NCBI RefSeq assembly: GCF_001971785.1 | Contig: NZ_CP019389.1 | Coordinates: 2,615,001 to 2,679,000 of the forward strand | Origin: Seonamhaeicola sp. S2-3 | GTDB lineage: Bacteria > Bacteroidota > Bacteroidia > Flavobacteriales > Flavobacteriaceae | DNA: 64,000 nt | Direction: 5' to 3' | Shown: one piece after another, positions 1 through 64,000 of the stretch | Layout of the letters: every line of letters starts with the position of its first letter | Numbering within the stretch: the first letter of the stretch is position 1 | The notes under the pieces: generated by a model | The model's input: only the letters and a program-made list of their open reading frames with translations | What the model was told of the DNA's origin: nothing | The model's database searches: none | Program-made: the position numbers and the translations under genes

Positions 1-20
1 AGTTTTATTTATGTGTATTG

Positions 21-1553
21 TTAAATATTAAAGCTTAATGTTACTGTAATGTTAGAGTTTTTTCTATCTACCGTAGCTTGTGGTGCATCACCAAAATCTA
101 AATGATACAGTTTATTAATAAAAGATCTTTCGGCATAATCATAGGTAAAATCTAGTTTGGTGTTTCCAAAGTTATAACCTAAACCAAAAGAATATCCGTT
201 AAGGTCTCCAACAGTAATGCCATCGGTATAAGGGCTTTCTTCAAAACGGTAGCCTCCTCTAAAACTAAATTGTTTGTGTTTGTATTCTCCACCAAGTCTA
301 TACGTAGAGGCATCTGTAAATGTATTACTAATATTAGCGTTTAGGTCTTGGTAATAAGCATCATTTTCTGGTTTAAATTTGGTGCTACCATAATCTTTTC
401 TAGAATAATCAAAACTTATTAAGCCTTGTTTACCAAAAACGTATGCTAAACTTCCTGTAATTTGAGCAGGTGTTTGTAGTTTGTATTGAGGGTATACGTT
501 TGTAATTTGCGGATAAATTTCTACAAAACCATTATCGCCATCAGTGGCTAAATATTGTGATGTTTCTTCTTCAATAGTATACCAAGTAGGAGAGTCATAA
601 GTTATACCAATTCTAAACTCTGGGGTTAGTTTCATGATACCACCAAGTTGAAAAGAAAAACCATTACCAGTAGTGTTTAAGGCGTTTTCAAACTCTACAT
701 AATTAACTGTTGATCCCGTGTTGTTGTTTTCTTCAAATAATAATGTTGAACGTTGATAGTCTATAAAGTGCGAGTTTAAGTTTAATCCTAAATATAAATT
801 GTCTTCATATTGGGTTGCAATATTAAAAGATACTTTACCATTGTAACCAGTTGCTATATATGAGTAATCGTGCATAAAAGTTCCTGGATCAATATTAGAA
901 GTGTAAATAGTGTTAGCATCATTATCAATATCATCTGGTTCTAGAATAAAAGATTCAAAACCTAAAAAAGCTTGTTGATGTGCAAAACCATAAGTATTTC
1001 CTATATCTCGGTAAGCATCGCTTGGAGATTCGCCTGGGAAAGCTGAAATTTCGTCTAACCTTTTACCATCAGCATAATCGTAAAAATAGCTAGCAATAGA
1101 GTTGCTAAAATTAGGATCGTTTGTATTGTTTGTTCCAAAAGCATACCAGTTGTCGTCATGGTTATTGGTTCTTTCATAAGCTACTGCCAATGAAAATTTT
1201 CTCCATGGTGAATTTGTATTAGAAGCAAAAACAAAAGCAGCTCCTGCTTGGTTTATATCGAAATTAGACTCATTGGTACTACCAGAACCTCCAAAGTAGT
1301 TAGAATTATTCTTAGAATGAACATTTGTGCCAGATATAGAGGCATGACTTCTAATAAAAACTGCAGAACTTGCAGGGTTTAAACTAACGGCACTCATGTC
1401 TCCACCCAAGGCGCCAAAAGCACCACTTAACGCTCTAAAACGAGCTGTACCTTGAATGTTATCTTGAGAATATCGTAGGGCATCTGTTAAATCTTGTGCG
1501 TAAATTGAAGACATAGACAATAAACCTATGACTAGTAAATTTATCTTTTTCAT
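21..1553 (-). CDS. OmpP1/FadL/TodX-family outer-membrane transporter
   Basis: Predicted 510-residue outer-membrane beta-barrel of the OmpP1/FadL/TodX family, which passes hydrophobic compounds such as long-chain fatty acids. The ATG at 1553 is chosen because a clear signal peptide follows (residues 1-20, ending SSIYAQ). The frame stays open 32 codons upstream, but only by running into the tail of the neighbouring gene. After the signal the protein has the family's early glycine-rich segment (GAFGALGGDMSA), then alternating barrel-like strands to an amphipathic C-terminal strand (TVTLSFNI). It lies 22 bases after the lipoprotein gene at 1576-2742 on the same strand, so the two are probably co-transcribed. 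The substrate cannot be told from sequence. Confidence 0.88.
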   Translation of the reverse strand: MKKINLLVIGLLSMSSIYAQDLTDALRYSQDNIQGTARFRALSGAFGALGGDMSAVSLNPASSAVFIRSHASISGTNVHSKNNSNYFGGSGSTNESNFDINQAGAAFVFASNTNSPWRKFSLAVAYERTNNHDDNWYAFGTNNTNDPNFSNSIASYFYDYADGKRLDEISAFPGESPSDAYRDIGNTYGFAHQQAFLGFESFILEPDDIDNDANTIYTSNIDPGTFMHDYSYIATGYNGKVSFNIATQYEDNLYLGLNLNSHFIDYQRSTLLFEENNNTGSTVNYVEFENALNTTGNGFSFQLGGIMKLTPEFRIGITYDSPTWYTIEEETSQYLATDGDNGFVEIYPQITNVYPQYKLQTPAQITGSLAYVFGKQGLISFDYSRKDYGSTKFKPENDAYYQDLNANISNTFTDASTYRLGGEYKHKQFSFRGGYRFEESPYTDGITVGDLNGYSFGLGYNFGNTKLDFTYDYAERSFINKLYHLDFGDAPQATVDRKNSNITVTLSFNI

Positions 1554-1575
1554 GTGTAATTTTTTTGTTTTTAGA

Positions 1576-2742
1576 TTATCGACGTCTACCACTAGAAGAA
1601 CTTCTGCTACCAGATGAGCTTCTACTGCTGCTTGAAGACCTAGATACACCAGAACTAGAACTTCTACTACTAGAAGAACTGTAAGATCTACTAGATGACG
1701 AAGATGAAGGTGTTGAATAAGATCTTCTTGACGAACGATTATATGTAGGTTTTTTATAAGTACTATAACTTCTAGTTTTAGATGCTGATCTACTAGTTGA
1801 ATTAGACGACGGTGTTCTAGATACTGTTGATGTTCTTCCTTGTGAGCTACTGTATCTACTTACAGTACTAGATCCTGTAGATCTTCTGGTACTGTAACTA
1901 TTGGTAGAATTTCTATTTACAGTACTAATGCGAGAGGTGTTACTAGTTATGCCTCTACTAGATGTACTAGATACACTACTTCTACGTGCTGTATTATATT
2001 TTGAGGTTGCACTATTTGTATTAGATATAGAGCTTCTTCTAGAGGATGTATAAGTGTTTCTGCTAGAAGCACCAGAATAATAACTGCCTCTTCTGCTTGA
2101 GTTGTAAGCTAAACCACGATTATTGTAGTATCTATTTCCGTAATAACCACCATAGTAGCTATAAGGGTATCTATATCTCCATGGGTTGTAAGCCCAACCT
2201 CCGTAGTATCCACCGTAAAATGGCGAGTACCATGGGTCATAGTAACCCCAACTATTCCAGCTATTCCACCCAAAATACCAATCGTAATTACTCCATCCCC
2301 ATCCCCATCTAGAGTAAGGTCTATGCCATCCCCATCCCCAGTTGTTCCAACCCCAATCAGAGTGGATGTTTATGGTTACAGAATTACTGTTTTGACCCCA
2401 ACCAGCATAACCTTGATAGTCATTATATATGGTGTCATTAGTAGCATAATTGTCAGATTCATAAGAATCTATGTCAGTAAAAATAGATTCGTCTTCCATT
2501 AATAATTCAGACTGTAAAGATTTATTTCTAAAGTAGTTTTTGTAGTAATTACTGTTAGATTGATTAGGCACTTCAACAACTGTTTCTGTAGGTGTATTAG
2601 TTACCACTATTTGAGAATCGCCATAAATACCATCATCATCTACACCAACGTATTGATAAGAACCACATGATACTAGGCCAAACATTAAACCTATTAAGGC
2701 TATGAATGACACTTTTTTATTTGAGTAGTTATTTAAGCGCAT
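1576..2742 (-). CDS. Ser/Arg-rich, Tyr/Trp-rich lipoprotein of unknown function
   Basis: A 388-residue predicted lipoprotein. The signal is followed by a lipobox (FGLVSC, Cys26). The middle, about residues 115-215, is extremely rich in Gly, Trp, Tyr and Asn. The C-terminal 170 residues are almost entirely Ser, Arg, Thr and Tyr and end RSSSSGRRR. There is no catalytic motif. The composition suggests a disordered, basic, surface-attached protein, perhaps binding polyanions or cell wall; this is inference. Similar proteins are often labelled 'vitellogenin-like' in flavobacterial genomes only because of the Ser-rich tail. It is the first gene of a probable two-gene unit with the downstream porin and is divergent from proS. 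Confidence 0.75.
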   Translation of the reverse strand: MRLNNYSNKKVSFIALIGLMFGLVSCGSYQYVGVDDDGIYGDSQIVVTNTPTETVVEVPNQSNSNYYKNYFRNKSLQSELLMEDESIFTDIDSYESDNYATNDTIYNDYQGYAGWGQNSNSVTINIHSDWGWNNWGWGWHRPYSRWGWGWSNYDWYFGWNSWNSWGYYDPWYSPFYGGYYGGWAYNPWRYRYPYSYYGGYYGNRYYNNRGLAYNSSRRGSYYSGASSRNTYTSSRRSSISNTNSATSKYNTARRSSVSSTSSRGITSNTSRISTVNRNSTNSYSTRRSTGSSTVSRYSSSQGRTSTVSRTPSSNSTSRSASKTRSYSTYKKPTYNRSSRRSYSTPSSSSSSRSYSSSSSRSSSSGVSRSSSSSRSSSGSRSSSSGRRR

Positions 2743-2770
2743 ATCTATAAGATTTTATTGTTGGACATAA

Positions 2771-2778
2771 CAAAAATA
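2771..2778 (-). promoter_or_regulatory. Probable -7 box for the lipoprotein/porin unit
   Basis: On the minus strand this reads TATTTTTG, a perfect match to the Bacteroidota -7 consensus TAnnTTTG, 29 bases upstream of the lipoprotein ATG. No clear TTG -33 element is seen at the ideal spacing. Confidence 0.45.
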
Positions 2779-2841
2779 GTTAGTTTTGTTGAACTATTTT
2801 TTTATTTAACATAGTCACAATATTTGTGCCAAAACTTTTAT

Positions 2842-4320
2842 ATGAGTAAAAAACTTACTAGTAGAGCAGAAGATTATTCTAAATGGTATAACGAATTAGT
2901 TGTAAAAGCAGACTTAGCGGAGAATTCGGCAGTTAGAGGTTGTATGGTAATTAAACCTTATGGTTATGCTATTTGGGAAAAAATGCAAGCAGAATTAGAT
3001 AGAATGTTTAAAGAAACGGGGCATCAAAATGCATATTTTCCGCTTTTTGTACCCAAAAGTTTGTTTGAAGCAGAAGAAAAAAATGCCGAAGGATTTGCAA
3101 AAGAATGTGCTGTTGTAACACATTATAGGTTGCAAAATGATCCAGATAAACCAGGTAAATTAAGAGTAGATCCAGAGGCCAAATTAGAAGAAGAGCTTGT
3201 AGTAAGACCAACCAGTGAAGCTATTATTTGGAATACCTATAGAAATTGGATTCAATCTTACAGAGATTTACCAATATTAGTAAACCAATGGGCAAACGTA
3301 GTGCGTTGGGAAATGCGTACACGTTTATTTTTACGTACAGCAGAGTTTTTATGGCAAGAAGGCCACACAGCACATGAAACTAAGGCAGAGGCAATAGCGG
3401 AAACCAAACAAATGAATAACGTTTATGCTACTTTTGTAGAGAACTTTATGGCTATACCAGTTATACAAGGTGTAAAAACTGAAAGCGAACGTTTTGCAGG
3501 AGCAGAAGATACCTATTGTATTGAAGCTTTAATGCAAGATGGAAAAGCATTACAAGCAGGTACATCACACTTTTTAGGGCAGAATTTTGCTAAAGCTTTT
3601 GATGTTAAGTTTGCCAACAAAGAAGGAAAACAAGATTATGTTTGGGCAACATCTTGGGGAGTTTCTACAAGATTAATGGGCGCTCTTATTATGACCCATA
3701 GTGATGATAACGGATTAGTATTACCACCAAACCTAGCACCTTATCAAGTAGTTATTGTGCCTATTTACAGAAATGAAGAGCAATTTGAAGCTATAAGTAA
3801 AGTAGCAGAAGATATTATAAGTGATTTAAGAGAAAGAAATATTTCTGTTAAGTTTGATAAACGAGATACTTTGCGTCCAGGAGCAAAATTTGCACAACAT
3901 GAATTACAAGGAGTACCTTTACGTATAGCAATAGGGCCAAAAGATTTAGAAGATGAAACCGTTGAAGTAGCCAGAAGAGATACCTTAACTAAACAAACCG
4001 TAATTTTAGATAGAATAAGTGTTGTTGTAGAAGACTTACTAGAAGAAATTCAAAAAAACCTATTTAATAAAGCATTAGAGTTTAGAAATAACCATATAAC
4101 TAAGGTAGATACTTTTGAAGAGTTTAAAAAGGTATTAGATAGTAAAGGAGGCTTTATATCGGCACATTGGGATGGAACTAGTGAAACCGAAGAAAAAATA
4201 AAAGAGCTAACAAAAGCAACAATTAGATGTATTCCATTAGATATGGAAGCAGAAGACGGTGTTTGTGTGTATTCTGGCAAGCCTTCAAAACGTAGGGTTT
4301 TATTTGCAAAAGCGTACTAG
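2842..4320 (+). CDS. proS: Prolyl-tRNA synthetase (archaeal/eukaryotic type)
   Basis: Charges tRNA-Pro with proline in the cytoplasm. At 492 residues, and lacking the large editing insertion of classical bacterial ProRS, it belongs to the shorter 'type 3' form common in Bacteroidota. The class II core is visible: motif 2-like RWEMRTR with a nearby [10 protein letters not shown], the [14 protein letters not shown] segment, and motif 3 around [17 protein letters not shown]. An anticodon-binding domain follows (VVIVPIYRN onward), then the C-terminal zinc-like domain ending FAKAY. The ATG at 2842 is preferred over a TTG at 2824 because [16 protein letters not shown] is the usual N-terminus. It is transcribed divergently from the lipoprotein gene. 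Confidence 0.97.
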
Positions 4321-4353
4321 TTTAAATTTTTTTTAAAAAAAATTGAATAAGTA

Positions 4354-4383
4354 TTGCAACATTTAAAAATAGTTGTATTTTTG
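4354..4383 (+). promoter_or_regulatory. Promoter of tRNA-Glu / rpsT
   Basis: TTG at 4354-4356 and TATTTTTG at 4376-4383 are separated by exactly 19 bases, matching the Bacteroidota housekeeping promoter (TTG-N19-TAnnTTTG). It sits about 50 bases before tRNA-Glu. Confidence 0.8.
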
Positions 4384-4433
4384 CATCCGCAATCACGAAT
4401 TGCAAGTTCATTAAATAAATGAGATAACCAAAT

Positions 4434-4505
4434 GGCCCGTTCGTCTATCGGCTAGGACGCCAGGTTTTCATCCTGGTAAGAGGGGTTCGATTCCCCTACG
4501 GGCTA
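4434..4505 (+). tRNA. tRNA-Glu (anticodon TTC)
   Basis: A 72-nt cloverleaf. The acceptor arm GGCCCGT pairs with ACGGGCT (one G-T pair at the end). The anticodon stem CCAGG/CCTGG holds loop TTTTCAT with anticodon TTC at 4467-4469. The T arm contains GGTTCGATTCC. The 3' CCA is not encoded. It lies 23 bases before rpsT and probably shares its transcript. Confidence 0.97.
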
Positions 4506-4528
4506 CAATTTTTTAATAAAAAAAGCAA

Positions 4529-4780
4529 ATGGCAAATCATAAGTCAGCATTAAAAAGAATAAGAAGTAACGAAGCTAAACGTGTTTTAAATAGATATCAA
4601 CACAAAACTACACGTAGCGCTATTAAAAAGTTACGTGAGTTAACAGATAAAAAAGAAGCAGAGGCTTTATATCCTCAAGTTGTTTCTATGTTAGATAAAT
4701 TAGCTAAGAAAAATGTTATTCATGCTAATAAAGCAGCGAACCTAAAATCTGGTTTAGCTAAGCATGTAGCTGCTTTGTAG
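4529..4780 (+). CDS. rpsT: 30S ribosomal protein S20
   Basis: Small basic protein of 83 residues that binds 16S rRNA during assembly of the 30S subunit. The N-terminus [19 protein letters not shown] is the S20 signature, and the C-terminal helix ([17 protein letters not shown]) is the conserved end. Length is normal for the family. The gene follows tRNA-Glu closely and is followed by a strong terminator at 4808-4834, so tRNA and rpsT form one short unit. Confidence 0.98.
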
Positions 4781-4807
4781 AACAAGCCAAAAAAGAATAT
4801 TATAAGA

Positions 4808-4834
4808 GCCTTTCTGAAAAGAAAGGCTTTTTTT
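4808..4834 (+). terminator. Rho-independent terminator after rpsT
   Basis: Perfect 8-bp stem GCCTTTCT / AGAAAGGC with a GAAA tetraloop, followed by seven T residues (4828-4834). Confidence 0.9.
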
Positions 4835-4932
4835 ATGTGTTGATTTTATTTAAGTATTAGTCACCTATAACAAGTTGTTACAGATTATAATAATTTTAAA
4901 GGATCAAGTCCAAAATCTGGGTTTTTACCATT

Positions 4933-5868
4933 TTAAGAATATAATTTAATCAAGCGATATAAGAAGTATTCCGTATTCCTGACTCCCCTAAATTGAGATC
5001 TAAAAGCCTTTACTTTGGCATTAAAGGATTCAGCTGAAGCATTAGTACTTCTGTTTATAAAATAGTTGAGTACAGAGCGGTAATTTAAAGTAATACTATT
5101 GGCTACCGTTTGGAAGCTCTTAAATCCTGACTCCTCTACATCTTTGTACCAGTGGGCTAGTTTGGTGTAAGCTACTTTAATATCTATGGCTTGGTTAAAA
5201 ATATTCCTCAAGCCTTGAACAAGTCCATAAGCTTTCTTTAATTCTGGGTATTCATTAAACAATATCTGTCCCCTCTCTTTCTGATTTGGAGTCCATTTAT
5301 CTGGGGATTTATACAGTAGATATCTACTCCTGGCCAGGAGTTGTTTTGAGCTATCACCATTAGAAAAAGTTACAGGTTTAAATTCTTTGTCGGCAGCTCT
5401 AGATAGCTTTATCTGTTCATTTTCTTGATCCAAAGCTTCCCATCGGTATTTGATACGAAGATCTTGGAGCGCCTCTATTGCCAGCTTCTGTACATGGAAC
5501 CTGTCTGTTACTTGGATGGCTTTCGGGAAACATTTAGTGGAGATCGTTTTCATAGAGTTAGCCATGTCTAAGGTGATCTCTTTCACTTTAGCACGCTTCT
5601 TTGCTGGGATCTTCAAGAGTTGTTCGATAATAGGCTCCACTTTAGTTCCGTGGAATATCCCAACTAAAGCCCCTTTCTTTCCTTTGGCCTTCTTATTGGT
5701 AATGATGGTATAGAGCTCTCCCTTGGACAGCGCTGTCTCATCAATGGATAAATAAGAACCTAAGTTTTCAGGGAAAACAAGCCACTGTTTAGCATGACTC
5801 TTATGCTCCCATTGCTTAAAATCACTTAAGTGATCCTTATAATGTCTTTGAAGCCTTTTTCCGGACAT
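4933..5868 (-). CDS. ISL3-type DDE transposase, main domain (IS copy 1)
   Basis: A 311-residue transposase catalytic protein. The DDE residues are likely the Asp in LSIDETAL, the Asp in TLDMANSM or VTDRFHVQ, and the Glu in STNASAESFNAKVKAF. This spacing and the LLARSRYLLYKSPDKWTPNQ segment are typical of ISL3-family DDE domains. The first ATG in frame is at 5868, but the frame is open upstream to 5925. It overlaps the end of the upstream frame, so the true product may be a frameshift fusion. It differs from copy 2 by one residue (Lys instead of Arg in ALSKGEL). Confidence 0.92.
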   Translation of the reverse strand: MSGKRLQRHYKDHLSDFKQWEHKSHAKQWLVFPENLGSYLSIDETALSKGELYTIITNKKAKGKKGALVGIFHGTKVEPIIEQLLKIPAKKRAKVKEITLDMANSMKTISTKCFPKAIQVTDRFHVQKLAIEALQDLRIKYRWEALDQENEQIKLSRAADKEFKPVTFSNGDSSKQLLARSRYLLYKSPDKWTPNQKERGQILFNEYPELKKAYGLVQGLRNIFNQAIDIKVAYTKLAHWYKDVEESGFKSFQTVANSITLNYRSVLNYFINRSTNASAESFNAKVKAFRSQFRGVRNTEYFLYRLIKLYS

Positions 5869-5911
5869 ACCATACTGGTGCCCAAGTTGTTGGCTGCTCA
5901 GAGCAGTATTA

Positions 5912-6298
5912 TCAGTCGATTTCTTTTAAAAAAGCAGCAAACTCTTTTGATATTCGAGTTCCCTGTGCAATAAATTCATCCCATTCACGACTTACTTTAA
6001 TCCTCTTTTTATCAAGTAGAACGTCCCAACGCCTTCGTTTAAGATTTAATGATAGTAGATTGTCTCGAACGGGATAATCCTCGATTATTCGAGGCTCCAT
6101 GAAGCCACTGGCTTTATACTTGCAATCCTTGTACTTAGATGGTATTTGTTTTTTCTCCTCCAAATATATCGTTAGACGGTTCTCATATAAAACATGCTTT
6201 ATAGGCTTCTTATCGAATCCAACAATATCAAAATACTCTAATATTCCTTCTGGTAATATTAAACTTAACAAGGATAACTCAGTGTCTTTATTCATCAA
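5912..6298 (-). CDS. ISAon1-type transposase N-terminal region (IS copy 1)
   Basis: A 128-residue protein encoded at the 5' end of the IS. It resembles the N-terminal, probably DNA-end-binding, part of ISL3-type transposases, and the Arg/Lys-rich block LNLKRRRWDVLLDKKRIKV suits such a role. It ends FAAFLKEID-stop just after a T6A4 run (on the minus strand). The transposase frame opens at 5925, one base out of register, so both frames overlap from 5925 to 5912. It is identical to the copy at 29375-29761. Confidence 0.85.
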   Translation of the reverse strand: MMNKDTELSLLSLILPEGILEYFDIVGFDKKPIKHVLYENRLTIYLEEKKQIPSKYKDCKYKASGFMEPRIIEDYPVRDNLLSLNLKRRRWDVLLDKKRIKVSREWDEFIAQGTRISKEFAAFLKEID

Positions 6299-6396
6299 TA
6301 TAATTTAAAGTACAAAGAAAATTATTTTTCTCTTTAGACCCAACTTTTGAGATTGATCCAAAACTTTTTCTGCCATATTAGTGACAATTTTGCAGA

Positions 6397-7545
6397 ATGA
6401 AAAAGATATCAAACTTAGGCGTTTTTACCATACTATTAGTTAGTAGTTTAACTATTATGGTTGGCTCAGTTATAGCCCCTTCATTATCAGCTATTGTACA
6501 TAATGTAAATTTTGGTTTTTCACCAGGTTGGTTAATTACCTTACCATCGTTAGGAGTAGTTTTATTTGCCCCTCTAATAGGTAGGTTGTTACCAAAATTA
6601 GGTGTTTTAAAAATGTTGTGTTTAGGCCTAATTCCGTATGCTATTTTAGGGTTTTTGGGAGCCTTCATTTCAAATGATTATTTGCTAATTATAGATAGAG
6701 TCCTTTTAGGAGGAGCAACGGTGGCGGTTCAGGTTGCTGCTACAGCTTACATTGCTAATTGTTTCTCAGGAGAAAAAAGGATGAAAATTATTGCTTGGCA
6801 AGGCATGAGTATTGAACTTGGGGGTGTTGTTTTTCTCGCTATTGGTGGGGTTTTAGGTGAAATTAACTGGGAATTTCCGTTTTACATATATCTTATAGCT
6901 TTGTTGTGCTTATTACTAGTGGCTAAAACATTGCCAAAACCTGAGTTTAACACTAAAGACCAAACAAAAATATTGAGACAAAAAAATAAAAATAATCCTA
7001 AAGTACAACTTATTTTTATCGCCTCATTATTAGCTATGATGTTGTTTTTTGTAAGTTTTGTAACCTTGCCATTGTATTTGCCAAAAACTTTTAGGTTTAA
7101 TGAATCTCAAACGGGTTATTTAATGGCATTAATTTCTGTGGTTGCTATTATAACAGCTAGCCAAATGCCTAAAATGATAAAGTTTTTGGGTGATGGTAAA
7201 ACGGTGGTACTTGGTTTTATGTTTTTTATGTTAGGCTATTTAGTTTTAGCTATAACAAATAATGCCGTTTTTTTAGTATTTATAGTGATTTTTATTGGTA
7301 TTGGATTTGGGTTTACTATTCCTCTATTAAATCATATGATGGTTGAAGCTAGTACACCGCAAAATCAGGGTAAAAATTTAGGGCTTTTCTCTATGGGGGT
7401 TTTTGGAGGGCAGTTTCTTTCCACTTTTATAGAATATGTTTCAAATAATCATATAGTTATATATGGAGTAGCTACGACTTTAGCTCTTGTTATTACATGT
7501 GTAATGTATGTGATGTTTCAAAATCTTTCTTACAGCCAAAATTAA
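6397..7545 (+). CDS. Major facilitator superfamily transporter
   Basis: A 382-residue inner-membrane MFS permease with about 12 hydrophobic segments. The loop after TM2 (LIGRLLPKLG) is a form of MFS motif A, and the basic central loop around residues 185-205 (TKDQTKILRQKNKNNPKVQ) divides the two halves. Substrate is unknown; drug/proton antiport is a common role for this type. It is followed 45 bases downstream by an AraC-type regulator on the same strand, a frequent transporter-regulator pairing. The right end of IS copy 1 lies only 37 bases upstream, so its native upstream control region may have been displaced. Confidence 0.85.
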   Translation: MKKISNLGVFTILLVSSLTIMVGSVIAPSLSAIVHNVNFGFSPGWLITLPSLGVVLFAPLIGRLLPKLGVLKMLCLGLIPYAILGFLGAFISNDYLLIIDRVLLGGATVAVQVAATAYIANCFSGEKRMKIIAWQGMSIELGGVVFLAIGGVLGEINWEFPFYIYLIALLCLLLVAKTLPKPEFNTKDQTKILRQKNKNNPKVQLIFIASLLAMMLFFVSFVTLPLYLPKTFRFNESQTGYLMALISVVAIITASQMPKMIKFLGDGKTVVLGFMFFMLGYLVLAITNNAVFLVFIVIFIGIGFGFTIPLLNHMMVEASTPQNQGKNLGLFSMGVFGGQFLSTFIEYVSNNHIVIYGVATTLALVITCVMYVMFQNLSYSQN

Positions 7546-7590
7546 TTAATTTCTTCTTACTTTTGAGATATACTTCTGAAGTAAAAGAGT

Positions 7591-8343
7591 GTGGCAAATT
7601 GGAGAAATAAAATACAAATTGATGAAAATTTTGAAAGAGATTTAGCATTGCTTTCTGGTAATTCAATGGGTATTTATTTTCAATTTGAAGGAATTCATAA
7701 AATGATTATTCATTTTAAACCCTTAAATGAAGTGTTTTCTGAAGAAGTATTCAAAACTGATAGTGGGGTTTTGGTGAATTTTGAACGAGATTTAATTGAT
7801 GAAGATGATATTGAATATGCGCTAGATGTAATGTCGTTATTTAATAAATATCCCCAATTTGTTTTAACAGAAGGAGGGGAGATTGCTAAGGTTCAACAAG
7901 TAATTCATTTGTTAAAAACTGAATTTTGTAATGAAGAGGCATCATATATTATGCTTAAAACTTTATTGAAGGTTTTGTTGTTACATTTAATAAGGCATCA
8001 AAATAATAATTTTTTAGAGCAGGATTTACATCAAAAGCGCGTATTTAAATTTTTAGAGTTAATGGAAACCCATTTTTTAAATGAAACGAGTGCTGAATTT
8101 TATGCCAATACTATAGGGATTAGTGTAAAACGGTTAAATCAAATTTTAAAAGAGAAATTAAATCTTACGGCCAAACAAATCATTAACCAACGGCAGATTA
8201 CAGAAGCTAAACGTATACTTGTTAAAAGTGAAATGACAGCTAAGGAATTAGCTTTTAAATTAGGGTTTGATTCTATAAGTAGTTTCTCAAGGTTTTTTAA
8301 GAAGCATGTGGGGCTTAGTCCTTCAGATTTTAAGAAACACTAA
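7591..8343 (+). CDS. AraC-family transcriptional regulator
   Basis: A 250-residue regulator with a C-terminal AraC DNA-binding domain: first helix-turn-helix around SAEFYANTIGISVKRLNQILKE, second around TAKELAFKLGFDSISSFSRF, ending KKHVGLSPSDFKKH. The N-terminal 150 residues form a cupin-like sensing region without a recognisable ligand motif. The start is GTG at 7591, supported by its position just after the MFS gene and by the lack of a better ATG before conserved sequence. It probably controls the adjacent MFS gene (inference from context). Confidence 0.9.
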   Translation: MANWRNKIQIDENFERDLALLSGNSMGIYFQFEGIHKMIIHFKPLNEVFSEEVFKTDSGVLVNFERDLIDEDDIEYALDVMSLFNKYPQFVLTEGGEIAKVQQVIHLLKTEFCNEEASYIMLKTLLKVLLLHLIRHQNNNFLEQDLHQKRVFKFLELMETHFLNETSAEFYANTIGISVKRLNQILKEKLNLTAKQIINQRQITEAKRILVKSEMTAKELAFKLGFDSISSFSRFFKKHVGLSPSDFKKH

Positions 8344-8351
8344 TTTATATT

Positions 8352-8385
8352 AAAAAAGCCTTAACGGTGTTGTTAAGGCTTTTTC
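8352..8385. terminator. Bidirectional terminator between AraC gene and rho
   Basis: A 13-bp stem (AAAAAGCCTTAAC / GTTAAGGCTTTTT) with a six-base loop, flanked by A and T runs. It can serve the plus-strand AraC gene and the minus-strand rho gene, which converge here. Confidence 0.85.
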
Positions 8386-8407
8386 TGGTTTAGTTTAGTT
8401 AGTAAAG

Positions 8408-10045
8408 TTATCCATTCATGGATATTAAGAATTCTTCGTTATTTCTAGTTTGTTTAAAACGATCGTTTGTAAACTCCATAGCTTCTACCGGATTCATGTC
8501 TGCAAGGTATTTACGTAATACCCACATGCGCTGAATGGTATTTTCATCAAGTAGTAAATCATCTCTACGTGTGCTTGATGATGTAAGGTCTATAGCAGGG
8601 AAAATTCTACGGTTAGATATTTTTCTATCTAATTGTAGTTCCATATTACCAGTTCCTTTAAATTCTTCAAAAATAACCTCGTCCATTTTAGAACCAGTTT
8701 CTGTAAGAGCTGTGGCTATTATGGTTAAAGACCCGCCGTTTTCAATATTTCTAGCGGCACCAAAGAAACGTTTAGGTTTATGTAATGCGTTGGCATCTAC
8801 ACCACCACTTAATATTTTACCAGAAGCTGGTTGTACGGTATTGTATGCTCTTGCTAAACGCGTGATAGAATCTAAAAGAATTACCACATCATGACCACAT
8901 TCTACCAATCGTTTTGCTTTTTCTAAAACAATGTCGGCTATTTTAACATGTTCATGAGCTTCTTTATCAAAGGTAGAAGAAATAACTTCACCTCTTACAT
9001 TGCGTTGCATGTCTGTTACTTCTTCGGGGCGTTCATCAATTAATAAAATCATTAAGTAAACCTCTGGATGATTGGCAGCAATTGCATTGGCCACATCTTT
9101 AAGTAACATGGTTTTACCAGTTTTTGGTTGCGATACTATCATACCACGTTGCCCTTTACCAATAGGAGCAAACAAATCCATTATTCTAGTAGAAATGGTA
9201 CTTTGCTTTTCTGCAATATTGAATTTTTCTTGTGGGAATAAAGGGGTTAAATGCTCAAAAGAAACACGGTCTCTAACCACTTCTGGTTTCTGTCCATTTA
9301 TTTTAGTAACCTTAATTAAAGGGAAATATTTTTCACCTTCTTTAGGAGGTCTAACATTACCTAAAACAGTATCGCCCTTTTTAAGTCCAAATAATCGTAT
9401 TTGCGATTGTGATACATAAATATCATCAGGAGATGACAAATAGTTGTAATCTGATGAACGTAAAAATCCGTAGCCGTCCTGCATAATATCTAAAACGCCT
9501 TCGCTCTCAATAATAGCATCAAACTCATAATCAGGCTCACGATAGCGGTTTCTGTTATCTTTATTTCCGTTATCAACATTACCTTTTTTATTTTGCTGAT
9601 TTCTTTGTTGATTTTTATTTTGTTGATTTCTTTGTTGGTTGTTCTGAGCCTTGGTATTGTCTTGTTTTTTCTCTTGACTACCTTTTTTTGCTGGTGCAGG
9701 AGCTTCAGATTTTTCAACGGTTACGTTTTTTTCTGCTGGTTTAGTTTCCTCTTTCTTTTGAGGTACCGCTTTTTCTTCGGCTTGAGGTTTTTGAGCAGGT
9801 TTTTGTACACGTTGCCTTGGCCTTCTTGTTTTTGGCTTGGTTTCTTGTGTAGAATCTTTCTTTTCGGACTTTTCGGGCTTTTCTGAAGATTCTGATACAG
9901 CCTTAGGGTTAGCCGCTTGGTGATCTAGTATTTGATAAACTAGATCTAATTTTTTTAAAGAACGGTATTTAGGAATACTTAATTTTTTTGCAATCTCTTG
10001 TAATTCAGAGAGTTTCTTTTCTTTTAGTTGTGAAATTTCAAACAT
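8408..10045 (-). CDS. rho: Transcription termination factor Rho
   Basis: Hexameric RNA-dependent ATPase that ends transcription. Of its 545 residues, 1-45 form the Rho N-terminal helical domain. Residues about 46-170 are a lineage-typical disordered insertion rich in Lys, Gln, Asn and Glu, including [18 protein letters not shown]. The cold-shock RNA-binding domain follows at about 178-250 ([12 protein letters not shown]). The ATPase domain has Walker A SQPKTGKT at 305-312, Walker B-like [16 protein letters not shown], and the Q/R-loop region. It is 100-130 residues longer than E. coli Rho because of the insertion. It converges with the AraC gene and diverges from the DUF4293 gene, a pairing common in flavobacteria. 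Confidence 0.97.
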
Positions 10046-10212
10046 TGATGTTTAATTGAATATATTTTTTGAATGTAATTTTTGTAGTAATTCTAAGAAA
10101 AAATTTGATTTATTCTGGAGAATTAACCGCTTATATAAGCGATTGTTGAGAATTATTACTGCAATTATACAACTTTATTTTAATTTTTAGTCTTATTTTT
10201 TAAAGAAACCAT

Positions 10213-10220
10213 TATTTTTG
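10213..10220 (+). promoter_or_regulatory. Probable -7 box for the DUF4293 gene
   Basis: TATTTTTG, a perfect TAnnTTTG match, ends 23 bases before the ATG. The -33 region is A/T-rich without a clear TTG. Confidence 0.5.
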
Positions 10221-10243
10221 TCTTCCAATTTTAAAAAACATAC

Positions 10244-10654
10244 ATGTTACAAAGAATACAAACAGTTTATCTTTTGCTTGCAGCTGGTGTTTCGGGAGGT
10301 TTAATTTTCCTTTTTGAATTATGGACACTAGAAGATGGTGTTAAGATGTTTGCGCAAGATATTAATTATGTGTTTGCAGCTTTTTTAACGTCTGCTTTTT
10401 TCTCTGTTGTAGCAATTTTTAGATACAAAAACAGGAAGTCTCAATTTATGTTGGGGCGTCTTAATATCATATTAAACTTTATTTTACTAGGATTTCTTGT
10501 ATATCAATCTCTAAATTTATCTGGAGAAACTAACGTTTCTGAGAAAGGTATTGGGATGTTCATTCCTATTTTTTCTATCGTATTTTTGGCTTTGGCCAAT
10601 AAAGCCATTAAAAAGGATGAAGATCTTGTAAAATCTGTAGATCGATTACGATAA
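10244..10654 (+). CDS. DUF4293 family membrane protein
   Basis: A 136-residue inner-membrane protein with four predicted transmembrane segments (about residues 5-25, 43-62, 72-92, 105-122) and a charged cytoplasmic tail ending KKDEDLVKSVDRLR. The N-terminus MLQRIQTVYLLLA is characteristic of DUF4293, a family restricted to Bacteroidota and usually found next to rho, as here. Function is unknown. A strong terminator follows at 10686-10713, so it is probably monocistronic. Confidence 0.85.
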   Translation: MLQRIQTVYLLLAAGVSGGLIFLFELWTLEDGVKMFAQDINYVFAAFLTSAFFSVVAIFRYKNRKSQFMLGRLNIILNFILLGFLVYQSLNLSGETNVSEKGIGMFIPIFSIVFLALANKAIKKDEDLVKSVDRLR

Positions 10655-10685
10655 AACCTAATATCTTAGTAGTATTAGTGCGTAG

Positions 10686-10713
10686 GCCCAAGATGAAGAT
10701 CTTGGGCTTTTTT
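10686..10713 (+). terminator. Rho-independent terminator after DUF4293 gene
   Basis: Perfect 9-bp stem GCCCAAGAT / ATCTTGGGC with loop GAAG and six T residues. Confidence 0.9.
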
Positions 10714-10738
10714 GTTGCTACATAAATTATTTGAACAA

Positions 10739-10772
10739 AAAAGCCTAGAATTAAATTTAATTCTAGGCTTTT
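10739..10772 (-). terminator. Terminator for the FKBP gene
   Basis: A fully palindromic 34-bp sequence (arms AAAAGCCTAGAATTA) centred on TTAAATTTAA. In RNA it forms a long stem with a tiny loop. It lies just beyond the stop of the minus-strand FKBP gene and is followed on that strand by T residues. Confidence 0.8.
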
Positions 10773-10796
10773 AAAGTTTTGTACTATAGCGACTTC

Positions 10797-11225
10797 TTAT
10801 TTTATTTCAATAAGCTCTAAATCAAATATTAATTCTTGTCCTGCTAATGGGTGATTAGCATCAACAATAATATGATCTTCATTTACTTCGGCTACTCTAA
10901 ATTGTACTTCTCTACCATCTGGTCCTTTTGAAGCTAATCCCATGCCAACCTCTGGAGTCATTTCTGGAGGTAATTGTTCTTTTTTTACTTCGTAAAATAA
11001 TTCTTTTTGCACTTCGCCGTAGGCTTCGTTAACTGGAATATTTATGGTTTTTTTCTCGTTTAATTTCATGTCAATAATACCTTTTTCAAAACCAGGAATA
11101 AGCATTCCTTGACCTAAAGTAACTTCTAATGGTTCTCTTTCTAAAGAACTGTCAAAAACTTGACCGTTACTTAATTTTCCTGTGTAATGTACTCTTACGG
11201 TATCATTTTCTTTAACTTGACTCAT
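10797..11225 (-). CDS. FKBP-type peptidyl-prolyl cis-trans isomerase (SlyD-like)
   Basis: A 142-residue cytoplasmic folding catalyst that isomerises Xaa-Pro bonds and acts as a chaperone. The FKBP core is clear (VRVHYTGKLSNGQVFDSS, then GMLIPGFEKGIIDMKLNEKK), followed by an insert-in-flap region (AYGEVQKELFYEVKKEQLP) and the closing HPLAGQELIFDLELIEI, as in SlyD. The His-rich metal-binding tail of E. coli SlyD is absent. The ATG at 11225 (MSQVKENDTV) is preferred over one 15 codons upstream, which would add an atypical leader. Confidence 0.92.
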   Translation of the reverse strand: MSQVKENDTVRVHYTGKLSNGQVFDSSLEREPLEVTLGQGMLIPGFEKGIIDMKLNEKKTINIPVNEAYGEVQKELFYEVKKEQLPPEMTPEVGMGLASKGPDGREVQFRVAEVNEDHIIVDANHPLAGQELIFDLELIEIK

Positions 11226-11312
11226 AATTATATTTTTTAAATAGCTACAAAAGTACGTATTAACAAACAAAAACTACAGCTTTTAGTTATAAATACTTGT
11301 TAATTCTGCGCT

Positions 11313-11818
11313 TTATTTTTTAGGGTGTCTTACGGCGAATTCTATGACTTCTAAATTGTCTATTTTTTTGCCATCTATTGTAAAGCGTAACATGGTGCGT
11401 TGTTTATGAAAACCATGTTTACCAACAGCCCCTGGATTCATATGAATAAGGTTTAATTTTTTATCTGGCATGACTTTTAAAATATGCGAGTGCCCACAAA
11501 TAAAAAGCTTTGGAGGGTTTTGTTTTAAGGTTTCTACAACACGAGTGTTGTATTTAGGGGGTAGCCACCAATATGGGTAATCCAAACATCAACATCTTCA
11601 CACATAAATCGGTTGTGTTCAGGGAATTCATTTCTAACTTTAGCATCGTCAATATTGCCATAAACCCCTTTTAAGGGTTTTAAATTTTTTATAGCATCGG
11701 TTACTTTTAAATTACCAATGTCTCCAGCATGCCATACTTCATCGGCTTGTTTTACATACTTGAGAATATCATTATCAATATATCCGTGGGTGTCTGAAAG
11801 TAAGAGAATTTTAGTCAT
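11313..11818 (-). pseudogene. Metallophosphoesterase (YfcE/MJ0936-like), frameshifted
   Basis: Two overlapping frames encode the halves of one calcineurin-like phosphodiesterase. Frame 1 (11534-11818) has the metal-binding motifs LLLSDTHG, WHAGDIG and YGNID, and reaches WITHIGGYP before going out of frame. Frame 2 (11313-11585) has LFICGHSHILKV, HMNPGAVGKHGF and the C-terminus. The break is at a run of five C on the coding strand (plus strand G run 11557-11561). One extra base would restore a normal protein of about 168 residues, so this is a recent one-base deletion or a sequencing error. If real, it removes the GHSH metal ligands from the N-terminal product. Confidence 0.85.
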
Positions 11819-11986
11819 TAATATACAATTGTAAAAACTGTTGTAAAAGTATAGATTATTGTTTGAATATGCTGTTTGTTATTTGGGGATACATAAAGAC
11901 AAAAATAGAAACTATATTAAGGGTAGCTGATAAAGAGTAGGAACAATAATAAAATTGAAAAAAAGTAAATAAGCTAGTAAATATTT

Positions 11987-12069
11987 GCGTTAGGGATTGA
12001 GGTATTTGTTGAAGCTCCCCGACGTAGGAGGGAGCGACTACCGAAAGCCCGACCTGAAAGGAAACGCCC
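11987..12069 (+). repeat. REP-like intergenic repeat (GCGTTAGGGATTGA... AACGCCC type)
   Basis: The 83-bp block starts GCGTTAGGGATTGAGG, contains GAAAGCCCGACC and ends GGAAACGCCC. This framework matches, from memory, intergenic repeats scattered through many Flavobacteriaceae genomes. It is much richer in G+C than its surroundings. The ends pair (GCGTT 11987-11991 with AACGC 12063-12067), and an inner hairpin GCTCCC / GGGAGC (12014-12019 with 12030-12035) is present. No second copy lies in the window. Confidence 0.55.
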
Positions 12070-12173
12070 ACTTTTTGATTCAGTTTGAAATAAGTTAGTA
12101 ATACTTAATGAATTCATTATACGTTTTAATATTTAATTAAGACTTCTACCTTCGGTTTAAAAGTAAAACTATC

Positions 12174-12181
12174 TATCTTTG
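12174..12181 (+). promoter_or_regulatory. Probable -7 box for truA
   Basis: TATCTTTG matches TAnnTTTG and ends 24 bases before the proposed TTG start of truA. The -33 region has TTCG rather than TTTG. Confidence 0.45.
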
Positions 12182-12205
12182 TTATTTTAAAAGTTTAAAA
12201 GTAGT

Positions 12206-12955
12206 TTGAGGTATTTTATAGAACTTTCTTATAGCGGTAGTGCTTACCATGGTTGGCAAAATCAGCCTACAGCCATAACAGTACAAGAGGTTATAGAAAA
12301 AGCTCTTTCTACACTTTTAAAAGAAACTATAGCTATTGTTGGCGCAGGAAGAACCGATACTGGTGTGCATGCTTCGCAAATGTTTGCTCATTTTGATACT
12401 AATGTTCATTTTGAAGAAAAACATTTGGTTTATAAACTTAATTCGTTTTTACCAAAGGACATTGCTATTCAAGATATTTTTAAGGTAAAAGGAAATGCTC
12501 ATGCCCGCTTTGATGCTTTAAGTAGAACGTATTTATACAGAATTACCTTAAAGAAAAACGTATTTACATTTAACAATACGCTTTATATGAAGCAGGGTTT
12601 GGATGTTGATAAAATGAAAGAAGCCTCAAAAATTTTATTTGAGTATAAAGATTTTCAATGCTTTTCAAAAAGTAATACCGATGTAAAAACGTATAATTGT
12701 ACTATAATGAAAGCCGATTGGTTTTTTAAAGATGATGAACTTCATTTTATAATAAAAGCCGATAGATTTTTACGCAACATGGTTAGAGCCATTGTTGGTA
12801 CCATGATTAACATAGGTTTAGAGAAATTTAATGTTGAAGATTTGCATACCATTATAAAATCTAAAAACCGCAGTAAAGCAGGCTATTCTGTACCTGCACA
12901 TGCCTTATATTTAACTCATGTAGAATACCCAGACAGCATAAAAATAGATGACTAA
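12206..12955 (+). CDS. truA: tRNA pseudouridine(38-40) synthase TruA
   Basis: Converts uridines 38-40 in the tRNA anticodon arm to pseudouridine. It is 249 residues, normal for the family. The catalytic Asp is in GAGRTDTGVHA (about residue 52), and the C-terminal RNA-binding region includes RFLRNMVRAIVGTMINIG. Translation appears to start at TTG (12206), because MRYFIELSYSGSAYHGWQ is the usual N-terminus and there is no ATG near it. Its last eight bases overlap the start of the ABC exporter gene, indicating translational coupling. Confidence 0.95.
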   Translation: MRYFIELSYSGSAYHGWQNQPTAITVQEVIEKALSTLLKETIAIVGAGRTDTGVHASQMFAHFDTNVHFEEKHLVYKLNSFLPKDIAIQDIFKVKGNAHARFDALSRTYLYRITLKKNVFTFNNTLYMKQGLDVDKMKEASKILFEYKDFQCFSKSNTDVKTYNCTIMKADWFFKDDELHFIIKADRFLRNMVRAIVGTMINIGLEKFNVEDLHTIIKSKNRSKAGYSVPAHALYLTHVEYPDSIKIDD

Positions 12956-14714
12956 AAAGAAAGAAAATATATTTGACTTTGTACTATTTAAACGTTTGTT
13001 TCTGTATATAAAACCTTATAAGGGTATTTTTATTGGGTTGTTTATTTTGGTAATCTTACTAGCGGGTTTAAGTGCCGCTACACCGTTTTTAACAAAAGAA
13101 GCTATTGATAAAGGTATTAGTGTAAATAAATCTAGCACCTTTTTGTTTTTTGTAGTTTTAATGTTTGCGGCTTTAATACTACAAACCATATTTCAGCTTA
13201 CCTTTATATATTATGCAGCCTGGTTGGGCCAAAACTTAGTGAAGGATGTTAGAATAAAGTTATTTAATCATTTACTTCGGTTTAAAATGAAGTATTATGA
13301 TAATTCATCGGTTGGGGTTTTAATTACTCGTTCTGTAACCGATATGGAGCGTATTGCAGATATTTTTGGTCAGGGGTTGTTTATGATTTTTAGAGACGTT
13401 TTAACCATGGCTGTTGTTTTTGGTGTTATGGTGTTTACAGACTGGAGACTTAGTTTAATTGTTTTTGTAATGCTTCCTATTTTGCTGTACGCAACACGGT
13501 TATTTCAAAAGTACATGAAAAAAGCTTTTGAGGAAGTTAGAAATGAGGTGTCTAACCTAAACTCGTTTGTTCAAGAACGATTAACAGGAATGAAAATTTT
13601 ACAGCTCTTTACACGAGAAAAAACAGAACATAAAAACTTTAGAGAAATAAATGAGCGTCATAAAAAAGCATGGTTAAAAACTGTGTGGTACAATTCTATT
13701 TTCTTTCCTATAGCAGATTTAGCATCGTCTGTAACCATAGGTTTAGTGGCTTGGTACGGTGGTCTTAACGTTATAGAAGGTACTGTAACACAAGGAGTTT
13801 TAATAGCATTTATAATGTATATACCTATGATGTTTAGGCCATTGCGTCAAATAGCCGATAAATTTAATACATTACAAATGGGAATGGTAGCAGCTAACAG
13901 GGTTTTTAATGTTTTAGATACCACTTCGCAAATTGATGACAAAGGCACTAAGGTTGCAAATCATTTTAAAGGAAATATAAAGTTTAATAATGTTAGCTTT
14001 AGTTATGTTGAAGACGAAGAGGTTTTAAAAGGTGTTTCATTTACCGTAAATGCAGGAGAAACAGTTGCTATTGTTGGTGCTACTGGTGCTGGAAAATCTA
14101 CTATTATTAATTTATTAAATAGGTTTTACGAAATAAACGAAGGTGCTATTTTAGTTGATGAAACCGATATTAGAGATGTTACTTTGGCATCATTAAGAAC
14201 TCAAATTGCTATTGTGTTACAAGATGTATTTTTATTTGCCGATACTATTTTAAGTAACATTACCTTAAATCATCCAGAAATTACAGAAGAACAAGTTCAA
14301 CAAGCAGCTAAAGATATTGGTATTCATGAATTTATTATGAGCTTGCCTAATGGTTATAATTACAATGTAAAAGAGCGTGGTGTTATGCTATCATCTGGTC
14401 AGCGACAGCTTATATCCTTTTTAAGAGCTTATGTAACCAACCCAAGTATTTTGGTGTTAGATGAAGCAACCTCATCGGTTGATTCATATTCAGAACAGCT
14501 CATACAAAAGGCTACCGATAAAATTACTAAAGGAAGAACTTCTATTGTTATTGCTCATAGGTTAGCAACAATTAAAAAAGCCGATAAAATTATTGTAATG
14601 GATGCTGGTGAAATTGTAGAACAAGGTACCCATACAGAGTTACTTAAAAAAGAGAATGGGTATTATAAAAATCTTTACGAAGTTCAGTTTTTACAAGAAG
14701 CAACGGCTGTTTAG
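12948..14714 (+). CDS. ABC exporter, fused membrane and ATPase domains (MsbA/LmrA-like)
   Basis: A 588-residue half-transporter expected to work as a homodimer in the inner membrane. Six transmembrane helices (about residues 25-310) form the exporter fold. The C-terminal ATPase has Walker A GATGAGKST, signature LSSGQRQL, Walker B ILVLDEATSSVD and the H-loop IAHRL. Substrate is unknown; lipid or drug export is typical of this type. It overlaps truA by eight bases and converges with the DUF3667 gene, leaving one base between them and no visible terminator. Confidence 0.93.
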   Translation: MTKKKENIFDFVLFKRLFLYIKPYKGIFIGLFILVILLAGLSAATPFLTKEAIDKGISVNKSSTFLFFVVLMFAALILQTIFQLTFIYYAAWLGQNLVKDVRIKLFNHLLRFKMKYYDNSSVGVLITRSVTDMERIADIFGQGLFMIFRDVLTMAVVFGVMVFTDWRLSLIVFVMLPILLYATRLFQKYMKKAFEEVRNEVSNLNSFVQERLTGMKILQLFTREKTEHKNFREINERHKKAWLKTVWYNSIFFPIADLASSVTIGLVAWYGGLNVIEGTVTQGVLIAFIMYIPMMFRPLRQIADKFNTLQMGMVAANRVFNVLDTTSQIDDKGTKVANHFKGNIKFNNVSFSYVEDEEVLKGVSFTVNAGETVAIVGATGAGKSTIINLLNRFYEINEGAILVDETDIRDVTLASLRTQIAIVLQDVFLFADTILSNITLNHPEITEEQVQQAAKDIGIHEFIMSLPNGYNYNVKERGVMLSSGQRQLISFLRAYVTNPSILVLDEATSSVDSYSEQLIQKATDKITKGRTSIVIAHRLATIKKADKIIVMDAGEIVEQGTHTELLKKENGYYKNLYEVQFLQEATAV

Positions 14715-14715
14715 T

Positions 14716-15504
14716 TTATTTTGGAGGAGCAAAATCTTGAACAGAAATGGCTCCTGTTAAAAATAGCATGATAATGGTTGCTATTGAAATTCCCATATAT
14801 CCAACAAAGAAAACAAGAATAAACGAGGGAATACGCCAAAGTAATGATGATAATTTATATTGAGAATTTTTATAACTCACATATATACAAAACAAAATCA
14901 TTATTAAAGAATACGTTAGTGCAGAGTTAAAATAAAATTGCGGATTTACTAAAAGTAAAATAACAGCATAAGTGGTAGAAATAATACTAAAACTAGTAAT
15001 TGAATATATTGAAATTACAACATGCTCTGCATAGTTGTAATTTTTTTTGTTAAAAATTAAATAACTAGCAAATGCTATAATTGGAATGTATAAGAAATAA
15101 AGCAATGAACTGTATTCTAAGGAGGCTGCCATTATTTTTTCAGAACCAGAACCTCCACTACTTGTTTGTACATACCCTATTTTAGAAAAATCAATGCTAT
15201 CCCAAGCTAATTTTTTGGTTAAAAAAAGAATGAAACCAGATACTGTTAACGAAATGGCTAACATGCTAACTGGGTTTAAATATTTTTTGCGTAACCCAGA
15301 TATATAGCCTCCACAAACTTCTTGTGGATTAATAATCATCTGCCAAAGAGTTTTTAATAAGGTGTTGTCTAAATTAAAATAGCGCTCAAAGAAATCAAAA
15401 AATAAACTTTTAGCAGAAATTCTATTTCGTATTATTTTGGCACCACAATCTGGACAAAAACTATAATCTGTTTTTAACGCTTTATTACAATTTTTACAGT
15501 TCAT
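14716..15504 (-). CDS. DUF3667 family membrane protein with N-terminal zinc ribbon
   Basis: A 262-residue membrane protein. It begins with a zinc-ribbon-like Cys-x2-Cys pair (CKNC at residues 3-6) and a second (CPDC), followed by the conserved DUF3667 segment (FFDFFERYFNLDNTLLKTLWQ). About five transmembrane helices then run to the end. Function is unknown. It is the last gene of the folP-lipoprotein-cdaA-DUF3667 run, two bases after cdaA. Confidence 0.82.
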   Translation of the reverse strand: MNCKNCNKALKTDYSFCPDCGAKIIRNRISAKSLFFDFFERYFNLDNTLLKTLWQMIINPQEVCGGYISGLRKKYLNPVSMLAISLTVSGFILFLTKKLAWDSIDFSKIGYVQTSSGGSGSEKIMAASLEYSSLLYFLYIPIIAFASYLIFNKKNYNYAEHVVISIYSITSFSIISTTYAVILLLVNPQFYFNSALTYSLIMILFCIYVSYKNSQYKLSSLLWRIPSFILVFFVGYMGISIATIIMLFLTGAISVQDFAPPK

Positions 15505-15506
15505 TA

Positions 15507-16292
15507 TTAAACCAGATCATTTTTTATCATAGTTATTAGGTGATTAGTGTCTTCAAAAGCAACAAACTCACCATCTTTAAAATAAGAAATATGTCCAGTT
15601 TCTTCACTAACAACTAAAGCTACAGCATCCGTTTTTTCTGAAACTCCAATGGCAGCTCTATGACGCAAACCAAATCGTTTAGGAATGTTTTTTTCATTAT
15701 TAACAGGAAGAATAACTCTGGTTGCTTTAACAATATTATTACTTATAATAATGGCACCATCATGTAGCGGACTATTCTTGAAAAAAATACTTTCTATAAT
15801 AGGTTGGGTTACTTTAATATTCATTTCATCACCCGATGTTAATAAAAAATCAAGGTTGTTATTACGTTCAAAAACAATTAAAGCACCAGTTTTAGACATA
15901 GCCATTTTGCTGCATGCAGAAACAATGGCATCTACATCTGTACTGTTAGAAGCTTCGGTTTTTAAAAATTTAAAGCGCTGAAAAAACTTTACGTGTCTAC
16001 CAAAATTAGTAGACCCAACCATAAGTAAAAATTTTCTAATCTCTGGTTGAAATACTACAATTAAGGCTATAATTCCAACATCAATAAAACCTTTTAAAAG
16101 ACCATTTAAAAGATTCATGTTTAAAAACTCAGTTAATCTCCAAGCAACATAAATGATAATAATGCCAAAAAATATGTTAATGGCTACGGTGCCTTTTACC
16201 AATTTATAAAGGTAGTAGAGCAGTAGTGCTACCAGAACAACATCTAGATAATCTATAAAACGTAGGTTTAAAATGTCTTTAAAGATGTCCAA
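15507..16292 (-). CDS. cdaA: Diadenylate cyclase CdaA (c-di-AMP synthase)
   Basis: Condenses two ATP into cyclic di-AMP, a second messenger for potassium and osmotic balance and envelope homeostasis. It is 261 residues. Three transmembrane helices (about 15-35, 38-55, 65-85) precede the DAC domain, which has both hallmark motifs: DGA (178-180, in PLHDGAIII) and RHR (210-212, in GLRHRAAIGVSE). The regulator gene cdaR and a phosphoglucosamine mutase, common neighbours in Firmicutes, are absent; folP and a lipoprotein lie upstream instead, a usual Bacteroidota arrangement. Confidence 0.95.
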   Translation of the reverse strand: MDIFKDILNLRFIDYLDVVLVALLLYYLYKLVKGTVAINIFFGIIIIYVAWRLTEFLNMNLLNGLLKGFIDVGIIALIVVFQPEIRKFLLMVGSTNFGRHVKFFQRFKFLKTEASNSTDVDAIVSACSKMAMSKTGALIVFERNNNLDFLLTSGDEMNIKVTQPIIESIFFKNSPLHDGAIIISNNIVKATRVILPVNNEKNIPKRFGLRHRAAIGVSEKTDAVALVVSEETGHISYFKDGEFVAFEDTNHLITMIKNDLV

Positions 16293-16328
16293 TAGAAATA
16301 GGTTTTTGGTAAATTTAAGAAATTAGAG

Positions 16329-17009
16329 TTAATAAATAAATTCCTCTTTTAATATGGTTATGTTTTTTAAATCTAATTCTAATAGTTTAGATTTTATTGT
16401 AATGTAATCTTGAAAAGAAAGGTTTTTGTTAAAGGCTACAATAATATTAGTATCAGGTGTAGCTTCATCTTTTATTGTATTTAAATGGTTTGTGAATTCT
16501 TTAATATTTGAATGATTTATATTCATTTTTTCTTTATAAGTATATATCTTAATACTATCAATTGTATTAAAATCAACTATAACATTTTTACTAGCTACAG
16601 ATAAGTTGTCTGTTATTAAATTAGCTATATTTTTATTAGAGTAAACAATATCTGTAAACTCCACAAACCCTAAATTATTTATACTAGTATCATGGCATGT
16701 AAAATAGTTTTTAGCTTTTTCGTTTTTATGTCCTGCTTTAGCCTTTTTTTCTTGTAAAAATTTAATGTGAGGAATTACTTGTTTTAAAGACAGACGTTTA
16801 TCAACGTTTACCAACCAATTGGTGGTACTAATAAGATTTTTTCGGTTTAACTCAACGCTATCGGGTTGGGTTTCGTTATAAAATAAATAGGCAGCCGAAA
16901 CGTCTTCAATTTCTGTAATGTTAGAATGGTTAATTTTTGGCAATTCAACTACTTTTTTATTGCACGAAAAGATGAAAACAAGAGCAAATAATAAGGTGAT
17001 TTTTTTCAT
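16329..17009 (-). CDS. Lipoprotein of unknown function in the folP-cdaA operon
   Basis: A 226-residue predicted lipoprotein (LVFIFSCNKK, lipid Cys at residue 16). I do not recognise its family. The rest is soluble, with mixed helices and strands, Lys- and Asn-rich; a C-terminal pattern (SFQDYITIKSKLLELDLKNITILKEEFIY) resembles the second half of ExbD-like or secretin-type periplasmic domains, but only loosely. It begins one base after the folP stop and ends 36 bases before cdaA, so it belongs to that operon. Confidence 0.65.
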   Translation of the reverse strand: MKKITLLFALVFIFSCNKKVVELPKINHSNITEIEDVSAAYLFYNETQPDSVELNRKNLISTTNWLVNVDKRLSLKQVIPHIKFLQEKKAKAGHKNEKAKNYFTCHDTSINNLGFVEFTDIVYSNKNIANLITDNLSVASKNVIVDFNTIDSIKIYTYKEKMNINHSNIKEFTNHLNTIKDEATPDTNIIVAFNKNLSFQDYITIKSKLLELDLKNITILKEEFIY

Positions 17010-17010
17010 A

Positions 17011-17832
17011 TTAACTTAACATAGAATTCAATTTAATACATTCCATAGCTTCTTTTACGTCATGCACTCTTAAAATAGAAGCGCCTTTTTGTAAAGCAAT
17101 GGTGTTTAAAACAGTGGAGCCATTTAAAGCATCTTTTGCTGTGTTATTTAAAAGTTTATAAATCATAGATTTTCTAGAAACTCCAACCAGTATTGGTTTT
17201 TCAATCATTTTAAATAATTCTAAATTATTCAAAAGCTCATAGTTTTGCTCTAAAGTTTTTGCAAATCCAAATCCAGGGTCAATAATAATATCTATTAAAC
17301 CTAATGATTTTGCTAATGCAATACGCTTAGAAAAATAAAGGAGAACCTCTTTAGTTAAATCATTATAATCTGTTTGTTCTTGCATGGTTTTAGGAGTTCC
17401 GCGCATGTGCATCATAATGTACGGTACTTGTAATTTAGCAACCGTTTGTAGCATGTTTTTATCTAATTTTCCTCCAGAAATATCATTAATTAAAGCAGCT
17501 CCAGATTTAATACATTGTTTTGCCACTTCACTTCTAAAGGTATCTATAGAAATTAAAGTGTTTGGGAAATGTTTAAGAACTAATTTTACAATGGGAAGAA
17601 TACGTTTTAGTTCCTCTGTTTCACTAACAAAATCTGCTCCAGGACGAGAGCTATAAGCGCCAATATCAATAAAAGTGGCGCCTTCGTGTAGCATTTTTTC
17701 AACCTGTTTAATAATGTCTTTTTTATTGTTAAACTTACCGCCATCATAAAATGAATCTGGTGTAATGTTTAAAATGCCCATCACTTTTGGTGATGATAAA
17801 TCAATAAGTTTTCCTTTGCAATTAATGGTCAT
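17011..17832 (-). CDS. folP: Dihydropteroate synthase
   Basis: Joins 6-hydroxymethyl-dihydropterin diphosphate to p-aminobenzoate in folate synthesis; it is the sulfonamide target. It is 273 residues, a normal length. It carries MGILNITPDSFYDGG, GATFIDIGAYSSRPGA, ISIDTFRSEVA, INDISGG, IIDPGFGFAKTLEQN and VGVSRKSMI, covering pterin and pABA sites, and the TIM-barrel end RVHDVKEAMECI. It is the first gene of the minus-strand operon and divergent from the DUF1599 gene. Confidence 0.97.
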   Translation of the reverse strand: MTINCKGKLIDLSSPKVMGILNITPDSFYDGGKFNNKKDIIKQVEKMLHEGATFIDIGAYSSRPGADFVSETEELKRILPIVKLVLKHFPNTLISIDTFRSEVAKQCIKSGAALINDISGGKLDKNMLQTVAKLQVPYIMMHMRGTPKTMQEQTDYNDLTKEVLLYFSKRIALAKSLGLIDIIIDPGFGFAKTLEQNYELLNNLELFKMIEKPILVGVSRKSMIYKLLNNTAKDALNGSTVLNTIALQKGASILRVHDVKEAMECIKLNSMLS

Positions 17833-17936
17833 TTATACCGTTTTGTGTGGTGTTTGTACTTGGTTTAAAATTTAAAGCATAAACCTTGATGATTAAACTT
17901 TTTTATGCGAAATTTACACAAAATTCATATTTATTC

Positions 17937-18482
17937 ATGCAAGATACTTCAAAACAATACAACGCGGTAATTGATACGTGCAAAAGTTTATTTATTAAGA
18001 AAATGACAGATTACGGAAGTGCTTGGAGAATACTGCGTTTACCTTCTTTAACCGATCAAATTTTTATTAAAGCACAACGTATTAGAGGCTTGCAACAAAA
18101 TGATGTTCAGAAGGTAGATGAAGGACAAGAAAGTGAATTTATAGGAATTATAAATTACTGCGTTATGGCACTTATTCAAATTGAAAAAGGTGTGGTAGAG
18201 CAACCAGATTTATCAACAGAAGAAGCTGTAGAGTTATATGAAAAACACATAGCCATAACTAAAAAATTAATGGAAGATAAAAACCATGATTATGGTGAAG
18301 CCTGGCGTGATATGAGAGTGAGCAGTTTAACCGATTTAATTTTGCAAAAACTGCTAAGAGTTAAACAAATTGAAGATAACGCGGGTAAAACTCTAGTTAG
18401 TGAAGGTATTGATGCTAATTATCAAGACATGATTAATTATGCGGTTTTTGCTTTAATTCATTTGGGAGAATTAAAGCAATAA
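17937..18482 (+). CDS. DUF1599 domain protein
   Basis: A 181-residue soluble protein made of two tandem versions of one unit: KKMTDYGSAWRILRLPSLTDQIFIKAQRIRGL near residues 20-50 and EDKNHDYGEAWRDMRVSSLTDLILQKLLRVKQI near 105-140. This duplication defines DUF1599. The repeated Asp-Tyr-Gly-x-Ala-Trp and acidic positions suggest an all-helical, metal-binding MazG-like fold, but the function is unproven. The ATG at 17937 is preferred over one 17 codons upstream. It is typically found near folP and tpiA in Bacteroidota. Confidence 0.85.
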   Translation: MQDTSKQYNAVIDTCKSLFIKKMTDYGSAWRILRLPSLTDQIFIKAQRIRGLQQNDVQKVDEGQESEFIGIINYCVMALIQIEKGVVEQPDLSTEEAVELYEKHIAITKKLMEDKNHDYGEAWRDMRVSSLTDLILQKLLRVKQIEDNAGKTLVSEGIDANYQDMINYAVFALIHLGELKQ

Positions 18483-18511
18483 TCAAATTTTAAAAGTAAA
18501 AACCCAAAATA

Positions 18512-18868
18512 TTGAGTAATCAAAAGCCATTTAATTTAGAAGATAGAACGTTTGAATTTGCAAGAGATTGTCATTTTTTAATCAAAAATTTGTCAAAGAC
18601 AATTTCAAATATTGAGGATGCTAAGCAATTGGTTAGGGCATCTGGTTCTGTTGGCGCAAATTATATAGAGGGAAATGAGAAGCCAGGAGAAAAAGATTTA
18701 AAATATAGAATTAAAATTTCAAGAAAGGAAGCCAAAGAAAGTGAATATTGGTTAAAATTGTTGAAATCACAGAACCCTAGTCATTCAAATGATATTGAGA
18801 AATTAATAATTGAAGCTGCTGAAATTAGAAAAATACTTTCTACAATTATCAATAAGTTAGACGGTTAG
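18512..18868 (+). CDS. Four-helix bundle protein (S23/avd-like), orphan
   Basis: A 118-residue protein of the four-helix bundle family first known from intervening sequences in 23S rRNA genes (S23) and related to the avd accessory proteins of diversity-generating retroelements. Characteristic segments are LEDRTFEFARDC, QLVRASGSVGANYIEGN, RIKISRKEAKESEYWLKLL and the Glu-rich end. Start is TTG at 18512. Neither a 23S rRNA gene nor a reverse transcriptase is in the window, so this is a free-standing copy, probably acquired, sitting between DUF1599 and BT_3928. Function is unknown. Confidence 0.85.
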   Translation: MSNQKPFNLEDRTFEFARDCHFLIKNLSKTISNIEDAKQLVRASGSVGANYIEGNEKPGEKDLKYRIKISRKEAKESEYWLKLLKSQNPSHSNDIEKLIIEAAEIRKILSTIINKLDG

Positions 18869-18934
18869 TTGAGTTATATCAAGCAGAGTAACATTTTGGG
18901 ATTTATTTTTTGTTATTTGTAATTTAAAAAATTT

Positions 18935-20242
18935 ATGAAACTATTAGTAAACATTTCAAGAGTATTTGTTGGAGTACTATTTATTATTTCAGGATTTATA
19001 AAATTGAACGACCCCCTTGGGTTTTCATATAAACTTCAAGAATATTTTAGTCCAGATGTGTTAAATCTTCCTTTTTTAGAACCTTACGCACTTGGTTTTT
19101 CAATATTTGTGGTGGTTTTTGAAGTTGTTTTAGGGGTGTTTTTACTTATAGGTTATAAACCAAAATTTACGCTGTGGAGTCTGCTTTTAATGATAGTGTT
19201 CTTTACCTTTTTAACCTTTTATTCAGCTTATTTTGATAAGGTAAAAGACTGCGGTTGCTTTGGCGATGCTTTAAAATTATCTCCTTGGGGTAGTTTTACC
19301 AAAGATGTAGTCTTACTAGTTTTTATTTTAGTGTTATTTACTGGTCAAAAACACGTAAAACCCTTATTTAGTAAATTACCAACAACAGTACTAGCATTGT
19401 TAAGTTTTATAGTAAGTTTATGGTTTGGTTATCACGTGTTAATGCATTTACCAGTCATAGATTTTAGAGGTTATGCTATTGGTAAAAATATAACAGAAGG
19501 TATGACTATTCCAGAGGATGCTCCAAAGCCTGTAGTAGAATATTCTTGGAAGTTTAATGTAAACGGAAAAGAAGAAATAATAAAAACTAACGGAACTTAC
19601 CCTACAGTAGATGGAGAATGGATAGGAGTTGAAACTAAAATTATAGATGAAGGATATGATCCTCCAATAAAAGATTTTTCTATTGGAAGTGATGATGAAG
19701 ATTTAACAGAACATTTTTTAAATGAAGAAAATGTAATTGTTGTAGTATCTTATAGTTTAGAAAAGATTGAAAAAGGAGGCGCAAGTAAACTAAAATCTTT
19801 TACAGAAAAAGCCATTGAAAATGGCTATCAAGTTATTGGTTTAACAGCTTCTAGCGAAGAAACTAAACAGAAAATTAATAAAGACTACGGTTTAAGTTTT
19901 AATTGGTATTTATGCGATGAAAAAGTCCTTAAAACAATTGTGCGCTCAAATCCTGGTGTTTTAGAATTAGATAATGGCACCGTGAAGCAAAAAGTACATT
20001 GGAATGACTTAGAAGATTTTAAATTGCCTAAAGTTGAAAGAAAAGTGCCTGTTGAGCAAAAAAAAGAAATATTACTATATAGAGTTAATGATAGTATTTC
20101 TACCAAAGAAAAAGTAGAAGCAATAGACTCTTCTATAATTGAAAGTATTAATGTAATTAAAGACTCTGTTCAATTAAACCAATTGAATTCTCAAAATAAT
20201 ACTTCTTATACAGGGATTATTGATGTTAAGCTAAAGGAGTAA
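18935..20242 (+). CDS. BT_3928-family / MauE-DoxX-like redox-associated membrane protein
   Basis: A 435-residue protein. The N-terminal half is a four-helix DoxX/MauE-like membrane domain (residues about 1-150) with the Cys-Gly-Cys motif in KDCGCFGDALKLSPWGSF, suggesting thiol-disulfide transfer. The following 250 residues are periplasmic or soluble and include a thioredoxin-like segment (VIVVVSYSLEKIEKGG ... VIGLTASSEETKQ) without a CxxC pair. The family is common in Bacteroidota just before tpiA and related genes, as here. It is followed 16 bases later by a permease gene. Precise role unknown. Confidence 0.8.
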   Translation: MKLLVNISRVFVGVLFIISGFIKLNDPLGFSYKLQEYFSPDVLNLPFLEPYALGFSIFVVVFEVVLGVFLLIGYKPKFTLWSLLLMIVFFTFLTFYSAYFDKVKDCGCFGDALKLSPWGSFTKDVVLLVFILVLFTGQKHVKPLFSKLPTTVLALLSFIVSLWFGYHVLMHLPVIDFRGYAIGKNITEGMTIPEDAPKPVVEYSWKFNVNGKEEIIKTNGTYPTVDGEWIGVETKIIDEGYDPPIKDFSIGSDDEDLTEHFLNEENVIVVVSYSLEKIEKGGASKLKSFTEKAIENGYQVIGLTASSEETKQKINKDYGLSFNWYLCDEKVLKTIVRSNPGVLELDNGTVKQKVHWNDLEDFKLPKVERKVPVEQKKEILLYRVNDSISTKEKVEAIDSSIIESINVIKDSVQLNQLNSQNNTSYTGIIDVKLKE

Positions 20243-20258
20243 AAAAAAATCAACATTA

Positions 20259-21335
20259 TTGATTAGCTACTTATTAAATAAAATTATTTACGCTACACTT
20301 ACATTATTTGGTGTAGTAACTGTTATTTTCTTTTTATTTAATGTGCTTCCGGGAGATCCTGCTCAAATGATGTTGGGGCAAAATGAAGACACAGAACAAC
20401 TAGCATTAGTAAAACAAAAGTATGGGTTTGATAAACCTATCTCTACTCAGTATCTATATTATTTAAATGATTTGTCGCCTATATCATTCCATTCCAATTC
20501 AAAAGAAGATTATACATCTTTAGAAAGTAGAAAATACGCTGCTTCTAAATTATTCACAATTGGTAATACAACAACAGTTATAAAGTTTCCATACTTAAGA
20601 GAATCGTTTACCAAACAAGGAAAACGAGTTACCGAAGTTTTGGGTGAAACCTTACCAAATACCTTTGTTTTGGCAGTTTCGGCAATATTAATTGCTATAT
20701 TTTTAGGTGTTGTTTTAGGCATTATTTCAGCACTTTATAAAGATACTTGGCTAGATAAATTAATTCAATTAGTTAGTACTTTAGGTATGAGTGTGCCATC
20801 ATTTTTTAGTGCCATTTTGTTTGCGTGGTTGTTTGGTTTTGTATTGCATAAATACACTAATTTAGAAATGACAGGAAGCCTTTATGAATTAGATGATTTT
20901 GGTGAAGCTATGCATATAAAGTTGAAAAATTTAATCCTTCCTGCGGTAGTTCTAGGTATTCGTCCGTTAGCAGTAGTTATTCAATTAATGCGAAATTCAC
21001 TTTTAGAAGTTTTTAACCAAGATTATATAAGAACCGCCAGAGCTAAGGGCTTAAGCGAATTTCAAATTATAAAAAAACATGCCATTAAAAATGCTATGAA
21101 TCCGGTGGTTACAGCTATTTCGGGTTGGTTTGCATCAATGTTAGCAGGCGCTGTGTTTGTAGAGTATATTTTTGGGTGGAATGGCTTAGGAAAGGAAATT
21201 GTAAACGCATTAAATACTCTAGATTTACCCGTTATTATGGGGGCTGTTTTGGTAATTGCAACCATGTTTGTAATGATTAATATTTTTGTCGACTTAATTT
21301 ATGCTTGGTTAGATCCTAAAGTAAAACTTAATTAA
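20259..21335 (+). CDS. DppB-type ABC transporter permease
   Basis: A 358-residue inner-membrane permease resembling DppB/OppB of peptide importers. The N-terminus is LLNKIIYATLTLFGVVTVIFF with NVLPGDPA, and the EAA loop region is RTARAKGLSEFQIIKKHAIKNA. About six transmembrane helices are present. The loop between TM1 and TM2 (about residues 40-125) is longer than in E. coli DppB. The start is TTG at 20259. No partner permease, ATPase or binding protein lies nearby, so these must be encoded elsewhere if it is a peptide importer. Confidence 0.88.
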   Translation: MISYLLNKIIYATLTLFGVVTVIFFLFNVLPGDPAQMMLGQNEDTEQLALVKQKYGFDKPISTQYLYYLNDLSPISFHSNSKEDYTSLESRKYAASKLFTIGNTTTVIKFPYLRESFTKQGKRVTEVLGETLPNTFVLAVSAILIAIFLGVVLGIISALYKDTWLDKLIQLVSTLGMSVPSFFSAILFAWLFGFVLHKYTNLEMTGSLYELDDFGEAMHIKLKNLILPAVVLGIRPLAVVIQLMRNSLLEVFNQDYIRTARAKGLSEFQIIKKHAIKNAMNPVVTAISGWFASMLAGAVFVEYIFGWNGLGKEIVNALNTLDLPVIMGAVLVIATMFVMINIFVDLIYAWLDPKVKLN

Positions 21336-21381
21336 ATTTTATCTCCACAAAAGTGGAAATCTCATTATTAAAACAATAAAA

Positions 21382-21873
21382 ATGAAGCATATGAATTATC
21401 TTTTAATACTATTAGTTAGCTTGTTCAGCTGTAATACAGAAACACCCACACAATTTAGTGAAGCTGCTTTAAATGATACTTTTATAACCATAGAGGGTAA
21501 TGAGGTTTCGTTTAAATCAATTTTAGAAAAACACAAAGGCAAAACTATTGTTATTGATGTTTGGGCCTCTTGGTGTGGCGATTGTTTAAAAGGCATGCCC
21601 AAAGTAAAAGAGTTACAAGCTGCTCATAAAGATGTTGTGTATGTATTTTTATCGTTAGATAAAACACAAGATGCATGGAAAAAAGGTATAAAAAAATATG
21701 ATGTAGTAGGAGACCATTATTTTATGAAATCTGGTTGGAAAGGTTCTTTTGGAAGTTTTATAAAATTAGATTGGATTCCTAGGTATATGATGGTAAATGA
21801 AGCTGGCGAAATCGTTGTATTTAAAGTTATTGAAGCTAATGACGAAAAACTTATTGAAGCTCTAAAAAAATAA
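21382..21873 (+). CDS. Thioredoxin-like (TlpA/ResA) lipoprotein
   Basis: A 163-residue predicted lipoprotein (LLVSLFSCNTE) with a thioredoxin fold. The active site is WASWCGDCLKGMP (CGDC), and a cis-Pro loop lies near LDWIPRYMMV. It probably reduces or exchanges disulfides in the periplasm. It lies between the permease and tpiA on the same strand, downstream of the redox-type BT_3928 protein, which suggests a shared thiol role, though that is inference. Confidence 0.88.
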   Translation: MKHMNYLLILLVSLFSCNTETPTQFSEAALNDTFITIEGNEVSFKSILEKHKGKTIVIDVWASWCGDCLKGMPKVKELQAAHKDVVYVFLSLDKTQDAWKKGIKKYDVVGDHYFMKSGWKGSFGSFIKLDWIPRYMMVNEAGEIVVFKVIEANDEKLIEALKK

Positions 21874-21923
21874 GTATTTTAGCATCAGTTTTATAACTCA
21901 TATAATCATAAATACATCATCTA

Positions 21924-22673
21924 ATGAGAAAAAATATTGTTGCCGGTAACTGGAAAATGAATAACGATTTATCTCAAACCGAAGCGTTATTAGCAGACTT
22001 AACAAATCAAACAAAAACCTCAAATGCAGAGGTTATGGTAGCACCAACTTTTACTAATCTTTATCAAGCTTATCAAGTATTAAGAACTACAGATATTGAG
22101 GTTGTAGCTCAAAATATGCACTTTGCAGAAAATGGAGCTTATACAGGAGAAATAAGCGCAAGTATGTTAAAAAGTGTTGGCGTAAAAACTGTTATTTTAG
22201 GCCATAGTGAGCGCAGAGAATACTTTAATGAAACAGATGACATGTTAGCTAAAAAAGTTGATGCAGCCTTAGCTAACAATATGCGTATAATTTTCTGTTT
22301 TGGTGAAGAATTAGCCGATAGAAAAGCCGGTAATGAAGAAACAGTTGTTGGTAACCAAATAAAAAATGCTTTATTTCATTTAGAAGCTGAAGCGTTTAAA
22401 AATATTATACTAGCATATGAGCCTGTTTGGGCTATTGGTACAGGAGAAACAGCAAGTCCAGAACAAGCACAAGATATGCATGCATTTATAAGAAAAACAT
22501 TAGCCGATAAATACGGAGCTGATGTAGCAGATAGTGTTTCTATTCTTTATGGAGGTAGTGTAAAACCAGCAAATGCCAACGAAATTTTTTCTAAACCAGA
22601 TGTAGATGGAGGATTAATTGGTGGCGCATCATTAAAAGCAGAAGATTTCTTTGCAATAGTAAATGCATTTTAA
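21924..22673 (+). CDS. tpiA: Triosephosphate isomerase
   Basis: Interconverts dihydroxyacetone phosphate and glyceraldehyde 3-phosphate in glycolysis. It is 249 residues, normal. The N-terminal GNWKMN carries the catalytic Asn and Lys, HSERREYF the catalytic His, and AYEPVWAIGTG the catalytic Glu and flexible loop 6; YGGSVKPAN and the GGASLKAEDF phosphate-binding loops complete the barrel. Followed by a terminator-like hairpin at 22731-22764. Confidence 0.98.
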   Translation: MRKNIVAGNWKMNNDLSQTEALLADLTNQTKTSNAEVMVAPTFTNLYQAYQVLRTTDIEVVAQNMHFAENGAYTGEISASMLKSVGVKTVILGHSERREYFNETDDMLAKKVDAALANNMRIIFCFGEELADRKAGNEETVVGNQIKNALFHLEAEAFKNIILAYEPVWAIGTGETASPEQAQDMHAFIRKTLADKYGADVADSVSILYGGSVKPANANEIFSKPDVDGGLIGGASLKAEDFFAIVNAF

Positions 22674-22730
22674 TTAGAATAAAATGTCTTGCTGAACTTA
22701 TTTTCAGCATTTCAATAATAACTTCAAAAT

Positions 22731-22764
22731 AACCTCGCGAATTATTATATTCGTGAGGTTTTTA
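22731..22764 (+). terminator. Terminator-like hairpin between tpiA and prmA
   Basis: An 11-bp stem AACCTCGCGAA / TTCGTGAGGTT (one G-T pair) with an eight-base loop, followed by TTTAATTT. It ends only seven bases before the prmA ATG, so it may also act on prmA translation. Confidence 0.7.
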
Positions 22765-22771
22765 ATTTAAA

Positions 22772-23611
22772 ATGAGTATGTCAAACATTATATATATAAG
22801 TTACGAATTTGAAGTTCAACCACTACAACCTGCAGTAGAAATACTTATTGCTGAATTAGGGTACGCCGGTTTTGAAAGTTTTGTAGAAACAGAAACAGGT
22901 GTTACAGCATATATTCAAAAAGAGGAGTGGCATGAGAATATTTTAGACCATATTCAAATACTAAACTCCAATGAGTTTGAAATTACCTATACATATTCAG
23001 AAATAGAGCAAACCAATTGGAATGCAGAATGGGAAAAGAATTTTAACCCTATTGTAGTTGATGATATTTGTGCGGTTAGGGCACCTTTTCATGAAAAGTT
23101 TAATACAGAGTATGATATAGTTATAGAGCCTAAAATGAGTTTTGGCACAGGGCATCATGAAACTACACACATGATGATGCAACATATTTTAAAGTCTGAT
23201 GTTAAAGGTAAAACCGTTTTAGATATGGGCTGTGGTACAGGTGTTTTAGCCATTTTAGCAGAGTTAAAAGGAGCAAAATCTATAGACGCTATAGATATTG
23301 ATAATTGGTGTTATTTGAATAGTTTAGAAAATGTAGAAAGAAATAATTGTAAACAAATTAGTGTTTTTGAAGGTGATGCTTCGCTAATAAAAGGAAAAAC
23401 CTATGATGTTATAATAGCTAACATTAACCGAAATATTTTGCTTAAAGATATGCACGCTTATACTACAAGCTTGAATAAAGGAGGTACGTTACTTTTAAGC
23501 GGTTTTTATAATGATGACATACCTGTAATTGATGCCGAAGTTTCAAAATATAATTTAAAAATAGACCAAGTTATTGAACGTAATAATTGGGTAGCCGTAA
23601 AGTATATTTAA
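22772..23611 (+). CDS. prmA: Ribosomal protein L11 methyltransferase
   Basis: Methylates ribosomal protein L11 using S-adenosylmethionine. It is 279 residues, slightly shorter than E. coli PrmA. The N-terminal L11-recognition domain (about 1-95) is followed by the linker and the SAM-binding domain: SFGTGHHETT, VLDMGCGTGVLAI (motif I), AIDIDNWC and IIANINRNILL (the Asn-rich catalytic region). A second ATG lies two codons in and could be the true start. It is followed by clpS 27 bases later on the same strand. Confidence 0.95.
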   Translation: MSMSNIIYISYEFEVQPLQPAVEILIAELGYAGFESFVETETGVTAYIQKEEWHENILDHIQILNSNEFEITYTYSEIEQTNWNAEWEKNFNPIVVDDICAVRAPFHEKFNTEYDIVIEPKMSFGTGHHETTHMMMQHILKSDVKGKTVLDMGCGTGVLAILAELKGAKSIDAIDIDNWCYLNSLENVERNNCKQISVFEGDASLIKGKTYDVIIANINRNILLKDMHAYTTSLNKGGTLLLSGFYNDDIPVIDAEVSKYNLKIDQVIERNNWVAVKYI

Positions 23612-23638
23612 GATTTTTTTTTAAATTTGGTGTAAGCT

Positions 23639-23917
23639 ATGATGAATACTAAAGAGAAAATACAAGAAGAATTAGACGTTTTAGAAGACGAAGCTAATTT
23701 AAACGAAATTGTGTTGTATAACGATGAGGTAAACACCTTTGATCATGTTATAGAAACACTTATTCATGCGTGCGAACACACCCCAGAACAAGCAGAACAA
23801 TGCTCTATTATTGTTCACTACAAAGGTAAATGTACCGTTAAAACGGGTGAGTATGAAGATTTAGAACCACGCTGCACTATGTTATTAAATGCAGGCTTAA
23901 GTGCCGAAATAGTTTAA
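23639..23917 (+). CDS. clpS: ATP-dependent Clp protease adaptor ClpS
   Basis: Small adaptor (92 residues) that delivers N-degron substrates to ClpA/ClpC-type ATPases. The core IVLYNDEVNTFDHVIETL is the ClpS signature (equivalent to LYNDDYTPMEFV in E. coli), followed by CEHTPEQAEQCSIIVHYKGKCTV, which forms the ClpA-binding face. It lies just after prmA and converges with the HMA gene, leaving one base between them. Confidence 0.95.
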   Translation: MMNTKEKIQEELDVLEDEANLNEIVLYNDEVNTFDHVIETLIHACEHTPEQAEQCSIIVHYKGKCTVKTGEYEDLEPRCTMLLNAGLSAEIV

Positions 23918-23918
23918 G

Positions 23919-24185
23919 TTACTTCATTCTTCCAATAGCGCAACTTACAAAAGATTTTGCTTTTGTAGTTAGTGCATTTTTATCACCTAAAACCGGGTAA
24001 CCAATTTTAGCCAATAGTGTTTTGGCTTCGTCTAACACGGTGTCATTTTCATAAGAAAAAGATACTGTATTTTTTTCTGGGTTAACTTGTACATTGTTAA
24101 TTAAATCTAACCCTGATAGTTTAGAGGTAATTGTATTAGCACAACCACCACATTTTAAGTTTTGTATTTCTAAAGTTATTTCCAT
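23919..24185 (-). CDS. Heavy-metal-associated (HMA) domain protein
   Basis: An 88-residue soluble protein with a single HMA ferredoxin-like fold. The metal or thiol site is KCGGCANTI (Cys12 and Cys15), a variant of the usual GMxCxxC in which Met is replaced. An extra Cys near the end (VSCAIGRMK) is unusual. It is the last gene of the sulfur module, eight bases after the persulfide dioxygenase gene. In that context it could carry copper or a persulfide sulfur; which one is not decidable from sequence. Confidence 0.82.
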   Translation of the reverse strand: MEITLEIQNLKCGGCANTITSKLSGLDLINNVQVNPEKNTVSFSYENDTVLDEAKTLLAKIGYPVLGDKNALTTKAKSFVSCAIGRMK

Positions 24186-24193
24186 TGTTTAAT

Positions 24194-25603
24194 TTATAAA
24201 GTTGAAGGACAAACGTAATTAGTTTTTGGTAAATTGGTATTTTTAATATCAGTAAAACCACCTGCAACGTCAATTACATTAAAGCCTCTAGCTTTTAAAA
24301 TAGACGCAGCAATGACTGACCTGTAACCACCTGCACAATGCAAGTAGTATGTGGTTTTTTGGTCAATTAAATTCATGTTATCGTTTATGTAGTCTAGCGG
24401 GAAATGAAATACATTGTCACCTTCTATACGTTCAGATTTGTATTCTCCCTCTTTTCTTACATCTAAAATTTTTATATTGTTTTCTTCATTTCTTTTAGCT
24501 AACTCTTCGGCAGATATAGACTCCATAGTTTCAATATCTTTTTTGGCAACTTTCCAAGATTCAAACCCTCCTTTTAAATACCCCAAAGTATTGTCATAGC
24601 CAACACGCGATAATCGAGTTACGGTTTCTTTTTCTTTTCCTTCAGGAACAATCAACAAAATGGGTTGTTGTAAATCTGTAATTAAAGCACCTACCCATGG
24701 TGCAAAGGCACCATTAATTCCAATAAAAATAGAATTAGGAATATGTCCTTTTACAAACTGTTGCTCAGTTCTAACATCAAGAATTAAAGCACCTTCTTGA
24801 TTTGCTACTGTTTCAAACTCATCGGGGTTTAAAGCAACATCGCCTTTTTTTAGTACGGTATCAAAATCTGTGTAACCAGACTTATTCATCATGGCATTTT
24901 TAGCAAAATATTGAGGAGGAGGCAAAATACCATCAAGAACTTCTTTAATAAATTCTTCTTTTGTCATGTCTGCTCTAAGAGCGTAATTGGTTTTTTTCTG
25001 CTCACCTAAAACGCCAACGGTTTCTTTGCTTAAGTTTTTTCCGCAAGCAGAACCTGCACCATGAGCAGGATAAACAATAATGTTGTCTTCTAAGGGCATT
25101 ATTTTGTTTCGTAACGAATCATATAACATACCCGCTAAATCTTCTTTAGTTAAATCAGATTTAATAGCCAAATCTGGTCTTCCAACATCGCCTAAAAATA
25201 AGGTGTCTCCAGAAAAAATAGCATGGTTTTTTCCGTGTTCATCAATTAGTAGAAAGGTAGAAGATTCTAAAGTATGTCCTGGTGTATGTAGAACTTTTAT
25301 AGTAACATTCCCTAATTTAAAAGTTTCATTGTCTTTAGCTACATAGGCCTCATAATTTGTTTGGGCTTTTGGACCAAAAATTATAGTAGCCCCAGTTTTT
25401 TTTGCTAAATCTAAATGACCCGATACAAAATCTGCATGAAAATGAGTTTCAAATATATATTTAATTTTAGCATTTTCACTATTGGCTTTATCTACATATT
25501 GTTGTGTTTCGCGTAGTGGGTCAATAATTGCTACTTCGCCGTTAGACTCAATATAGTAAGCCCCTTGCGCTAAACACCCTGTATATATTTGTTCTATTTT
25601 CAT
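24194..25603 (-). CDS. Persulfide dioxygenase-rhodanese fusion (MBL fold + two rhodanese domains)
   Basis: A 469-residue cytoplasmic enzyme predicted to oxidise glutathione or low-molecular-weight persulfides to sulfite. The N-terminal metallo-beta-lactamase domain (about 1-235) has THFHADFVSGH, HTPGHTLES, FSGDTLFLGDVGRPDL and YPAHGAGS, matching ETHE1-like dioxygenases. Two rhodanese domains follow. The first (about 270-355) has no Cys at the active-site position (LLIVPEGKEKE), so it is probably structural. The second (about 370-465) keeps it (YLHCAGGYRS). The ATG at 25603 is preferred over one ten codons upstream. An inverted repeat TGTGAC-N4-GTCACA lies 57-72 bases upstream. Confidence 0.92.
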   Translation of the reverse strand: MKIEQIYTGCLAQGAYYIESNGEVAIIDPLRETQQYVDKANSENAKIKYIFETHFHADFVSGHLDLAKKTGATIIFGPKAQTNYEAYVAKDNETFKLGNVTIKVLHTPGHTLESSTFLLIDEHGKNHAIFSGDTLFLGDVGRPDLAIKSDLTKEDLAGMLYDSLRNKIMPLEDNIIVYPAHGAGSACGKNLSKETVGVLGEQKKTNYALRADMTKEEFIKEVLDGILPPPQYFAKNAMMNKSGYTDFDTVLKKGDVALNPDEFETVANQEGALILDVRTEQQFVKGHIPNSIFIGINGAFAPWVGALITDLQQPILLIVPEGKEKETVTRLSRVGYDNTLGYLKGGFESWKVAKKDIETMESISAEELAKRNEENNIKILDVRKEGEYKSERIEGDNVFHFPLDYINDNMNLIDQKTTYYLHCAGGYRSVIAASILKARGFNVIDVAGGFTDIKNTNLPKTNYVCPSTL

Positions 25604-25659
25604 TGTTAAGTTTAGTCTTAAAAAGTTTTGCAAAATTACAAAATAGTTAATGTTAATTC

Positions 25660-25675
25660 TGTGACTTTTGTCACA
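25660..25675. promoter_or_regulatory. Crp/Fnr-type operator upstream of the persulfide dioxygenase
   Basis: TGTGACTTTTGTCACA, a perfect 6-4-6 inverted repeat of the CRP/FNR kind (TGTGA-N6-TCACA). It lies between the TSUP stop and the dioxygenase ATG. A related repeat is at 27497-27512. Confidence 0.7.
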
Positions 25676-25681
25676 TTAGCG

Positions 25682-26476
25682 TTAGTTTGTTTCTCTGTAA
25701 ATAATATAAATAGCCATAATTAAAGTAAAAAAACCAAAGCTCTTTTTTAGCTTTTTACCGCTTATATATTTAGATAAAAATACGCCAATTAAAATACCTA
25801 AAACGGATGTTAAGGTGAATAAAATTAGGAATGTCCACTCTATTTCTAAAGTTTGAACATCACCTATAAAACCAATTAAGGAATTAATTGAAACTATAAT
25901 AAGTGATGTTCCAACTGCTTTTTTCATAGGAATATTGGCCCAAAGAACCAAAGCAGGAACGTATAAAAAACCTCCGCCAGCACCAATAATTCCTGTGATA
26001 GTTCCTATTATTAATCCTTGAATAAATGTTTTATAATAGGCTTGTTTTTCTTTTGAAGTTTTATTGCTTCTTTTATTTTTAATCATTGAAATGGAAGAAA
26101 TTAGCATGATAATAGAAAAGAATATCATGATTCCCATTTCTTTGGTTAGTGTTAAATTATTTCCTAAAGATAACAGTGTATCAGGTATATTAGGTACTAA
26201 AAAGCGTCTTGATAGATATACGGCAAGAAAAGAAGGGAATGAAAATGCTAATCCTGTTTTTATATCAACTAGCCCTTTTCTATACTTTTGAAAGGTTCCT
26301 ACTAACGATGTTGTGCCAACCACAAACAAAGAATACGCTGTTGCAATAATTGGGTTGTACCCCAAAAGATACACTAATAAAGGAACCGTTAAAATAGAAC
26401 CACCTCCACCAATAAGACCTAAAACTAAGCCAACAACTAAAGCGCCAATATATCCTAATATTAAGGTGTTATCCAT
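25682..26476 (-). CDS. TSUP (TauE/SafE) family sulfur-compound permease
   Basis: A 264-residue inner-membrane protein with about eight transmembrane helices in two similar halves. Each half starts with a glycine-rich motif (GLVLGLIGGGGSILTVPLLVY and GTITGIIGAGGGFLYVPALV), the TSUP hallmark. Members export sulfite or sulfoacetate, or move thiosulfate. Here it sits directly after the two-part YeeE/YedE transporter (no gap) and before the persulfide dioxygenase, so sulfite export is the likeliest role. Confidence 0.92.
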   Translation of the reverse strand: MDNTLILGYIGALVVGLVLGLIGGGGSILTVPLLVYLLGYNPIIATAYSLFVVGTTSLVGTFQKYRKGLVDIKTGLAFSFPSFLAVYLSRRFLVPNIPDTLLSLGNNLTLTKEMGIMIFFSIIMLISSISMIKNKRSNKTSKEKQAYYKTFIQGLIIGTITGIIGAGGGFLYVPALVLWANIPMKKAVGTSLIIVSINSLIGFIGDVQTLEIEWTFLILFTLTSVLGILIGVFLSKYISGKKLKKSFGFFTLIMAIYIIYRETN

Positions 26477-26890
26477 TTAGTGAGGTAATTTATCTTTTAT
26501 AACACCGTAAATAAAAGTGCCAACTAAAGCAGCGGCTATTACAATTATCATGCTATATACGCCAGTGCCTAATAAAATATACATAGGGCCAGGGCAGGCA
26601 CCTATTAAAGCCCAACCTAATCCAAAAATGATGCCTCCTAATATATATCTGGTAAATCCTTTTTCTTTTTTAGGAGCATCAATTTGTAATCCTTCTGTGT
26701 TTTTTAATTGTTTTCGTTTTGAAATTTGTAAAAAAATAACACCTGTAGCTATGGCTGTACCAATAATTCCATACATATGAAAAGATTGAAATCTGAACAT
26801 TTCGTATATGCGAAACCATGAAACAGCTTCAGACTTTACTAAAACAATTCCGAAGAAAATACCAATCAATAAAAATTTTAAATACTTCAT
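26477..26890 (-). CDS. YeeE/YedE-type transporter, second half (DUF6691-like)
   Basis: A 137-residue membrane protein with about four transmembrane helices. It contains GWALIGACPGPMYILLGTG, the conserved Cys-Pro-Gly-Pro motif of the C-terminal half of YeeE/YedE (TsuA) thiosulfate transporters. It starts three bases after the other half (26894-27451), with which it probably forms one transporter. The split into two proteins is usual in Bacteroidota, whereas E. coli has one chain. Confidence 0.9.
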   Translation of the reverse strand: MKYLKFLLIGIFFGIVLVKSEAVSWFRIYEMFRFQSFHMYGIIGTAIATGVIFLQISKRKQLKNTEGLQIDAPKKEKGFTRYILGGIIFGLGWALIGACPGPMYILLGTGVYSMIIVIAAALVGTFIYGVIKDKLPH

Positions 26891-26893
26891 ATG

Positions 26894-27451
26894 TTAAAAT
26901 ATTAGGGGTAAAATAAAATTGGTCATTATTAAGCCTCCAATAAAGAATCCAATAACAGCTATTAGAGATTGTTTTTGTAAACTACTAAGTCCGGTAATGG
27001 CATGACCCGAAGTGCATCCGCTAGCGTATCTGGTTCCAAAGCCCACTAACAAGCCTCCAATTATTAATAAAATTAATGACTTTATTGAGGTTAAGGCTTC
27101 AATAGAAAACATTTCGTTAGGTAAAAGTGTTGCTCCTGGATTTTCTAAACCTAAATCTTGTAGTTCTGCAATTGTGATTGGATTTAAATTTGTAGGTGTT
27201 TCATTTGAAAGAAATTGCGTAGCAATAAAACCTCCAATTATAGCACCTAAAACTACAATAAGATTCCATTTATGATCCTTCCAATTAAATTTAAAAAAGT
27301 CTGAAAATTTATTAGCTCCTAAAACGGTACACATGGTTCTGAGGTTAGAAGACATACCAAATGTTTTGCCAAAGTAGAGCAATAAAGCCATTACAAATGC
27401 AATTAGTGGTCCTGATATATACCAAGGCCACGGGTTTAAAATAATTTCCAT
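26894..27451 (-). CDS. YeeE/YedE-type transporter, first half
   Basis: A 185-residue membrane protein with about five transmembrane helices and the motif GFGTRYASGCTSGHAITGLS, the Cys-containing signature of the N-terminal half of YeeE/YedE thiosulfate or sulfane-sulfur transporters. A predicted periplasmic loop lies around residues 85-120. It is the first transporter gene of the module. An inverted repeat of Crp/Fnr type lies 46-61 bases upstream, between it and the regulator gene. Confidence 0.9.
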   Translation of the reverse strand: MEIILNPWPWYISGPLIAFVMALLLYFGKTFGMSSNLRTMCTVLGANKFSDFFKFNWKDHKWNLIVVLGAIIGGFIATQFLSNETPTNLNPITIAELQDLGLENPGATLLPNEMFSIEALTSIKSLILLIIGGLLVGFGTRYASGCTSGHAITGLSSLQKQSLIAVIGFFIGGLIMTNFILPLIF

Positions 27452-27496
27452 TTTTCTTTTTTTTAGTGTAAAAGTATGATGTTGTATAATGAGCTA

Positions 27497-27512
27497 TGTA
27501 ACAAATGTTACT
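27497..27512. promoter_or_regulatory. Crp/Fnr-type operator upstream of the transporter genes
   Basis: TGTAACAAATGTTACT contains a perfect GTAACA-AA-TGTTAC inverted repeat. It fits TGTRAC-N4-GTYACW, the same pattern as the repeat at 25660-25675. It touches the stop codon of the regulator gene and precedes the first YeeE/YedE half. Confidence 0.68.
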
Positions 27513-28147
27513 TAAGTAGGGAGAATTTTAATTTTGTTTCTACCAAGTTGTATTTTTTTCTCATTTTCTAACTGTTTTAAAAGACGCGATATTACCACAC
27601 GAGATGAATGTAAGTCTTCGGCAATATCTTGGTGTTTTATTAAAATAGTATCAGAGTCATTAAGCATTGCTTTGTTTACTAAGTATTTATATAAACGCTC
27701 ATCCATTTTAAGAAACGCAATACTATCAATAGCATCTAGCATTTCATCAAATCTTGTTTGGTAGCTTTCTAAAATAAAATTCCGCCAACTTTCATTAATA
27801 TGAAACCATTCTTGCATTTTTTGAACAGGAATCATTATAAGCGTAGAGTCTTGTTCTGCCACCGCTCTAATTTTACTTTTTGATGTTCCCATGCAGCAGG
27901 TTAAAGACATGGTACAAGTTTCGCCAGCTTCTAAAAAGTAAATGAGCAAATCATTTCCTTCATCATCTTCTCTTAAAATTTTAATGTTTCCACTTAATAA
28001 TAGCGGGATGTGTAGCATGGGTTGGTTAATATCAATAATGATATCATCTTTAGAAAATGATTTAAATATGCCAACTTCTGATATTTCATCAATAAGATTC
28101 TTATCTAAGATGTAGTTAAATTTTTGGTACAGTATTTCTTTATCCAT
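27512..28147 (-). CDS. Crp/Fnr-family transcriptional regulator
   Basis: A 211-residue regulator. The cyclic-nucleotide-binding-like domain (about 1-125) does not keep the cAMP-binding Arg-Ser pair. It instead has three closely spaced cysteines (Cys78, Cys84, Cys85 in GETCTMSLTCCMG), which could sense persulfide or oxidant or hold a cofactor. The winged helix-turn-helix is at the C-terminus (IKHQDIAEDLHSSRVVISRLLKQLE). It heads the sulfur module, and two matching inverted repeats lie in the module's promoter regions, so it is the likely controller. It is divergent from tRNA-Arg. Confidence 0.9.
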   Translation of the reverse strand: MDKEILYQKFNYILDKNLIDEISEVGIFKSFSKDDIIIDINQPMLHIPLLLSGNIKILREDDEGNDLLIYFLEAGETCTMSLTCCMGTSKSKIRAVAEQDSTLIMIPVQKMQEWFHINESWRNFILESYQTRFDEMLDAIDSIAFLKMDERLYKYLVNKAMLNDSDTILIKHQDIAEDLHSSRVVISRLLKQLENEKKIQLGRNKIKILPT

Positions 28148-28151
28148 ACTT

Positions 28152-28159
28152 CAAAAATA
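28152..28159 (-). promoter_or_regulatory. Probable -7 box for the Crp/Fnr gene
   Basis: On the minus strand this reads TATTTTTG, matching TAnnTTTG, and it ends only four bases before the gene's ATG. The transcript would then be nearly leaderless. Confidence 0.4.
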
Positions 28160-28185
28160 CGGATTTATAAATTTGAAATAAATAG

Positions 28186-28216
28186 TTTGGTAGAGTTTTA
28201 ATAAATAGTATATTTG
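28186..28216 (+). promoter_or_regulatory. Promoter of tRNA-Arg
   Basis: TTTG at 28186-28189, 19 bases, then TATATTTG at 28209-28216: a full match to the Bacteroidota promoter. The tRNA begins 13 bases after the -7 box. Confidence 0.82.
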
Positions 28217-28228
28217 CACCCACAAAAT

Positions 28229-28302
28229 GGCCACGTGGCGCAACTGAATAGCGCATCTGATTACGGCTCAGAAGGTTGCAGGTTTGAATCCTGCCGTGGT
28301 CA
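28229..28302 (+). tRNA. tRNA-Arg (anticodon ACG)
   Basis: A 74-nt cloverleaf. The acceptor arm GGCCACG pairs with CGTGGTC. The anticodon stem TCTGA/TCAGA encloses TTACGGC with ACG at 28263-28265, and the T arm contains GGTTTGAATCC. The 3' CCA is not encoded. The adenosine at position 34 would be edited to inosine. Confidence 0.97.
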
Positions 28303-28304
28303 CT

Positions 28305-28346
28305 AAACGGGACAAATTCTTAATATTAAGATTGTCCCGTTTTTAT
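28305..28346 (+). terminator. Terminator after tRNA-Arg
   Basis: An 11-bp stem AAACGGGACAA / TTGTCCCGTTT with a 16-base A/T-rich loop, running into T residues. Confidence 0.85.
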
Positions 28347-28355
28347 TTTTTGTAT

Positions 28356-28363
28356 CAAAAAAC
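28356..28363. repeat. Target-site duplication, left side of IS copy 2
   Basis: CAAAAAAC immediately before the IS; the same eight bases follow it at 29823-29830. Confidence 0.9.
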
Positions 28364-28395
28364 GGATCAAGTCCAAAATCTGGGTTTTTACCATT

Positions 28396-29331
28396 TTAAG
28401 AATATAATTTAATCAAGCGATATAAGAAGTATTCCGTATTCCTGACTCCCCTAAATTGAGATCTAAAAGCCTTTACTTTGGCATTAAAGGATTCAGCTGA
28501 AGCATTAGTACTTCTGTTTATAAAATAGTTGAGTACAGAGCGGTAATTTAAAGTAATACTATTGGCTACCGTTTGGAAGCTCTTAAATCCTGACTCCTCT
28601 ACATCTTTGTACCAGTGGGCTAGTTTGGTGTAAGCTACTTTAATATCTATGGCTTGGTTAAAAATATTCCTCAAGCCTTGAACAAGTCCATAAGCTTTCT
28701 TTAATTCTGGGTATTCATTAAACAATATCTGTCCCCTCTCTTTCTGATTTGGAGTCCATTTATCTGGGGATTTATACAGTAGATATCTACTCCTGGCCAG
28801 GAGTTGTTTTGAGCTATCACCATTAGAAAAAGTTACAGGTTTAAATTCTTTGTCGGCAGCTCTAGATAGCTTTATCTGTTCATTTTCTTGATCCAAAGCT
28901 TCCCATCGGTATTTGATACGAAGATCTTGGAGCGCCTCTATTGCCAGCTTCTGTACATGGAACCTGTCTGTTACTTGGATGGCTTTCGGGAAACATTTAG
29001 TGGAGATTGTTTTCATAGAGTTTGCCATGTCTAAGGTAATCTCTTTCACTTTAGCACGCTTCTTTGCTGGGATCTTCAAGAGTTGTTCGATAATAGGCTC
29101 CACTTTAGTTCCGTGGAATATCCCAACTAAAGCCCCTTTCTTTCCTTTGGCCTTCTTATTGGTAATGATGGTATAGAGCTCTCCCCTGGACAGCGCTGTC
29201 TCATCAATGGATAAATAAGAACCTAAGTTTTCAGGGAAAACAAGCCACTGTTTAGCATGACTCTTATGCTCCCATTGCTTAAAATCACTTAAGTGATCCT
29301 TATAATGTCTTTGAAGCCTTTTTCCGGACAT
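28396..29331 (-). CDS. ISL3-type DDE transposase, main domain (IS copy 2)
   Basis: A 311-residue transposase identical to that of copy 1 except for Arg in ALSRGEL. The same candidate DDE residues are present (SIDET, DMANSM/TDRFHVQ, AESFNAK). The frame is open upstream of its first ATG to 29388 and overlaps the end of the N-terminal frame. The reading frame is intact, so the element may be active. Confidence 0.92.
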   Translation of the reverse strand: MSGKRLQRHYKDHLSDFKQWEHKSHAKQWLVFPENLGSYLSIDETALSRGELYTIITNKKAKGKKGALVGIFHGTKVEPIIEQLLKIPAKKRAKVKEITLDMANSMKTISTKCFPKAIQVTDRFHVQKLAIEALQDLRIKYRWEALDQENEQIKLSRAADKEFKPVTFSNGDSSKQLLARSRYLLYKSPDKWTPNQKERGQILFNEYPELKKAYGLVQGLRNIFNQAIDIKVAYTKLAHWYKDVEESGFKSFQTVANSITLNYRSVLNYFINRSTNASAESFNAKVKAFRSQFRGVRNTEYFLYRLIKLYS

Positions 29332-29374
29332 ACCATACTGGTGCCCAAGTTGTTGGCTGCTCAGAGCAGTATTA

Positions 29375-29761
29375 TCAGTCGATTTCTTTTAAAAAAGCAG
29401 CAAACTCTTTTGATATTCGAGTTCCCTGTGCAATAAATTCATCCCATTCACGACTTACTTTAATCCTCTTTTTATCAAGTAGAACGTCCCAACGCCTTCG
29501 TTTAAGATTTAATGATAGTAGATTGTCTCGAACGGGATAATCCTCGATTATTCGAGGCTCCATGAAGCCACTGGCTTTATACTTGCAATCCTTGTACTTA
29601 GATGGTATTTGTTTTTTCTCCTCCAAATATATCGTTAGACGGTTCTCATATAAAACATGCTTTATAGGCTTCTTATCGAATCCAACAATATCAAAATACT
29701 CTAATATTCCTTCTGGTAATATTAAACTTAACAAGGATAACTCAGTGTCTTTATTCATCAA
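29375..29761 (-). CDS. ISAon1-type transposase N-terminal region (IS copy 2)
   Basis: A 128-residue protein identical to that encoded at 5912-6298. It ends just after a T6A4 run on its coding strand, where the downstream transposase frame opens one base out of register. Confidence 0.85.
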   Translation of the reverse strand: MMNKDTELSLLSLILPEGILEYFDIVGFDKKPIKHVLYENRLTIYLEEKKQIPSKYKDCKYKASGFMEPRIIEDYPVRDNLLSLNLKRRRWDVLLDKKRIKVSREWDEFIAQGTRISKEFAAFLKEID

Positions 29762-29822
29762 TATAATTTAAAGTACAAAGAAAATTATTTTTCTCTTTAG
29801 ACCCAACTTTTGAGATTGATCC

Positions 29823-29830
29823 CAAAAAAC
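29823..29830. repeat. Target-site duplication, right side of IS copy 2
   Basis: CAAAAAAC, identical to 28356-28363. Confidence 0.9.
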
Positions 29831-29936
29831 CTTGTTGATACTATAAATAATGTGAAAGTTTCTGTTTCAATTTGTAATAATTAAAAAAAAATACTTTTTA
29901 ATTATTTATTTTAGCTCATATTATTAACAAATAAAA

Positions 29937-30533
29937 TTGGCTGATTCACAAAAAGTTATTGATAAAGAGTTGATTAGGCGTTTTAATGCAGGAGACGAGA
30001 AAGCGTTTAAAGTGCTTTATGACCTATATTGGGAGCCACTATTGGTTTCAGCTTTTAATATTGTAAAGAAAAAAGGTGCTGCTGAAGACATTCTTCAGGA
30101 CATATTTGTTAATCTTTGGGTAAAACGAGGAAATATAGAAATAAAAACATCTTTAAAAGGGTATCTATATTCTTGTGTTTTGTATAAAACTTATGATTAT
30201 TTTAGAAAGAACAAAAGTGTTTATACAGAAGATTTTACTTCAGATTTTAGTAAAAGAGTAGAAACGACTACCCCTGAATCTAAAATGATTTATAACGAAT
30301 TAATGGCACATCTTAATACAGCCATTGAAAATCTTCCAGAAAGAAATAAAGAGGTCTTTAAATTAAAACGCGAAAGACATTTAAGTAATAAAGAAATTGC
30401 TCAGCAACTTAATATTTCTATTAAAACCGTTGAAGCACATATGACAAAATCTTTAAGAATTTTAAAAGCTTCAATAAGTAATATTGCAACATTAGAATTA
30501 ATAACGTTCTTGTTTATTGATATAGTTTCTTAG
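29937..30533 (+). CDS. ECF RNA polymerase sigma factor (SusC-locus type)
   Basis: A 198-residue sigma-70 family factor. Region 2 is at about 12-80 (FNAGDEKAFKVLYDLYW ... AAEDILQDIFVNLWVKRG) and region 4 at about 120-175 (LPERNKEVFKLKRERHLSNKEIAQQLNISIKTVEAHMTKSLRILK). Start is TTG at 29937, with no ATG near the conserved N-terminus. It is followed by a fecR gene and a susC/susD pair, the classic cell-surface signalling order in Bacteroidota. The inserted IS ends 106 bases upstream and may have altered its promoter. Confidence 0.93.
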   Translation: MADSQKVIDKELIRRFNAGDEKAFKVLYDLYWEPLLVSAFNIVKKKGAAEDILQDIFVNLWVKRGNIEIKTSLKGYLYSCVLYKTYDYFRKNKSVYTEDFTSDFSKRVETTTPESKMIYNELMAHLNTAIENLPERNKEVFKLKRERHLSNKEIAQQLNISIKTVEAHMTKSLRILKASISNIATLELITFLFIDIVS

Positions 30534-30666
30534 CGTTTCGTCTTGCGTTCCCAGGCTTAAAATTTTGTAGAAAACATGTTTAAATTAAAAAAAAATGATT
30601 TTCCCGTTAGGGTTACGTCTTTTTTTATCGACTTAATTGTATCACAGTATATTTTGTAAAAGGAAA

Positions 30667-31818
30667 ATGAGCCAAAAAGATAAAGATCACCTACTGTTAT
30701 TAATTGATAAATTGTTTAAAGGAAACATCTCTAATGCTGAAGTAAAAAAACTTAGCAATTTTTTTATTAGCCATCAAGAGTCTAATGAATGGCCTTTTGA
30801 AATTGAAGGAAAAAGAAAGTATAAAGAGAAACTTTATTCTAAAATAGAGTTAGAGATTACCAAAAGAGGCTTAAATAACGCTAAAGTAGAGCCTTTATAT
30901 AAGCGTAGTATATTTAAATATGCAGCAGCTATTTTAGTATTCATTGCTGCGGGTTACTTCTACCTAACAAAAGATACTCAAGTTGAAGATATTATATCTA
31001 CTACAGCAAACAATCAAATTAGAATAGGTACAGATAAAGCCATTTTAACACTTGAAGATGGTTCTAATGTTATTTTAGAAAAAGGACAAGCTTATGTTTC
31101 AGAAAATATTTCTGGTAATGGAAAAGAAATTATATATGAAAACAGATTACATAACACAAAAAATATTGGCTATAATTATTTAACTATACCCAGAGGAGGG
31201 CAATACTTTGTTAAACTATCTGATGGTACACAAGTATGGTTAAACTCAGATTCTAAGCTTAAATATCCCGTTCAATTTGTTGATGGAGAAACCAGAGTTG
31301 TAGAGTTATTGTATGGCGAAGCTTATTTTGATGTCTCTCCTAGTGCCGAGCATAGAAACTCTAAGTTTAAAGTTTTTACTGGAGACCATGAAATTGAAGT
31401 TTTAGGAACAGAATTTAATATTAATGCCTATAAAGATGAAAGTGAAATTTACACCACATTAGTAGAAGGAAAAGTAAGTGTAAACTCTGGAATATTACAT
31501 AAGCAATTAATACCTGGCGAACAATCAAAATATAATAAAATAGATAAAGCAATAAAAGTATCAAAAACAGATGTATATAATGAAGTTTCTTGGAAAAGAG
31601 GCACTTTCAGTTTTAAAGGAAAACCTATTAAAGATATTATGAATGTACTTTCAAGATGGTATGACTTTGAAGTTTATTTTGAAAATGAATCTTTAAAGAA
31701 AAAAACATTTGGGGGTGTGTTTTCTAAAGATCAACGTATTGAGGATATATTGATGATGTTTGAAAACACCAATAAAATTAGCTTTGAAATATCAGGTAAA
31801 ACAATTACCGTAAAATAA
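30667..31818 (+). CDS. FecR-family anti-sigma factor
   Basis: A 383-residue inner-membrane regulator. A short cytoplasmic part (1-80) binds the sigma factor. One transmembrane helix follows at about residues 83-102 (YAAAILVFIAAGYFYL), then the periplasmic FecR domain (PRGGQYFVKLSDGTQVWLNSDSKLKYP) and a C-terminal DUF4974 domain (IKDIMNVLSRWYDFEVYFEN). The ATG at 30667 is preferred over one ten codons earlier. It receives the substrate signal from the STN domain of the downstream SusC protein. Confidence 0.93.
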   Translation: MSQKDKDHLLLLIDKLFKGNISNAEVKKLSNFFISHQESNEWPFEIEGKRKYKEKLYSKIELEITKRGLNNAKVEPLYKRSIFKYAAAILVFIAAGYFYLTKDTQVEDIISTTANNQIRIGTDKAILTLEDGSNVILEKGQAYVSENISGNGKEIIYENRLHNTKNIGYNYLTIPRGGQYFVKLSDGTQVWLNSDSKLKYPVQFVDGETRVVELLYGEAYFDVSPSAEHRNSKFKVFTGDHEIEVLGTEFNINAYKDESEIYTTLVEGKVSVNSGILHKQLIPGEQSKYNKIDKAIKVSKTDVYNEVSWKRGTFSFKGKPIKDIMNVLSRWYDFEVYFENESLKKKTFGGVFSKDQRIEDILMMFENTNKISFEISGKTITVK

Positions 31819-31822
31819 AAAA

Positions 31823-31865
31823 GAGAGCAGAGTTTAGACCTTCGACCGACCAAGCTCTGTCTCTC
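31823..31865 (+). other. Hairpin between fecR and susC
   Basis: GAGAGCAGAG (31823-31832) pairs with CTCTG-T-CTCTC (31855-31865), giving ten base pairs with one bulged T. No T-tract follows, so it is more likely an mRNA-processing or stability element than a terminator. Confidence 0.5.
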
Positions 31866-31914
31866 AACATGATCGATTAATTATTAACAATAACTAACCA
31901 AAACGCTCAAATTT

Positions 31915-34900
31915 ATGAAAAATTATTTTAGTAGAGCTCTTATTTATTTAAGGGAAAGGCTTTTATTTAGGCTTATGAGATTATTTATTTTTTTATGTTG
32001 TACACTAACTTTTGGTTTTAATTCCAAAACGGGGTTTTCTCAGAATACCAAAATATACATTGATAAAGATCAAGAAATATCTGCAATAGATATTTTTGAG
32101 TTGATAAAAAAAGAAACGGATTATAAATTTATTTATAGTACGGAAGCTTTTGAAAATATCCCTAAAATTAAATTAAAAAAAGGTATTGTTACAGCTCATG
32201 AGTTATTATCAAAAAGTTTGTCTTTTAGTAATTACCAATATGAATTAACAGAAGACAAAACCATTCTTCTGAAAGAAAAATTAGCTGTTAAACAAGAGCG
32301 AACAATTTCGGGTGTAGTAACCGATGAAAATGGAGTGCCTTTGTTGGGAGTAAGTGTGTTGGTTAACAGAAATAAAGTAAACTTTAAAGGTACAACCACT
32401 AATTTTGATGGAAAATATGAAATAGCTGTTAATACTGGGGATCTTATAACCTTTAGTTATTTAGGTTTTGTTCCTCAAGATGATATAATTTTAAAAGATC
32501 AAACCATACTTAATATTGTGTTAAAGGAAGATGCAACCAAACTAGATGAGGTTGTTATTTTAGGGTATGGTGAGGTTGCTAAACAGCAACTAACAGGTGC
32601 GGTTACTAAAATAGATACTAAAGTACTACAAACTACCCAAAATGTATCTTTTGCAGATGCTTTAATTGGTATTATACCAGGTATGCTAGTACAAGAAAGT
32701 TTCTCAAACCCAGATACACCGCCATCTATTCTATTGCGAGGTGTTGGGTCTATAAATGCTGATACAGAGCCTTTAATTGTGGTAGATGGTGTACAAATGC
32801 CTGGAGGATTTAATGCTTCGGCTATTAACGGCAACGACATTAAAAATATAAGTGTTTTAAAAGATGCTGCAGCAACTTCTATATACGGATCAAGAGGATC
32901 AAATGGTGTTATTTTAGTTTCAACTAAAAGAGGTCAAAAAAATAGTAAGTTACAAGTTAGTCTAAATACAAGATTAGGGTTTAAAAATCCAGATAAATCA
33001 TTTACCAATGATCTTATGAATGCTTCTCAAAAGCTCGATTATGAAGCAGCTTTAGGGTTTTATGATGACGAACCAGAATTATTGGAAGAACGAAGAAATT
33101 CTGGTAATAATATTAATTGGGCAGATTTGTTAATTGATAATGAAATTAGTCAAAACCATGATATTGCTATTTCAGGAGGCGGTAGTAAGTCCAGTTATTA
33201 TTCATCTATTTCTTATAGTAAGGTCGATAATACATATGGTAGTGAATACGAGCGCTATACAATTAACATGAAAGCCGATTTTGATTTGCATAGAAAACTA
33301 AAATTGGCGTTATCTGGTAATTTTGGAAATGTTAATAACCAAGACAGACGTGGTGTGGGAAATCCTTTTTCCAACGCCTTTTTATTAAACCCTTTTGAGC
33401 AGGTATTTGATGAATTTGGAAACCCAAATAGAACCATATCCGTATTGAGTGCTTTTGGAGGGCAACCTTTAAATCCGCTTTTTGTTAGAGAGAATACTAA
33501 TATTGAATCGGTAAGAAAAAATATTGGTGGTAGTGCAAACTTAACTTTTAATCCTCTTAATTGGTTAACTTTAAACGGAATTTTAGGAGCAAACTATAAT
33601 ACATTTAATAGCACTAACTATGAAAATGTAATTGTTGATGGAGGCGAATTAAGTTCTAGTAATGGAAACGATAGTAATTATACGGCAACCTTTACTGCCA
33701 CTGCCAATAAATCCTTTAACAGGCATAATTTCAACTTAGTAATCGGTAATGAATACAATGAAAATGATTCTTATAGTTTTTCAGGAAGAGCAACGGGATA
33801 CGAGTCAGATGCTGTTCAAATTTTAAGCGCCTCTACCAACCCTCCAACCATTAATGAGGGTAAGTCACATGCGGGCTCCATTTCTTACTTTTCAAGATTG
33901 AATTATTCTTTTAATAGTGTCTATAACCTTTCACTATCCTACAGAAGAGATGGGTCGTCAAAATTTGGTGATAATAATAAATATGCCAATTTTTGGGCTA
34001 TAGGGACATCTTGGAACATCCATAAAGATTTTTTTAAAGAAAGCAAACAAATTAGCAATTTGAAATTGCGATTTAGTACAGGAACTTCAGGAAATGATTT
34101 TATTGGAGATTTTGCTTCTAAATCACTGTATGAATATAGATATAGCTACAATGATATTAGGGTACCAAGCTTATCAAGAGGAAATAACCCAAATTTAACT
34201 TGGGAAAAAAATAACAATACCAATTTTGGATTGGATTTTGGACTGATTAACAATAGAATTTCAGGATCTTTTGATTATTATATTAGAATTACAAAAGATT
34301 TATTAAACGATGTCCCTATTCCATTAACCTCTGGTTTTGATAATTTAACATCTAACATTGGTGATTTTGAAAATAAAGGTTTTGAAATAGCGTTGCATAC
34401 AATTAATGTACAAAATAAAGATTTTAGCTGGGCAACAGAGTTTACTTTTTCAAACAATAAAGGCACTGTAATTTCATTAACTGAAGATAGAGAACTTATT
34501 TTACGCGGTAATATTGCTTATAAGGAAGGCAGTCCTATTAATGCACTGTATATTGTAGACTGGGCGGGAGTAAACCCTGATACTGGTTTTAATCAATATA
34601 GAGATGCTGATGGAAATCTTATTGATTATGATACGAATATTAGTACTGGAAATCGTAATGAAATTACAGGTCTTAAAGCAGTAACAAATAAAAGTTCTAT
34701 CCCAAAATATCATGGAGGTATTACCAATACATTTACTTATAAAAATTTTGATGCATCATTTTTAGTTTCATTTTCAGGAGGAAATTATGTTCTTAATAAT
34801 GGTGTACATGATTTGTATAATAATGTGGCTTTAAACCAGCACGTTAATGTATTAAACGCATGGAAAAACCCAGGAGATCAAACCAATGTAGCTGTTAGAG

Positions 34901-35199
34901 CACTAAATCCTTTTAATCCTAGATTTTCATTAAATTCAGACTTTGAAGCATCCACACAATTCTTACAAGACGCTAGTTACGTAAAACTTAAAAACTTTGT
35001 AATTGGTTATACCCTAAACAATAATATTTCGAAAAAAATAGGCATAGAGCGTTTAAGAATTTTTGCCCAAGGACAAAACTTATTCACTTTTACAGATGTT
35101 GACTATATAGATCCAGAGTTTGCCAATGGAATTGGGGGCATAGGCCTGAGTTCATCTATTAATAGAGGATTTTCTTTTGGTATTAATGCTAACTTTTAA
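31915..35199 (+). CDS. SusC/RagA TonB-linked outer-membrane transporter with STN domain
   Basis: A 1094-residue outer-membrane importer. After a long signal region (ending about residue 43) comes a secretin/TonB N-terminal (STN) domain (about 47-120), which talks to FecR. A carboxypeptidase-regulatory-like domain follows (about 131-205, ISGVVTDENGVPLLGVSVLV), then the plug (about 220-330, with LRGVGSINADTEPLIVVDGVQMPGG and AAATSIYGSRGSNGVILV), then the 22-strand barrel ending FSFGINANF. It pairs with the SusD protein encoded 10 bases downstream. Substrate is unknown; the following amidohydrolase and thioredoxins hint at peptides or amides rather than glycans. Confidence 0.95.
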   Translation: MKNYFSRALIYLRERLLFRLMRLFIFLCCTLTFGFNSKTGFSQNTKIYIDKDQEISAIDIFELIKKETDYKFIYSTEAFENIPKIKLKKGIVTAHELLSKSLSFSNYQYELTEDKTILLKEKLAVKQERTISGVVTDENGVPLLGVSVLVNRNKVNFKGTTTNFDGKYEIAVNTGDLITFSYLGFVPQDDIILKDQTILNIVLKEDATKLDEVVILGYGEVAKQQLTGAVTKIDTKVLQTTQNVSFADALIGIIPGMLVQESFSNPDTPPSILLRGVGSINADTEPLIVVDGVQMPGGFNASAINGNDIKNISVLKDAAATSIYGSRGSNGVILVSTKRGQKNSKLQVSLNTRLGFKNPDKSFTNDLMNASQKLDYEAALGFYDDEPELLEERRNSGNNINWADLLIDNEISQNHDIAISGGGSKSSYYSSISYSKVDNTYGSEYERYTINMKADFDLHRKLKLALSGNFGNVNNQDRRGVGNPFSNAFLLNPFEQVFDEFGNPNRTISVLSAFGGQPLNPLFVRENTNIESVRKNIGGSANLTFNPLNWLTLNGILGANYNTFNSTNYENVIVDGGELSSSNGNDSNYTATFTATANKSFNRHNFNLVIGNEYNENDSYSFSGRATGYESDAVQILSASTNPPTINEGKSHAGSISYFSRLNYSFNSVYNLSLSYRRDGSSKFGDNNKYANFWAIGTSWNIHKDFFKESKQISNLKLRFSTGTSGNDFIGDFASKSLYEYRYSYNDIRVPSLSRGNNPNLTWEKNNNTNFGLDFGLINNRISGSFDYYIRITKDLLNDVPIPLTSGFDNLTSNIGDFENKGFEIALHTINVQNKDFSWATEFTFSNNKGTVISLTEDRELILRGNIAYKEGSPINALYIVDWAGVNPDTGFNQYRDADGNLIDYDTNISTGNRNEITGLKAVTNKSSIPKYHGGITNTFTYKNFDASFLVSFSGGNYVLNNGVHDLYNNVALNQHVNVLNAWKNPGDQTNVAVRALNPFNPRFSLNSDFEASTQFLQDASYVKLKNFVIGYTLNNNISKKIGIERLRIFAQGQNLFTFTDVDYIDPEFANGIGGIGLSSSINRGFSFGINANF

Positions 35200-35209
35200 T
35201 TTAAAACTT

Positions 35210-36604
35210 ATGAAAACATTTACAAAATTTATATATATATGTATCATTGTTTTTGGACTTTCAAGCTGTTCAGATAACATTTTAGATAAAGAACCTTTAG
35301 ATGAAGTATCGCCAGAAACATTACTTCAAACAGAAGGTGGTTTTAGAAGTGCTTTAGATGGCGTTTATGCCATTATGAAACTAGATTTTTTAGGCTATAA
35401 TTTTTGTATTTATTCTATACCTGAAGCGTTAAGTGATGATATAATCTTAGGGTCTCCTTCTGGTTTTACCTTTGACAACACTCATAACGATTTTTATACA
35501 CTTAGTTATAATGCTGATTCGTTTCAATCTGAAGGATTTTGGGAAATTTCTTATGAGGCTATAAATAATGCCAATACACTAATAAAAGCAGCTAGAACAA
35601 GTAATCTTCCTAATAAAGATGCCTTTTTGGCCGAAGCTCTTGGATTAAGAGCCTTGTTGCACTATAATTTGTATCGTTTCTTTGCTCCAGCCTTTAATAC
35701 AGACAGCAGTGCGCTTGCGGTGCCCTATAGATTTGAAACCGATGAACTTTTAGACATAAATCCTAGAAATACAAACCAAGAGGTTATTGATTTTGTAATA
35801 ACAGATTTGTTAGAAGCTGTAAGTTTAGCAACTAACGATGTAAACTCATATAGATTGTCTAAAACTGGTATAGAAGCTTTGTTGGCTAGAGTTTACCATG
35901 AAACAAACGATTTTGAAAATGCCATTATTTATGCAGAAAAAGCATTAACCGATAGTAGATATACGCTTGATACCGAAGAAATGGCATTTGAAAACCAATG
36001 GAGACAAGACGATTCTAATGAAATAATTTTTAGAATTCGATTTGGAAATTCAGACGATGGTAGCAATGCGGCGCTACTGTCTGTACCAGTTTATTTTAGT
36101 TTTCCATATTATGTGTCTGATGATTTAATAAATCTTTACGACCAAGCAAATGATATTAGGTTTAATGCCTATTTTGAACTTGAACCATTTGGTTCTGGCG
36201 CCTTCTACCCTAAAAAGCATATAAGTGAAAGAACGGCTACGTCATCTAGCCCAGGAGTAACAGATATTAAACTGATACGTGTTCCTGAATTGTACTTAAT
36301 TCTTGCTGAAGCTTATGACCATACAGGTAATCCTGAAATGGCTCTGAAAAATTTAAATATTTTAAGAAATGCCAGAGGTATTGGAGACTATTCAGGAAGT
36401 GATTTATCTAATGAAATTTTAGATGAACGCAGACGTGAACTTGCATTTGAAGGCTTTAGGTTTACAGATTTAAAAAGGAAAGGACAAGGTTTTACAAGAG
36501 CAGATGGAAGTTCTTTGGCACCAAAAGATGGCCGCTTTGCGTTACCAATTCCTCAATTAGAAATTGACAGGTCTGGTTTAACTCAAAATGACCCATATAA
36601 ATAA
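35210..36604 (+). CDS. SusD/RagB-family nutrient-binding lipoprotein
   Basis: A 464-residue surface lipoprotein (FGLSSCSDN lipobox) that caps the SusC barrel and binds substrate. The N-terminal SusD-like region has LDKEPLDEVSPETLLQTEGGFRSALDGVYA and a TPR-like helical core (EALGLRALLHYNLYRFFAP). The C-terminal SusD motif ILDERRRELAFEGFRFTDLKR is intact. The ATG at 35210 is chosen because the signal peptide begins there. Followed by a hairpin at 36703-36739 before the amidohydrolase gene. Confidence 0.95.
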   Translation: MKTFTKFIYICIIVFGLSSCSDNILDKEPLDEVSPETLLQTEGGFRSALDGVYAIMKLDFLGYNFCIYSIPEALSDDIILGSPSGFTFDNTHNDFYTLSYNADSFQSEGFWEISYEAINNANTLIKAARTSNLPNKDAFLAEALGLRALLHYNLYRFFAPAFNTDSSALAVPYRFETDELLDINPRNTNQEVIDFVITDLLEAVSLATNDVNSYRLSKTGIEALLARVYHETNDFENAIIYAEKALTDSRYTLDTEEMAFENQWRQDDSNEIIFRIRFGNSDDGSNAALLSVPVYFSFPYYVSDDLINLYDQANDIRFNAYFELEPFGSGAFYPKKHISERTATSSSPGVTDIKLIRVPELYLILAEAYDHTGNPEMALKNLNILRNARGIGDYSGSDLSNEILDERRRELAFEGFRFTDLKRKGQGFTRADGSSLAPKDGRFALPIPQLEIDRSGLTQNDPYK

Positions 36605-36702
36605 TCCCCTTTTTTTATTAAACAATAACTGTTTTAACACTGTACTACTTGATTATAACCGAATTTGTAGGTAGGCCTATTTCAGTAACCCTAAATTAAA
36701 TT

Positions 36703-36739
36703 GATGAAGGTTGTGTTATATATGCACAGCCTTCATTTA
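36703..36739 (+). terminator. Terminator-like hairpin after susD
   Basis: A 12-bp stem ATGAAGGTTGTG / CACAGCCTTCAT (one G-T pair) with a ten-base loop and a short T run. It may reduce transcription beyond susD. Confidence 0.6.
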
Positions 36740-36761
36740 AACACAATGAATAATAGATTAG

Positions 36762-38039
36762 ATGAAAAAAACAATAAAAATATATTTATTTATCCTTTTA
36801 ATTATTGGAATAAATAACTGCTACTGTCAATATCAAGGATATACAACCGATACTGATTCGTTATTAGTTTTAAAAAATGGTTCAATAATAAGCTTAACAT
36901 CACAAGAGGGTTCTGTAAAAACAGGAACAATTATAATTAAAGCAGATAAAATTGAAGAAGTCTTTTTTACAGAAAACACAAAAGAATATGCTAACGCTAA
37001 AGTTATAGATTTAAAGGGTAAATATATATTACCTGGCTTAATAGATGCACATGTACATTTAGCAACAGTACCTAAAAAAAGCCGAAAAGAAAACCAAAAG
37101 GAGGTAGAAGCGGTACTACTAAAAATGATTAACTCTGGAATTACCACGGTAAGAGATATGGCTGGAAATGCTATTATACTTTCAGATTATGCACGAGCAA
37201 GTCGCTTAAATCAAATTCCTGCTCCTTCAATTTTTTATGCTTCACAGTTTGCAGGTCCAAAATATTTTAATATGACAAGAAGACATTCAAACAATCCCGA
37301 AGATAAAAGTGATAAGCCTTGGGCGCAAACCATAACCGATTCAACAAATATAGCCTTAGCAGTGGCAAGAGCAAAAGGATCTGGTGCTACTGGAATTAAA
37401 ATTTATTCAGATTTAAGTGCTCATTTAGTTAAAAACATTGTAGAGGAAGCAAATAATCAAGGGCTACAAGCTTGGAGTCATTCTGCTGTGTTCCCCGCAT
37501 CGCCTATGCAAATAGCAAATGCAAAAGTAAACACGATGTCTCATGCTTGGGATATTATGTACGGTTTAAAAGAGGATGGTGAAATTACCCGAGAAAGTTT
37601 ATCAAATAAAATTGATTTTAACAGGTTGGATAGAATATTACTGTTAATGAAAAAGAACAAAGTTATTTTAGATCCAACAAACTATATAGCAGAAAATAAC
37701 AATATGAATGGTGTAGAAATTCCAAAGCGCGCTCATGAATTAGGAGTGAAGGTAGCTGTGGGAACTGATTGGCCTTATTTGTATGAACCAGAAATCCCCT
37801 TTTTTAAAGAATTAAAACTTCTTGTAGATAAATGTGGTTTTACCAATGCAGAAGCATTATATAGTGCTACAAAAGTAGGAGCCGAAAGTATAGGGTTAGC
37901 AGATAGAGGTACTATAGAAAAAGGTAAAAAAGCTGATATTATTATAGTAAACAAAAACCCTTTAGACCATATAGAAAACTTAAAAGATATACACACTACT
38001 ATTAAGTCTGGAATTATTTATAAAAAAGAAAAACCATGA
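36762..38039 (+). CDS. Secreted amidohydrolase-family protein
   Basis: A 425-residue metal-dependent hydrolase with a signal peptide (about 1-22). The amidohydrolase barrel shows the first metal motif DAHVHLA (after LPGLIDAHVHL), a conserved Lys-type segment GIKIYSDLSA, His in AWSHSAVF and SHAWD, and the catalytic Asp in VGTDWPY. The end, GTIEKGKKADIIIVNKNPL, is typical of imidazolonepropionase/prolidase-like members. Substrate may be a cyclic amide or a peptide. Its stop overlaps the start of the next gene by four bases (ATGA), showing tight coupling. Confidence 0.9.
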   Translation: MKKTIKIYLFILLIIGINNCYCQYQGYTTDTDSLLVLKNGSIISLTSQEGSVKTGTIIIKADKIEEVFFTENTKEYANAKVIDLKGKYILPGLIDAHVHLATVPKKSRKENQKEVEAVLLKMINSGITTVRDMAGNAIILSDYARASRLNQIPAPSIFYASQFAGPKYFNMTRRHSNNPEDKSDKPWAQTITDSTNIALAVARAKGSGATGIKIYSDLSAHLVKNIVEEANNQGLQAWSHSAVFPASPMQIANAKVNTMSHAWDIMYGLKEDGEITRESLSNKIDFNRLDRILLLMKKNKVILDPTNYIAENNNMNGVEIPKRAHELGVKVAVGTDWPYLYEPEIPFFKELKLLVDKCGFTNAEALYSATKVGAESIGLADRGTIEKGKKADIIIVNKNPLDHIENLKDIHTTIKSGIIYKKEKP

Positions 38040-39127
38040 AAAATATCATTATTTTATTATCTATTACATGTATCTTATTTACTAGTTGTAGCCAAAATAC
38101 ACCTCCAACTATTATTGGTGAAATAGTAGATAACAAGAAAATAGAACAAATTGAACTTTTTGATTTAGAGAGTGAGAATAAAACAATTCTAGATTCTATT
38201 AACATAATAAATAAAACGTTTAACCATAATCTTTCTTTTAAAAATGTTAAAGTTTTAGAAGTTCAAACAAATGATTATAAGTTACCTAGACTTGTTTTCT
38301 TTTATGAGCCTGAATTGAACTATAAATTCATTATTAATGGTAATAATATGTCAATTGTAGCTCCAAATAACTCTCTACAAGCTGAATATAATAAGTTATT
38401 AAAAAAGCTAACCCCTTTAAACCAAAAGTTAACTGAGGTATCAAAAGATACGACTCTAAGTAAAAAAGACCTTAATAGGTTATCATCAAAATATTTTGAA
38501 AACCTTTTGGACATTCAAAAAGATTATATAAAAAAACACCCAAAATCTTATATTTCTTTATACTTACTTAAACATATAGTTCGCTACTTTGATGTACTAA
38601 GTTATCATGAACTTAATGCCTTTTATAAAATAGTTAATAATGAGGAAAATAAAGGTAAAACAATGCTAAGCTTCATAGAAAATAAATTAAAAAGCAAAGC
38701 TGAAAACCGTATTATAGGTCAGAAAGTTCCTGAGTTTTATTTAAAAAACCCTAACAATAAGGTGTTTACGCTTAATGATTTTAAAGGCCACTATACACTT
38801 ATCGATTTTTGGGCAAGTTGGTGTGCACCGTGTAGAGTGACTAATAAAAAAATTATCCCACTATATAATAAATACAAAGAAAAAGGTTTTAAAATAGTTT
38901 CTATTTCCTTTGATGATGATAAAGAAAAATGGGTAAAAGCTATTAAAGATGATCAAATTCCTTGGATACAACTTTCAGATTTAAAAGGATTTAATAAATC
39001 TGAAATAAAGGAACTTTATAATGTTGAAAGATTACCCAGTACTTATGTTATAGATCCTGAAGGTAAAGTAGTTGATCAATATTTAACCCATACCGAATTA
39101 GAAGAACTTCTAGAAACAATTTATTAA
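38036..39127 (+). CDS. TlpA-family thiol-disulfide reductase lipoprotein, first
   Basis: A 363-residue predicted lipoprotein (LFTSCSQN). The N-terminal half is a DUF4369-like beta domain (about 20-110) followed by a helical linker. The C-terminal half is a thioredoxin domain with active site DFWASWCAPCRVT (CAPC) and a cis-Pro loop near VERLPSTYVID. It overlaps the amidohydrolase gene by four bases and is followed 30 bases later by a second gene of the same design. It probably reduces disulfides in imported peptides or in locus proteins (inference). Confidence 0.9.
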   Translation: MKNIIILLSITCILFTSCSQNTPPTIIGEIVDNKKIEQIELFDLESENKTILDSINIINKTFNHNLSFKNVKVLEVQTNDYKLPRLVFFYEPELNYKFIINGNNMSIVAPNNSLQAEYNKLLKKLTPLNQKLTEVSKDTTLSKKDLNRLSSKYFENLLDIQKDYIKKHPKSYISLYLLKHIVRYFDVLSYHELNAFYKIVNNEENKGKTMLSFIENKLKSKAENRIIGQKVPEFYLKNPNNKVFTLNDFKGHYTLIDFWASWCAPCRVTNKKIIPLYNKYKEKGFKIVSISFDDDKEKWVKAIKDDQIPWIQLSDLKGFNKSEIKELYNVERLPSTYVIDPEGKVVDQYLTHTELEELLETIY

Positions 39128-39157
39128 AACTAATAGCTCGTACTAAATTTTAAAAAG

Positions 39158-40321
39158 ATGAAAAATTCATTCACTATAATAACCCTATTAATATTTACAT
39201 TAATTACAGTAAGTTCTTGTAATAACACTGAAGAAAAAGATAAGCAAATTATTAAAGGAACAATATCCGGTTTAGAAAATAACCCTGTTGTTTTAATGGA
39301 TGACAAATTTTTTCCTTTAGATACTGTGCAAGCAACCAATAACAGCTTTGTTTTTGAACATAAACTTGATATAAATAACCCTAAAATGCAAGGTATATAT
39401 TTACCACAATTAGCTAATAAACCTGGTGATTTGAAAGGTAAACGAAATAAAGCGTATTTTTTTATTGACAGTAAAAATATTAATATTAAAGGAGAGATTT
39501 TAGATGACAACTTATTAAATGTAAAAGTTACCGGATCTCCAATTACAAAAGCGTATAAACATCTAGAAGCCAATTTTCCTGCTAGTATTGAAATGGAAAA
39601 GTATGCAGAATTATATAAGAAAGCGTTTAAACTTTACAATGATATAGAACAAAGTGAAGAAAATTTAAAAAACTTAAATTATTATAGTCATATATTAGAT
39701 TCGTTAAATGTGGTAAAAGGACAAAATATAGTAGATGCTATAAATACTAATTCAGAAAGTATAGCCCTTTCTTATATTGCTTACAATAGATTTAAAAGAA
39801 AATCGCCTGAGTTTCTTAAAAATTTGGTAAATAAGTTCTCTCCAAGCATTAAAGATTCTCATTATATTTCTCTTTTAAATAAACAAATAGAATTAAAAGA
39901 AAATTCCTCTATTGGTGCAATGGCTCCAGATTTTGAATTGGCAAATCATGTAAACAAAAACATAAAACTTTCAGACTTTAAAGGCGCTTATGTACTTATT
40001 GATTTTTGGGCAAGTTGGTGTGGACCATGTAAAAGGGAAATCCCTTATTTAAAACAAGCTCATGAAAAATTTAAAGACAAAGGTTTAAAAATAGTATCTG
40101 TATCTCTTGATAGTACAAAGGAAGAGTGGTTAGAATCATTAGAAGAAGAAAATTTACCATATATAAAACTATGGGATGAAAAATTAATAACAAAAGATCT
40201 ATACCAATACCTAGGTATTCCTTGGACGGTTCTAGTTAATCCAGAAGGCAGAATAGTAAAATTAAATGAAGGGTTAAGAGGGGAAGATTTAGAGAAAACC
40301 TTAAAAGAGCTAATACAATAA
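39158..40321 (+). CDS. TlpA-family thiol-disulfide reductase lipoprotein, second
   Basis: A 387-residue predicted lipoprotein (ITVSSCNNT). It has an N-terminal DUF4369 domain (about 25-130), a helical middle and a thioredoxin domain with DFWASWCGPCKREIP (CGPC) and a cis-Pro loop near LGIPWTVLVN. It is a paralogue of the preceding gene. A decayed fragment related to residues of its DUF4369 domain lies downstream at about 40436-40597, so this gene family has duplicated here more than once. It is the last intact gene of the SusC/D locus. Confidence 0.9.
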   Translation: MKNSFTIITLLIFTLITVSSCNNTEEKDKQIIKGTISGLENNPVVLMDDKFFPLDTVQATNNSFVFEHKLDINNPKMQGIYLPQLANKPGDLKGKRNKAYFFIDSKNINIKGEILDDNLLNVKVTGSPITKAYKHLEANFPASIEMEKYAELYKKAFKLYNDIEQSEENLKNLNYYSHILDSLNVVKGQNIVDAINTNSESIALSYIAYNRFKRKSPEFLKNLVNKFSPSIKDSHYISLLNKQIELKENSSIGAMAPDFELANHVNKNIKLSDFKGAYVLIDFWASWCGPCKREIPYLKQAHEKFKDKGLKIVSVSLDSTKEEWLESLEEENLPYIKLWDEKLITKDLYQYLGIPWTVLVNPEGRIVKLNEGLRGEDLEKTLKELIQ

Positions 40322-40656
40322 TAACTATAACTATTAGCTAAAAATAGAGGAATGGAACATATCTATTTTATGATTTTTTTTTAGTTGTTTAAATTGTATA
40401 TGTGTTCAAGATATTAAGGAGACCAGTAAAGCTTAAATGCAGAAATAACAATAACAACGATCTCTAATAATCTTGGTTAAATTATAATAGTATAGAGTTA
40501 ACAAAAATGAAGCATAGTTATCAAATAAAACGTGGGTTTTAGATAAGTACAAAATACAGCTTACTTTTTTATAGATAGTAAAAATATTAACATAAATACG
40601 TTTAATAAATTGTTTTTTTACAACCATTGAATAGTTAATTTTATACCCTTTCTTTA
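40322..40656. other. Intergenic region with a decayed gene fragment
   Basis: This has no intact gene. It separates the SusC/D locus from the metal-efflux genes and contains the relic described at 40436-40597. I see no clear terminator or promoter match. Confidence 0.6.
40436..40597 (+). pseudogene. Relic of a third DUF4369/TlpA-type gene
   Basis: Reading by eye, about 160 bases align to about 39326-39490 of the preceding TlpA gene. The best-preserved part, 40554-40600, translates as NTAYFFIDSKNININ against NKAYFFIDSKNINIKG in the intact gene. Upstream, scattered matches continue through stops and small deletions back to a shared TGCA...AATAACA stretch. No open frame survives. Confidence 0.6.
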
Positions 40657-40968
40657 ATGAAATTTTTAGCATGCTTATTAGCTATAACAATGTTGGCATT
40701 ATCTGCAATTCCTTGTTCTGACGGTCAAAACTTAAAAAACCAACAGTATGAGGAAATGCATGCTGCTCATAATCATCAAGAAGAAAGTGGAGACTGTTGT
40801 CCAGTTACCTGTATTTGTAATTGTTGTGGTGCGTCTATTACGTTTACGTCTTTAACTACATTAGTATTATTTTATTTTTCCAGAGTTCCAACTCAATTAA
40901 TAACGACCTATCAGTCGAATTATCGATTCGATTTTTATTTTGGTATTTGGCAACCGCCACAAGTTTAA
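40657..40968 (+). CDS. Small Cys/His-rich exported protein (DUF6660-like)
   Basis: A 103-residue protein with an N-terminal signal (FLACLLAITMLALSAIPCSDG), a His-containing stretch (HAAHNHQEESGD) and a dense cysteine cluster (CCPVTCICNCCG), then one hydrophobic segment. Metal binding is likely from composition. Small proteins of this kind commonly precede CzcA/CusA-type efflux genes in Bacteroidota (I recall them as DUF6660), and here the RND pump gene starts 122 bases downstream. It may capture or sense the metal. Confidence 0.78.
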   Translation: MKFLACLLAITMLALSAIPCSDGQNLKNQQYEEMHAAHNHQEESGDCCPVTCICNCCGASITFTSLTTLVLFYFSRVPTQLITTYQSNYRFDFYFGIWQPPQV

Positions 40969-41090
40969 TTCAGTTTTTAAATGGATAGCTATATCCAATT
41001 TTGAGCCTAAAGGGTTCATTTCATTTCGTGTAATTCTATGTCTTATATCAGAATTGTATCGAATAGTTTAACTGAATTAATACATTTTCT

Positions 41091-44000
41091 ATGATTAATA
41101 AAATCATTGATTTTTCAATCAATAACAAATTCATTATTGGTTTGCTTACGCTTACCATAATCGGAGCAGGTATTTGGAGTATGACCAAAGTGCCAATAGA
41201 TGCTGTTCCAGACATTACCAATAACCAAGTACAGGTTATTACACAAGCTCCCAATTTAGGTACGGAAGATATTGAACAGATTATAACATATCCAATTGAA
41301 GTGGCAATGAGCAATCTCCCCGATGTTCAGGAAATAAGGTCAATTTCCCGTTTTGGCTTATCAGTGGTTACCATCGTATTCGATGATGATATGGGAACTT
41401 ACCTGCCTAGGCAATTAGTTACCGAAAAACTAAGCGAAGTCAAAGAGCAAATTCCTGCTGGATTTGGCGAACCCACAATGGGTCCTATTTCAACAGGTTT
41501 AGGAGAGATTTACCAATACACTTTAAAAGTAGCACCAGAGTACAAAGACAAATATACCATCACAGATTTACGCTCAATGCAAGATTGGATTGTACAGCGT
41601 CAAATGGCTATGGTTCCTGGTGTGGTAGAAGTAAACGCTATTGGTGGTAAAATTAAACAATACGAAGTAGCGGTTAATCCAAACGAGTTAAACGCTATTG
41701 GTCTAACAATTACTGATGTGTTTAATGCACTTGAAGCCAATAATCAAAATACAGGAGGTGCATATATTGAAAAGAACCATCAAGCTAATTTTATTCGCGG
41801 AGCAGGATTAGTACGAAGTTTAGAAGATATTAAAAAAATCACAGTCAAGAATATTAATAACATACCTGTGACAATTGGTGATATTGCTACAGTACAATTT
41901 GGCTCTGCAATACGTTATGGTGCACTAACCCAAGATGGTGAAGGAGAAGTCGTAGGTGGTTTGGTAATGATGTTAAAAGGAGCTAATTCTAATGATGTTA
42001 TCACCAATGTAAAAGAGCGAATGGCACAAATAGAAAAGTCATTACCTGAAGGGGTTATTATTGAACCTTTATTAGATAGAAGTAAATTAATAGGTGAAAC
42101 AACTTCTACAGTAACAACTAATCTTATTGAAGGTGCATTAATCGTCATTTTTGTGTTGGTCTTTTTATTAGGAAATTGGCGAGGTGGTTTAATCGTTGCT
42201 TCAACCATACCATTATCCTTATTATTCGCCTTTATTTTAATGAACGTGTTCGATGTTTGGGTAAACCTAATGAGTTTGGGAGCAATAGATTTCGGAATTA
42301 TTGTAGATGGCGCTGTAATTATTGTAGAAAGTACAGTATTTCTAATTGCATCACAAGTCCTGAAAAAGAAACAGCTTACATCCAAAGAACGAGATAAAGT
42401 GGCGTCAAATGCTTCAAAAAAGATGATGAATGCTGCGTTCTTTGGTCAGTTGATTATCCTTATCGTTTTTCTACCCATTTTAGCCTTACAAGGTATTGAA
42501 GGAAAAATGTTTAAACCAATGGCATTGACATTTATATTCGCTATGATTGGTGCAATGGTACTGTGTTTAACGTATGTGCCAATGGTGTCAGCTTTAATAA
42601 TAAGAACACCAAAAAATGATAAAAAATCCTATGGAGATATATTTGTGCATTGGGTTGAAGATAAATATCAGCCATTATTGGTAAACGCATTACGAAAAGG
42701 GAAATGGGTAATTGGTATTGCTGTTGTTTTGTTCGGAATTACAGTTTTTATGTTTTCAAGAATGGGTGGCGAGTTCATACCACAACTCGATGAAGGTGAT
42801 ATTGCTTTTCACGCTATTTTAAAACCAGGTAGTTCGCTTACAGAAACTATTGAAACCACAACTAAAATAGAACAAATAGTAAAAGCAAAATTTCCAGAAG
42901 TCAATAAAATTGTGAGTCGTATTGGTGTTGCCGAAATTCCAACAGACCCAATGCCAATGGATATTGCCGATGTTTTTGTTATCCTGAAACCTAAAAGCGA
43001 ATGGACAACAGCTGAATCAAAAAATGAATTGATTGTGGCAATAAAAGAAGCAGTTGAAATGGTTCCTGGTGTTAATTATGAGTTTACTCAACCTATCGAA
43101 ATGCGTTTTAATGAGTTGCTTGAAGGTATTCGTGAGGATATTGCTATAAAACTTTATGGCGAAGACATTGACATCCTATCTCAAAAAGCCGAAGAAATAT
43201 CTAAAATTATTGCTGGTACTGAAGGTATTGGTGATATGAAAGCGGAAGCCATAACTGGTTTGCCGCAAATAACCATCAATTACAATAGGAACAAATTGGC
43301 ACAATACGGACTTCAAATAAATACGCTCAATCAAACTGTACAATCTGCATTTGCAGGTGGTACAGCAGGTGTTATTTTTGAAGGAGAAAAACGATTTGAT
43401 TTAGTAGTGCGTTTAAGTGCTCAAAACCGAAAGGATATTACAGATGTTCAAAATCTATTTATTAGTTTGCCTTCGGGTGCTCAAATTCCGTTGCGTGAAA
43501 TTGCAGACGTAAGCTACAAAGCAGGACCAATGCAAATCAGTAGAGATAACACCAATAGAAGAACCTATGTAGGTGTTAATGTTAGAGGACGTGATGTAAA
43601 ATCGTTAGTAACTGAAATTAAATCAAAATTAGATGCACAGCTGGAATTACCATCAGGTTATTTTATTCGTTATGGAGGTGCATTTGAAAATTTAGAACGT
43701 GCCAGCAACCGATTACAAACCGTTGTGCCTATAGCATTGTTACTCATATTTATACTAATATACTTTGCATTAAAATCTTTACCACAAACCTTAATGATTT
43801 ACATAGCTATCCCTATGGCAACCATTGGTGGTGTTGTAGCTTTATGGTTACGCGATATGCCATTTAGTATTTCAGCAGGTGTTGGTTTTATTGTGTTGTT
43901 TGGTGTGGCAGTTTTAAATGGTTTGGTAATGATAAGCGGACTCAACGAATTAAAAGAAGAAGGAGTAATCAATCTAAAGGATAGAATAGTTGAAGGTACT

Positions 44001-45431
44001 AAACGAAGAATTAGACCTATTATGTTAACTGCCTTTACAGATGTATTAGGCTTTCTACCAATGGCTATTTCATCAGCAGCAGGGGCAGAAGTACAACGTC
44101 CTTTGGCAACTGTAGTTATTGGTGGACTATTAACTTCAACACTGCTAACACTATTTGTGTTGCCTATTTTATACCATTGGGTTGAAAACAAATCTTTTAC
44201 GTTTAAGCCAAACAAAAAGTTAGTAACAACAACAGCATTGGTGTTATTACTACTTGGCTTTTCATCACAAAGTAATGCACAAGAGTTAAATAATATAATT
44301 CCCAAAATTTCATTACAGGAAGCTGTTGAACTCGCAAAAAGTAATTATCCATTATTGAAGCAAAAGCAGTTAGAAATTACAAAACAAGAACAATTAAAGG
44401 CAACTGTTTATGATTTTGGAACGACTCAAATTTTCACAGGAGGAGGAGAGATTGATAATGGTAATGGTAATGGCATCTATACAATCATTGGTATGGGGCA
44501 ATCTAATATTGAAGTATTTGGCATTGGCTCTAAAAAGAAGTTGCAAGAACAACGCATTCTAATGGCACAAAAAGCCTTTGAATTATCCGAATTGGAACTG
44601 GAGTTGGAAGTTAAAAAAGCATGGTCAAAATGCTATCAAAAGAAACGAAACTATGATTTGTATAAGGAACTAGATTCCATTTATTCCAAATTCGAACAAG
44701 CAGTAGTTTTAAATTATGAAGTTGAAGCTATTTCCAAGTTAGAGTATTCGGCAGCTAAGAATCAAGCGTTACAAATTCAGAATAAAAAAACACAAGCCTA
44801 TAGTGATTATCTTATTGCTTTACAGCAATTCAATTTGTGGTTGGTTTCAGATGAAATTTTTACGGTTTCAAATGAATTTGATGTAGCTATGGATATAGAT
44901 ATGGAAACGTTCAGTATTGAAAGTCATCCATTGTACAGTATGTCCCAAAATATAGTAGATGAAGCGGAAGCGAAATACAAAGCAGCAAAAGCAGATAATT
45001 TACCAAAGTTCAATCTTCAAGGTGGTTTACAAAAAGTCAATGGCAATTTAGGATTTTATACCTATCAAGCAGGAATTTCCATTCCGTTTTTATCAGGTAC
45101 TAACAAAGCTCAAATTAGAAATGCCAAAATAGATAAAGACATAGCGGAAACCAATGTAGCGTTCAAAAAGCAGGAAGTACAATCAAGGTTTGTTCAGGCT
45201 AAAGAAAATTACGTTAAATGGAAAACGTCTTGGGAGTTTTACAAAGAACAAGTTTTACCATTAACAAAAGAGCAAAAAACAGGTGCTTTATTGGCATACA
45301 GAGAAGGAGAAATAGATTATACTGCATTTACGCAGCTGATAAAAGAAGCCATTCAATTAGAATTAGAAGCTCAATCAGCATTAATGAACTATTTAGAAAG
45401 CACATTTCAACTACAATATTTTAATCAATAA
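41091..45431 (+). CDS. CzcA/CusA-type heavy-metal RND pump fused to a TolC-like outer-membrane domain
   Basis: A 1446-residue tripartite-efflux protein that joins two components. Residues 1 to about 1035 form the proton-driven RND pump of the heavy-metal (HME) class, identified by LGAIDFGIIVDGAVIIVES in TM4, whose charged residues carry protons, and by KVPIDAVPDITNNQVQ. A hydrophobic stretch (about 1045-1063, LVLLLLGFSSQSNAQ) looks like an internal signal peptide. The remaining 380 residues resemble an OEP/TolC component (helical repeats, QEAVELAKSNYPLL, FYTYQAGISIPF). Such fusions are known in Bacteroidota. The adaptor gene follows four bases later. Candidate substrates are Cu, Zn, Co or Cd. 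Confidence 0.93.
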   Translation: MINKIIDFSINNKFIIGLLTLTIIGAGIWSMTKVPIDAVPDITNNQVQVITQAPNLGTEDIEQIITYPIEVAMSNLPDVQEIRSISRFGLSVVTIVFDDDMGTYLPRQLVTEKLSEVKEQIPAGFGEPTMGPISTGLGEIYQYTLKVAPEYKDKYTITDLRSMQDWIVQRQMAMVPGVVEVNAIGGKIKQYEVAVNPNELNAIGLTITDVFNALEANNQNTGGAYIEKNHQANFIRGAGLVRSLEDIKKITVKNINNIPVTIGDIATVQFGSAIRYGALTQDGEGEVVGGLVMMLKGANSNDVITNVKERMAQIEKSLPEGVIIEPLLDRSKLIGETTSTVTTNLIEGALIVIFVLVFLLGNWRGGLIVASTIPLSLLFAFILMNVFDVWVNLMSLGAIDFGIIVDGAVIIVESTVFLIASQVLKKKQLTSKERDKVASNASKKMMNAAFFGQLIILIVFLPILALQGIEGKMFKPMALTFIFAMIGAMVLCLTYVPMVSALIIRTPKNDKKSYGDIFVHWVEDKYQPLLVNALRKGKWVIGIAVVLFGITVFMFSRMGGEFIPQLDEGDIAFHAILKPGSSLTETIETTTKIEQIVKAKFPEVNKIVSRIGVAEIPTDPMPMDIADVFVILKPKSEWTTAESKNELIVAIKEAVEMVPGVNYEFTQPIEMRFNELLEGIREDIAIKLYGEDIDILSQKAEEISKIIAGTEGIGDMKAEAITGLPQITINYNRNKLAQYGLQINTLNQTVQSAFAGGTAGVIFEGEKRFDLVVRLSAQNRKDITDVQNLFISLPSGAQIPLREIADVSYKAGPMQISRDNTNRRTYVGVNVRGRDVKSLVTEIKSKLDAQLELPSGYFIRYGGAFENLERASNRLQTVVPIALLLIFILIYFALKSLPQTLMIYIAIPMATIGGVVALWLRDMPFSISAGVGFIVLFGVAVLNGLVMISGLNELKEEGVINLKDRIVEGTKRRIRPIMLTAFTDVLGFLPMAISSAAGAEVQRPLATVVIGGLLTSTLLTLFVLPILYHWVENKSFTFKPNKKLVTTTALVLLLLGFSSQSNAQELNNIIPKISLQEAVELAKSNYPLLKQKQLEITKQEQLKATVYDFGTTQIFTGGGEIDNGNGNGIYTIIGMGQSNIEVFGIGSKKKLQEQRILMAQKAFELSELELELEVKKAWSKCYQKKRNYDLYKELDSIYSKFEQAVVLNYEVEAISKLEYSAAKNQALQIQNKKTQAYSDYLIALQQFNLWLVSDEIFTVSNEFDVAMDIDMETFSIESHPLYSMSQNIVDEAEAKYKAAKADNLPKFNLQGGLQKVNGNLGFYTYQAGISIPFLSGTNKAQIRNAKIDKDIAETNVAFKKQEVQSRFVQAKENYVKWKTSWEFYKEQVLPLTKEQKTGALLAYREGEIDYTAFTQLIKEAIQLELEAQSALMNYLESTFQLQYFNQ

Positions 45432-45435
45432 GACA

Positions 45436-46641
45436 ATGAGAAATAAAATATATAAAATTCTTACCGTAATCGTGTTAACCATGTTTGTTTCAGCTTGCGG
45501 TAATAAAGAAAATCATTCAGAAGAAGACGGTCATTCTCACGATGAAGAACAAAAAACAGAAGTTAACGAAGCGCATTATGATGAAGATGAGGTTGTGCTT
45601 TCTCAGCAACAATTTAATACTTTACAACTGAAAATAGATACATTGGCATTACGCAATATAAGTGGTTATGTAGAAGCAAATGGAACGTTAGAAGTACCTC
45701 CTCAAAGTGAAGCAGCTATTACGGCAGTAGTTGGTGCTAATGTTGTTTCAATTGAAGTGATTGAAGGTGATAAAGTGAGTAAAGGTCAAGTCGTGGCTTA
45801 TCTGTCGCACCCAAATATTATAAAACTACAAACCGATTATTTAAATGCTTACAGCAATAGTAATTTTTTACAAAAGAATTACCAACGTCAACAAAAATTA
45901 TACGATGCAGGTGTTGGTTCTGGGGCTAATTTTCAAAAGGCAGAAGCAGAATACGTTGCATCCAAAGCTAAGGTAAATGGTTTAGAAGCTCAATTAAAGA
46001 TACTGAATGTAAATACGGTTTCTGTTCGTAATGGCACAATTGCACAACGCATAGCATTGCGTAGCCCCATAGAAGGTTATGTGCAAAAAGTTGAAGTAAA
46101 AACAGGACAATATGTAGCCCCAGAAACAGAATTGTTTGAAGTTGTAAACACGCATCACGTTCATGCCGATTTAATGGTTTTTGAAAAAGACGTACATAAA
46201 GTAAAGAAAGGTCAAAAAGTAAACTTTACGGTACAATCCATTCAAGATAGTGAGCTTATAGCAGATATTTATTCCATAAGTAAAACGTTTGAGAATAACC
46301 TAAAAGCAGTTCACGTTCACGCAGAAATAGAAAACAAAAAAGGCAACTTAATTCCAGGGATGTACATTCGGGGTAAAATTCAAGTAGATAGTATCTTAAC
46401 AACAGTATTACCCGAAAGTGCCATTGTTAAAGATGGAAATAGGTATTATGTGTTTTCCGTAGAAAAAGAAAATAACGATTGGAGTTTTAAGCCTATTGAA
46501 GTGGTTGTAGGAGAAAAAGATGGTAATTGGATGTCAATTCAATTTATTGAAGAAATAGGTGAAAACACAAAATTTGCATATAACAATGCTTATTACCTAA
46601 TTGCTGAAATGAAAAAAGGTAAAGCCGAACATTCACATTAA
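45436..46641 (+). CDS. RND efflux periplasmic adaptor (CzcB/CusB-like)
   Basis: A 401-residue membrane-fusion protein linking pump and outer-membrane channel. It has a lipoprotein signal (FVSACGNKE). The N-terminus is His- and acidic-rich (HSEEDGHSHDEE), typical of metal-binding adaptors, and the protein ends KAEHSH. The barrel-sandwich/lipoyl parts are VVSIEVIEGDKVSKGQVVAYLSHP and LRSPIEGYVQKVEVKTGQYVAP, with a helical hairpin between them. It belongs to the same operon as the pump-TolC fusion. Confidence 0.93.
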   Translation: MRNKIYKILTVIVLTMFVSACGNKENHSEEDGHSHDEEQKTEVNEAHYDEDEVVLSQQQFNTLQLKIDTLALRNISGYVEANGTLEVPPQSEAAITAVVGANVVSIEVIEGDKVSKGQVVAYLSHPNIIKLQTDYLNAYSNSNFLQKNYQRQQKLYDAGVGSGANFQKAEAEYVASKAKVNGLEAQLKILNVNTVSVRNGTIAQRIALRSPIEGYVQKVEVKTGQYVAPETELFEVVNTHHVHADLMVFEKDVHKVKKGQKVNFTVQSIQDSELIADIYSISKTFENNLKAVHVHAEIENKKGNLIPGMYIRGKIQVDSILTTVLPESAIVKDGNRYYVFSVEKENNDWSFKPIEVVVGEKDGNWMSIQFIEEIGENTKFAYNNAYYLIAEMKKGKAEHSH

Positions 46642-47205
46642 TTGTGTGAAACAATAAAACCATATGACCTACTGCAGTACGTTTATTGATTTACAAACTT
46701 TATAAAGCTAAACTCTATGTTAGTAAGATGAGTAAAATTCTATAAGTTAATATATTTGGTTTGGCAATTTCTTAAAGATCAATATGATAAATATTATTTT
46801 GTATAATTTAGAATTATCAGAGCTAATGGTCACTATTTTAAAGGACTGTTTTAAAAGTTATGGAGCCCTAGCATGAAAGTGAGTATCACAATTTTATTTT
46901 TTAGATGAAGCTTTAAAACTTCATTTATTTACAAGAATTAAGAAACTGAGGAAATAGAGGTGTTTCTCATTGTACGAATTAAGCATTAGTGATTTTGCGC
47001 TCGAATTACCTGATTTTTACAGAACTTTCATCTAAGAAATTTTTTAAATAAAATATCTATCAAGTAGATACATTTTTGTAAAGAAGGTAAACTGTGGCAA
47101 TTTAAAAAATTGCCACAGTTTATTTGAAAAAAATAGAATTCACCACCATTATTATACGTTGACTGCTAATATTTTTTAATTTTATTTAAGTTAAGTGGTT
47201 TTTAA
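46642..47205. other. Intergenic region, convergent genes
   Basis: Apart from the terminator at 47088-47125 I recognise nothing: no open frame with family resemblance, no repeat shared with the rest of the window. A weak hairpin (GAAG...CTTC, about 46915-46932) is present. Confidence 0.5.
47088..47125. terminator. Strong bidirectional terminator between czcB-like and S9 peptidase genes
   Basis: Perfect 16-bp stem TAAACTGTGGCAATTT / AAATTGCCACAGTTTA with a three-base loop. A and T residues on either side can terminate both converging transcripts. Confidence 0.85.
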
Positions 47206-49667
47206 TTAGTGTTTTAGAGGGGTGTCTCTATTCATTTCTATTATATCTACACTCGTAGCTTCTTTACCAAGAAAGTGTTTACTAAAAAAGTCGGCTTTTA
47301 ACCAGAAAAAATACTCAGTCATACTGCCAAACGAATGGCGTTGCCCTGGCATAAGCATAAAATCAAACCGCTTGTTTGCATTAATTAGAGCATTTGCCAT
47401 TCTAATTGTTGCTGCAGGATGTACAATATCATCAATGCCTCCAGTTACAAGCATTAATTTTCCTTTTAAGTTTTTAGCTAACTCTAAGTTGTTATCAACC
47501 ATAAATTTATACTTGACATTTCCTTCTCCATTTTTTTCTTCATTTATACCATGACTTTTTTCGATCCACCAACTATTATAGATGGTGTTATCATGGTTTC
47601 CCGCAGACGATACAGCAGCTTTAAAGAAATCTGGGTACACTAGCATGGCGGCTGTAGACATAAATCCACCTCCTGAGTGACCAAAAATTCCAACCTTTTC
47701 AATATCTATAAAATCATATTTATCAGCAAGTTGTTCAGCTACATATTTTTTATCGGCCAGACCATAATCTCTTAAATTGCCGTAGCCATAAGTATGATAC
47801 CATTTTGAACGATCTGGGTGACCTCCTCTATTACCAAAAGTAACAACTATAAAGCCTATTTGTGCCATTCGATCTGTATTATCCATTGAAAAAGAAAAAG
47901 ATTTATTTACAGACTCAGTTTGAGGACCTGGATATACATGTTCAATTAATGGGTATTTTTTAGATTCGTCAAAATCAAAAGGTTTATACATTACGCCGTA
48001 AATGTCTGTAATACCATCAGCTGCTTTCATTTTAAAAGGTTCTGGAAACTTATACCCTGTAGCTATTAATTGGGATAAATCGGCTTCTTCTAATTTCATT
48101 ATAAGGTTTCCATTACTGTTTCTTAACTCAGATTTTGGTGCAGTATTTACTCTAGAATAATTACTAACAATATACTTATTCGAATCTGATTTATATGTGG
48201 TAGTATTGAAATTACCAGGATTTAAACATTTTAAACTCGTTCCATTAAGGTTAATTTTATAGAGATGTGCATAGTACGGATCAATATCTTTATTAACACC
48301 ATTTGCTGTAAAATAAAGAATACGCTCATTTTCATCTATACCTTCAAACGAAGACACATGAAATTCACCATTGGTAACCTGATGTTTTAAATTTCCTTGC
48401 GTGTCATATAAATAATAATGCCCCAACCATCTCTTTCAGACCAAAAGAGAATTTCATTTTCATTATTAAATAAATGAATGGGTTCCCAATAATTTTCTAA
48501 AGAAACATTAGAATGTTCTTTTATTAAAGTTGTTACTTCTCCGGAATTAATATCTGCAACATGAACATCTAATCGTTTAAAATCACGACTTATAGTACTA
48601 AAATATATTTTTCCTTTTTTTGAAATAAGTAAAGAAGGTTTATGTTTAATTGTGTCGTTTTTTTGATAAATATATTGGTATATGCTTATATTTTGCTGTA
48701 CTGTAGTATCTAATTTTACTGGAGTAATAGCTTTGGTGCGAGTATCAAAAATATCGATATATTGTTTAGGGTATTCTTGTTCTCCCGCCATATGATATTT
48801 ATAAGTTTCAAGCGTTGGGCGCTTGTTTGAAATAGAGTTAATAACCCATAAATCTTTAATATGTCTTTTGTCTGTGCGTTGAAATACAAATTTTTTAGAA
48901 TCGTGAGACCAGTAACCAGAGATACGATATCTTTTGTCTTTCTTTATCCCGCTACTTCCGCCGTAACTAAAGTGCTCTACACCATCTTTAGTCCATTGGT
49001 TTTCAATAATGGTGGGGTCATTCTCATTTTTTAATGCTTTTAAATAATTCTCTTTATCCATCCAATATAAATTGAAGTTTTTAGAGAATAACACTATGGT
49101 ACTATCTGGAGCTATACTTGCCCAAGAAACATATTTTTTATTGCTTTTTTTACTGTTTATAATAGTTAGTCCATTACCACCTAACTTATATTCTAAATGA
49201 TACACCTTGTTTTGCATTCTAGGGGCTTTCTTTCTTGCGTTTTTTTCCTCATCTTCTACTTCTACTTTTTCTTTTGAAGTTATCTTAAACCTTATAGCCG
49301 TTTCGTTTTTAACAAACTTAAAATTAAAACGTGGTAAGTGTTTTGCATCATAAGCGTCTTTAGTTATTTCTGATAACCACTTAGCCATTTTTGCATTGTC
49401 AAATAATTTGTTTCGCGTTTTTTTTTCTGGATCAACAATGTAGTAATTAGAGCCTTCACTTGTTTTATATTGATACCAAAAACGATTTCCTTTTTCTAAC
49501 CAATGTGGAAAAACCTCTGTAGAATGTACAATCTTGCTAATATTTTTTGGTGAAAATTTAGATGCTAACCTATAATTAGGTGATGGTGTTTTTGTATTTG
49601 ATTCTTGTGAAAAAGAAGCGTGGTTAACTAATAATACTAGGGTAAATAAGATGAGAATTTGTTTCAT
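47206..49667 (-). pseudogene. S9-family (DPP4-like) peptidase, frameshifted
   Basis: Two overlapping frames encode one secreted dipeptidyl-peptidase-like enzyme of about 820 residues. Frame 1 (to 49667) has a signal peptide (MKQILILFTLVLLVNHASFSQ) and the beta-propeller up to SERDGWG. Frame 2 (47206-48426) resumes at GHYYLYDTQGN and carries the catalytic domain: Ser in GIFGHSGGGFMS, Asp in TGGIDDIVHP, His in PGQRHSFG. The break lies at the C4 run 48421-48424 (G run on the coding strand); one added G restores the frame. It is either a recent mutation or a sequencing error. As read, the propeller and catalytic halves are uncoupled. Confidence 0.88.
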
Positions 49668-50291
49668 TATTATAAGTTTAATTTGTAAAAATAGTATGTT
49701 ATTATTACAAGGAAGACGCAATTTTAGAACTGTGCCCTAATTTGGTTTATGTTAAAGTTATTATAAAGGAATATATAAACCATAAAACCTTAGAGGTAGG
49801 GTGTCTAGTTTTAATCTTGTTATTACCCCTAAGCACCAATTCATCAGATAGGTACTAGAAATTGTATTCAATTGCTCAATGCCTAAGATATGAGTAATAT
49901 TATTAACTTTATGCAAAGTACCTACAAGGTACACTATTTAGCATAGCAAATATCTTGTGTTACCAACCAATTATTAAAATATTAGACTTGCTATGTTAGA
50001 AAAGTAATTGAACGTTGTTTCTAGATAATAATTGTTATGATTTATAGAGAAAAAGTATTAAAGAAAACTAAATAAGTATTATTAACTTAAATCTTTATAT
50101 TCAAGAATCATTATTATAAAAGTTTATTTTAATTTTCAATCTGCTAGGTGCTTTTTTACATAGATGAAAATTAGCAGCAAAACAGAATATTTTCTGTAAA
50201 AAATTTTAGTTAAGATTTTTTTGATTATTATAGCATACAAATTATCTCAACAAGTTTGTAACAAAACAAAGTGTTGCTAGTCTTAAAGTAA
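49668..50291. other. Divergent intergenic region with inverted repeats
   Basis: It separates the S9 peptidase gene (minus) from the TPR/AraC regulator gene (plus). Two inverted repeats stand out: GTACC-TACAA-GGTAC at 49918-49932, and TAGCATAGCAA / TTGCTATGTTA at 49939-49949 and 49988-49998 (10 of 11 paired, 38-base spacer). No gene is recognised. Confidence 0.5.
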
Positions 50292-52061
50292 ATGAAAGAA
50301 GCACAATCAATAGCTGTATTACCATTTGTAAACAGAACCAACGATTCAGAAAATGAATATTTCTGCGATGGTATTACAGAAGAAATTATAAATGCTCTTA
50401 CAAAGATTGAGCAACTTAAAGTTATAGCAAGAACTTCATCATTTGCATTTAAAGGAAAAGATGTTGATATAAGAGACGTTGGAAAACAATTGGGGGTAAA
50501 TACAATTCTTGAGGGAAGCATTAAAAAATCTCAAGATAAAGTTAGAATAACAGCCCAATTAATTGATGTTAATAACGGGATACATTATTGGTCTAAAAAA
50601 TTTGATAGACAATTAATAGATATTTTTGATTTAGAAGATGAAATTAGTCTAGCCATTGCAGATGAGGTTAGAAACAATTTTGGGCACTTTGAAGTTCAAG
50701 AACATTTAATTAAGCAACCTACTAATAATATTGAAGCTTATCAATTGTTTTTAAAAGGTCGCTCATTACAATTAAAATGGACATCCCAAAGCATAAGCGA
50801 AGCCATTACCTATTATAATAAAGCTATTAACTTAGATAAAAACTATGCTAAAGCCTATTATGCCAATTTGCAGTGCTATGGTTTATTGGCAATGTGGGGG
50901 TATATGTCGTTTGATGAAGCTATGGAACTTGCTATAAATAACCTTTTAATAGCAAAAGATATTGATGCTTCATTGCCAGAATACCCATTATCATTTGTTG
51001 GTAAGTTTTTTTGGCAAGAATGGGATTTTAAAAATGCCTATCTTCATATTAATCAAGTGCTTGCTATAAATCCAAAACATATTGATGGTCTTGAAGCTAT
51101 GACAGAATTGTTCATTGCTCTTGGATTTTTTGATGAAGCTTTACTTTATGCACACAAACTCTTAGAAGTAGATCCGCTTTCAGCAAATAATCATTACACT
51201 TTAGCCCACATTTATTACTATAAAAAAGATTATAAAAAGGCATTAAGAAAAATAGAATATGCTTTACAGTTAAACCCAGAATTAGAGTTGGCTCATCACT
51301 TACAATGCTTTTGCTTTATATGGTTAAACAAAGAATTAGAGTTTAATGAAGCTATTAAAAACACGTCTTTACAACAGGAAAAAATACTGTTATTTAAAGC
51401 TATAAATGAATCTGAAGTTGAAGTTCCTGCAGATTTAATTGCTCAATGGAGTGATTTTAAAAGTGAAGGAAATCTATTAACGCCTTATGATTTATACATT
51501 TTGGCTAATACAAAGCATAAAGATTTAGCTTTTAATATATTACAAGATAAAATAAATCACAGAAGAGGACAAGTCATTAACTTTAGGCAAGAACCATTTT
51601 TAAACCAGTTAAGAAATTACAAAGACTTCAAACAGTTGCATCAGTCTAATTTATTGAAGTCTGATATAAGTTTACCAGATAACAAAAACAAGCCACTTAC
51701 AGGTATTTTAAATGCAAATCAAATTTCTAATTTAAGACAAAATCTTATTTCTTATTTTGAACAAGAAGCGCCGTTTTTAGACCCCCAATTAAATTTAAGC
51801 ACGGTAGCTAAAGTATTAGACTTAAATACCAACAAAATTTCGTACCTAATTAATGAAGCCTTTAATGTTAATTTTAATGATTTTGTAAACGCTTATCGTT
51901 TAAAGCATTTTAAAAAAATAGCCCTAAACCCTAAAAACAGCCATTTAACCATTCTTGGTTTAGCATATGATAGTGGTTTTAATTCAAAAAGTGTATTCAA
52001 TACTTATTTCAAAAAAATAGAAAACACTACTCCAAGAGCTTGGATGAAAGCCCATTTGTAG
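50292..52061 (+). CDS. TolB-like/TPR/AraC-type regulator
   Basis: A 589-residue protein with an unusual three-part plan. Residues 1-140 match the FlgO/TolB-like domain often found in CadC- or cyclase-linked TPR proteins (SIAVLPFVNRTNDSENEYFCDGITEEI ... VNTILEGSIKKSQDKVRITAQLID). Residues about 150-340 are TPR helices (AITYYNKAINLDKNYAKAYY, ALRKIEYALQLNPELELAHH). The C-terminal 100 residues form an AraC DNA-binding domain (LSTVAKVLDLNTNKISYLINEAFN ... LGLAYDSGFNSKSVFNTYFKK). There is no transmembrane segment, so it should be cytoplasmic. It precedes the serine hydrolase cluster and probably controls it. Confidence 0.9.
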   Translation: MKEAQSIAVLPFVNRTNDSENEYFCDGITEEIINALTKIEQLKVIARTSSFAFKGKDVDIRDVGKQLGVNTILEGSIKKSQDKVRITAQLIDVNNGIHYWSKKFDRQLIDIFDLEDEISLAIADEVRNNFGHFEVQEHLIKQPTNNIEAYQLFLKGRSLQLKWTSQSISEAITYYNKAINLDKNYAKAYYANLQCYGLLAMWGYMSFDEAMELAINNLLIAKDIDASLPEYPLSFVGKFFWQEWDFKNAYLHINQVLAINPKHIDGLEAMTELFIALGFFDEALLYAHKLLEVDPLSANNHYTLAHIYYYKKDYKKALRKIEYALQLNPELELAHHLQCFCFIWLNKELEFNEAIKNTSLQQEKILLFKAINESEVEVPADLIAQWSDFKSEGNLLTPYDLYILANTKHKDLAFNILQDKINHRRGQVINFRQEPFLNQLRNYKDFKQLHQSNLLKSDISLPDNKNKPLTGILNANQISNLRQNLISYFEQEAPFLDPQLNLSTVAKVLDLNTNKISYLINEAFNVNFNDFVNAYRLKHFKKIALNPKNSHLTILGLAYDSGFNSKSVFNTYFKKIENTTPRAWMKAHL

Positions 52062-52081
52062 TAAATCTTAATTAGTTCGTT

Positions 52082-52160
52082 TCAGATTATAATTCAGAAC
52101 GATTGCATTGCTTTTCTGATGAATCTTTGCATCAAAATTAATAATCTAAAAACGAACAAT
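52082..52160 (+). promoter_or_regulatory. Duplicated promoter region A, upstream of serine hydrolase gene
   Basis: A 79-base stretch closely similar to 54151-54231. Shared parts are ATAATTCAG-A/G-ACGATTG, then 16 bases of unlike spacer, then ATCTTTGCATCA (with -7-like AATCTTTG at 52122-52129) and a run ending AAAAACGAACAAT just before the ATG. Spacing from TTG to the -7 box is equal in both. Confidence 0.65.
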
Positions 52161-52161
52161 T

Positions 52162-53268
52162 ATGAAAACATCCATTCAACAATGCAACAATTATTTAACA
52201 AACAACCTATTAGTAGCCCTTTTAGTTGCCTTAATAACTACAGTATCATCTTGTTCAAGTGATGATCATGTAAATTCACCAACAATAAACTACACCACCG
52301 TTGAAAATTTATTAACCGACATTGATTTTCAAGGTTATGCCATTGTAACTAAAAACGGTAACGATTTAGTACGTCAAGGTTTTGGGTTAGCTAATGAAAG
52401 TACGGCATTACCTCAAGATTATAACCTAGCCTATAGAATAGGTTCTGTTACTAAAACACTAACGGCAGCAGCCATGGTACAATTAAAACGAGATGGTTTA
52501 ATCACTAGTTTTAACCAAACTTTAGATGAATTTGATGCCGAATTTCCAAACGGTAATCAAATTACAATAACTCAGTTATTATCGCATCAATCCGGTATTC
52601 CAGATTATCAATTTATAGTTGAAGAAGCCTACGAACAAGGAGCAACTTTAGATGAAGAAGATATTTATGAAGTCGTTATTGAAATGATTTCTGAAAACGG
52701 ACTCAATTTCACACCTGGTTCTAATAAACAGTATAGCAATTCTAACTTTCTTATTGCTGCTTTATTAGTTCAAGAATTATCTCAAATGTCTTATCATGAG
52801 TACATTCAACAAAATATTTTTAGTCCATTAGAAATAGCCAATACCTATAAAGGTACCAATGCTATTGACTCTAATACACATGCCGAAGGTTATAAAAACG
52901 GTAACATTAATAGTACTTATCCAATGACCATTGCTTTTGGTGTTGGTGATTTTAGTAGTACTCCCAAAGACATGGAAACGTGGGTAAATGCAGTAAAAAC
53001 AAATTGGTTTACAGAGGCTGAAAAAGCAGAAATATTTGCCGAAGACGTACCTAGTGGTTATGTAGATTTTGGTTTGGGCTGGTTTACTACACAAGAAGGC
53101 AACACCACATTGTATTGGCACGGTGGCGATATTAATGGCTATTGGAGTATGATTGGTTTTATACCAGAATACAATGCTACCATTGTACTGTTAAGTAACA
53201 AACAAGACGATACAGGAACACAACGTAATACTATTATTGAACAACTACTAACAAATGAGTTTAATTAA
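52162..53268 (+). CDS. Serine hydrolase (class C beta-lactamase/DD-peptidase fold), lipoprotein
   Basis: A 368-residue predicted lipoprotein (VSSCSSDD, Cys31). The penicillin-binding-protein fold is shown by the nucleophile motif Ser95-Val-Thr-Lys98 in YRIGSVTKTLTA, the Tyr-Ser-Asn motif in KQYSNSNFLIAALL and HxG in YWHGGDINGYW. Such enzymes include esterases, D-amino-acid peptidases and beta-lactamases; the exact reaction is not determinable. It follows the TPR/AraC regulator gene and has the duplicated promoter region A directly upstream. Confidence 0.92.
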   Translation: MKTSIQQCNNYLTNNLLVALLVALITTVSSCSSDDHVNSPTINYTTVENLLTDIDFQGYAIVTKNGNDLVRQGFGLANESTALPQDYNLAYRIGSVTKTLTAAAMVQLKRDGLITSFNQTLDEFDAEFPNGNQITITQLLSHQSGIPDYQFIVEEAYEQGATLDEEDIYEVVIEMISENGLNFTPGSNKQYSNSNFLIAALLVQELSQMSYHEYIQQNIFSPLEIANTYKGTNAIDSNTHAEGYKNGNINSTYPMTIAFGVGDFSSTPKDMETWVNAVKTNWFTEAEKAEIFAEDVPSGYVDFGLGWFTTQEGNTTLYWHGGDINGYWSMIGFIPEYNATIVLLSNKQDDTGTQRNTIIEQLLTNEFN

Positions 53269-53291
53269 AATAACTTTTAAACTTATTAATA

Positions 53292-54161
53292 ATGAAACAT
53301 ACTAATATTTTATTGGCAGGAGCTACAGGCTATTTGGGTAGATTTTTATTAAAGGTTTTAATTGAAAAACAAAACCAGGTAGTTGCAATAGTGCGTAACC
53401 CAGATAAACTCAAAAATAGTAATGAAAACTATTTAGAAGTTAAACAAGCCGAAGTAACAAATCCTGAAACCTTACGAGACATTTGTAAAGGTATAGATAT
53501 CGTAATTTCTACTGTGGGTATTACCAGACAAAAAGATGGAGTAACCTATATGGATGTAGATTATCAGGCTAATATGAATTTGCTTGACGAAGCTAAAAAG
53601 TCTGGTGTAAAAAACTTCGTGTATGTATCTGCTATTAATGGCGATAAATACAGACATTTAAAAATATTTGAAGCCAAAGAAAAATTTGTTGATGCTTTAA
53701 AAATTTCAGGATTAAACTATACCATAGTAAGACCCAACGGTTTTTTCTCTGATATGAAAGACTTTTTGCAAATGGCTAAATCGGGGAGAGTGTATTTATT
53801 TGGTTCGGGCAATCAAAAATTTAATCCTATTCATGGAGAAGATTTAGCAAGAGCCATAATAGAAACACTTGATAATGACGTTAAAGAATTTACAGTTGGT
53901 GGGCCAGATGTGTTAAGTTTAAATGAAATAAGCCAACTGGCTTTAAACGCTTTTAATAAATCAAATAAAATAACTCATTTACCAGATTTTATAAGAAGGT
54001 TAACCATTTGGGGGCTTAGAAATTTTACAAGCGTTAAAACTTATGGACCAATTGAATTTTTTCTAACCTTAATGGCAGAAGATAATATTGCGCCAACCTA
54101 CGGTAATCATCATTTAAAAGATTTTTATATAGAAGAAGCTAAAAAAGGTTTCAAATCATAA
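53292..54161 (+). CDS. NmrA-like NAD(P)-binding reductase (atypical SDR)
   Basis: A 289-residue cytoplasmic protein with an N-terminal Rossmann fold (NILLAGATGYLGRFLLKVL; motif GxxGxxG) and conserved segments IVISTVGITRQKDG, FVYVSAINGDKY and YTIVRPNGFFSDM. The classical Tyr-x3-Lys site is modified, as in atypical SDRs of the NmrA type that act as NAD(P)-sensing or reductase proteins. It lies 23 bases after the serine hydrolase gene, probably in the same transcript. Confidence 0.88.
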   Translation: MKHTNILLAGATGYLGRFLLKVLIEKQNQVVAIVRNPDKLKNSNENYLEVKQAEVTNPETLRDICKGIDIVISTVGITRQKDGVTYMDVDYQANMNLLDEAKKSGVKNFVYVSAINGDKYRHLKIFEAKEKFVDALKISGLNYTIVRPNGFFSDMKDFLQMAKSGRVYLFGSGNQKFNPIHGEDLARAIIETLDNDVKEFTVGGPDVLSLNEISQLALNAFNKSNKITHLPDFIRRLTIWGLRNFTSVKTYGPIEFFLTLMAEDNIAPTYGNHHLKDFYIEEAKKGFKS

Positions 54162-54231
54162 TTCAGGACGATTGGCCTTCACTTCTATTACATCTTTGCA
54201 TCATCAAATTATTAATCAAAAAACGAACAAT
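54151..54231 (+). promoter_or_regulatory. Duplicated promoter region B
   Basis: An 81-base stretch matching 52082-52160: ATAATTCAGGACGATTG, an unlike spacer of 16 bases, CATCTTTG (54191-54198) and AAAAAACGAACAAT. It starts within the last codons of the reductase gene and precedes the envelope protein gene at 54247. Confidence 0.65.
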
Positions 54232-54246
54232 TTAACATCAATTACA

Positions 54247-54888
54247 ATGAAAAAACTATTAATCATCTGTTTAACACTTTTCACTCTTAATGTCTTCGCT
54301 CAACAGATATCAAAACCATCAAAACAAAGCGAAAACCATAAATACAGAGTGAGTTTTCCTGCCATTATCTTAGCTAATATTGGAGACGGAGGCAAAAGAA
54401 CTAACACACAACACATCGAATTACACGTTAAACGTGAGCTTGATAATAAAAACATTGTTGGGTTAAAATTTGCTACCTGGAGGTTGTTTCAACCCATGGG
54501 AATTCAGTGGTGGGATGGACTCAAAGATAAAATTGATTCTAAGAGTGAATTTTATCCAGGATATTTACGCGAAACAGGTATAGGAATATCGTATCAACGC
54601 ATGCTTTGGAAAGGATTGTTTGCATCTGTAGAAGTTTTACCGCAGTACAAAACTTATTTAGATTTAAACGATAAAAAAATAGCAAACGGTTTTAAGCTTT
54701 ACACATCATACCATGTTGGTTATCATATTGCTTTTGGTAAAAAGAAACGCATTTTTATAGAACCTCAAATTCATTGTCAAAACTGGGTGTTTGATACAAA
54801 TACGCCAGATGAATTCAAAGCATTAGATAACAAATGGAAATCCTATTTCCTTTTTGAACCTAACCTTTATATAGGTATAAAATTTTAA
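54247..54888 (+). CDS. Exported protein of unknown function, beta-rich
   Basis: A 213-residue protein with a clear signal peptide (MKKLLIICLTLFTLNVFAQ). The mature part alternates polar and hydrophobic residues and ends in an aromatic residue (NLYIGIKF), consistent with a small outer-membrane barrel. I recognise no family. The ATG at 54247 is used because the signal starts there, although the frame is open 25 codons upstream through the promoter-like sequence B. Location between two serine hydrolases suggests a related envelope role. Confidence 0.7.
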   Translation: MKKLLIICLTLFTLNVFAQQISKPSKQSENHKYRVSFPAIILANIGDGGKRTNTQHIELHVKRELDNKNIVGLKFATWRLFQPMGIQWWDGLKDKIDSKSEFYPGYLRETGIGISYQRMLWKGLFASVEVLPQYKTYLDLNDKKIANGFKLYTSYHVGYHIAFGKKKRIFIEPQIHCQNWVFDTNTPDEFKALDNKWKSYFLFEPNLYIGIKF

Positions 54889-54933
54889 AGCATATAGTAA
54901 AGTTGTTGAGGTTGAAGTATTGAAGTATCACTC

Positions 54934-55003
54934 AAAACAATTCGCTTCAATAGGCAAGGCAACTTTTTAACATCAAATTTAAATCAATCAAAAAAACAAA
55001 CAG
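54934..55003 (+). promoter_or_regulatory. Possible weaker third copy of the duplicated promoter region
   Basis: ACTCAAAACAATTCGCTTC ... AACATCAAATTTAAATCAATC ... AAAAAAACAAACAGT can be aligned with region B, but with many more mismatches and no clear -7 box. It immediately precedes the gene at 55006. Confidence 0.3.
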
Positions 55004-55005
55004 TA

Positions 55006-55602
55006 ATGAAAACACTTAATTTATCTATTTTAAAATTAATAGTATTAGCAGTAATGTACTTTTTTAGTTTAACTATAAGTGCTCAAAATGAAAATTTAAA
55101 TACAACCGTCAGACAAGGTTTTATGTTTGAGTTTAGTCTTGGCGCGGGCGTTATTAGTTTAGAAGATAGTGCTGGTTTACAAAGTTTTGATGACTCTCAG
55201 GGGAGCTTTACTTTTCCAGACTTAAAATTTGGATATCTTTTAAATAATAAACTTGCACTTACAGTCTCAATGCCTGGAATGATATATGACGTGACAGATT
55301 ATGAAAGGCATTTTGGAGGCTTTATACCTTCTGTTCAATATTGGGTAAAAGACCGTTGGTGGATTCATGGCGGTGTAGGTTTAGCTATAGATTCTCCAGC
55401 ATTGTATGATATTAAAGAAGGAAATGAAGATTGGAATTTTGGTTGTGCGGTAATGGCTAGTTCTGGTTATGAGATTTATAAAAAGAAAAACTTTGCATTA
55501 AACATTCAATCTAATGTATTTATGGGGAGAGCTTTTTTAGATGGAGATGCCCATAGAGATGCTGTAACCTTTAATTTAGGTCTAGGTTTCAGTTGGTTAT
55601 AA
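55006..55602 (+). CDS. Small outer-membrane beta-barrel protein
   Basis: A 198-residue protein with a signal peptide (about 1-26, ending SLTISAQ). The mature part shows repeated amphipathic strands (FMFEFSLGAGVISL, LKFGYLLNNKLALTVS, WWIHGGVGLAI) and ends in a terminal aromatic strand (FNLGLGFSWL), as expected for an eight-stranded outer-membrane barrel. No specific family is recognised. It is preceded by a weak relative of the duplicated promoter and followed 49 bases later by a serine hydrolase gene. Confidence 0.75.
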   Translation: MKTLNLSILKLIVLAVMYFFSLTISAQNENLNTTVRQGFMFEFSLGAGVISLEDSAGLQSFDDSQGSFTFPDLKFGYLLNNKLALTVSMPGMIYDVTDYERHFGGFIPSVQYWVKDRWWIHGGVGLAIDSPALYDIKEGNEDWNFGCAVMASSGYEIYKKKNFALNIQSNVFMGRAFLDGDAHRDAVTFNLGLGFSWL

Positions 55603-55651
55603 AAATAAAGAACTATTTTAGATTTACTATTTACACTACTAAAGCAGTAAA

Positions 55652-56791
55652 ATGAAAAATAATTTAGTACTAACTTTATTACTCTTTACATCAATATTCT
55701 CTTTTGGTCAGCAAACCATAGATGGAGATCTTAAAGAATTGTTTAAAGTCGAGTTAAAAAACGAAATAATTTCTAATGCTGTTCTACAAGTGTATTCTAA
55801 ATCTAAAGATATTAATGTTCAATTGTTTGAAAATGAGTTTGGAACAGAGGGTTCTGTAACTGTAAACAGTCCATTTTATACGGCTAGTATTACCAAAATG
55901 CTAACAGCAACGGCTATTGGGATTTTAAATGATAGAAAGCTTTTAAGTTTTAATGACACTATAAGTCAATATTTACCAAATAAACTTCTTAGGGGGCTTC
56001 ATGTTTTAGATGGAGAAGAATATTCAAAAAAAATAACCATAACTCATTTATTGCAGCACACATCAGGGTTACCAGATTATTTTGAAGATCAAACTACAGA
56101 TGGTACTCCAAACATAATTTCACAATTATTTATAAAACCAGAAAAAATATGGACACCTGAGGCAATTATTGAGTTTACTAAAATTAACATGACACCTCAT
56201 TTTATTCCGGGTAAAGGCTACCATTATACAGACACCGAGTATGTGCTTTTAGGTTTAATAATTGAAAAAGTTAGCGGTTTAAAATTAGAAGCATTTTTTA
56301 AGCAGGAAATTTTTAAGCCTTTAAAAATGTACCATTCATATATGAACTTAAAATCTACTCCAATTAATGAAACTTTACCTATGCAGAAGTTTTATGCCAG
56401 TGATACAGAAATATCATCATTACAGAGCTTAAGTGCAGATTGGAGCGGGGGAGGTTTAGTAGCTACAACTCAAGATTTAATTCGTTTTTTAGAAGCATTC
56501 AATAAAAACAAAATTGTTAAAAATGATACCCGTTTGCAAATGCAAAACTGGGAGCCAGAAACTTACGGAATGGATTATGGTTTTGGGGTAAGAAAAGTAT
56601 CTTTTAAAAAATTAATGAACCAAAACACCAATTTAACGGTTATAGGGCATTCTGGTAGTACAGCATCTTTTTTATGGTATTGTCCACAAACAGATACTTA
56701 TGTCTCTGGAACCTTAAACCAAATAGAAGCCAACAAAAATGCTTTATTAATGGTTTTTAAAATCCTTAATTTAATTCAAAAAAAATACTAG
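55652..56791 (+). CDS. Serine hydrolase (class C beta-lactamase fold), secreted
   Basis: A 379-residue protein with a signal peptide (MKNNLVLTLLLFTSIFSFGQ). The nucleophile motif is Ser79-Ile-Thr-Lys82 (YTASITKMLTATA). The second motif reads Tyr-Thr-Asp (YHYTDTEYVLLG) instead of the usual Tyr-x-Asn, and the third is GHSGST. It lacks a lipobox, unlike the paralogue at 52162. It is the first of three nearly touching genes; the S41-like gene begins one base after its stop. Confidence 0.92.
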   Translation: MKNNLVLTLLLFTSIFSFGQQTIDGDLKELFKVELKNEIISNAVLQVYSKSKDINVQLFENEFGTEGSVTVNSPFYTASITKMLTATAIGILNDRKLLSFNDTISQYLPNKLLRGLHVLDGEEYSKKITITHLLQHTSGLPDYFEDQTTDGTPNIISQLFIKPEKIWTPEAIIEFTKINMTPHFIPGKGYHYTDTEYVLLGLIIEKVSGLKLEAFFKQEIFKPLKMYHSYMNLKSTPINETLPMQKFYASDTEISSLQSLSADWSGGGLVATTQDLIRFLEAFNKNKIVKNDTRLQMQNWEPETYGMDYGFGVRKVSFKKLMNQNTNLTVIGHSGSTASFLWYCPQTDTYVSGTLNQIEANKNALLMVFKILNLIQKKY

Positions 56792-56792
56792 T

Positions 56793-58043
56793 ATGAAAAC
56801 TTTTCAAAACATAGCACTAGCCACTTTTTGCTTTATGGTATTGAGTATATATGGAGCAAAAGCCCAGTCTGATACCAAAATTAATTGGAAAGAAGATTTA
56901 GAAATTTATAAGTCTTTATTAGAGCAAAAGCATATTAATTTATATCATGCAGTTGCTAAGGAAGTGTTTACTAATGAGTGGGAAGAAATCTATGGCAATA
57001 TAAATTCCTTAGAAGATTTAGATGTTATCACAAAATTAATGCGTTTAACAAGACGTATTCATGATGGGCATACATCAATATCCTTAAGCAATGTTTCGTG
57101 GCATCAATTTCCTTTTGAAATAAAAAATATTGAAGGAAAATGGCGTGTGGTTAAAACTCTAAAAGCATATGAGCATTTGCTTTATGCCAGTTTAGAGTCT
57201 ATAAACAATATCCCAATTCAGCAAGTAGCAAAACAAATTTCAGAAGTAGCCCAATTTGTAGAAAATAAATATTCTTTAAAAGAGCGAACAGGTAGTTATT
57301 TAACCACAGCAGAACTACTTTTTAATCTAAATATTATAGATGATTTGCAGACTGCTAACTTTAATTTTTTAGATAAAAACAATAAAAAGATGTCTCTTCC
57401 CTTGCATACGGTAGAAAAAGAATATTGGTATAAACAGCCTAATTTAAGTGAAGTAGTGTTACAGGTTTCTCAAATAAAAAAGCCCATAGATAGGAGGTCT
57501 GATTTGTGGTATGCCCCCATTTTAGAAACCAATGCATTGTATATAAACTTCAAATCATATCCTACGTTTGAAGTTATGCAACGTATAGGAGAACAATTAG
57601 TGGGGTATATTCAAGAACATAATATTAAACAAGTTATTATTGATATGCGTGAAAATGGAGGAGGCGATTTATACGTCGGCACCGTTTTAGCTTATGCCTT
57701 AAACTTAGCCGATTCTATAGATTGGGAACATGGAGTCTATGTGCTAACCAGTAATCATACTTTTTCCGCAGCTACGAGTAATGCGGCACTTTTTAAACAG
57801 TTGTTAAATGCAAAAATTGTTGGTCAGCCAACAGGTTCAAACCCCAACGGATATCAGGATATGGATACGTTTACTTTACCAAATTCTAAATTGGTTGTAA
57901 CCTATTCCAAACGATTATTTAGGTTATCTGAAATACAAAATACAGCCTTAATACCAGATATTTTTATTAATCAAAGCGAAGCAGATTTGTTGTTGGGAAA
58001 AGATACCGTTTTGGCAACATTAATTAATAAGATAAAAAATTAA
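56793..58043 (+). CDS. S41-family (C-terminal processing/tricorn-like) peptidase
   Basis: A 416-residue exported protein (signal about 1-25, ending YGAKAQ). The N-terminal helical part contains TRRIHDGHTSISL, typical of S41 proteins. The core carries QVIIDMRENGGGDLYVG and the nucleophile region VLTSNHTFSAATSNAALFKQL (Ser of FSA), followed by GQPTGSNPNGY. No PDZ domain is obvious. It is joined to the serine hydrolase (one-base gap) and the acetyltransferase (two-base gap), so the three are surely co-translated. Confidence 0.9.
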   Translation: MKTFQNIALATFCFMVLSIYGAKAQSDTKINWKEDLEIYKSLLEQKHINLYHAVAKEVFTNEWEEIYGNINSLEDLDVITKLMRLTRRIHDGHTSISLSNVSWHQFPFEIKNIEGKWRVVKTLKAYEHLLYASLESINNIPIQQVAKQISEVAQFVENKYSLKERTGSYLTTAELLFNLNIIDDLQTANFNFLDKNNKKMSLPLHTVEKEYWYKQPNLSEVVLQVSQIKKPIDRRSDLWYAPILETNALYINFKSYPTFEVMQRIGEQLVGYIQEHNIKQVIIDMRENGGGDLYVGTVLAYALNLADSIDWEHGVYVLTSNHTFSAATSNAALFKQLLNAKIVGQPTGSNPNGYQDMDTFTLPNSKLVVTYSKRLFRLSEIQNTALIPDIFINQSEADLLLGKDTVLATLINKIKN

Positions 58044-58045
58044 AT

Positions 58046-58672
58046 ATGATGAAAGTACCAAATCCTAACACGTTGTTTCCTCTAGAAAACTATAACAGAT
58101 TATGCTTCTTAAAAAATATCATTAAAAACCCCAATATTTTGGTGGGTGATTATACATATTATGATGATTTTGAAGATGTTAATAATTTTGAAAAAAATGT
58201 AAAGTATCATTTTGATTTTATAGGAGATAAACTTGTAATAGGAAAGTTTTGTATGATTGCTTCGGGGGTTCAATTTATTATGAATGGTGGTAACCATTTA
58301 ACAGAGTCAATTAGTGCGTTTCCTTTTGCTATTTTTGGAGGTGATTGGGAAGGTGCTATGCGTGGAAAAAGTTATCCGTTAAAAGGTGATATCATAATTG
58401 GAAATGACGTGTGGATTGGGCATGATGCCACAATAATGGCAGGTGTTAAAATAGGTGATGGTGCTATAATAGCATCAAAATCAGTTGTTACAAAAAATGT
58501 AGAACCGTATGCTATAGTAGGAGGGAATCCAGCTAAATTAATAAGAAAAAGGTTTGAAGAAGAAAAAATAGAAGAACTATTGCGTTTACAATGGTGGAAC
58601 TGGAATATTAAAAAAATTACTGCTAATGTGCAATACTTAACTGGTAAAAATGTAGATGCTTTAAAAGCATAG
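58046..58672 (+). CDS. Vat/CatB-type hexapeptide-repeat O-acetyltransferase
   Basis: A 208-residue left-handed beta-helix acetyltransferase of the xenobiotic acetyltransferase group. It aligns from memory with Vat streptogramin A acetyltransferases and CatB chloramphenicol acetyltransferases: NPNTLFPLENYN start, VGDYTYYDDFED, IGKFCMIASGVQFIMNGGNH (His84 catalytic), FPFAIFGGDWE, IIIGNDVWIGHDATIMAGVKIGDGAII, VGGNPAKLIRKRF and the WWNW end. Drug resistance is possible, but chromosomal relatives often have unknown natural substrates. It ends the three-gene operon; a hairpin follows at 58706-58737. Confidence 0.9.
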   Translation: MMKVPNPNTLFPLENYNRLCFLKNIIKNPNILVGDYTYYDDFEDVNNFEKNVKYHFDFIGDKLVIGKFCMIASGVQFIMNGGNHLTESISAFPFAIFGGDWEGAMRGKSYPLKGDIIIGNDVWIGHDATIMAGVKIGDGAIIASKSVVTKNVEPYAIVGGNPAKLIRKRFEEEKIEELLRLQWWNWNIKKITANVQYLTGKNVDALKA

Positions 58673-58705
58673 TCCTCAAGTAAATTTAGTTTTAATGTTC
58701 ATATA

Positions 58706-58737
58706 AAAGCGATTTAAGAAGTTACTTAAATCGCTTT
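58706..58737 (+). terminator. Terminator after the acetyltransferase gene
   Basis: Perfect 13-bp stem AAAGCGATTTAAG / CTTAAATCGCTTT with a six-base loop; the T tail is short. Confidence 0.75.
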
Positions 58738-58919
58738 ATGCTTGATGAAATAGGTAGAAAACCAATTAGCTCTAGTACTATAATTATTTACTACTTTTTA
58801 ATTTCTGAAATTTACAAACTAAGTATAAATAATTTAATTAGTTGTTTTTTGTGAAATGTTATTGTAGATGTAATTTTTTTAGTGTTATTTTAATTTTAAT
58901 GAGAATAGTGCAATGATTT

Positions 58920-58949
58920 TTTGATTTCTATTCAAATATTGTACTTTTG
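58920..58949 (+). promoter_or_regulatory. Promoter of the second ECF sigma gene
   Basis: TTTG at 58920-58923 and TACTTTTG at 58942-58949 with an 18-base spacer, matching the Bacteroidota promoter. Transcription would start near 58957, about 17 bases before the TTG start. Confidence 0.72.
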
Positions 58950-58973
58950 ATAGTTCAAAATTCATTTGGCTAA

Positions 58974-59552
58974 TTGAAAAAATCTTTAAACTCTCATAAT
59001 AATTCTTCTCAAAAAAGTCATAGTAAGTTATGGTCTTCATACATTAATGGCGATCAAGAAGCTTTTAAAATTATATACAATTATTACTACCAAATGTTGT
59101 ATAATTTTGGGAAACGTTTTTTAAGCGCTTCTGAAGTTGAAGATTGTATCCATGATACCTTTTTAAATATTTTAAAGTACAAAGAATCTTCTTTAGAAGT
59201 AAAAAATGTAAAAGCTTATTTGTTTAAGTGTTTTAGAAATCAGGTTTTTAAAGTTAAGAAAGACACACAATTAGAATTTGATTTAAATGAAGGAACAATT
59301 GCGTATGAAGAAGATAGCCAAGACAAAGAATTAATTTTAAAGCAATTAAAAAAAATAATAAAAGAATTAAGCCCTCGTGAGCGTGAGATTGTTTACCTAA
59401 AATATTTTCAAAACTTTAATAATATTGAAATTTCAGAATTGCTTGATATTAATTATCAAACAGTTAGAAATATTTTAGCAAACGCAATAAAGAAGCTCCG
59501 TGTCCTTGGAGAGAATTATATAGAATTACTTTTTATGCTGTTCAATGAATAA
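58974..59552 (+). CDS. ECF RNA polymerase sigma factor (second locus)
   Basis: A 192-residue sigma-70 family factor. Region 2 is at about 20-90 (YINGDQEAFKIIYNYYYQMLYNFGKRF ... SEVEDCIHDTFLNIL) and region 4 at about 120-180 (LSPREREIVYLKYFQNFNNIEISELLDINYQTVRNILANAIKKL). Start is TTG at 58974. In place of the usual directly adjacent fecR, an M14 carboxypeptidase gene lies next, with fecR and susC after it. A good promoter precedes it. Confidence 0.92.
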   Translation: MKKSLNSHNNSSQKSHSKLWSSYINGDQEAFKIIYNYYYQMLYNFGKRFLSASEVEDCIHDTFLNILKYKESSLEVKNVKAYLFKCFRNQVFKVKKDTQLEFDLNEGTIAYEEDSQDKELILKQLKKIIKELSPREREIVYLKYFQNFNNIEISELLDINYQTVRNILANAIKKLRVLGENYIELLFMLFNE

Positions 59553-59661
59553 AATTTACTTTTTTAACATTTAACTTATAGTACATTTATTGATTTGGTG
59601 CTCTATTTAAATATATAACGGATTTTTTAACCGATTTGTAAAAAAAATAAATAAGTACTAA

Positions 59662-62214
59662 ATGAGTAAAATTTCTAAATTAACAGCTATGGTATTTCTT
59701 TTAATGAAATCCGTAGTTTTTTCACAAGACTATTATTTTGAAGATTTTAAACCATTTAACCAAAATATTCCAAGTCCAGAGGAGTTTTTGGGTTATGCCA
59801 TAGGAGATTCCTATACAAGGCATGATTTGGTAGTAGCCTATTTTAAAAAACTTGCAGAACTTTCAGATAGAGCTTCATTTCAAGTTCTTGGTAAGACACA
59901 CGAAAATAGGCCGCTTGTAATGTTAACAATTACTTCAGTTGAGAACCATAATAACTTAAATTCAATAAAAGAAAAGCACTTACAAGTAGTTGATGAAAAT
60001 AAGGATATTACAGATTTTACAGGGCTTCCAGTTTTCATTAATTTAGGATATAATGTTCATGGAAATGAGCCTTCAGGAACAGAAGCCGCTTTATTGGCAG
60101 CATATACCTTAGTAGCTTCAGAAAGTTCTGTTATAAAAAATTACCTTAATCAATCGGTTTTATTTATAGAACCAACAATTAATCCAGATGGTAGAGATCG
60201 ATATGCTAATTGGGCAAACTCATATAAAGGTAATCCTTTAATTGCAGATAAATATGATATTCAGCATAACGAACAATGGCCTTACGCCAGAACCAACCAT
60301 TATTTATTTGATTTAAATAGAGATTTGTTGCTTGCTGTTCATCCAGAAAGTAATGCTAGATTAAAGTGGTTTCATGAGTGGTATCCTAATGTGGTGACAG
60401 ATTTTCATGAAATGGGAACAAACAGTACGTTCTTTTTTGAGCCCAAACAGCCATCAGCGTCATTACATCCAATTACACCTGCTGAAAATTGTGAGGTTTT
60501 AAACACTGCATTTGCCAAAGATTATGTAGCAGATTTTGATAGCATAGGTTCTTTGTATTTTACTAAAGAAAAATATGATGCTACCTATCCAGGATACGGT
60601 TCAACCTATGGTGATTTGCAGGGATCATTATCATTACTATTTGAACAAGGAGGCTCTAAAGGACATGTTCAAGAAACCGATACTGGAACTAAAACCTTTG
60701 CTTTCACAATTAGAAATCAATACGTAGGCACCATTGCCACCATAAAAGCGGCGGTAAAAAACAAAGCGTTGTTGTATGCATACCAAAACAAGTTCTTTAG
60801 AAATTCAGTTACAGATGGGGAAAAGAGTAAGATAAAGGCCTATGTTTTTGGTGATAATTATGATAAAAATAGAAATAAAGCTTTTGTAGACTTACTGTTA
60901 AAGCACAAAATAAATGTTTATCCAGTAGAAAAGGATTTAAAAGTAGACGATAAAACTTTTAAAAAAGGATATTCTTATGTGGTACCAACAGCTCAAAAAG
61001 AATATTTAATGGTTAGAACCATGTTTGAAACTCATAGAAAATATAGAGATAGTGTGTTCTATGATGCCTCTTCTTGGTCTATGGCCAATTTCTATAACAT
61101 GAAGTATAAGCCACTTACAAAATTACCTGTTTTAAAAAATAAAATTACAGAGCAAAGTAATATTGTAACTACTAAAAAATTAGAACCTAGTAATTATGCT
61201 TATTTAATACCTTGGGATGATTATTATGCACCAGCTCTTTTAAATAAATTACAAAATAAAAATATTGTTGTTAAAACAGCTCAAGAACCATTTTCTATAA
61301 ATACTAATACAGATGTAAAGTCTTTTGATAGAGGAACTTTATTGGTGCCTGTTGGTTTGCAAAGCTGTAATAGTGAAGACCTATTTAAAACGCTTAATGA
61401 TTTATGTGGGGTTTATAATATTCAGGCTTATTCTGTTAATTCAGGTTATAGTGTAACGGGTATAGATTTAGGAAGTTCAAATTTTGCAACTTTAAAACAA
61501 GCTAAAGTTATGATGCTTGTTGGTTCTGGCGTATCTGCTTATGAGTCTGGAGAGGTGTGGCACTTATTTGAAGAGCGTATGCAAATGCCAATAACCAAAG
61601 TTAATAATAACATGTTTGGAAGAGTAGATTTAAATAGGTATAACGTATTGATTTTGGTGTCTGGTAGCTATAATTCGCTCACAAAAATTAGTTATGATAG
61701 AATAAAAAAATGGGTAGCTCAAGGTAATACACTTATTACTATTAGAACAGCAAGTAGTTGGGTTATTAATAACAAAATTGTTAATGAGAGTTTTGTTAAA
61801 ACTGTAAAAGATTCTGTAGTTCCAAGGTTAAATTATGCCGATAAGAGAGGAACGCTTGGGAAACAAAGAATTGGAGGCGCTATTTTTAATGTTGATTTAG
61901 ATATTACACATCCAATTGCTTACGGATATCATGATCAAAACATTCCAGTTTATAAGAATAATACAATTTTTATAGCACCAAGTAAAGATAGATTTTCTAC
62001 AGTAGCTAAGTATACCCAAAATCCTCATATTGATGGATTTGTTTCTCAAGAGAATATAGATAATTACATTACAAAATCAGCTTCTATTTTAACAAGTAAA
62101 ATTGGAAAAGGTAATGTAATAATGTTTGCAGATAATCCTAATTTTAGAGGAGCTTGGTATGGTACTAATAAATTATTTATGAATGCTGTGTTTTTTGGCG
62201 GTATTATAAAATAA
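59662..62214 (+). CDS. Secreted M14-family zinc carboxypeptidase
   Basis: An 850-residue exported metallopeptidase (signal about 1-21, ending SVVFSQ). The catalytic M14 domain occupies about residues 45-370: zinc ligands His and Glu in NLGYNVHGNEPSGTE, substrate-binding TINPDGRDRY and DLNRD, the third zinc ligand in VTDFHEMG, and catalytic Glu in SLLFEQGGSKG. The remaining 480 residues include a glutamine-amidotransferase-like fold (VMMLVGSGVSAYESGEVWHLFEERMQMP). It lies between the sigma and fecR genes, an unusual place, and may supply peptides to the SusC system downstream. Confidence 0.93.
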   Translation: MSKISKLTAMVFLLMKSVVFSQDYYFEDFKPFNQNIPSPEEFLGYAIGDSYTRHDLVVAYFKKLAELSDRASFQVLGKTHENRPLVMLTITSVENHNNLNSIKEKHLQVVDENKDITDFTGLPVFINLGYNVHGNEPSGTEAALLAAYTLVASESSVIKNYLNQSVLFIEPTINPDGRDRYANWANSYKGNPLIADKYDIQHNEQWPYARTNHYLFDLNRDLLLAVHPESNARLKWFHEWYPNVVTDFHEMGTNSTFFFEPKQPSASLHPITPAENCEVLNTAFAKDYVADFDSIGSLYFTKEKYDATYPGYGSTYGDLQGSLSLLFEQGGSKGHVQETDTGTKTFAFTIRNQYVGTIATIKAAVKNKALLYAYQNKFFRNSVTDGEKSKIKAYVFGDNYDKNRNKAFVDLLLKHKINVYPVEKDLKVDDKTFKKGYSYVVPTAQKEYLMVRTMFETHRKYRDSVFYDASSWSMANFYNMKYKPLTKLPVLKNKITEQSNIVTTKKLEPSNYAYLIPWDDYYAPALLNKLQNKNIVVKTAQEPFSINTNTDVKSFDRGTLLVPVGLQSCNSEDLFKTLNDLCGVYNIQAYSVNSGYSVTGIDLGSSNFATLKQAKVMMLVGSGVSAYESGEVWHLFEERMQMPITKVNNNMFGRVDLNRYNVLILVSGSYNSLTKISYDRIKKWVAQGNTLITIRTASSWVINNKIVNESFVKTVKDSVVPRLNYADKRGTLGKQRIGGAIFNVDLDITHPIAYGYHDQNIPVYKNNTIFIAPSKDRFSTVAKYTQNPHIDGFVSQENIDNYITKSASILTSKIGKGNVIMFADNPNFRGAWYGTNKLFMNAVFFGGIIK

Positions 62215-62268
62215 ATAAAAATCGTTATTTGTTGCGAATAATCTAATATTTCAGACTAAACAATAATT

Positions 62269-62303
62269 TTTTTTTGTTAAAATTCTTAAAATTAACAAAA
62301 AAA
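62269..62303. other. Inverted repeat between M14 and fecR genes
   Basis: TTTTTTTGTTAA (62269-62280) and TTAACAAAAAAA (62292-62303) are exact complements with an 11-base loop. It is A/T-only except one pair, so a weak terminator or a regulator site are both possible. Confidence 0.4.
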
Positions 62304-62358
62304 GTATAGTACAAAATTCAAATATTAACTCATAAGTATAACAAAAGGAAATAAAACA

Positions 62359-63576
62359 ATGTCAAGTTCAGAAAAAAATACCCTTCATGATTTGCTAAAT
62401 AATGATAGTTTCATTGCATGGGTAATGTCTAATTTTAAAACAAATGATGGGTATTGGTCTTCATTTGAAGCAGACTTGAATAAATCAGAAAAAGCAGTAT
62501 TCAATAAAGCAGTTAACATATTAAAAAAATTAAAAACACTTAATATAGACGATTATAAATCGAATCTATCAGAAGATTTTATTAAGAAACAATATGATAA
62601 GTTGATAGATGATTATAACACTACTGTTGTTAAAAAATCAAAAGTGTTTAAACTTAACAGCTTATTAAAGTATGCTGCTGTATTAGTTCTTTTAATTTCA
62701 ATTGCAGGTTTGGTATTTTTTACTAATCAGTCAAATAAAAACCTTGCCAGTAATTTAGTTGAAACAAATTATAATCCTTCAGAATTACTGTTACAAACAC
62801 CAGATAATAAATATTACGTGATATCTAATGTTAAGGCAGAATCTTTATTAGACGAAAATGGTGTTAAAGTAAATATTGATACAGAAGGAATTAGTTTTAT
62901 GTATACTGAAAATTCAAAATCAGTTGATGATGCAAAGTATAGAGTGATAGTTCCAAAAGATAAAAAATACCTTGTTACCCTAATTGATAGTACCAATGTA
63001 GAGTTAAACTCTAATACAACTATAACTTTTACAAACTCTGTAAACACAAAAGAACGACACATAGATTTAGAAGGAGAAGCCTTTTTTGATGTAACACATG
63101 ATGAAAAACGTCCTTTTATAGTGCAATCTTCAGATTTAAAAATTCAGGTTTTAGGAACAGAATTTAATGTATCTAATTATAAAGCCAATGGCTACACCAG
63201 TACAACTTTAATTGATGGTTCTATAAACGTTTCAAACCAACAAGGAGAAAGCAAAATTATAAAACCAGGTAGTCAAGCAAAACTACTTCACAATCAAGGA
63301 CATTTAATTGTTAAAAAAGTAAATGTACAAGAAGCGGTTTCTTGGACTACTAATAGAATGATTTTTGAAAATGAAACTTTAGAAAACATTATTCAAAAAC
63401 TTAATGTTTGGTACCCTGAGAAATTTATTCTAAATGATGAAAATATTAAAAAATACAGGTTTACAGGTACCCTAAAAAAGCAAAACGATTTAACCCATTT
63501 TTTACAAATGCTTAAATACACACAAGGAATTAGTTATCAAATTAATGATGACGAAGTAACCCTATTTTTTGAGTAA
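62359..63576 (+). CDS. FecR-family anti-sigma factor (second locus)
   Basis: A 405-residue inner-membrane regulator. The cytoplasmic N-terminus (1-95) is followed by a transmembrane helix at about residues 101-122 (YAAVLVLLISIAGLVFFT), the FecR domain (VIVPKDKKYLVTLIDSTNVELNSNTTITF ... GEAFFDVTHDEKRPFIVQ) and a DUF4974 domain at the end (ENIIQKLNVWYPEKFIL). It should hold the sigma factor encoded at 58974 until signalled by the SusC-type receptor starting at 63599. Confidence 0.93.
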   Translation: MSSSEKNTLHDLLNNDSFIAWVMSNFKTNDGYWSSFEADLNKSEKAVFNKAVNILKKLKTLNIDDYKSNLSEDFIKKQYDKLIDDYNTTVVKKSKVFKLNSLLKYAAVLVLLISIAGLVFFTNQSNKNLASNLVETNYNPSELLLQTPDNKYYVISNVKAESLLDENGVKVNIDTEGISFMYTENSKSVDDAKYRVIVPKDKKYLVTLIDSTNVELNSNTTITFTNSVNTKERHIDLEGEAFFDVTHDEKRPFIVQSSDLKIQVLGTEFNVSNYKANGYTSTTLIDGSINVSNQQGESKIIKPGSQAKLLHNQGHLIVKKVNVQEAVSWTTNRMIFENETLENIIQKLNVWYPEKFILNDENIKKYRFTGTLKKQNDLTHFLQMLKYTQGISYQINDDEVTLFFE

Positions 63577-63598
63577 CTAAATAACTATAATCTTATTT

Positions 63599-64000
63599 AT
63601 GAAGAACAATTTAAAAACGACACATTTTAAAAGATTAAAGAAACCAATATTAGTTTTCGTTTTTGGTCTTATTGGTGCATGTGCATTTTCAGTAAATGTT
63701 TCTACTGTAAATGCCATGAATCAGAACAAAATGAAATCACTATCGGTTAATCAAGAACTAACAATTCAAGAACTATTTAATTTAATTTCTAGTAAAACAA
63801 GTTATGATTTTTTCTATAGCAGCCAATTAGAGGAGTTAAATGAGAAAGTTTATATAGATATAGAAAACGCTTCTGTATCTCAAATTTTAGATATAGCATT
63901 TAACAATTTGAGTATAGAATATACCATTAAAGGTAATGATATATTAATAAGAAAAAAGGAAACCAGTTTATTATCGCAAAATAAAATAAAAGTAACAGGC
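63599..64000 (+). CDS. SusC-type TonB-dependent receptor, N-terminal part (cut by window edge)
   Basis: The frame starts with ATG at 63599 and is open to the end of the window (134 codons). It encodes a signal region (KRLKKPILVFVFGLIGACAFSVNVSTVNA) and an STN domain (about residues 48-115, SVNQELTIQELFNLISSKTSYDFFY ... ASVSQILDIAFNNLSIEYTIKGNDILI). This is the usual beginning of SusC receptors that signal through FecR, and its position 22 bases after fecR agrees. The plug and barrel lie outside. Confidence 0.88.
   Translation, partial: MKNNLKTTHFKRLKKPILVFVFGLIGACAFSVNVSTVNAMNQNKMKSLSVNQELTIQELFNLISSKTSYDFFYSSQLEELNEKVYIDIENASVSQILDIAFNNLSIEYTIKGNDILIRKKETSLLSQNKIKVTG

Follow-up and report, generated by a model that had tools for sequence, protein, structure and literature searches.

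In the parts of the respective papers available to us, Acinetobacter baumannii carries a yeeE-yedE-pdo2 operon under the control of BigR (PMC7315123), Staphylococcus aureus carries the cst operon (tauE, cstA, cstB, sqr) under CstR (PMC5480029), and FisR of Cupriavidus pinatubonensis is a reactive-sulfur-responsive activator with three conserved cysteines (PMC9774590). The sulfane-sulfur sensors named in the literature matches listed, likewise excerpts, are of the CsoR-like, ArsR, sigma-54-dependent and MarR types; among these matches, which cover the literature in part, there was no Crp/Fnr sulfide or persulfide regulon.

The locus described here lies in a 64-kb stretch of a flavobacterial genome (the window) and resembles each of these systems in some respects. 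Like the A. baumannii operon as excerpted, it places transporter genes of this family, together with a persulfide dioxygenase gene, under what would be a persulfide-sensing regulator, but BigR, of the ArsR type, is a repressor, whereas the regulator here (REG) is of the Crp/Fnr type with the site geometry of an activator; the REG regulon is also larger and includes sulfide:quinone oxidoreductase (SQR), which the A. baumannii excerpt places under FisR. The CstR regulon, in the part described, likewise unites TauE, a dioxygenase-sulfurtransferase and SQR, but CstR is a CsoR-like repressor, and the REG genes are instead dispersed, have operators of their own and add a split YeeE. FisR, in its excerpt, acts via sigma-54, whereas REG comes from a different protein family and its promoters have the ordinary Bacteroidota -7 box. 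With NtcA and E. coli CRP, REG shares the Crp/Fnr fold, and its reading helix is NtcA-like; unlike them, it has sensor-domain cysteines.

Results

The first-pass annotation had claimed six minus-strand genes and two 16-bp inverted repeats. The open reading frames lie where it placed them, in the families it named according to Pfam, and the repeats are found exactly at 27497-27512 and 25660-25675:

27512..28147, minus strand: REG, Crp/Fnr-family regulator, 211 aa (Pfam, 110-member alignment, fold model)
27497..27512, strand not assigned: operator 1, AGTAACATTTGTTACA as minus-strand reading (own-genome profile E 2.3e-4)
27469..27476, minus strand: predicted -7 box TACTTTTA, 20 nt downstream of operator 1
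26894..27451, minus strand: YeeE/YedE half A (Sulf_transp; Pfam)
26477..26890, minus strand: YeeE/YedE half B (DUF6691/Sulf_transp; Pfam)
25682..26476, minus strand: TauE/TSUP permease (Pfam)
25660..25675, strand not assigned: operator 2, TGTGACAAAAGTCACA as minus-strand reading (best own-genome profile match, E 1.4e-5)
25631..25638, minus strand: predicted -7 box TAATTTTG, 21 nt downstream of operator 2
24194..25603, minus strand: persulfide dioxygenase with two rhodanese domains, ATG start (Pfam, PDB matches)
23919..24185, minus strand: HMA-domain protein, end gene of the dioxygenase operon (Pfam)

Pfam finds cNMP_binding and HTH_Crp_2 in REG, Sulf_transp in half A, DUF6691 and Sulf_transp in half B, TauE in the permease, Lactamase_B and two Rhodanese stretches in the dioxygenase, and HMA in the small protein. 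The Sulf_transp domain is common to both halves and the TsuA family, and half A matches 6leo, a Sulf_transp structure, weakly (E 0.0011); the halves nevertheless score 35.9 and 18.9 against the NCBIfam TsuA cut-off of 400 bits and are not identified as TsuA. The permease is probably a sulfite or thiosulfate exporter, judging by its family. The dioxygenase has the layout of CstB, in which two rhodanese domains also occur, with a metallo-beta-lactamase and two rhodanese domains in a single chain, and gives near full-length matches to 3tp9 (E 6.8e-63, residues 3-453) and to 3r2u, which we take to be CstB (E 9.2e-55, residues 3-454). Its start should be the ATG at 25603 (469 aa) rather than the TTG at 25633 of the open reading frame list, which falls within the predicted -7 box at 25631-25638.

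REG belongs to the Crp/Fnr superfamily, with PF00027 and PF13545 both above their gathering scores, and its fold model (pLDDT 88.6) has CRP, NtcA and DNR structures within the top 50 fold matches. It scores below the NCBIfam equivalog cut-offs for NtcA (44.0 vs 244.95 bits) and CRP (42.4 vs 266 bits), and thus is neither. The sensor domain contains C78-x5-C84-C85 and the reading helix reads S-R183-V184-V-I-S-R188, the R-V-x3-R of which aligns with that of NtcA. Across a 110-protein alignment, C78 is conserved in 110/110, C84 in 108/110 and C85 in 107/110 (counts that supersede a regular-expression count of 72/77 CCC); the REG-like proteins L082 and L087 are without C84 and C85, and L078 is without C85. 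REG has the conserved, potentially reactive cysteines expected of a persulfide-responsive regulator. Its best PDB sequence relative, 3dv8 (E 2.3e-23), a Eubacterium rectale Crp/Fnr protein, has C-x5-C at the place of C78/C84, as in REG, but comes from a Firmicute and has no counterpart of C85.

Operator 1 overlaps the final base of the REG stop codon. The motif TGTRACNNNNGTYACW occurs without mismatch in 3 rows (2 places) of the window, a number that none of 100 dinucleotide shuffles reached (mean 0.07 rows); at ≤2 mismatches, its 29 rows are at chance level (27.4 expected), so such matches were not relied on alone. Perfect TGTAAC-N4-GTTACA was too strict as an operator definition, being absent from the own genome and present in 26/59 genomes. 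We also considered operator 2 (TGTGAC, CRP-like) as the site of a regulator other than that of operator 1 (TGTAAC, NtcA-like), but this is not favoured because both forms share the -7 spacing in the same genomes; that a single regulator would serve both operators is well supported by these sequence comparisons.

Lack of conservation of the repeats had been named in the first-pass annotation as evidence against its reading, and the comparison of promoter regions across relatives that it proposed found the contrary, with the operator conserved at orthologous genes in many Flavobacteriaceae. At ≤2 mismatches, a site lies behind REG in 24/32 relatives' loci (8/32 are without one at this threshold) and before 18/21 of the relatives' full-length dioxygenase genes, the L049 dioxygenase being entered as a miss because its site sits beyond the 160 nt examined. 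The -7 box TAnnTTTG (≤1 mismatch) is found in 41/42 relatives' promoters, with a spacing of 21 nt in 33 and of 20 nt in 8, which correspond to 29.5 and 28.5 nt from operator centre to box start. The promoters L054_reg and L077_reg (2/42) were left out of the promoter alignment (A1) and the profile under no pre-set rule, and that of L054_reg has a good -7 box. Class II activator sites of CRP and NtcA lie at about -41.5. The -7 box of Flavobacterium johnsoniae starts at -12 in the excerpt available (PMC6847099), and a box 20-21 nt downstream places the operator centre near -41.5, in the class II activator position at a fixed distance from the box, with respect to start sites that are predicted.

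The same geometry recurs in 77 further loci (80 named loci minus L214, L222 and L266, judged duplicates by eye), which hold 232 operator rows (reversed sequence, 16; five shuffles, 12-18) and in which box spacing peaks at 21 nt (88, vs 3-15 at every other spacing); 34/77 are without a site behind REG at the threshold used. Operator and box stand in front of 35/67 dioxygenase-labelled genes vs 11/560 unlabelled ones, and directly before only 1/6 SQR-labelled and 0/6 CydA-labelled genes. Among the labelled genes after REG in these loci, TauE, dioxygenase and YeeE predominate, and some loci also have rhodanese, SQR and CydAB; relatives of SQR, CydAB, peroxiredoxin, rhodanese and TolC-RND, scattered in the genome studied here, follow REG in some other genera.

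A whole-genome motif search, another suggestion of the first-pass annotation, turned up further operators before other sulfur genes. There are 11 strict operator places in the own genome, with a -7 box at 11/11, although the strict pattern alone gives only twofold enrichment (14 rows vs 7 in the reversed control). Nine are off-window, before an SQR-like gene, a peroxiredoxin, a rhodanese, two c-type cytochromes, TolC-RND, ArsR-ArsP, DUF983 and a TonB receptor; OsmC-cydAB has a weaker operator site upstream. With a profile built from relatives only, the first eight distinct places in the own genome are operators, whereas the peroxiredoxin and cytochrome A sites rank below two noise matches, the rhodanese site (E 0.98) below three, and the DUF983 site (E 3.3) lies within noise. 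Matches at 3574585, 398407, 2122157 and 546326 were rejected as noise, lying inside called ORFs. The 40 regions inspected were hand-picked among the profile matches listed.

Profile matches at E<0.01 occur in 7/14 non-training genomes with REG vs 0/11 without, a count that omits G016, G038, G041, G047 and G055 (REG-like matches weaker than 1e-40), of which one (G016, 1.6e-4) has such a match, and G011 (promoter not in A1), whose best E of 3.8e-4 would add to the REG side. The SQR-like protein matches 3sz0 (E 6.7e-33, residues 2-291) and, by its relation to solved SQRs, is assigned as a putative sulfide:quinone oxidoreductase; its operator (≤2 mismatches) is found in 6/8 genomes, own counted, and no site precedes SQR in G036 or G051. 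The best relative of DUF983 is preceded by a site in 13/19 genomes with REG and 0/3 without, the latter three relatives being more distant as well (39-45% identity).

Discussion

We consider it probable that REG is a dedicated Crp/Fnr activator of this regulon, with sulfane sulfur as its most likely signal. A REG dimer would bind TGTRAC-N4-GTYACA operators at about -41.5 and recruit RNA polymerase to promoters with TAnnTTTG 20-21 nt downstream, in response to persulfide or polysulfide most likely perceived via C78/C84/C85. In the window, it would act on the split YeeE/YedE with TauE and on the dioxygenase-rhodanese with HMA; elsewhere, its targets may comprise SQR, peroxiredoxin, OsmC (probably with cytochrome bd), rhodanese, c-type cytochromes, the TolC-RND efflux system, an ArsR-Trx-OsmC-ArsP operon and DUF983. 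Judging by the families, SQR would turn sulfide into persulfide and the dioxygenase would oxidise this further to sulfite, with TauE exporting sulfite or thiosulfate. The first-pass reading of an uptake, oxidation and export circuit under the local regulator thus finds support in operator conservation; binding, inducer and transport direction are inferences.

One could instead envision a regulon that is REG's but answers to redox state, nitric oxide, a metal or oxygen, the sulfur genes forming part of a wider stress response, as TolC-RND, ArsR-ArsP, HMA, DUF983 and the TonB receptor have no evident link to sulfur; we regard this as rather unlikely, the labelled genes after REG in the 77 loci being mostly TauE, dioxygenase and YeeE. 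Improbable, to our minds, is that REG sits on its operators as a repressor released upon persulfidation, in the manner of CstR and BigR, which repress comparable gene sets in the excerpts of their papers (PMC5480029, PMC7315123): here the -7 box and start site are left uncovered, and the operator is constantly 20-21 nt from the box, in the class II activator position, whereas repressor sites are typically more variable in position. The genome encodes four HTH_Crp_2 proteins, so that another might bind the sites, yet only REG among the four has the R-V-x3-R reading helix (by eye) and profile matches track REG presence across genomes; we give this very little credence.

Activation by REG in response to sulfane sulfur is accordingly the reading we prefer. 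With somewhat less assurance, we lean towards REG representing a further structural class of bacterial sulfane-sulfur sensor, a Crp/Fnr activator with a cyclic-nucleotide-type domain turned into a three-cysteine persulfide switch, that acts as sulfide/persulfide master regulator in much of the Flavobacteriaceae and draws in cytochrome bd, an RND pump and DUF983. The upstream site in REG genomes offers a functional lead for DUF983, and the sequence rule of an operator followed after 20-21 nt by a -7 box would allow target prediction in new genomes. If true, a Crp/Fnr activator would account for the control of sulfide and polysulfide oxidation in many flavobacteria.

The locus and its regulator

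Prediction of open reading frames, Pfam domains and a motif search bore out the first-pass annotation in its six minus-strand genes (the Crp/Fnr-family regulator REG, both YeeE/YedE halves, A and B, TauE, a dioxygenase-rhodanese and an HMA protein) and its two inverted repeats. Two places of the 64 kb window carry the repeat motif without a mismatch (shuffle mean 0.07 rows); with up to two mismatches, its count in the window was no higher than chance. The features beside REG are as follows.

28229–28303, plus strand: tRNA-Arg(acg), between REG and the two transposase-like ORFs
28396–29331, minus strand: transposase-like ORF
29375–29761, minus strand: transposase-like ORF

ORFs near-identical to these two lie near 2.122 Mb of the own genome (L131), a single contig of 3.75 Mb.

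REG carries cNMP-type and Crp helix-turn-helix domains (Pfam), scores far under the CRP and NtcA equivalog cut-offs, and has a predicted structure (mean pLDDT 88.6, pTM 0.64) that matches Crp/Fnr structures in fold comparison; its best sequence relative in the PDB is 3dv8. The closest REG proteins among named records, from which those very near the window's own were possibly left out, belong to uncultured Flavobacteriaceae, Algibacter and Tamlana (73–77% identity for the latter two), and a REG relative (E up to 0.001), in some cases a distant one, is present in 48 of 59 genomes including the own. In the REG alignment C78 is kept in 110/110 sequences, C84 in 108/110 and C85 in 107/110, and in the reading helix R183 and R188 are invariant (110/110), with V184 in 109/110. 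This R-V-x3-R helix, seen by eye in none of the three other HTH_Crp_2 proteins of the own genome, resembles the reading helix of NtcA, whose target, GTA-N8-TAC, is compatible with a TGTAAC-N4-GTTACA operator.

The sole REG among the 110 with E184 instead of V184, the residue also present in CRP, belongs to genome G058 (loci L086 and L200), where one yeeE operator reads TGTGAC-GTCACA, hinting that reading helix and site changed together, in one case and in a genome with three REG-like matches. Two REG-like proteins upstream of YeeE halves (L082 and L087) lack C84 and C85, and no dioxygenase was seen in these stretches; they perhaps represent a branch with a different signal.

Operator and promoter geometry

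The repeats, which had been proposed to lie where promoters are needed, are conserved at orthologous genes in relatives: at up to two mismatches, 24 of 32 loci have a site behind REG, and 18 of 21 full-length dioxygenase genes have one in front. Among these 42 promoters, the -7 box TAnnTTTG (at most one mismatch) begins 21 nt past the operator in 33 and 20 nt past it in eight, and in one is found only at two mismatches. In Flavobacterium johnsoniae the box starts at −12 and the −33 element is generally weak (PMC6847099). Because of that box position, the operator centre at 21-nt spacing falls at −41.5, and because of that weakness nothing can be argued from a missing −33 box alone. CRP and FNR bind at −41.5 in class II promoters.

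The geometry was tested further on 908 kb from 77 named loci, three duplicates among the original 80 having been removed. At up to one mismatch these gave 232 operator rows, versus 16 in the reversed sequences and 12–18 in five mononucleotide shuffles; rows were counted on each strand, and a palindrome therefore makes two. The box followed the operator 88 times at 21 nt and 3 to 15 times at every other spacing from 0 to 39. In 34 of the 77 loci a site behind REG was not seen at the thresholds used.

Genes with operator and box in front, 77 loci (dioxygenases labelled by BLAST, single rhodaneses counted in)
Dioxygenase-labelled: 35/67
TauE: 19/57
YeeE-A: 5/28
DUF3365: 5/10
TolC: 3/8
Peroxiredoxin (Prx): 2/4
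Sulfide:quinone oxidoreductase (SQR): 1/6
CydA: 0/6
YeeE-B: 0/29
Unlabelled genes: 11/560

By eye, a few of the 11 unlabelled genes also look sulfur-related (a rhodanese, an SQR-like flavoprotein). In some other genera, SQR, CydAB, Prx, rhodanese, TolC-RND and DUF3365-thioredoxin have relatives downstream of REG. At L070:6459–8648 transposase-like ORFs stand immediately upstream of DUF3365-thioredoxin, genes that adjoin REG in other genera; these genes may have been separated from an operator by an insertion.

Candidate targets beyond the locus

In the own genome the strict operator pattern gave 14 rows, or 11 places (reversed control, 7 rows), and all 11 have TAnnTTTR (at most one mismatch) 20–21 nt away, ten with zero mismatches, on a background of 2.9% per position (0.28% for the perfect box) in four own-genome regions. 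A profile built on 40 relatives' promoters, own-genome sites excluded, returned operators as its first eight distinct places: dioxygenase (E 1.4e-5), ArsR (2.2e-4), yeeE (2.3e-4), two sites at 527–528 kb, OsmC, TonB and SQR (0.025). Prx (E 0.09) and cytochrome A (0.24) rank behind two noise places and rhodanese (0.98) behind a third; DUF983 (3.3) is within noise. Pfam identifies peroxiredoxin, OsmC, cytochrome B, TolC (OEP), rhodanese, ArsR, ArsP_1 and DUF983, and the SQR-like flavoprotein as Pyr_redox_2 (match to 3sz0, E 6.7e-33); CydAB, HlyD, RND, cytochrome A, TonB, DUF3365 and thioredoxin were named by eye only. The operator before the TonB receptor (G000:C1 2583543, L011), with a perfect -7 box and a leader of ~440 nt, stands at a gene divergent from a periplasmic-binding-type gene, an arrangement also present in genome G004 (L187).

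Among 40 regions around relatives' profile matches, picked by hand from the matches listed, sites lead into DUF983 (five), TolC-HlyD-RND (three), an ArsR operon (two), CydA (one), TonB (one) and further dioxygenase and YeeE genes; part of the 40 (e.g., L196, L199, L203) had no convincing target. In two genomes (L184, L201) an operator precedes a ferredoxin-NADP reductase-like gene and a ferredoxin, named by eye. Eight genomes with a close SQR were compared, the own among them: six have an SQR site (at most two mismatches) with box (at most one), and the other two have no site. The six same-genus genomes gave no such SQR at E up to 1e-60. The ArsP operon has a site in 4 of 7 genomes including the own, one of them weak. 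Of 30 genomes queried for the membrane protein DUF983 (L007:1582–1980 and relatives), 22 gave a match, with a site in 13 of 19 with REG versus 0 of 3 without, a confounded contrast, as the three REG-less copies are 39–45% identical and equally distant copies in REG genomes likewise lack the site.

Discussion

Outside the training set, profile matches at E<0.01 occurred in 7 of 14 genomes with REG versus 0 of 11 without (Mann-Whitney on best E, p 0.012). Because the statistic ignores relatedness and the REG-less genomes are mostly small and of other families, this supports the link to REG rather than deciding it.

Gene content, operators and their conservation, promoter geometry and cysteine conservation are direct observations; beyond them, we strongly infer that REG binds the operators, there is good reason to regard it as an activator, and sulfane sulfur, acting via C78/C84/C85, is a reasonably plausible signal. 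The literature matches listed, from a search mostly outside subscription papers, comprise CstR, BigR/SqrR, FisR, ArsR-type and MarR systems, and none is a Crp/Fnr persulfide regulon in Bacteroidota. Judged by their families, the products of the regulon would convert sulfide to persulfide and then to sulfite for export, and YeeE may serve as an importer of thiosulfate or sulfane sulfur.
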